From a virus: a stretch of 20,779 bases of DNA. The notes under the pieces were generated by a model. That model saw only the letters and a list, made by a program, of their open reading frames with translations. It ran no database searches and was not told the origin of the DNA. The DNA is taken from positions 1-20,779 of the IMG/VR virus record IMGVR_UViG_3300006802_000750; one strand, written 5' to 3'. Both the position numbers and the translations under genes were made by a program. Shown piece after piece: positions 1 to 20,779 of this stretch (positions are counted from its first letter, which is position 1; each line of letters begins with the position of its first letter).

Positions 1-92
1 CCTCTATCATGTGAACTATCAAATTTTTCACCGTTATTTAAAGTTCCAACGTAATGAACTTTAATTTTGTTTCCTTTTTCTACTTTTGCCAT
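1..92 (-). CDS. FKBP-type peptidyl-prolyl cis-trans isomerase, N-terminal part (runs off window)
   Basis: I translated this edge fragment by hand: an ATG at 92-90 opens a frame that continues to the window edge (30 codons). It contains VHYVGTLNNGEKFDSSHDRG, closely resembling the FKBP core in which human FKBP12 has VHYTGMLEDGKKFDSSRDR. Tyr14, Phe24 and Asp25 fall at the positions of FKBP12 active-site residues Tyr26, Phe36 and Asp37. FKBPs catalyse prolyl cis-trans isomerisation and often act as folding chaperones. The short lead-in (MAKVEKG) resembles small cytoplasmic SlyD-like FKBPs rather than exported ones; no signal peptide is seen. It starts 10 bases after the UvsX-like stop codon, behind an A-rich leader without Shine-Dalgarno, so it is probably the third gene of the gp32-UvsX operon. 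The C-terminal part and any insert-in-flap domain are outside the window. Confidence 0.85.
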   Translation of the reverse strand, partial: MAKVEKGNKIKVHYVGTLNNGEKFDSSHDR

Positions 93-102
93 TTTTTTTA
101 AT

Positions 103-1098
103 TTAAAATATTTCTCCTGTGTCTTCGACAGCTAAATTATAATCACCGTCAGAGCCAATTATGTTTTTCCAATAATCAGAGTTTTCAGATTTATAATCTT
201 CTATTGATTTTTTTTCTTCACTAGCATCTTTACCTTTTAAAAAACCGTGTGGTGTAACTAAAATTTTACCATCTTCATAACCCAAACCATTTACGTGGTT
301 TTTCATAATAGATATTTTAGTACGTGTAGCGAATTTTACTTTTCTTTTATCTTTTGTTGCTGTTATTTTAGATGTTCCAGCATTTTTTTGATTCCCAAAC
401 AAAAATACTAATGTGGAGTTTAACCAAAGTGATTCACCTCCTTTAGCTTTAATTTTAGGTTGTGAGAATGGGTTATCTGGTAGTTCAACCCACGGTTGAT
501 TTACCGTAATTAAACTATTTAAATATGTTGAACTAGTTTTTCTAGAACCAGTAATTCTTTGGTTTATTCCCATACCAATTTTATCAGATAATACACTAGC
601 GTTATGCTGTTTTCCACCTTTACCATCAAAAGTCATTTTACATGGAACAGAACCAACCGAATCCCAAAGGAAAACCAAATCATATTCTAATTCACCTTTT
701 TCTTGTGCATCTAACAAATCATTTATATAATCAGTGATTTGTTCAATATATTGAAAATCGTTATTGAATAAGAAAAAACCGTCCCAATCTCCTTCCTCGG
801 TTAACTCACAATCAAGACCCATTAATTTAGCATGGTCAAAATCCCATTTTTGTTCAGTTATAATGAACACCGGTAAAATACCTTTCTTTTGAGCATCAAC
901 AGCTGTTTTAACTAAAGCTGTAGTTTTTCCAGTATCAGAATGACCAAGAAACATATTTATATGCCCCATGGAAGGTCCTGGTATTCCAGTAGCGTCTAAA
1001 AACGCTTCCCCCAAATCAAAAAATCTATCTGGTTTGAAGGAAGCTTTTTTAGAAAATTTACCTTTAACGTCTTTAAAACTTTTTTTCTTAATTGCCAT
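103..1098 (-). CDS. uvsX: UvsX/RecA-like recombinase
   Basis: This 331-aa protein is a RecA-fold strand-exchange ATPase of the phage T4 UvsX type, expected to form filaments on single-stranded DNA for recombination-dependent replication and repair. Visible features are a Walker A motif GHSDTGKT at residues 52-59, a Walker B-like LVFLWD at 141-146, and a glycine-containing stretch near 217-222 (IKAKGGES) followed by a hydrophobic strand, as in the DNA-binding loop L2 region of RecA proteins. The TEQKWDF stretch at 81-87 fits the position of the catalytic glutamate. The first 25 residues are basic. Length is slightly below T4 UvsX (about 390 aa). It lies 12 bases after the gp32-like gene, its usual functional partner. 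The start is the only good ATG, preceded by AAATTATA with no Shine-Dalgarno. Family assignment is firm; UvsX versus other phage RecA subtypes is less so. Confidence 0.9.
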   Translation of the reverse strand: MAIKKKSFKDVKGKFSKKASFKPDRFFDLGEAFLDATGIPGPSMGHINMFLGHSDTGKTTALVKTAVDAQKKGILPVFIITEQKWDFDHAKLMGLDCELTEEGDWDGFFLFNNDFQYIEQITDYINDLLDAQEKGELEYDLVFLWDSVGSVPCKMTFDGKGGKQHNASVLSDKIGMGINQRITGSRKTSSTYLNSLITVNQPWVELPDNPFSQPKIKAKGGESLWLNSTLVFLFGNQKNAGTSKITATKDKRKVKFATRTKISIMKNHVNGLGYEDGKILVTPHGFLKGKDASEEKKSIEDYKSENSDYWKNIIGSDGDYNLAVEDTGEIF

Positions 1099-1110
1099 TA
1101 TAATTTAATT

Positions 1111-1986
1111 TTAGAAAGGTAATTCTTCATCAACATCTTGGTCAGCCTGTGGGTCAAAGTTACCTACATTTTGTGTTTGATTTGAATTGTCTCCAAACTC
1201 TATAGTACTTTCTGAGTCACCATAAACATATTTTTTCAAATCACTATCCCATGTTGGGGTTTCTCCTCTAGCAATAGCTTCTAAATACTCAACTGGTTTT
1301 TGTGAATAAACATCTTTATATGTTTCAGAATTACTCAACCATTCTTTAGCTGTGTTTTCATCTGTAGACAACGGACTTGGGTCCTCAGCCATCACCATAG
1401 AAACAACAGTATAGTTTCCTTTACCATTAGGTAATGGAATTGATTTCAACATTAATGTTAAATCTCTACCTTCAACAGCATCTGTAATATCTCCTCTTTT
1501 TTGGAAAATTGGGATGATTTTATCCATGATTCCGTCACCTTTATAATTCCATTTAAATCTCCAGAATTTAACACCATCTTCTTCAGCGTCACGGTCAATA
1601 ATTTTAACAATGTAAAATTTCTTAGAACGATATTGTCTAGCAATTTCTTTGTCTTTTTGATTGCCAGTCATCCTTAATGCCTCTTCAACTTCATTTAATG
1701 GGCTTCTTTCACCAGTTGGTGAACCATCACCATTTTTACCTGGGTCCATTAATTTAACCCATTGTCCATCTACTTGTACTTCATGAAAGAACACTTCTTT
1801 AAATGGTGAACTACCGTCACTTGTTGGTACGATTCTAATAGTTTTCTCACCTTCTTTTTCACCTTTAGGTAGATAAGTAGCGAAATACTTTTTAAGTCTT
1901 TCTTCTCTACTAATACTAACTTTAGGTGTATTATTATCTGATTGTCCCTGTTCGTATTGTTTTAAAATTGCGTCTAAACTACTCAT
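1111..1986 (-). CDS. gp32-like single-stranded DNA-binding protein
   Basis: This 291-aa protein fits the T4 gp32 family of replication/recombination SSBs. The N-terminus (about residues 1-35) is short, polar and partly basic, as in the gp32 cooperativity region. The middle (about 35-210) is rich in aromatic and basic residues with the FYIVKIIDRD and FWRFKW stretches expected of an OB-fold core. The C-terminus ends in an acidic tail, DVDEELPF, of the kind SSBs use to recruit partner proteins. I see no cysteine in the protein, so the His-Cys3 zinc module of T4 gp32 is absent. It is first in an operon with the UvsX-like gene and is separated from the tail genes by a terminator. The leader is a run of A residues (AACAAAAAAAAATAAAA) before ATG. 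A family identification by profile search would be decisive; I rely on core layout, tail and neighbour. Confidence 0.82.
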   Translation of the reverse strand: MSSLDAILKQYEQGQSDNNTPKVSISREERLKKYFATYLPKGEKEGEKTIRIVPTSDGSSPFKEVFFHEVQVDGQWVKLMDPGKNGDGSPTGERSPLNEVEEALRMTGNQKDKEIARQYRSKKFYIVKIIDRDAEEDGVKFWRFKWNYKGDGIMDKIIPIFQKRGDITDAVEGRDLTLMLKSIPLPNGKGNYTVVSMVMAEDPSPLSTDENTAKEWLSNSETYKDVYSQKPVEYLEAIARGETPTWDSDLKKYVYGDSESTIEFGDNSNQTQNVGNFDPQADQDVDEELPF

Positions 1987-2006
1987 TTTTATTTTTTTTT
2001 GTTAAT

Positions 2007-2033
2007 TAAATTTATATACCTAATTATAACAAA
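2007..2033 (-). promoter_or_regulatory. Possible promoter of the gp32-uvsX operon
   Basis: A new transcript must start between the terminator and the gp32-like ATG. On the minus strand there is TTTG (2033-2030) and, 15 bases on, TAAATTTA (2014-2007), one base off the Bacteroidetes -7 consensus TAnnTTTG. The spacing is shorter than the usual 17-23. A sigma70-like TTATAAT also lies between them (around 2029-2023). The TATTTATA motif found before the tail genes is absent. The exact element is uncertain. Confidence 0.3.
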
Positions 2034-2063
2034 TAAAAAAGGGGAAGTCAATGAACCTTCCCC
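2031..2063 (-). terminator. Rho-independent terminator after the structural gene block
   Basis: On the minus strand GGGGAAG (2063-2057) pairs with CTTCCCC (2047-2041) around a 9-base loop, followed directly by TTTTTTATTT. It lies 25 bases past the stop of the acidic coiled-coil gene and 44 bases before the gp32-like start, separating the tail block from the replication operon. Confidence 0.88.
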
Positions 2064-2088
2064 CTTAAATTTATTATATTATTTTTAA

Positions 2089-2805
2089 CTAATCTTCGTC
2101 TGGATTGTATACCCAACTATTTTTAATATCACTATCATTATAATCTTCAACATCATCAGAAGTTAATACATAATCATGTTTGTCTTTTTGTTTTTTTAAT
2201 TCACCTTTTTTTTCTTCCCAGTATTTTTTTGGTGATTGATTAAATGGTCCACTATCTAAATAACGTAATTCTAATTTTTCTTCTGGTGTTTGTGGTCTAA
2301 ATTCTTCTATTTTATCTTCTAAATCACCAATAGAAGTCATTAGTTTATCCATATAGTTTAATTTATTTTCTAAATCATCTAACTTATCTATTAATGAATC
2401 TATACTATCTTTTTGATTATTAACACTACTTTCCAAGTCTGAAGTTTTTTCACCAGTTTCTTTTGTCATTTTTACAATGTCTGTAACATCAATTTCTTCA
2501 GTATTTCCACTAACATCTGTTGTAATATCAGTATCCATAGATAAATCATCTTCCGTTGTGTCATCTAAACTCAACTCATCTTCTGTTGTATCTGTATCAT
2601 CTAATGTTAAATCATCAGTTTCCACATTTGTTTCACCACCCTCAGTTTCAACTTCTTCTTCACCCTCCTCTTGTTCAGATAATTCAAAGCTTCCACCAGC
2701 AAAACCTAAAAATTGTTCATCCAATTGTTTTACGTAACTACCTATTTGGTTGAATCTTTTTAATTCTTCAGATAAAATGTTTTCTATTTTTTTTATACGA
2801 GCCAT
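2089..2805 (-). CDS. Acidic coiled-coil protein, function unknown
   Basis: I do not recognise this 238-aa protein. Three parts are visible. Residues 1-35 are mixed-charge and probably helical. Residues about 43-105 are a very acidic low-complexity stretch with imperfect repeats such as LTLDDT, LSLDDT and LSMDT separated by TTEDD/TTEDE. Residues about 110-170 show spaced Leu/Ile/Met in a polar background (SIDSLIDKLDDLENKLNYMD), typical of a coiled coil. The C-terminus is charged and ends WVYNPDED. It lies 11 bases after the 72-aa gene and is the last gene before the terminator, so it is probably co-transcribed with the late tail genes. A minor virion component or scaffold-like protein is possible, but nothing in the sequence proves it. 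Confidence 0.8.
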   Translation of the reverse strand: MARIKKIENILSEELKRFNQIGSYVKQLDEQFLGFAGGSFELSEQEEGEEEVETEGGETNVETDDLTLDDTDTTEDELSLDDTTEDDLSMDTDITTDVSGNTEEIDVTDIVKMTKETGEKTSDLESSVNNQKDSIDSLIDKLDDLENKLNYMDKLMTSIGDLEDKIEEFRPQTPEEKLELRYLDSGPFNQSPKKYWEEKKGELKKQKDKHDYVLTSDDVEDYNDSDIKNSWVYNPDED

Positions 2806-2816
2806 TTTTTATTTTT

Positions 2817-3035
2817 TTATCCCATTAATAAACTCCTACCGTCTTCAGTAATCATTCTTTTATTAACTCTTTCGATAAGTCCGTCTTTTGTTTTAATTGT
2901 TTTACATTCTCCAGTTTGCATATCACATACTTCTTCAAACCCTTCTTCAGTTTTCATTTCTTTTTTATAAACAGTACTAGAGATAGGTTTTTTGATTCCT
3001 AAATAATTATCTAAATTTTTTTCAATATTTTCCAT
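2817..3035 (-). CDS. Small hypothetical protein (72 aa)
   Basis: I do not recognise this small charged protein. It has no membrane segment or signal peptide. Two cysteines lie in CDMQTGEC (residues 37-44) and a hydrophobic end follows (MITEDGRSLLMG). It follows the giant hub gene after a 49-base gap that carries a TATTTATA/TATAAATA motif, and is followed 11 bases later by the acidic coiled-coil gene. That arrangement, an ATG start and an A/T-rich leader like its neighbours make it a believable gene despite its size. Function unknown. Confidence 0.68.
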   Translation of the reverse strand: MENIEKNLDNYLGIKKPISSTVYKKEMKTEEGFEEVCDMQTGECKTIKTKDGLIERVNKRMITEDGRSLLMG

Positions 3036-3052
3036 ATTAATAACGTTTTATT

Positions 3053-3060
3053 TATAAATA
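3053..3060 (-). promoter_or_regulatory. Candidate late promoter element TATTTATA
   Basis: On the minus strand AATATTTATAAATAAAA lies 17 bases before the ATG of the 72-aa gene. It contains TATTTATA and, overlapping it, the T4 late promoter consensus TATAAATA (minus strand, 3056-3049). It is one of a set of similar sites before late genes in this window. Confidence 0.45.
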
Positions 3061-3084
3061 TTACGACATTACTAAATCTCTGTT

Positions 3085-6000
3085 TTAGTTTACAGCTAAA
3101 TCTCTTCCACCGAATTGTCCAGTAGATGTTGACCATGGACTTGGTACCCAACCTTTTTCTTTAGCTTTTTTAGAAAAATACCTAATCATTGATGTTTGCC
3201 CATAATCTGGACCTGGTGTAAAGTTACTATCTTCCAAAGCTTTTTTTAGTTTAACTCTTAGTTTACTCATTAAACTACCAGGACTTGTATCACTTAAAGT
3301 TCTTTCTACTCTAAAACAAGGACACCTTTTGTTAGCAAATTCATTATGTCCTTTTAAAATATTCATCCATAAATCTGAGCCTATACCACCAGTATTGTCC
3401 AAAACTTTTGGGTTAGTAACTTCAACGTCTGATTCTCTTGTTTTAACAATAACTGACATATTATTACCCATTTTAAGTAATCCTGTTTTAAATAATAACC
3501 ACAATAATGTCCATTCCAGTGTTTCTTTTTGTATTCTAGTTGGGTGGTCACCACCTTCATCTTTACCATACACACCTATTTTATCACAATTCGCTATCAT
3601 ACTAACACCTAAAGACCTACTATTATGTCCCAAAGTGTGAGCACCAATTTTATTATCTGGTCTAGCACCATACAAAGTACCTTCTGGACTATTATCATTT
3701 CCTTCAGCTCCTCTACCAATTAAAAAATGATAACCAATACCAGCAAATCCTCTATTTATATGTTCTTGATTTATTGTGGAAACTGGGTCATTACCATAGT
3801 TTATTCCAGCGGTAACGTGAATAATAATATAATCTAGTTTATCGTCATCTCTACCTCTAAAATTAGAATTACCGCTTTTAACTGATTCACTTTCTGTGGT
3901 GCTTTCTGGTTCAAAACCACCTTGTCTTTGTATCGCTTTTTCTTCTTTAACTTTTTTCCTTACTTTATTTAAAAATGTTTGATTAACCTTAGCTACTAAT
4001 TGTGTTATTTCAGGCATTTTGTGAAATGGTACTCTAACACCAGTAAACGTAGTTGTCATTGTATTTGGTTGTATATTGTGTTCCACATCTAAAATTAAAT
4101 ATGGACCACTAAACATAGGTATATGTCTAAGTGAAAAATACATGGTTGGTTGTATACATACATTTCCCATAGCTTCTATTTTACAAGTATAAGACCTAGT
4201 TTTATATATGTTAAATAAACTTAATCCTTGAGTTAAAATACTTTTATCATTAGCTGATTGAGCCATAGACTCTGTAACAGCAAATGATTCTGAAGTATTT
4301 TTAAATTGACTTTGGTCTAAAGTTATTCCTTTAAAAATTCCTTGACTTTGTATTCCAAAATCAACCGCAAACGCAACTACTTTATTATTTTTTTGTGGGT
4401 CATAATTTGTAGACAACAAAGGATTTTGTGCTGTCCTGCCTAATAAAAATGAATCGTTTTCATACTTACTTTTTTTACTTAATTCACCACCAAGTTGTGT
4501 AGATGGTGGTCCTACATACTGACATAAAAATTTAGGTCCAGAATCCAAACTATCCACTTCCAAATGAGTACCAAAAATTGCATCAGCTTCATCTTGAGTA
4601 CTTAACTTTGGTATAGGGGTATCTCCTTGGGATGTCATACCATAAAAATTAATGTAACTAGGCATCCCCATAAAATTAAAGAAATTACCTTGTAACAAAG
4701 AACCTATAATTGTTAATAAACTTGCTTTTGCATTGTTAGGACTACCAAAACTCATGATAGCATCAGTAGTAATAATTGCTTTATCTCCCACATCTCTATT
4801 TGCAACATCATAAAATAGAAAATCTTCGAATAAGTATTTGTTACTGAATTCTTCACCACTAACCCATTTATCATTTAATGTTTTAAATACCTGATATTGT
4901 TCCAACTTATTTTCATCACTTTCATATGTTGAATTATTAGTAAACTCTTCTATTTCTGTTTCTGTGGTCTCTGGTAGAACTTTTTGAAGTTGTATGAATA
5001 ATTGATTTAGATAATCAAACTGACTAAATTCCCAGGACTCAATAACTTCTGTTTTAATCCTTTGTAAGAATTCTCTATTATCGATATTTTGGTCAGCTCC
5101 AGCTTCTATTCTAGCTGTCACATACATTCTTATAATTTTTCTTAAATTTTTAATATTAGTAACATTAAAATCTATATTAAACTCTCTAAAAAATTCAGTA
5201 ACATAATTTCCAGCATCATTATATATTAAATTTAAAGTATAACCCGAAGATAATGAATCACTATAAAACCCAACATTTTTTCTTAATTCTTTCCATTCAT
5301 TCGGATATAATGTGGTTGATTGAGTTAATGAAATATCTGGTGGTAAATTTCCTTGATAGTTTTCAAAATTAATATATTGTGTAGCTCCCGAAGAAGGTGC
5401 TATACTCTTAAATACTAATATATCCACATCTTTAGGGTTATAGAAATTAAAAGCAGTTTGGTGTGATAAGAATTGTCTTAGTGTCACATTTATTTTATCC
5501 AACTGTGTTTTACCTAAATTATAACTTAACTGTGTATTACTTTGTGTTGTATTAACTTTATCTTGGTCTATCTTTAAAAATTCTCTTAATAATTTTTGAA
5601 AGTTCAAAGACATAATATCTTCCTCATCATAAAATACCTGTGGGTCTGGGTCAAAATATTTTGTAAAGTTTAAAAAATATTCTTCAAACCTATCTAATAT
5701 TTCTGGTGTAAATATATCAAAAAGTTCTTCTATTGAAGCATACTCTTCATTATTTACAATGTCAAAAGACAACTGTTCTTCTTGGTCACTTAATATTCTT
5801 TTTAAATATTGGTCTGGTCTAGGTAATGTATTTGGTTTATGTTCAAAATAACCATAATTTGATAATCCCCAAACTAATCTAACAGCACCATTAGTCACAT
5901 TTTGATTATTTTTTAAATAATACGGACTTTCAACTTCAAATTCTAATTGTGATTTTTTCATACCTCCCTCACATGGAAATAATAAATATTGAGCTGTTGT

Positions 6001-9000
6001 ATACCCACTTAAATAACCTTCTCTAGTTAAGTCATAATAATTAAACCATAAATTAGCTTTTGTTTGTATTGGGTCCGTATCTATTGAAGTTATTGTAAGT
6101 TCTTCAGCGTTTTTTAAATATAAAGATTCTTGTAATATTAATTGATTAATTTGATTATCTGTTATTGGGAAACCACTAATATTTAAACCATCATACAAAA
6201 GTTCACCAGTTACAAAATAATAAATATAGTTATTTAGTTCTGGATAAAACCCTAAATTTAATTGGTCTGTGGTTGGTGCTGGAGACCATTGTCCACCAAA
6301 ACTAATTAATGCATTATTAACTCCCACATTTAAATCATACGTGTACCCTAAACCATTTGTATTGTTGAAGTATGTATTAGCATCAAAATTATCCCATACG
6401 TCACTTAAAAAATCATTACCATTGTCAATAAATTCTTTATATCTATGCCATATAGCACCATATTTTAAAATCCAAGCACTAGGTAATGGGTGTACCGCAG
6501 ATACTTGATTTAACGTTTTAGCTATGTAATCACCATATATATTATAGGTTGATTGATTCGTTAATAATGTTTTTTCTCTTAAAGTTGGTAGTGGTAATGA
6601 ATTCAAAAATAAGTAAGCCGCTGACTTATATGGATTATCAACATTATTAATTTCGTTAGAAACACCTTCAACTAAACTATTAATAAAATAAGGTGTATTC
6701 AATAATGAAGTTATTTGTTTAGAAAAAATCTTACCATTGTAATCATTACCATATTCTAAATTACCTTCTGTTGTAATTAAGTTTTGATTACACACGTATT
6801 CTGTTCCCTCCTGATATTGTACCGTACCATAAAAAGTTTCCCAAGAATTTCTAGTATTTTGATTATTAACAAACCTATCTTGTACCTTATTAGATAATTC
6901 TGTTAATGCTGTTTTTGTTGCCCAATCACCATCAGTGTAAAATTGTATGTTTTCTACAACTAAAGATGTTGCATTATTTGGTATTATTGAAGCGAAAACT
7001 TTTTGGTCTGCTTGGTAATTAATACTTTGTGAAATATTGTTTAAATTTTCATAACTAGATATATCTATACCAGCAGCTAAATTATTTACAGTCCAAGATG
7101 TGTTTGGTGATGTTGAAACAAAATGTGAAAAAGGAAAAGTTTCCAAAATATTTTCATTTCTAATGTTTCCAGAAATTAAAACAGAATTTAAGTTATCCAA
7201 AGTTTCTTGTATGTCACCATCATTTAATTGATAAGTTAAATTTTTAAATTCGTTAAAAGGTGTCAATGTAAAACTAGAATCATTTACTTTAGTCCTAATA
7301 TATGGTGTATTAAATTGGTCTCTTATTAATAGTTGGTAATTGTTTAATGGTGATATTTCTTGTAAATAATCTAAATAAGTATTGTAATTAAAGTTTTGAT
7401 TTTTAAGTAATTCATTAAGGTCAAGCAAACCACTTAAATATTCTTTTATATTAAAAGCCTCTATTTTTGATAATTCGTAAAATGCATTTTTACTAACATT
7501 TTCTTTTAATCTAGTTGATAAACCAGAAAAAACAGAAAATACTGTAGACCTATCCCAAATTTCATAATTGAATGGAACTACAGATTTATTAATATAAACT
7601 TGTTCTTCACCTAACTCAAATGATGTAATAGGTATCCAATTACCACCAACACTATTAACTGAAAATTCTGGTTTGGTATCAGAATTACTGATAAGTTGAG
7701 CTTTAAAAAATTCTTCCACAAAATAAACTTCTGGCCACAATATATTATCATAAGCCTTTGTTTGACCTAATACTTTTGGTGAACCTGGGTAAGTACTAAC
7801 ATACTGTGGTCCATTTTCATCAGTTTCTTCAATATAATAATGTGGCCAAGGGTAAACTATAACGTCTTCATCAACACTACTAGGATTACCAGGTCCTTTA
7901 ACAGCATTTAATCTATCTAAACTATCTCTAACCGCAAAAGCTTCTGAATGTGTTTCATCCATCAATCTTAAAAATGTGTCAGCGTGTGATATAAATATAG
8001 CAAATATATTTCTTATCGTTGGATTAAACCCTAATGATTCTATAACTACAGAATTTACAGCTGAAGTTAATTCATTTTCAATTTGTGTCCTTTTTGTATT
8101 AAATACTGTTATTATTTTACCTATTTTATCTTCAAAAATATCAAACCTAAACCAATCACCCGTACTATCTTCAAAGCCTGTAGGTGGTGTTGTTATAAAA
8201 TCATCTAATTTTATATCGACAGGTATGGATTGTTTACCTCCATTGCCAAAAGTTTTATTTCTTAATAAAGATTCATTACCTTCTTTTATTCTTTTTTTTA
8301 TATTTTCGAAAGCTTCTTTTTGTTTTACTGGATTATCCCTATATTGTTTTTTAAATTGGTAATATACTACGTCTGTAGATATATCAACTTGTGGACCACT
8401 AACTGAATTTATATCTGTATCAATATATGTTGACCTCCAACCACCAGAAGTTAATATTTTATTTCTATATAATGTTGAACTTTTATCATAAGTTTCAATA
8501 TCATCCAAAGCATCTAAATTATAACTTTTTAATTTTTTTTCTATATCATTTTCTAACTCTTTTACTCTTTGTATTAAGTCATCTATTGTTATATCTGGTA
8601 AATTTTCACTAATTAAACCTTTTGATTTGTAAGCAGCATATACTTGACTTAAAATTTGTCTTCCACGACTAGTTATAAAATCAGACTTTTCATCCTCATT
8701 AGTCTCTATTTGGTATGATTTAGAAAACATATATGGAGCTACTCTCATTTCTTGTAGTGTAATGTCAGCTAATAACGCTGTCACTCTACCTTTAAAATTA
8801 CAAACTACATTATAGTTTCCTGATGTTGAATCAAATGATGCATTAAATTTTTCCAACATTAGTTGGTATTCTACCGCTTTACCATAATATCCCTTTAATT
8901 TTAATTTAAATAATGGATATGGTAGTTGAAAAAAAGCGGCGTATGGTGAATTAGCTCCTTGTTCAAAAAGTGTTTGTCCTCTTACATCAGTAAAAGTTAT

Positions 9001-9483
9001 ATTTACTATTGGAGTAAATGCTCTACTTAATGAGACTGAAATATTATTAATTCCAAAAGATTCAGAATCAATTTTATTTCTAATTTGTTCATTAAATAAT
9101 AATTGACCATTAGCTCCTATTGTGCTAGTTTGTATCCTTTGGTTTAGTGAACCAGCGTCAGTACCAAATCCTTTACCAGTTTGTGTATCAGTCCAATCAC
9201 TAGTGTAATAATCTTTACCTTGTGGTTTTAAAAAATTTATTTCACCTTCAAAAACATCAATAAAAGCCTCTGGTGTTTGATTATCTACACCGGCACCACT
9301 TATTAGTTTACTTCTTGGTACCACTCTAGCTTTTAAACTAGCATATATTACCAATTCTTCAGATTTAACCAATCTATCTTTTACTCGTCCACCTTCAAAA
9401 ACTCTGTTTGGGTCTACCAATAAAATATTGTTTTCTGAAAATTCAACTAATACATTATCACCATTAGATATTTCATTTGCCAT
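3085..9483 (-). CDS. Giant baseplate hub-like protein with C-terminal N-acetylmuramoyl-L-alanine amidase domain
   Basis: This 2132-aa protein is probably a baseplate/hub component that carries the peptidoglycan-cutting activity for infection. The N-terminal part contains FKLKLKGYYGKAVEYQLML (about 195-215), a pattern I associate with phage tail structural proteins. Around 1770-1820, GNVCIQP...FSGPYLILDVEHNI...TTTFTGVRVPF resembles the late-control-D/gp27-type hub fold. Residues about 1880-2065 are a T7-lysozyme-type (Amidase_2/PGRP) amidase: IIIHVTAG with His1889, YHFLIGR with Tyr1918, and GHNEFANKRCPCF with His2046, Lys2052 and Cys2054. These match the T7 lysozyme zinc ligands His17, His122 and Cys130 and catalytic residues Tyr46 and Lys128. 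Roughly 35 extra residues precede His2046. The roughly 1500-residue middle is unassigned. It follows the LysM-like wedge gene by 14 bases. Amidase call very firm; hub role inferred. Confidence 0.88.
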   Translation of the reverse strand: MANEISNGDNVLVEFSENNILLVDPNRVFEGGRVKDRLVKSEELVIYASLKARVVPRSKLISGAGVDNQTPEAFIDVFEGEINFLKPQGKDYYTSDWTDTQTGKGFGTDAGSLNQRIQTSTIGANGQLLFNEQIRNKIDSESFGINNISVSLSRAFTPIVNITFTDVRGQTLFEQGANSPYAAFFQLPYPLFKLKLKGYYGKAVEYQLMLEKFNASFDSTSGNYNVVCNFKGRVTALLADITLQEMRVAPYMFSKSYQIETNEDEKSDFITSRGRQILSQVYAAYKSKGLISENLPDITIDDLIQRVKELENDIEKKLKSYNLDALDDIETYDKSSTLYRNKILTSGGWRSTYIDTDINSVSGPQVDISTDVVYYQFKKQYRDNPVKQKEAFENIKKRIKEGNESLLRNKTFGNGGKQSIPVDIKLDDFITTPPTGFEDSTGDWFRFDIFEDKIGKIITVFNTKRTQIENELTSAVNSVVIESLGFNPTIRNIFAIFISHADTFLRLMDETHSEAFAVRDSLDRLNAVKGPGNPSSVDEDVIVYPWPHYYIEETDENGPQYVSTYPGSPKVLGQTKAYDNILWPEVYFVEEFFKAQLISNSDTKPEFSVNSVGGNWIPITSFELGEEQVYINKSVVPFNYEIWDRSTVFSVFSGLSTRLKENVSKNAFYELSKIEAFNIKEYLSGLLDLNELLKNQNFNYNTYLDYLQEISPLNNYQLLIRDQFNTPYIRTKVNDSSFTLTPFNEFKNLTYQLNDGDIQETLDNLNSVLISGNIRNENILETFPFSHFVSTSPNTSWTVNNLAAGIDISSYENLNNISQSINYQADQKVFASIIPNNATSLVVENIQFYTDGDWATKTALTELSNKVQDRFVNNQNTRNSWETFYGTVQYQEGTEYVCNQNLITTEGNLEYGNDYNGKIFSKQITSLLNTPYFINSLVEGVSNEINNVDNPYKSAAYLFLNSLPLPTLREKTLLTNQSTYNIYGDYIAKTLNQVSAVHPLPSAWILKYGAIWHRYKEFIDNGNDFLSDVWDNFDANTYFNNTNGLGYTYDLNVGVNNALISFGGQWSPAPTTDQLNLGFYPELNNYIYYFVTGELLYDGLNISGFPITDNQINQLILQESLYLKNAEELTITSIDTDPIQTKANLWFNYYDLTREGYLSGYTTAQYLLFPCEGGMKKSQLEFEVESPYYLKNNQNVTNGAVRLVWGLSNYGYFEHKPNTLPRPDQYLKRILSDQEEQLSFDIVNNEEYASIEELFDIFTPEILDRFEEYFLNFTKYFDPDPQVFYDEEDIMSLNFQKLLREFLKIDQDKVNTTQSNTQLSYNLGKTQLDKINVTLRQFLSHQTAFNFYNPKDVDILVFKSIAPSSGATQYINFENYQGNLPPDISLTQSTTLYPNEWKELRKNVGFYSDSLSSGYTLNLIYNDAGNYVTEFFREFNIDFNVTNIKNLRKIIRMYVTARIEAGADQNIDNREFLQRIKTEVIESWEFSQFDYLNQLFIQLQKVLPETTETEIEEFTNNSTYESDENKLEQYQVFKTLNDKWVSGEEFSNKYLFEDFLFYDVANRDVGDKAIITTDAIMSFGSPNNAKASLLTIIGSLLQGNFFNFMGMPSYINFYGMTSQGDTPIPKLSTQDEADAIFGTHLEVDSLDSGPKFLCQYVGPPSTQLGGELSKKSKYENDSFLLGRTAQNPLLSTNYDPQKNNKVVAFAVDFGIQSQGIFKGITLDQSQFKNTSESFAVTESMAQSANDKSILTQGLSLFNIYKTRSYTCKIEAMGNVCIQPTMYFSLRHIPMFSGPYLILDVEHNIQPNTMTTTFTGVRVPFHKMPEITQLVAKVNQTFLNKVRKKVKEEKAIQRQGGFEPESTTESESVKSGNSNFRGRDDDKLDYIIIHVTAGINYGNDPVSTINQEHINRGFAGIGYHFLIGRGAEGNDNSPEGTLYGARPDNKIGAHTLGHNSRSLGVSMIANCDKIGVYGKDEGGDHPTRIQKETLEWTLLWLLFKTGLLKMGNNMSVIVKTRESDVEVTNPKVLDNTGGIGSDLWMNILKGHNEFANKRCPCFRVERTLSDTSPGSLMSKLRVKLKKALEDSNFTPGPDYGQTSMIRYFSKKAKEKGWVPSPWSTSTGQFGGRDLAVN

Positions 9484-9497
9484 AATTAATTAAATAG

Positions 9498-9965
9498 TTA
9501 AAAAGAAGATGAATAAGAACTACTGCTATTATTTGACCTAGTATTAATGGTACCTTGTCTCCCAGTTGTGTTAGTACTTACGGGTGCCACATAAGTAATT
9601 GGTGTGGTACCAATATTTGGAACATCAAAAGTGTTTATTGGTACATTTTTACCATAAAAAAAGAAATAGTCATCCACCGCTTGTTTATAATTTTGCAAAG
9701 AAGCTACTAAAGGATACGGAACAATCAATACTTGACCATCTTTAATATTCCATTCCAATCCACCAACTTGTGGATTAGCTTGTAAAATTAACCAACCAAA
9801 ATATGGACTATCATAATATTGTTGACTTATTTTATCTAGTCTTGAACTATTAGTTTTATATATAGTTTTTTTGTCTGTAGGTAATGATGGTAATTTAAGA
9901 AATGGTATTGTTAAATTTTCACCATTAACGTTAAAATCTGAATATCTATTATAATATCTAGCCAT
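9498..9965 (-). CDS. LysM-like baseplate wedge protein (T4 gp53-like)
   Basis: The 155-aa product has a LysM-like core at about residues 40-85: RLDKISQQYYDSPYFGWLIL, then NPQ and IKDGQVLIVPYP. This is the pattern of T4 gp53-type baseplate wedge proteins and of short LysM tail proteins, where the fold usually holds protein-protein contacts rather than binding peptidoglycan. The first 30 residues (RYYNRYSDF...IPFLKLP) are typical of this phage group. The last 20 residues are a flexible Asn/Ser-rich tail (NNSSSSYSSSF). It starts only 2 bases after the stop of the 1685-aa baseplate gene and is followed 14 bases later by the giant hub gene, so the three are surely co-expressed and probably meet in the baseplate. 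Assignment to gp53 itself rather than a generic LysM tail protein is moderate. Confidence 0.75.
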   Translation of the reverse strand: MARYYNRYSDFNVNGENLTIPFLKLPSLPTDKKTIYKTNSSRLDKISQQYYDSPYFGWLILQANPQVGGLEWNIKDGQVLIVPYPLVASLQNYKQAVDDYFFFYGKNVPINTFDVPNIGTTPITYVAPVSTNTTGRQGTINTRSNNSSSSYSSSF

Positions 9966-9967
9966 AA

Positions 9968-12900
9968 TTAATAAAATTTTAAATTAAAACTACTAGTAGG
10001 ACCTAAGCTTTTCTGACTAGCGTTTTCTCTTATGTAAGATTCTAATGTTGGGTCTGTAACTTGTTCGTAAGTCATTTCTCGTTTTTTATCATCTTTTAAA
10101 TCTGTTAGGTCAGTAGGATAAACTAATTGTGTTAATCCTTGTGATAATGTATTTTTTCCTTCTGGTATTGTTTTATCAACAAACTCTTCTTTAATATCTA
10201 ATAATTTTCTCATGTAGAAATCTTCATTTAAAGCTATGAATTCAGAACATTTGTTTTGGAAGGTAGTTACCCATAAAGGTGTTGTAAGTGGTGGTGGATA
10301 AAGTACATCTATCATTTCAGTTATAAAATTAGCTGGACCTGGATAATTTATATTATTATCTTTTAATGGTTGTATGTTTGTTGTAACTAAAGAATCAACA
10401 GTAGATTCGTCCATTAAGTCTATTCCAAATAAAATATATTCCATAATAAATGGGTCTAGAGAAGAACTAGATGGTGAACTAAAATTATTAGCTAATGTTC
10501 CAGTTGATGACAAATCAAATTGGTTTTCTGTTGTTAATTTAGCATTCACAACGTCATTAAGTACCGTACTTAAAGCTAAATCACTACTATCACCATTATA
10601 TATTTTACTGTAACACGTTACTAAATTTGTCAAATATTTGTAATCATCACCCAATTCTTTTAAAGTGTTATCTGGTGGTGCAACCCCATTAGCTGTTGGG
10701 TATACATCAGTCCCACCAGACAATTTAAGTGTTGTCCACTTACCATTTTCACCATAACCGTCAGCTCCCCTATTAACAACATTTAATTGATTAACATACT
10801 TAACATAGTTTAATGTTAACGTTTTTAAATTTAAATCTAATTGGGTAAATTGATATTCGTATTCACCTATACTAAATTCTAACTGTTCTAATAAGAAATC
10901 TTTAAGGTCGTCTTCTTGTGCTTCTGTAAGTCCATCAGCTATTGTTTGTATATATGTAGTACCACTTTCTATTTTAGATTTATATGTATCACTAAGGTTA
11001 CTAAGTCTATTTTCCCAACCCTCTGAAAAACCAATTAATTTTCCATTATTAATATCAAAAGTACCAGACGTTGATGTAGATGTATAATATTCACCTTCAT
11101 ACATTTGTTTTTCAGAAAAGAAAATTTGTAATCCAGCGTAATTTTGTTCACTAATATATTTAAATAGATAATCGTTAGTTCCACTTATATATTCATAAGC
11201 TGTTTCACTTAAATCATTCCAATTATTTTGATAATTTATAGTACCAGTTTGACCACTAGTACCTTCTTGTGAGTTTGTTCTATCACCTATCGTAATACCA
11301 TCATTAGATGAAGTATCTTGTTCATCTACTTCATCAGCTGTACCTTGTGGATTATCTAATCCAGTATTATTAATTAAATCAGAATTTTCTTGTATCCAAG
11401 CTTGTTCGTCTGGGTCTTTATCTGTTACAGTTAATACAGCTCTATCATCATAAACTTCTGTATTAGCGAAAAAGTTAAATGATAATGCATTTTGTAATTG
11501 TGTTACTGGTTCTTTTAACCCTTGACCACCAATATATTTAAAACTAATACTTACAGTAGCTATCATAGGTTGTACTCCAATACCTTCAGGATTTAAATCT
11601 AATAAATTATTATCGTATGTAAAAGAAACATTATCTATAGCTATTTTTGTGTGATAAAAATCACCAACCCTTAAAACACATATCGGTGGTGCACCAAATG
11701 ATGTATTTTTAGCATCTACAGACCTATTTAAAGTTCCTCCTCTATCAACAACTGTTGGTATTGTAGCACCAGGTCTAACACATTGATTTAAAAAAGTTAA
11801 TCTACTATTTAAACCTTCGGGTGTAATACTATGAAAACTTGGATGGAAAAATTTAAATTTTTGTTTTAAAGAATCATAAATAAATTCATTTTCTTCTTGT
11901 ATCATATCAAAATAATCACATTCTGTAACCATTTTTTGTAATATCTTATTAGCGATTTCTCTTCTAGTATTTTTATCTTTTTCAATATTTAATTCTTCTT
12001 GTTGTGATATCGGTCTAATTCTTTTTCTATCTATAGGTGGTTTTGGTTCAGGTTCTGGTTCAGGTTTTGGTTTAGCTTCCATATCAATGTTAGATATTGT
12101 CACATATCTACAACTAGCTGCTGGAGCAGAATAAACAGCTCCAACTTCTCCAGCCTCACCAGTTCCAGTTGTCGCAGAATATAAAACATTATTACAAAAT
12201 TCTTCACCTAAAGCTTGACCATCTGGTATATTTAAATCACCACTATCAATGTAAGCTGAAAATGCATTTTTCCCATCTATTTGATAGTTTTTAAACATTT
12301 GTTTCACAGAATCTAATCTTCTTTGTGATAATTTTTTGTTATATTCATTAGTAGCGATAGAACTAGCTGAACCATTAAAACTCAATGTAACAGTATGTAA
12401 TCCCGAATCTAATATTGTTTTTAAGTCCCTAGCAAATTTAGGCCAAACATCTTGATATTCACTATAAGCTATATTATTGAAAAAATTACTTAATCCTTCT
12501 TTTTGTGAATCAACAGCTCTATCTATTTGTGGTTGAAATGATGTTCCTCCAGGTACTAAATATTGTCCAAATGAAGACATACTCCCTTCCGCACATTCAA
12601 CATAACTAACAGTTGATGTAATTCTAGATGTATTTGGGTCTGGATAATCGTTATCAAAATAAAATGTTAGACCTGGTTCTAGAGTTGGTAAAGTTACATT
12701 CTCTACTTCTTGTGGTTCTTCTGTCGCTGATTCATTTATAATTTCTCTAGTTGCTCTATCTGATAAACCAGGTGTGTTAAGTTGTTCGTTTAAAGATTGT
12801 AACTCATTAACTGAAAATTGTTTCCATTTCCTAGCTAAATCAAATATGTCATATCTTTTACACCCAGCAAAAAATGAATCTACTATAGCGTCAGTTTGTT

Positions 12901-15025
12901 CTGGTCCTAATTTTTCTAATTCTTTCCTAACTAATAAATTAAGAATACTTGGGTGGTCAACAACTATTTTAAATCTTAAACTACCAGTTCTATTTGTATT
13001 ATTGTAAGTATATATTGGTTCTGGTCTACCTAAAAATGTGTTTTCAGTCCAATTAGCATTACTAGATTCATCAACACTTAAATCATAAGGTGGAAACCAC
13101 ATAATTCTACCCCCATTCGGACCTTTTTCACACGATGGTAAATCATCATATGTAAATCCAGGTTCACCACTAGTTCTCCAAGCTAAGTTCTCTATTGAGA
13201 ACATATATTTTTTAACTTTACCATCAACAATATTACTTGAACCTTTTCCAGATTCATCAGTTCTATGTGGAGCTATATTTAAATTAAACGGACTATCTAA
13301 AACAGAATAAGTTTCTTTTCTGTGGTTAGTATTAAATCTAACCATTCTATCATAAGTGTAATAAGGTACGTCTTTAGTCCATACTCTACAGTATTCTCTT
13401 GCTTCTTCAACACCATTTCCACTTGTTGGGTCTGTATTTACAAATCTTCTAACTCTAGAACCTTTAGTCAATTCTTTATACCCATCATTAAATACTTTAC
13501 TAACTTGGTTCATAGCATGTGAAACTGACTTTAAAGCCGCTCCACCTTTTGGTACTGAATCAATAATTTGTTGTGTTACATCCATCAAACTATCTTCTCT
13601 AAATGAATAGTTTGATGATTTTGTCCTATCGTAATTATTTGGTGTTTGATATCTAGTAGTATTGTCTGTTGACCCTTCTGGTCCTTGTGTTGCACCAGGT
13701 TCTTGTGGTCCTATTCTATTGTTATTTGCATTATTATTAAATAAAGATGGGATACTGTTTAGAAAACCACCACCAGGTGTTTTATTAGTATACCAAGTAA
13801 AACCAGCCGCCGTATCACCTTGATTAGTATAGGTCCTACCTTTCATACCAAAATCATAATCGTTTTGGTCAAATTCTTTAGATACTGCGTCTGGTCCAAA
13901 TATCGGAACATAATTTTTACCAGCATATGTGTTTTCTGGTGGACTTGTCATATCAACAATCCTATTTCTAGGTCCACCAACATACTGTGGTGGGTTAGGT
14001 GGGAAATTACCAAAACCTAATATTCCACCACCTATAAAATCTATAGCTTCACCAAATCCAACACCTATAGCTGTCCGTGCTTGTTCACCCTCACCATATT
14101 GTGGACCATATTTATTATATCTAATAGCTTTAAATAACCTGGATTTAGTACCATTACCAGTATACTCTAAAAATCTTTGTGATGGTGATTGTCTTCTTCT
14201 TGGTATTCCTATTAAACTTCCTAATATACCCGTAATATCTGAAATAACTTTTTCAACTCCGTTTGAACCTCTAGGTGGTTCAAGTTCAAAGTAATCACCA
14301 GGAATATAAGAATAAGGTACATAAACTCCGGTAATTCTTGATACAAAATCTAATCCTTGACCTACAATTGATTTAGGTTGTGTTATTGTATTATCTCTTT
14401 GAATTAATGGTTGTCTACCAGTTACAATATCTAAAGCATCTATTGGGTCTTGTAAAGCATCAACAAAACTTAGTCTGCCTATGGTTTCTTGATATAATTC
14501 TTGAGCTATCCTTTCTTGAAATTCACTTCTTAATTGTATTGCTGCAGCCTGTTGTAATGGACTATCTTGTAATAATGTTTGTGATAATAAACCTTCAGCT
14601 GATACACCTAATAGTATATCTATTGGTGAATAATATCTTCCTACTGTTCTAAATGGATTTTCACCAAATAAACCAGCTCCAGTTTCTGGTGCTGTAAAAT
14701 TAGGGTATTCACCTTCATTTACTTTAGCTACACCTTGACTAGTAGTATATATGTTTATAAAATTTGAATAACCACCTTTTGGACCATAAGCGTTATTTAA
14801 ATAAAGTTTATCTAAAAACATCTCAGAATTTTCTTCAACACTTGGTTGGTCTATAACGTCTTTAACACTTAAAGATGTAACAGAATATGTTGAATTATTA
14901 TATGTGCCATATGGTCCTATCCCTTCTGGATTTGGTAAATTTTTGGTTAATAATAAATCTCTTAGAGCTTTAGTACCCGAAAAACTTAATTGTGAAAAAT
15001 TGTTATTTTGTGGAGAACCCGGCAT
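9968..15025 (-). CDS. Large baseplate/tail structural protein with internal OmpA-like segment
   Basis: This 1685-aa protein is almost certainly a virion baseplate component. Residues about 530-735 contain RIMWFPPYDLSVDE, FLGRPEPIYTYNNTNRTG and LRFKIVVDHPSI, which look like a beta-rich tail domain. Residues about 845-985 resemble an OmpA C-terminal domain: HTVTLSFNG, then EYNKKLSQRRLDSVKQMF, ending in SCRYVTISNID. The Asp that OmpA uses for diaminopimelate binding is not in place (SFNGSAS instead of GYTD), while the Arg pair in SQRR is kept. A Pro/Glu/Lys hinge follows (KPKPEPEPEPKPP, about 988). About 1140-1190 contains VQPMIATVSISFKYIGGQGL and LQNALSFNFFANT, another conserved-looking tail segment. 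The rest is Asn/Ser/Thr-rich. It lies between the tape measure and the LysM-like wedge gene. Exact baseplate position unknown; no close T4 equivalent recognised. Confidence 0.8.
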   Translation of the reverse strand: MPGSPQNNNFSQLSFSGTKALRDLLLTKNLPNPEGIGPYGTYNNSTYSVTSLSVKDVIDQPSVEENSEMFLDKLYLNNAYGPKGGYSNFINIYTTSQGVAKVNEGEYPNFTAPETGAGLFGENPFRTVGRYYSPIDILLGVSAEGLLSQTLLQDSPLQQAAAIQLRSEFQERIAQELYQETIGRLSFVDALQDPIDALDIVTGRQPLIQRDNTITQPKSIVGQGLDFVSRITGVYVPYSYIPGDYFELEPPRGSNGVEKVISDITGILGSLIGIPRRRQSPSQRFLEYTGNGTKSRLFKAIRYNKYGPQYGEGEQARTAIGVGFGEAIDFIGGGILGFGNFPPNPPQYVGGPRNRIVDMTSPPENTYAGKNYVPIFGPDAVSKEFDQNDYDFGMKGRTYTNQGDTAAGFTWYTNKTPGGGFLNSIPSLFNNNANNNRIGPQEPGATQGPEGSTDNTTRYQTPNNYDRTKSSNYSFREDSLMDVTQQIIDSVPKGGAALKSVSHAMNQVSKVFNDGYKELTKGSRVRRFVNTDPTSGNGVEEAREYCRVWTKDVPYYTYDRMVRFNTNHRKETYSVLDSPFNLNIAPHRTDESGKGSSNIVDGKVKKYMFSIENLAWRTSGEPGFTYDDLPSCEKGPNGGRIMWFPPYDLSVDESSNANWTENTFLGRPEPIYTYNNTNRTGSLRFKIVVDHPSILNLLVRKELEKLGPEQTDAIVDSFFAGCKRYDIFDLARKWKQFSVNELQSLNEQLNTPGLSDRATREIINESATEEPQEVENVTLPTLEPGLTFYFDNDYPDPNTSRITSTVSYVECAEGSMSSFGQYLVPGGTSFQPQIDRAVDSQKEGLSNFFNNIAYSEYQDVWPKFARDLKTILDSGLHTVTLSFNGSASSIATNEYNKKLSQRRLDSVKQMFKNYQIDGKNAFSAYIDSGDLNIPDGQALGEEFCNNVLYSATTGTGEAGEVGAVYSAPAASCRYVTISNIDMEAKPKPEPEPEPKPPIDRKRIRPISQQEELNIEKDKNTRREIANKILQKMVTECDYFDMIQEENEFIYDSLKQKFKFFHPSFHSITPEGLNSRLTFLNQCVRPGATIPTVVDRGGTLNRSVDAKNTSFGAPPICVLRVGDFYHTKIAIDNVSFTYDNNLLDLNPEGIGVQPMIATVSISFKYIGGQGLKEPVTQLQNALSFNFFANTEVYDDRAVLTVTDKDPDEQAWIQENSDLINNTGLDNPQGTADEVDEQDTSSNDGITIGDRTNSQEGTSGQTGTINYQNNWNDLSETAYEYISGTNDYLFKYISEQNYAGLQIFFSEKQMYEGEYYTSTSTSGTFDINNGKLIGFSEGWENRLSNLSDTYKSKIESGTTYIQTIADGLTEAQEDDLKDFLLEQLEFSIGEYEYQFTQLDLNLKTLTLNYVKYVNQLNVVNRGADGYGENGKWTTLKLSGGTDVYPTANGVAPPDNTLKELGDDYKYLTNLVTCYSKIYNGDSSDLALSTVLNDVVNAKLTTENQFDLSSTGTLANNFSSPSSSSLDPFIMEYILFGIDLMDESTVDSLVTTNIQPLKDNNINYPGPANFITEMIDVLYPPPLTTPLWVTTFQNKCSEFIALNEDFYMRKLLDIKEEFVDKTIPEGKNTLSQGLTQLVYPTDLTDLKDDKKREMTYEQVTDPTLESYIRENASQKSLGPTSSFNLKFY

Positions 15026-15040
15026 AATTCTTTATTTTAC

Positions 15041-15048
15041 TATAAATA
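15041..15048 (-). promoter_or_regulatory. Candidate late promoter element TATTTATA
   Basis: Minus strand AATATTTATAGTAAAATAAAG, with the 8-mer 15 bases before the ATG of the 1685-aa baseplate gene, inside a 39-base gap after the tape measure stop. Same motif and orientation as before the other late genes. Confidence 0.45.
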
Positions 15049-15064
15049 TTCGAAAAAAAAATTA

Positions 15065-17176
15065 TTAGCTATTCATATTCATATTTGGATACCTATTCAA
15101 ATTTGGGTATCTAGCTAATTCTCTTTCATTATTCATATCGGGAGCTGTAGTTAAATTAGTCTCAATTAATGTAGCTTTTAAATTCTGCATAAATAAAGAA
15201 TTACCTATTAATCCTCTCCAATTGAAATCACCCATGTTTATTCCATTTAATTCAATTGGTATTTTTGTAGGTAACCCTGTAAACTCTACCTTAATATTTT
15301 TTTCTGGCATATTTGTTGTATTATTAACTAATGAACCTAAATTTGCTCCTCTAGCTCCAGCGGTTAAATCAACACCACTCACAGTGTCATTTACTGAAGG
15401 TATTATAAATCCATCGTTAGTTAAAACAGCTTTAGTTTTTCCTTCTGGTACTGTAAAATCATTTGCATTTGTACCATTAACATTTAATGTATTAACATCA
15501 AAGTAACCTTCTTGTAATTGAAAACTACCCTCACTCATTTCTGTAAAATTATTTAATGCATCTGTAAGTCCACCAAAAAGAGTACCTGTTAAAGCTTGTG
15601 CAACATTACCTACATCAGCTGTACCTTCAGTAATATTTTCGAATTCTGTTCCAAAAATATTTTCAAAACCACTTCTTACTAATGAACCTACAGAATCACT
15701 TAAATTACCTAATTCGTCAGAACTAAAAGCTTTATTTATAGCTTGACTTAAGTTTGTAGATATTTCTGATACGTCTAAACCTTCCATAACACCACCTAAT
15801 AAAGCGGCATCTAAAGCCTTTGTATTGTCGTCTATACTTTTTAAAAATCCAGTTTGTTCTGCCATCAACTCTTTTTCTGTCATTTGTTGTTGGTCTTGAA
15901 CTTCTTTTAACTTATCTAACTGACTAGCTGTTAAATCCTCTATTTCTACCGCTTCTTCTAATCCAGGAACTTTTATTTCATATTTTCCAGTTTGTTGATT
16001 TAAACTAGCCATGCTAGTAACAAATTCCTGCATGTCTTCTCTACCTTCTAAATCAAATGAGAACTGATTTTGTACTGCTTGGAATTTAGTTTGTAATTTA
16101 ATCATTGACGCCAACTCATCTTTATTCATACCTAGTGCATCTGCCATAGCACGTAATTGTCTTTGAGCTGTAGGTGGGAAAGATATTTCTCCAGTCTCTT
16201 CATTAAATACTGCTAGTTCTTGACCTGCTTGTACTAATGAGTCTTGTAATGCCCCTAAATCATTTGTAGCCATGTACATTAATTTAAATGGGTCGGCTAA
16301 GTCTCCAACAGCTCCACCAATTACTTGTAAGTTAGCAGCCAATTCTATAGCACCTTCTGGGTCCATTACTTTTTCAGCTAAAGTGGCTGTTGTCGCCATA
16401 CTAATACCTAATTTTTGTGCTTGTGCAGCCATTTTTGCAAATCCTCTAACACCATCAGAAAAATTATAGGTATTCATCATACTCATATTTTGACTTATGG
16501 TATCCATGAATTCACCAACATTTAGACCCATTTGTCTAGCTACATTAGCCATTTCATTACCTTTGTCTATAGCTTCACCAACTGAAAGACCCATTTGGTC
16601 AAAATGTGTAACCATTCTAGCTGTTTGATTAGTTGTCAATCCGATAGCTTCTGTAAATATACTTAATCTAGATATGTCTTCATCAGACATTAGTACGTTT
16701 CTACCCATTTCTTGTGATAATGCATGCGTTGTTCGTAAAACATTATCTAATGAAACACCATATCTTTGAGCTTCTATCGAAGCTTGCATTATGGTTTCAT
16801 TTTGCATTTGTTGTAGTTGACCTACTTGACCTAAATCTTGAACTATTGATTTTCTTATAGTTTGTTCTTTTTGTAAAGCAGCGACAGCTATGTTAGTAAG
16901 TGAAGTAAGTGTTTCTTGTGCTCCTTCAGCTCCCCTAATCGAATCTGCAAGGTCTGTCCATAACGATAAATTTTTAGATATTGTACCAGTTAATTCACTT
17001 TGACCTTTGTTAAAATCTGTTGTTGAATTAGCAGCACTACTAGTTGTGGATTTAGCTGCACTATTCCAACTATCCCATACTTTTTGGTCAATATTTACCT
17101 TTTCTAGTTCCTCTCTTTGACTAACAGTTAAATTTTGCCAATTAGTGTTGATTGGTGAAGCATTAAATCTTGCCAT
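15065..17176 (-). CDS. Tail tape measure-like protein
   Basis: The 703-aa product is predicted to be mostly helical and rich in Ala, Gln, Met and Leu, with long amphipathic stretches such as VGEAIDKGNEMANVARQMGL and GFAKMAAQAQKLGI. This is the texture of phage tape measure proteins, which set tail length and are ejected with the DNA. At about 1.5 angstrom per residue it would correspond to a tail of roughly 105 nm, close to T4-like tails (T4 gp29 is 590 aa). I see no convincing membrane helix. The C-terminal 130 residues are less helical (FTGLPTKIPIELNGI) and may dock to the baseplate. It directly follows the gp26-like gene and its overlapping ORF, the classical place for a tape measure gene. 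The start is ATG with leader ATAGAAAAAGAAC. A minor structural role other than ruler cannot be excluded. Confidence 0.8.
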   Translation of the reverse strand: MARFNASPINTNWQNLTVSQREELEKVNIDQKVWDSWNSAAKSTTSSAANSTTDFNKGQSELTGTISKNLSLWTDLADSIRGAEGAQETLTSLTNIAVAALQKEQTIRKSIVQDLGQVGQLQQMQNETIMQASIEAQRYGVSLDNVLRTTHALSQEMGRNVLMSDEDISRLSIFTEAIGLTTNQTARMVTHFDQMGLSVGEAIDKGNEMANVARQMGLNVGEFMDTISQNMSMMNTYNFSDGVRGFAKMAAQAQKLGISMATTATLAEKVMDPEGAIELAANLQVIGGAVGDLADPFKLMYMATNDLGALQDSLVQAGQELAVFNEETGEISFPPTAQRQLRAMADALGMNKDELASMIKLQTKFQAVQNQFSFDLEGREDMQEFVTSMASLNQQTGKYEIKVPGLEEAVEIEDLTASQLDKLKEVQDQQQMTEKELMAEQTGFLKSIDDNTKALDAALLGGVMEGLDVSEISTNLSQAINKAFSSDELGNLSDSVGSLVRSGFENIFGTEFENITEGTADVGNVAQALTGTLFGGLTDALNNFTEMSEGSFQLQEGYFDVNTLNVNGTNANDFTVPEGKTKAVLTNDGFIIPSVNDTVSGVDLTAGARGANLGSLVNNTTNMPEKNIKVEFTGLPTKIPIELNGINMGDFNWRGLIGNSLFMQNLKATLIETNLTTAPDMNNERELARYPNLNRYPNMNMNS

Positions 17177-17188
17177 GTTCTTTTTCTA

Positions 17189-17196
17189 TATAAATA
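17189..17196 (-). promoter_or_regulatory. Candidate late promoter element TATTTATA
   Basis: Minus strand TCTATTTATATAGAAAAAG, with the 8-mer 12 bases before the tape measure ATG. The flanks make a short palindrome, CTATTTATATAG. Same motif and orientation as before the other late genes. Confidence 0.42.
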
Positions 17197-17211
17197 GATT
17201 ATTAATGATTT

Positions 17212-17430
17212 TTAAAGTCTACGGGAACTATTTTTTTGTTTTTCAACCGCTTCTTTTTTCTTTTCAAACTCTTCTATAAGTTTGTTAAGATAATACCTAC
17301 GTTCATATACTGGCATTAACATTAAGTCTTTATGATTGAAATTTGCAAATTTTACTAAATAATAGATTTCATCAAGCACACCTTGCCTATACTCCGAAGA
17401 AAGGACGAAAAAAATGGGCACCAAGAACAA
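17212..17430 (-). CDS. Overlapping ORF before the tape measure: probable frameshifted extension of the gp26-like protein
   Basis: This open frame overlaps the last 44 bases of the gp26-like gene and sits +1 (equivalently -2) to it. The frame is open from a stop upstream in the overlap, and its earliest possible initiator is TTG at 17430. The first ATG only appears about 36 codons from the end, whereas every other gene here uses ATG. The encoded stretch looks like real protein: VLDEIYYLVKFANFNHKDL, then MPVYERRYYLNKLIEEFEKK, then a basic coiled tail ending SSRRL. A poly-T run sits in the overlap. The best reading is that it is made as a C-terminal extension of the gp26-like protein by frameshifting, as in lambda gpG/gpGT. 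Alternatives are initiation at TTG 17430 or at GTG 17379, or a sequencing indel splitting one gene. It ends 35 bases before the tape measure ATG. Confidence 0.7.
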   Translation of the reverse strand: MFLVPIFFVLSSEYRQGVLDEIYYLVKFANFNHKDLMLMPVYERRYYLNKLIEEFEKKKEAVEKQKNSSRRL

Positions 17431-18145
17431 CCGAAGTTGTAACCTCTTCTCCCGATGGTGCCCTAACTGTTACTTTTAAATCCAACCCAGGTTCATTATC
17501 TTTAACATAATTTCTAAACTCTTGGGAATCTTTTATTGGCATTGACTGAATCATTTGTGCTAAATTACCTTTATCTCGTTCACCTTCTATTTCTTGGATT
17601 AAATATTCTAACCTTCTTGTTACTTTTGGTGATATTCTTCCTTCATATTGTGAATCAATATTAGCTAATTCAGTTTCTTGTGTTGAACTTAAGAATTTAA
17701 ATTTAATTACTTTTTTTGTAATTGGTAATGTGTATGTAAATTCACCTTTTTCATCAGCCACTAAATTAAACTCTTTCATACTAACATTACTTAAGTCATG
17801 ACTGTGTGTAAATTTTTGTTTTGTTTTTGGGTCTGTTAATGTGAATTCATAGGTGGAACCAAAAGCTGTGTTTCTTAAAAATATTAAAATAGCTTGTTTA
17901 TCACACTCTAACATTTCAGAAATATTAACATCACTACCTAGAATTTTTCTTCTAAGAAGTTCATCAATAATATTTCCACTTTCAATTATGTTAGGTGAAC
18001 TTAGTAAATTTTCATCAGATGCTGTTAAGTATGTTACTTTAACCGAATCCAACTTGTTTCTATAAAACATACCTTTAGATGGTAATTGTACTACATCGTA
18101 TGGTATATTAGAATAAGATGGGTCTGCGTATTCTCTTGGGTCCAT
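17387..18145 (-). CDS. T4 gp26-like baseplate/tail assembly protein, possible tail assembly chaperone
   Basis: The 252-aa product matches my recollection of the T4 gp26-type (T4_baseplate) family: VQLPSKGMFY at residues 19-28, VTYLTASDENLLSS at 37-50, a helical stretch IIDELLRRKIL at 59-69, then CDKQAILIFLRNTAFGSTYE at 81-100. A beta-rich middle and an acidic/basic helix (about 170-200) follow. The C-terminus ends GAHFFRPFFGV, an aromatic end also common in tail assembly chaperones. T4 gp26 (208 aa) is a baseplate hub assembly factor. Here the gene directly precedes the tape measure with a second ORF overlapping its end, the layout of gpG/gpGT chaperone pairs. It has its own leader with a TATTTATA motif, downstream of the tail-tube terminator. 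Family call moderate to good; chaperone role is inference. Confidence 0.78.
   Translation of the reverse strand: MDPREYADPSYSNIPYDVVQLPSKGMFYRNKLDSVKVTYLTASDENLLSSPNIIESGNIIDELLRRKILGSDVNISEMLECDKQAILIFLRNTAFGSTYEFTLTDPKTKQKFTHSHDLSNVSMKEFNLVADEKGEFTYTLPITKKVIKFKFLSSTQETELANIDSQYEGRISPKVTRRLEYLIQEIEGERDKGNLAQMIQSMPIKDSQEFRNYVKDNEPGLDLKVTVRAPSGEEVTTSVVLGAHFFRPFFGV
17408..17414 (-). other. Candidate programmed frameshift site (T7 run) at end of gp26-like gene
   Basis: The minus strand reads CAT TTT TTT CGT in the gp26-like frame (His244-Phe-Phe-Arg), a run of seven T. A +1 or -2 slip here enters the overlapping frame and continues GTC CTT TCT TCG, giving a fusion of about 312 residues that ends at 17212. 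Phe-tRNA can re-pair after a -2 slip on the run. Transcriptional slippage or a homopolymer sequencing error would look the same. Confidence 0.5.
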
Positions 18146-18183
18146 ATTAAATTTAAAATAATCTTATTTATTAGTTTATAACG

Positions 18184-18191
18184 TATAAATA
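18184..18191 (-). promoter_or_regulatory. Candidate late promoter element TATTTATA
   Basis: Minus strand ATTATTTATACGTTATAAAC, with the 8-mer 38 bases before the ATG of the gp26-like gene and about 33 bases past the tail-tube terminator. A promoter is required here if the terminator is efficient, which strengthens the case for this copy. Confidence 0.5.
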
Positions 18192-18223
18192 ATAGATAAA
18201 TAATTTTCTAAGTACATAGTTAT

Positions 18224-18252
18224 AAAAAAAAATCCACACTTTTGTGTGGATT
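18224..18252 (-). terminator. Rho-independent terminator after the tail tube gene
   Basis: On the minus strand AATCCACAC (18252-18244) pairs perfectly with GTGTGGATT (18239-18231) around the loop AAAA, followed by an unbroken T run (18232-18224). It lies 25 bases after the tail tube stop. This is the strongest terminator in the window and would let the abundant tube protein be made separately from the baseplate genes. Confidence 0.93.
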
Positions 18253-18277
18253 CTTAAATATTATTTTATTTTTAATT

Positions 18278-18766
18278 TTAGTAAACCAAAATACATCTGT
18301 CTGGTCTTAGAGTTGCTGAAATAGTAGCGATAGCATCATCACTATAACCTAAACTATCAAAATTTACATCTTGTAAAAATGTTCCTTGTAATATCCATTT
18401 TTCAACTACAACACCTGTAGGGTCTAACATTTCTAAATCAATATCTTTCTTATATCCCGCAGCATACCCCATTCTACCAGTAACGGACTCAGCGTGAAGT
18501 CTTACCCACTCCATTAAAGCTTGTGCTGCTGAAGGACCAATAGGGTCTCTAAACGTAACACTAATGGTGTTCCAAGTAAATCTACCTGCAACATAAGTAG
18601 ATGTGTTTAGGAAAGGAATTTCTACTGCATTAATATTAACAGCAGGTCTAGAAGTACTCTCCACATACCATTCATTAATTCCCAAAGATGATGGAAATCT
18701 TAAAATAAACCTATTTTTCTTTTTAGGTTCATACGGTATGGGCATTTTCATTAATAAATCAGCCAT
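18278..18766 (-). CDS. Tail tube protein (T4 gp19-like)
   Basis: The 162-aa product has the length and texture of T4 gp19-family (Phage_T4_gp19) tail tube monomers, which stack as hexameric rings to form the inner tube. Visible family-like features are KKNRFILRFPSSLGI near residues 16-30, the strand VNINAVEIPFLNTSTYVAG (about 43-61), FTWNTISVTFRDP (about 63-75), an alpha-helical SAAQALMEWVRLHAES, then DIDLEMLDPTGVVVEKWILQ and the final strands DAIATISATLRPD. The gene is followed at once by a very strong terminator and preceded by a 143-base leader, consistent with separate high-level expression of a major structural protein. The ATG is preceded by AAAAAAGAAAAAATAAC. No sheath gene is adjacent; it must lie outside the window if the tail is contractile. 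Confidence 0.85.
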   Translation of the reverse strand: MADLLMKMPIPYEPKKKNRFILRFPSSLGINEWYVESTSRPAVNINAVEIPFLNTSTYVAGRFTWNTISVTFRDPIGPSAAQALMEWVRLHAESVTGRMGYAAGYKKDIDLEMLDPTGVVVEKWILQGTFLQDVNFDSLGYSDDAIATISATLRPDRCILVY

Positions 18767-18799
18767 GTTATTTTTTCTTTTTTGTTTTTCTTATTTACT

Positions 18800-18807
18800 A
18801 ATAAATA
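18800..18807 (-). promoter_or_regulatory. Weaker copy of the late element (TATTTATT)
   Basis: Minus strand ATATATTTATTAGTAAATAAG, one mismatch to TATTTATA, 33 bases before the tail tube ATG. It may be the tail tube promoter, or the exact copy further upstream at 18890-18897 may serve instead. Confidence 0.35.
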
Positions 18808-18866
18808 TATAGGATTTTAAAAATTGTCTAAATTAACCCTTTACTTTATTTTTTTTAAATTTATAT

Positions 18867-18881
18867 GCTTACAGCATAAGC
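18867..18881 (-). other. Short inverted repeat in the tail tube leader
   Basis: On the minus strand GCTTA (18881-18877) can pair with TAAGC (18871-18867); an alternative stem TATGC/GCATA overlaps it. It has no T run after it on the minus strand, so it is not a convincing terminator for the HAD gene. It would lie in the 5' leader if transcription starts at the motif at 18890-18897. The function is unclear. Confidence 0.3.
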
Positions 18882-18889
18882 CTTTTATA

Positions 18890-18897
18890 TATAAATA
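18890..18897 (-). promoter_or_regulatory. Candidate late promoter element TATTTATA
   Basis: Minus strand TGTATTTATATATAAAAGG, just after the HAD gene stop and 123 bases before the tail tube ATG. It is an exact copy of the 8-mer seen before other late genes. If used, it gives the tail tube mRNA a leader of about 110 bases containing a short inverted repeat. Confidence 0.42.
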
Positions 18898-18909
18898 CAT
18901 TAAAAGCTA

Positions 18910-19581
18910 TTATTCTTTAGCGTACATTACAAATAATTTATTAGCTAAATATTCTGGCAAATCTCTTTTCAATAATTTCATTTGTTTAATATTCTTCATA
19001 TCATCATCAATGAATACTATCTCATCGTATCTGTTTAACAGTTTTTCAACCACTTCAGCTTTTTTACCATAATCAGTTTCTGACTCTAATGTCTTAGCTC
19101 TATTTGTGTCATTAATTGCATACACATTCTCTCTAGATAATCTATCTCCTATTGGAACTAAATTACCTTTACTGTCTCTATATGTTAAGAAATTTTTAAG
19201 TCCGTTATAAACAATATCTTCATTTGCTCTAGCTGTTAATATACCTATTTGATGACCCATTTTTAAATAATCATCCATAACAGATAAGTTAGCAACAATT
19301 GGTTCTGCTTTTTCTATCGACATTTGTGTTTTTCTTGGGTCAATAAAATCCCTATAATCGTAATATTTTTTTGTTTCTGGTGTTACTGACTCTAACCCAT
19401 ATTCATAAGGTGTCAGAGCTACTTCTTGTGGGTCTGAAGGTAGGTTTCTATAAATGTATACTCCAGTTGGTTTAAGTAATGTATCATCAACATCTAAAAG
19501 AATTAATCTATTAGTTTTAGCCAACTCATTTAATTGTTGATTAGTATACTCTTTTAAAATTTGTCTTATTAAATTCTTCAT
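18910..19581 (-). CDS. HAD-superfamily phosphatase-like protein with possible capsid-targeting N-terminus
   Basis: The 223-aa product has the HAD motifs in order: motif I LLDVDDTLL with Asp30, Asp32 and Thr34; motif II ILTAR (114-118) with Thr116; a lysine in YGKKAEVVEK (Lys173 or Lys174) as motif III; and motif IV FIDDD (190-194). This supports a Mg-dependent phosphohydrolase using an aspartyl-phosphate intermediate. The substrate is unknown; a nucleotide or nucleic-acid end phosphatase is possible. The first 12 residues, MKNLIRQILKEY, form a short amphipathic basic helix ending in L-K-E, similar in style to the capsid-targeting segments of T4 internal proteins (MKTYQEFIAEA) that are cut after L/I-x-E by the prohead protease. 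It stands alone between the small membrane genes and the tail tube and has its own TATTTATA motif. HAD fold firm; targeting idea is inference. Confidence 0.85.
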   Translation of the reverse strand: MKNLIRQILKEYTNQQLNELAKTNRLILLDVDDTLLKPTGVYIYRNLPSDPQEVALTPYEYGLESVTPETKKYYDYRDFIDPRKTQMSIEKAEPIVANLSVMDDYLKMGHQIGILTARANEDIVYNGLKNFLTYRDSKGNLVPIGDRLSRENVYAINDTNRAKTLESETDYGKKAEVVEKLLNRYDEIVFIDDDMKNIKQMKLLKRDLPEYLANKLFVMYAKE

Positions 19582-19600
19582 TTTAAATACTTTTATATCA

Positions 19601-19608
19601 TATAAATA
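19601..19608 (-). promoter_or_regulatory. Candidate late promoter element TATTTATA
   Basis: Minus strand ACATATTTATATGATATAAAAG, with the 8-mer 19 bases before the HAD gene ATG, within a 76-base gap that shows no terminator hairpin. Same motif and orientation as before the tail genes. Confidence 0.45.
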
Positions 19609-19657
19609 TGTCTTACTATCTTAAATTAAAGATTTGATGTTAATTGAGTATATAATA

Positions 19658-20053
19658 CTAATCCACATTATTTTTTATGAAAATATAAGTATAAAAAACA
19701 TGAAACACCGTTCTTGACAACACATAACCACCTACTAAATACAAAAATAGTATTGACCAAATACTTTCAACTTGAATAAAATGAAAAATGCCAATCATTA
19801 AAAATATTATTATGTGGTTAATCATACCTGTAAAATGAAAGGCATCAGTAAATGGTACAAACCAACGACTACTACCCCAAAACTTTTCTCCTTGTTTAGG
19901 GTCACCGTTTTTCCACTTATTTCTCCAACTGTTATCTATTTGCCATGAACTTGGGAAGATATTTGTTCCCTTTCTAAAAGATAAAGTATCAACTATGGCT
20001 TTAGTGATTCCTAAAGCCACAGATAATACAAAATATAAGATAATATTAATCAT
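19658..20053 (-). CDS. Small membrane protein with Trp-rich loop, function unknown
   Basis: The 131-aa product has three likely membrane helices: about residues 2-22 (NIILYFVLSVALGITKAIV), 73-93 (HFTGMINHIIIFLMIGIFHF) and 97-115. Between the first two is a polar loop rich in Trp and Lys with FPSSWQIDNSWRNKWKNGD and KFWGSSRWFVPFTDAFHF. I recall similar short membrane proteins in Bacteroidetes genomes, with a KNGDPKQG motif and a conserved TDAxH-like stretch, but cannot name a function. Its start overlaps the stop of the preceding 92-aa membrane gene by 8 bases, so the two are translationally coupled and may work together in the membrane. It may be a host-derived accessory gene. A lysis role cannot be excluded but is not shown. 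Confidence 0.75.
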   Translation of the reverse strand: MINIILYFVLSVALGITKAIVDTLSFRKGTNIFPSSWQIDNSWRNKWKNGDPKQGEKFWGSSRWFVPFTDAFHFTGMINHIIIFLMIGIFHFIQVESIWSILFLYLVGGYVLSRTVFHVFYTYIFIKNNVD

Positions 20054-20324
20054 TTCTCCAACCTAATATAAAAAACAACTTTCTTATAGCATTTCTGATT
20101 GGTTCATTATTTGATTTTGGATATTTTGATGTGCCAATTATAGCTAATATCCACCCTAAAGTTAATAGACTGAGCATTACGTAAAATAATACCTGAGCTA
20201 CGTTTTGAACAGTTTCATTAACTCCATCCACCAAAAAACCTACGATTAATGGTGGTACTATGGTAACTAAAATAGTAAATAAAAACGTTCCAATAATTCC
20301 TATTTTTTCAAAAAATTTAATCAT
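20046..20324 (-). CDS. Small two-helix membrane protein, function unknown (holin possible)
   Basis: The 92-aa product has two clear membrane helices, about residues 8-31 (IGIIGTFLFTILVTIVPPLI) and 42-64 (AQVLFYVMLSLLTLGWILAI), a short loop with DGVNET, and a basic C-terminal tail ending LFFILGWRND. Size and topology are compatible with a class II holin, but such small membrane proteins have many roles and no endolysin is adjacent; the only muralytic domain in the window is in the hub. It overlaps the following membrane gene by 8 bases and follows the acidic 146-aa gene by 11 bases. Function not assigned. Confidence 0.75.
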   Translation of the reverse strand: MIKFFEKIGIIGTFLFTILVTIVPPLIVGFLVDGVNETVQNVAQVLFYVMLSLLTLGWILAIIGTSKYPKSNNEPIRNAIRKLFFILGWRND

Positions 20325-20335
20325 AGTTTTTAAAA

Positions 20336-20776
20336 TTACTTTCTTAAACGTTTATTTAACTCTTTTTTTGTTTCTCTTAATATAAAATCTTTTTGAGCTT
20401 TAGACATATTTTTTATTTCTGAAATAAATCCATTTCCATCACTATAAAAACCTTCACCCGGCATTCTTTTTCCACCGTATCTTTGGTTATCAATATCAGA
20501 ATAAACACCAATAACTTCAGAATCTCTACCATCATATTTATCTCTCATATAATTGTCGTAACCCATACCACCTTCATCTAAATCTTCAGAATTATTGAAA
20601 TTTTCTGTATCAAAATCATCTTGATATTCAAAGTATGGTTCTAAATCTCCGTCACCAAAGTTCATTTCATCTAACATCTCTTCAGTATCATTAGAAAAAG
20701 AATTTGCAAATTCAGCTAAGTCCATTTCTTCTTCTTCTTTATGCATTTTTTCTTCATAAATTAGATAAGATTCCAT
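20336..20776 (-). CDS. Acidic hypothetical protein (146 aa)
   Basis: I do not recognise this protein. Residues about 8-70 are very rich in Glu and Asp (HKEEEEMDLAEFANSF, EEMLDEMNFGDGD), the middle is Gly/Tyr/Asp-rich (GGMGYDNYMRDKYDGRDSE), and the last 30 residues are basic and helical (SKAQKDFILRETKKELNKRLRK). No membrane segment or signal peptide is seen. The strong charge split suggests a DNA- or protein-binding role, or a DNA-mimic-like N-terminus, but this is guesswork. The ATG lies 3 bases from the window edge, so its promoter and upstream neighbour cannot be seen. It leads a run with the two small membrane genes. Confidence 0.72.
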   Translation of the reverse strand: MESYLIYEEKMHKEEEEMDLAEFANSFSNDTEEMLDEMNFGDGDLEPYFEYQDDFDTENFNNSEDLDEGGMGYDNYMRDKYDGRDSEVIGVYSDIDNQRYGGKRMPGEGFYSDGNGFISEIKNMSKAQKDFILRETKKELNKRLRK

Positions 20777-20779
20777 TAA

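Follow-up and report, generated by a model that had tools for sequence, protein, structure and literature searches.

Probable programmed +1 ribosomal frameshifting in a tail assembly chaperone gene of T4-like phages

In a stretch of viral DNA of 20,779 nucleotides (IMG/VR record IMGVR_UViG_3300006802_000750, positions 1 to 20,779; hereafter, the window), the end of a gene encoding a T4 gp26-like protein is overlapped by a short second reading frame, ORF2, which is followed by a presumed tape measure gene. This raises the question of whether the two frames are translated apart or joined by programmed frameshifting, as a preliminary description of the locus had proposed, and in which direction the ribosome would then shift. 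We found that comparison with relatives supports the joining. The best explanation, to which we assign a probability of about 0.83 from sequence evidence, is programmed +1 ribosomal frameshifting in a tail assembly chaperone gene, which would yield the proteins TAC-N and TAC-NC (Table 1).

Table 1. Positions in the window of the genes and elements discussed in the text
Feature	Position	Strand	Remarks
TAC-N, T4 gp26-like gene	18145..17387	-	252 aa, TAG stop, zero-frame product
ORF2 per mechanical ORF finder	17430..17212	-	TTG start, 72 aa
TAC-C, +1-frame segment after the slip (GTC CTT TCT TCG GAG TAT ...), stop included	17212..17406	-	
Shift site TTT_TTT_CGT	17405..17413	-	P-site TTT 17410-17408, A-site CGT 17407-17405
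Hairpin just 5' of the shift site	17416..17463	-	Folding energy and group A conservation
Tail tube gene, upstream neighbour	18278..18766	-	phrog_4542, E 1e-29
Presumed tape measure gene, downstream neighbour	15065..17176	-	703 aa; position and weak BLASTP match

The layout described earlier holds. The gp26-like gene and ORF2 overlap by 44 nt counted from the TTG (17430-17387), or by 83 nt when the open frame of ORF2 is counted up to its stop, and ORF2 lies in the +1 frame of the gp26-like gene, which is equal to -2. The T7 run of the window stands in the context GCC CAT TTT TTT CGT CCT, and if TTTC is read as one Phe step, the computed fusion TAC-NC is 310 aa long. The -1 frame is open for 35 codons only, and ORF2 does not occupy the -1 frame that an X_XXY_YYZ signal would serve.

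The gp26-like protein belongs to Pfam family PF12322 (30.7 bits, curated cut-off 24.5) and matches phrog_150 with E 5.5e-10. The latter family, which has no curated cut-off, is matched at E 0.1 or better by 11 of 11 A1 members. An hhalign comparison of the gp26-like family with T4 gp26 gives E 3.3e-5 and a probability of 72%. ORF2 shows a weak match (E 0.008) to the C-terminal half of the gp51 family, phrog_634, which is detected at E 0.1 or better in four of ten ORF2 family members; comparison with Synechococcus gp51 gives E 3e-4 (probability 40%), and with T4 gp51 E 0.055 (probability 1%). Cyanophage gp51 is described in a passage of PMC3037559 as about a fifth as long as other gp51 proteins, with C-terminal similarity, and this is in line with ORF2.

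The 703-aa downstream ORF is presumed to encode the tape measure protein on two grounds only, its position and a weak BLASTP similarity (E 1e-4, a single comparison) to the protein annotated as tape measure in Flavobacterium phage immuto_3-5A; it has no PHROG match at E 0.1. The gp26-like gene thus has the tail tube gene on one side and the presumed tape measure gene on the other, and lambda-type tail chaperone genes occupy the same gene neighbourhood. In Listeria phage LIS04 the annotated order is tail tube, hub and tape measure, and in immuto it is hub then tape measure, with a gene for a tail completion protein ahead of the hub. In T4, genes 26 and 51 are separate, as had been stated, but lie on opposite strands and not in a row. 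They are reportedly the tail chaperone genes of T4 and used there as separate genes, while frameshifting is said to be kept in several T4-like groups.

As for other elements of the window, its minus strand encodes, at 3085-9483, a 2132-aa protein with an Amidase_2 domain near the C end (PF01510, E 9e-8, residues 1881-2006). Between the tail tube and gp26-like genes (18255-18228, minus strand) there is a hairpin that resembles a terminator and has a T run; one such hairpin was found within 16900-18300, where 0.5 are expected, and the terminator scan detected none at the shift site. An Rfam search over 17000-17700 returned nothing above the gathering score, ARAGORN found no tRNA in the window, one scan of genome contigs found no relative, and a distant DNA search with 17000-18300 gave no match among phage records.

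The preliminary description suggested that gp26-type proteins are the T4-branch equivalent of tail assembly chaperones, and proposed comparing folds. The structure model of the gp26-like protein (pLDDT 83.8, 62 sequences) was re-aligned with 884 chains, of which the HK97 tail assembly chaperone 2ob9 came first (Z 5.1, the next being 4.1; 91 residues aligned in a chain of 104, rmsd 4.4), at a Z below the tool's trusted level. Foldseek against the PDB gave no match at E 0.001, and many matches in a viral structure library are named baseplate hub. The gene place and the frameshift fit a chaperone, and we consider it likely, by comparison, that gp26-type proteins are the tail assembly chaperones of the T4 branch. 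The idea itself is not new: some GenBank records of T4 gp26 relatives already carry the assembly chaperone label (e.g., MN662249), and T4-like tail chaperone genes were identified, as the title states, by Vladimirov, Gautam and Davidson (2022; Virology 566:9-15).

Relatives were gathered by protein searches in viral contigs (two of which each gave the best 80 of about 600 candidate stretches) and in annotated phages, with T4 added by accession. Profiles for both proteins were run on 230 sequences; although +1 ORFs had served as seeds for the ORF2 profile, all three frames were searched. Among the matches listed, a gp26-like ORF was found in 228 of the 230 sequences, the exceptions being the window's own copy (L021) and T4 (L025), and a detectable ORF2 in 216 of these 228. 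Of the 12 sequences lacking an ORF2 match, seven run out at the gp26 stop or no more than 3 bases from it (L048, L015, L192, L185, L201, L207, L225), and five continue beyond it (L113, L211, L208, L221, L108), with ORF2 visible by eye in L108 and L113.

We determined that, among the matches listed and with near-identical contigs included, ORF2 is in the +1 frame in 208/216 sequences, in the -1 frame in eight (L026, L107, L112, L114, L150, L227, L228, L229) and in the same frame in none. When only distinct loci among these matches are counted, ORF2 is in +1 in 178/186, and these 178 comprise 80 loci of group A, 75 of group B and 23 others. Named phages with the +1 arrangement include Flavobacterium phage immuto, Microcystis phage Mel-JY01, Rhodothermus phage RM378, Listeria phage LIS04, Bacillus phage SP-15 and Streptococcus phage vB_SagM-GXN1. 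The arrangement known from chaperone genes, in which a second, overlapping frame is reached by frameshifting close to where the first gene ends, is indicated here by comparison only. Two single loci deviate: in L150, which belongs to an otherwise +1 group, the gp26-like gene (end near 2748) reads TTC TTC TGG with no clear slip and a -1-framed ORF2, which may be an assembly indel or a real change, and in L012 (5677-5874) ORF2 ends early, with 65 codons open, unlike in close relatives, which may reflect truncation or a sequencing error.

ORF2 is under purifying selection and evolves as a protein, judging by its substitution pattern. Beyond the gp26 stop the median dN/dS is 0.13 (maximum 0.53), obtained for 181 of the 241 ORF2 pairs in the identity range, which are related and not independent; over the 241 pairs, 26, 18 and 57% of substitutions fall at codon positions 1, 2 and 3. 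An alternative to frameshifting is that ORF2 forms a gp51 gene of its own, translated separately by re-initiation or from a TTG or GTG close to where gp26 stops. The window has no ATG in the ORF2 frame ahead of the conserved FFVLSSEYR stretch, as had been noted, though TTG 17430, TTG 17424 and GTG 17421 are available there, and in Microcystis phage Mel-JY01 ORF2 is annotated from a start inside the overlap. Yet, among the 178 distinct +1 loci listed, the ORF2 frame before the slip contains no ATG, GTG or TTG in 68, an ATG in 39 and only GTG or TTG in 71. In 30/178 an ATG is present no farther than 24 nt from the gp26 stop, ATG codons after the slip are found most often at codon indices 9 (13 loci) and 10 (10 loci), with at most four loci at any other index, and the gp26 stop itself drifts from 2 to 25 codons past the slip codon. 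Independent initiation of ORF2 is thus unlikely in the window's branch because start codons are not conserved among relatives, even if the window taken alone would allow its TTG or GTG, and we consider separate translation as the explanation of this locus to be highly improbable.

A start codon is, in turn, a regular feature of relatives of the cyanophage type, which speak for separate translation. The cyanophage-type query gave the best 80 loci (L230-L309), of which 28 identical and two short ones were dropped; of the two shifted frames, the longer one was counted as ORF2. Among these matches, 50 of 50 distinct loci have ORF2 in the -1 frame, the heptamer T_TTT_TTC before the gp26 stop and an ATG at a fixed place past it. 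The end of the gp26-like gene in L107 has the same pattern, with T_TTT_TTC in the -1 phase and an ATG, and a 595-kb phage has a TAATG start in the -1 frame. The independent ATG that was named beforehand as an objection to frameshifting therefore exists in the cyanophage type, in contrast to the window's branch, where the start is not conserved. The U6C of the cyanophage-type loci is one base out of phase with that of the window. Cyanophage-type gp51 may be made both by a -1 shift and from its own ATG, the shift being perhaps unneeded. It appears likely from these alignments that the place of the shift is shared between the two branches and its direction is not.

We next consider the site itself. 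The preliminary description pointed to the T7 run read as CAT TTT TTT CGT and proposed aligning homologues; the overlap frame relation proved conserved and the ORF2 start codon did not, but neither did the T run, as relatives have T6, TTC TTT, TTT CTT or a nearby CCC_A in its stead. Among the 178 distinct loci listed, the picked site is TTT before CGN in 92 and TTT before TGG in 64, followed by CTT before TGG (5), CCC before AGT (4) and scarcer variants. The site picker sought +1 re-pairing and mis-placed L077 and L062, which are yet counted as picked in the tallies of sites and start codons. In L214, L217, L219 and L223 the slip has maybe moved to AAT CCC_AGT, whose Pro codon is able to re-pair in +1. 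The motif would accordingly be described, from the alignments, as U6 in fixed phase followed by a CGN or UGG codon rather than as a T7 run.

The codon choice at the site is not background, as judged by control columns in the same genes. Among the group A loci listed, the second Phe codon (P-site) is TTT in 80/80 and the first in 79/80, as compared with 9 to 18 TTC in each of four other conserved Phe columns, and a further Phe column, past the site in dual-coding sequence, is TTC in 80/80. The A-site Arg is CGN in 79/79, while the same genes elsewhere have 74 CGN against 571 AGA/AGG (by subtraction) and the one other Arg column that is conserved has AGA in 67/80. This Arg is also the top column of 97 in synonymous constraint. 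In group B, the two Phe columns of the site are TTT in 74/74 and 69/69 and rank fifth and sixth of 106 in synonymous constraint, where the Pro after the A site comes first. Being in or next to dual-coding sequence, the CGN and following columns may owe part of their constraint to the amino acids of ORF2. In the window, in-frame TTT_CGN occurs a single time in 13 genes, at the shift site, and CGT is a rare codon among the phage's genes (1.4 per 1000 codons). Elsewhere in group A, TTT is followed by C in 3.6% of cases, vs. 9.0% after other NNT codons, a weak avoidance which is absent from group B.

These columns bear on a second rival, transcriptional slippage, in which RNA polymerase would drop one U in the T run, aided by a nascent-RNA hairpin, and the shifted mRNA would be translated normally. 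The hairpin beside the U run of the window does resemble the slippage signals presented in part of PMC5009743. Slippage, however, needs neither a codon phase nor conservation of the next codon, both of which are conserved, and 17 of the 178 loci (16 without the mis-picked L077; among the matches listed) have no T run longer than 3 at the picked site. We regard this mechanism as very improbable.

A third rival, -2 ribosomal frameshifting, has the identical frame relation to +1: the P-site Phe tRNA would move back two bases on the U run and add an extra Phe (HFFFVLSSEYR). It has a natural precedent in the same kind of gene of phage Mu (a passage of PMC3498833). The tally of picked sites (166 in both directions, 12 only in +1, 0 only in -2) has its zero built in by the picker, and a symmetric test of any overlap codon was used instead. 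Among the matches listed, +1 re-pairing is possible in 178/178 distinct loci and -2 in 168/178, so that 10 loci (L024, L180, L183, L189, L197, L205, L214, L217, L219, L220) allow only +1 and none only -2. At the homologous column, group A re-pairs in +1 in 80/80 and in -2 in 79/80, L044 being the sole locus of the window's group that disfavours -2 there. In group B, both directions re-pair in 69/75, and in 6/75 (five CTT_T and one CTA, L024) neither does under the strict two-base rule. In the window and in 80/80 group A loci alike, a C follows the P-site TTT, although Arg is mostly AGA otherwise, so that UUU is able to re-pair with UUC. This C disfavours -2 because +1 re-pairing needs such a base and -2 does not. 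Furthermore, we found no downstream stimulatory structure, either in a 111-nt fold of the window (z +1.13) or in the downstream consensus folds of groups A and B. A -2 shift is in our view unlikely, and the evidence from the alignments favours +1. The "+1/-2" assignment made earlier, as opposed to -1, was correct and can be refined to this extent.

Upstream of the site, the window can form a hairpin with eight outer pairs between the arms 17463-17456 (GGGCACCA) and 17423-17416 (TGGTGCCC), with a folding energy of -22.5 kcal/mol (z -3.49; 1/200 shuffles as good) and its 3' end 5 nt ahead of the P-site codon. In group A, synonymous constraint peaks at the site itself, at a Gly GGG 12 nt before it and at a Pro-Ser-Gly stretch from 48 nt before it, and RNAalifold pairs the two upstream elements. 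Their conserved core consists of six pairs, which join positions -51 to -46 to positions -13 to -8 (numbered from the P-site codon) and hold in 95.4% of 432 cells (72 sequences), compared with 89.3% in shuffled alignments and at most 60.6% when slid. For core pairing and covariation (0.312 vs. 0.193), 0 of 500 shuffles reach the observed value, though related sequences can exceed shuffles without structure; the number of core pairs altered on both sides is 2, with 1.5 expected, and 280 of 500 shuffles are as high. Full 6-bp stems occur in 57/71 group A sequences. Randomising synonymous codons 1000 times leaves a mean of 13.2 and a maximum of 25, and permuting codons within columns a mean of 38.2 and a maximum of 49. 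On a tree that leaves out the hairpin region, four same-branch double changes and 31 single changes over the four variable pairs keep the pair and 19 single changes break it; independent compensations are few.

Along the gene, the structure z of group A is -2.21 at the site and +0.32 to -0.62 elsewhere (39 sequences). In group B it is -1.19 at the site, with no consensus structure, and in the remaining 23 loci -0.5 at the site and -0.71 one window upstream. The hairpin cannot be essential to all loci because it is weaker in group B and does not stand out from neighbouring stretches in the other 23. L077 was excluded from the consensus-fold, pairing and shuffle tests, and L062, though mis-placed, was kept in the consensus-fold and pairing checks; both were left out of the synonymous randomisation, z-profile and tree tests, and the z-profile and the energy part of the randomisation used every second sequence. 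According to part of PMC5009743, a 5' stem-loop lowers -1 and can raise +1 shifting, and T4 gene 60 has a zipper-like 5' stem; the role proposed for the hairpin, which we consider a candidate frameshift stimulator in group A, follows from this analogy. We also observed that the hairpin loop begins with TCA GGA GAA in most of group A and with TCG GGA GAA in the window (17447-17455, minus strand), its Ser and Gly codons being synonymously constrained in group A. A pseudoknot of the conserved loop AGGA with UCCU past the site was dropped, since the partners, inspected by eye, seem not to covary. A GGGG some 9 nt ahead of the P site, considered as a possible internal Shine-Dalgarno, is absent from the window, and the paired changes fit the stem better.

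Comparison supports the frames, the shift site, the selection on ORF2 and the conservation of the hairpin, and we propose the following course of +1 frameshifting. Most ribosomes would read TAC-N through to its stop. At TTT_CGT, with a presumably slow A-site codon, the P-site TTT would re-pair onto TTC in +1 and a share of TAC-NC would be made; we infer this product and its ratio to TAC-N. By analogy with lambda gpG/gpGT, both proteins would coat the tape measure protein and recruit tail tube subunits, and the hairpin, re-forming behind the ribosome, would probably raise +1 or suppress -1 slippage.

A wider reading, which we offer tentatively and hold at somewhat less than even odds, is that a large T4-like branch makes its tail chaperone by +1 shifting at UUU_CGN or UUU_UGG, and that in one large group a hairpin on the exit side assists by re-forming behind the ribosome and pulling on the mRNA. 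Relatives would use the same U6 one base off for a -1 shift, or a separate start, so that the direction switched in evolution while the place and the products were kept. With the 178 distinct loci among the matches listed, phages offer a densely sampled natural collection of likely +1 sites. These are based on the UUU_CGN hexamer, which a passage of PMC3498833 describes for eukaryotic viruses, and they stand beside relatives that have a -1 heptamer in the corresponding position. Two questions thereby become testable, namely, what sets the direction of the shift and whether an upstream hairpin can stimulate +1. Such frameshifting would also explain why a short gene before the tape measure is missing or annotated from an internal start in immuto, SP-15, LIS04 and GXN1.

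Among known systems, lambda gpG/gpGT resembles the window in having two forms with a common N part and a shift near the end of the first gene, but its shift is -1, in contrast to the probable +1 in the window; the likeness is one of arrangement. Tail assembly chaperones act on the tape measure and tube proteins, and myovirus HSTV-2 has the same kind of gene with, very likely, a +1 shift (PMC5009743, relevant passages, for these and the lambda features). Mu gpGT is again the same kind of gene with a shift other than -1, yet it shifts by -2 (PMC3498833, in part). The same source presents UCC_UUU_CGU of influenza A PA-X, a +1 site shown by mass spectrometry, where the P- and A-site codons UUU_CGU are identical to those of the window and the same re-pairing argument applies. 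PA-X differs in the eukaryotic ribosome and in the preceding codon, UCC instead of UUU, and no homology is implied.

Among other T4-like phages, Synechococcus phage Sf-FS3 and the 50 cyanophage-type contigs share with the window a gp26 gene followed by a short gp51 and a U6C at the gp26 end, but have U_UUU_UUC in the -1 phase and a conserved ATG. A passage of PMC12846349, citing Vladimirov et al. (2022), mentions poly-T -1 signals for the TAC-N genes of such phages. In the titles, abstract openings and passages searched, which cover Vladimirov et al. (2022) by its title and by citing passages, no +1 shift in T4-like tail chaperones was found. Compared with the T4-like -1 signals, the window has a probable +1 shift, a U6 one base out of the -1 heptamer phase followed by CGN or UGG, and an upstream hairpin. 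The kind of recoding is thus already known, while the +1 direction, the UUU_CGN/UUU_UGG site and the conserved upstream hairpin look like a variant that is new to the papers searched.
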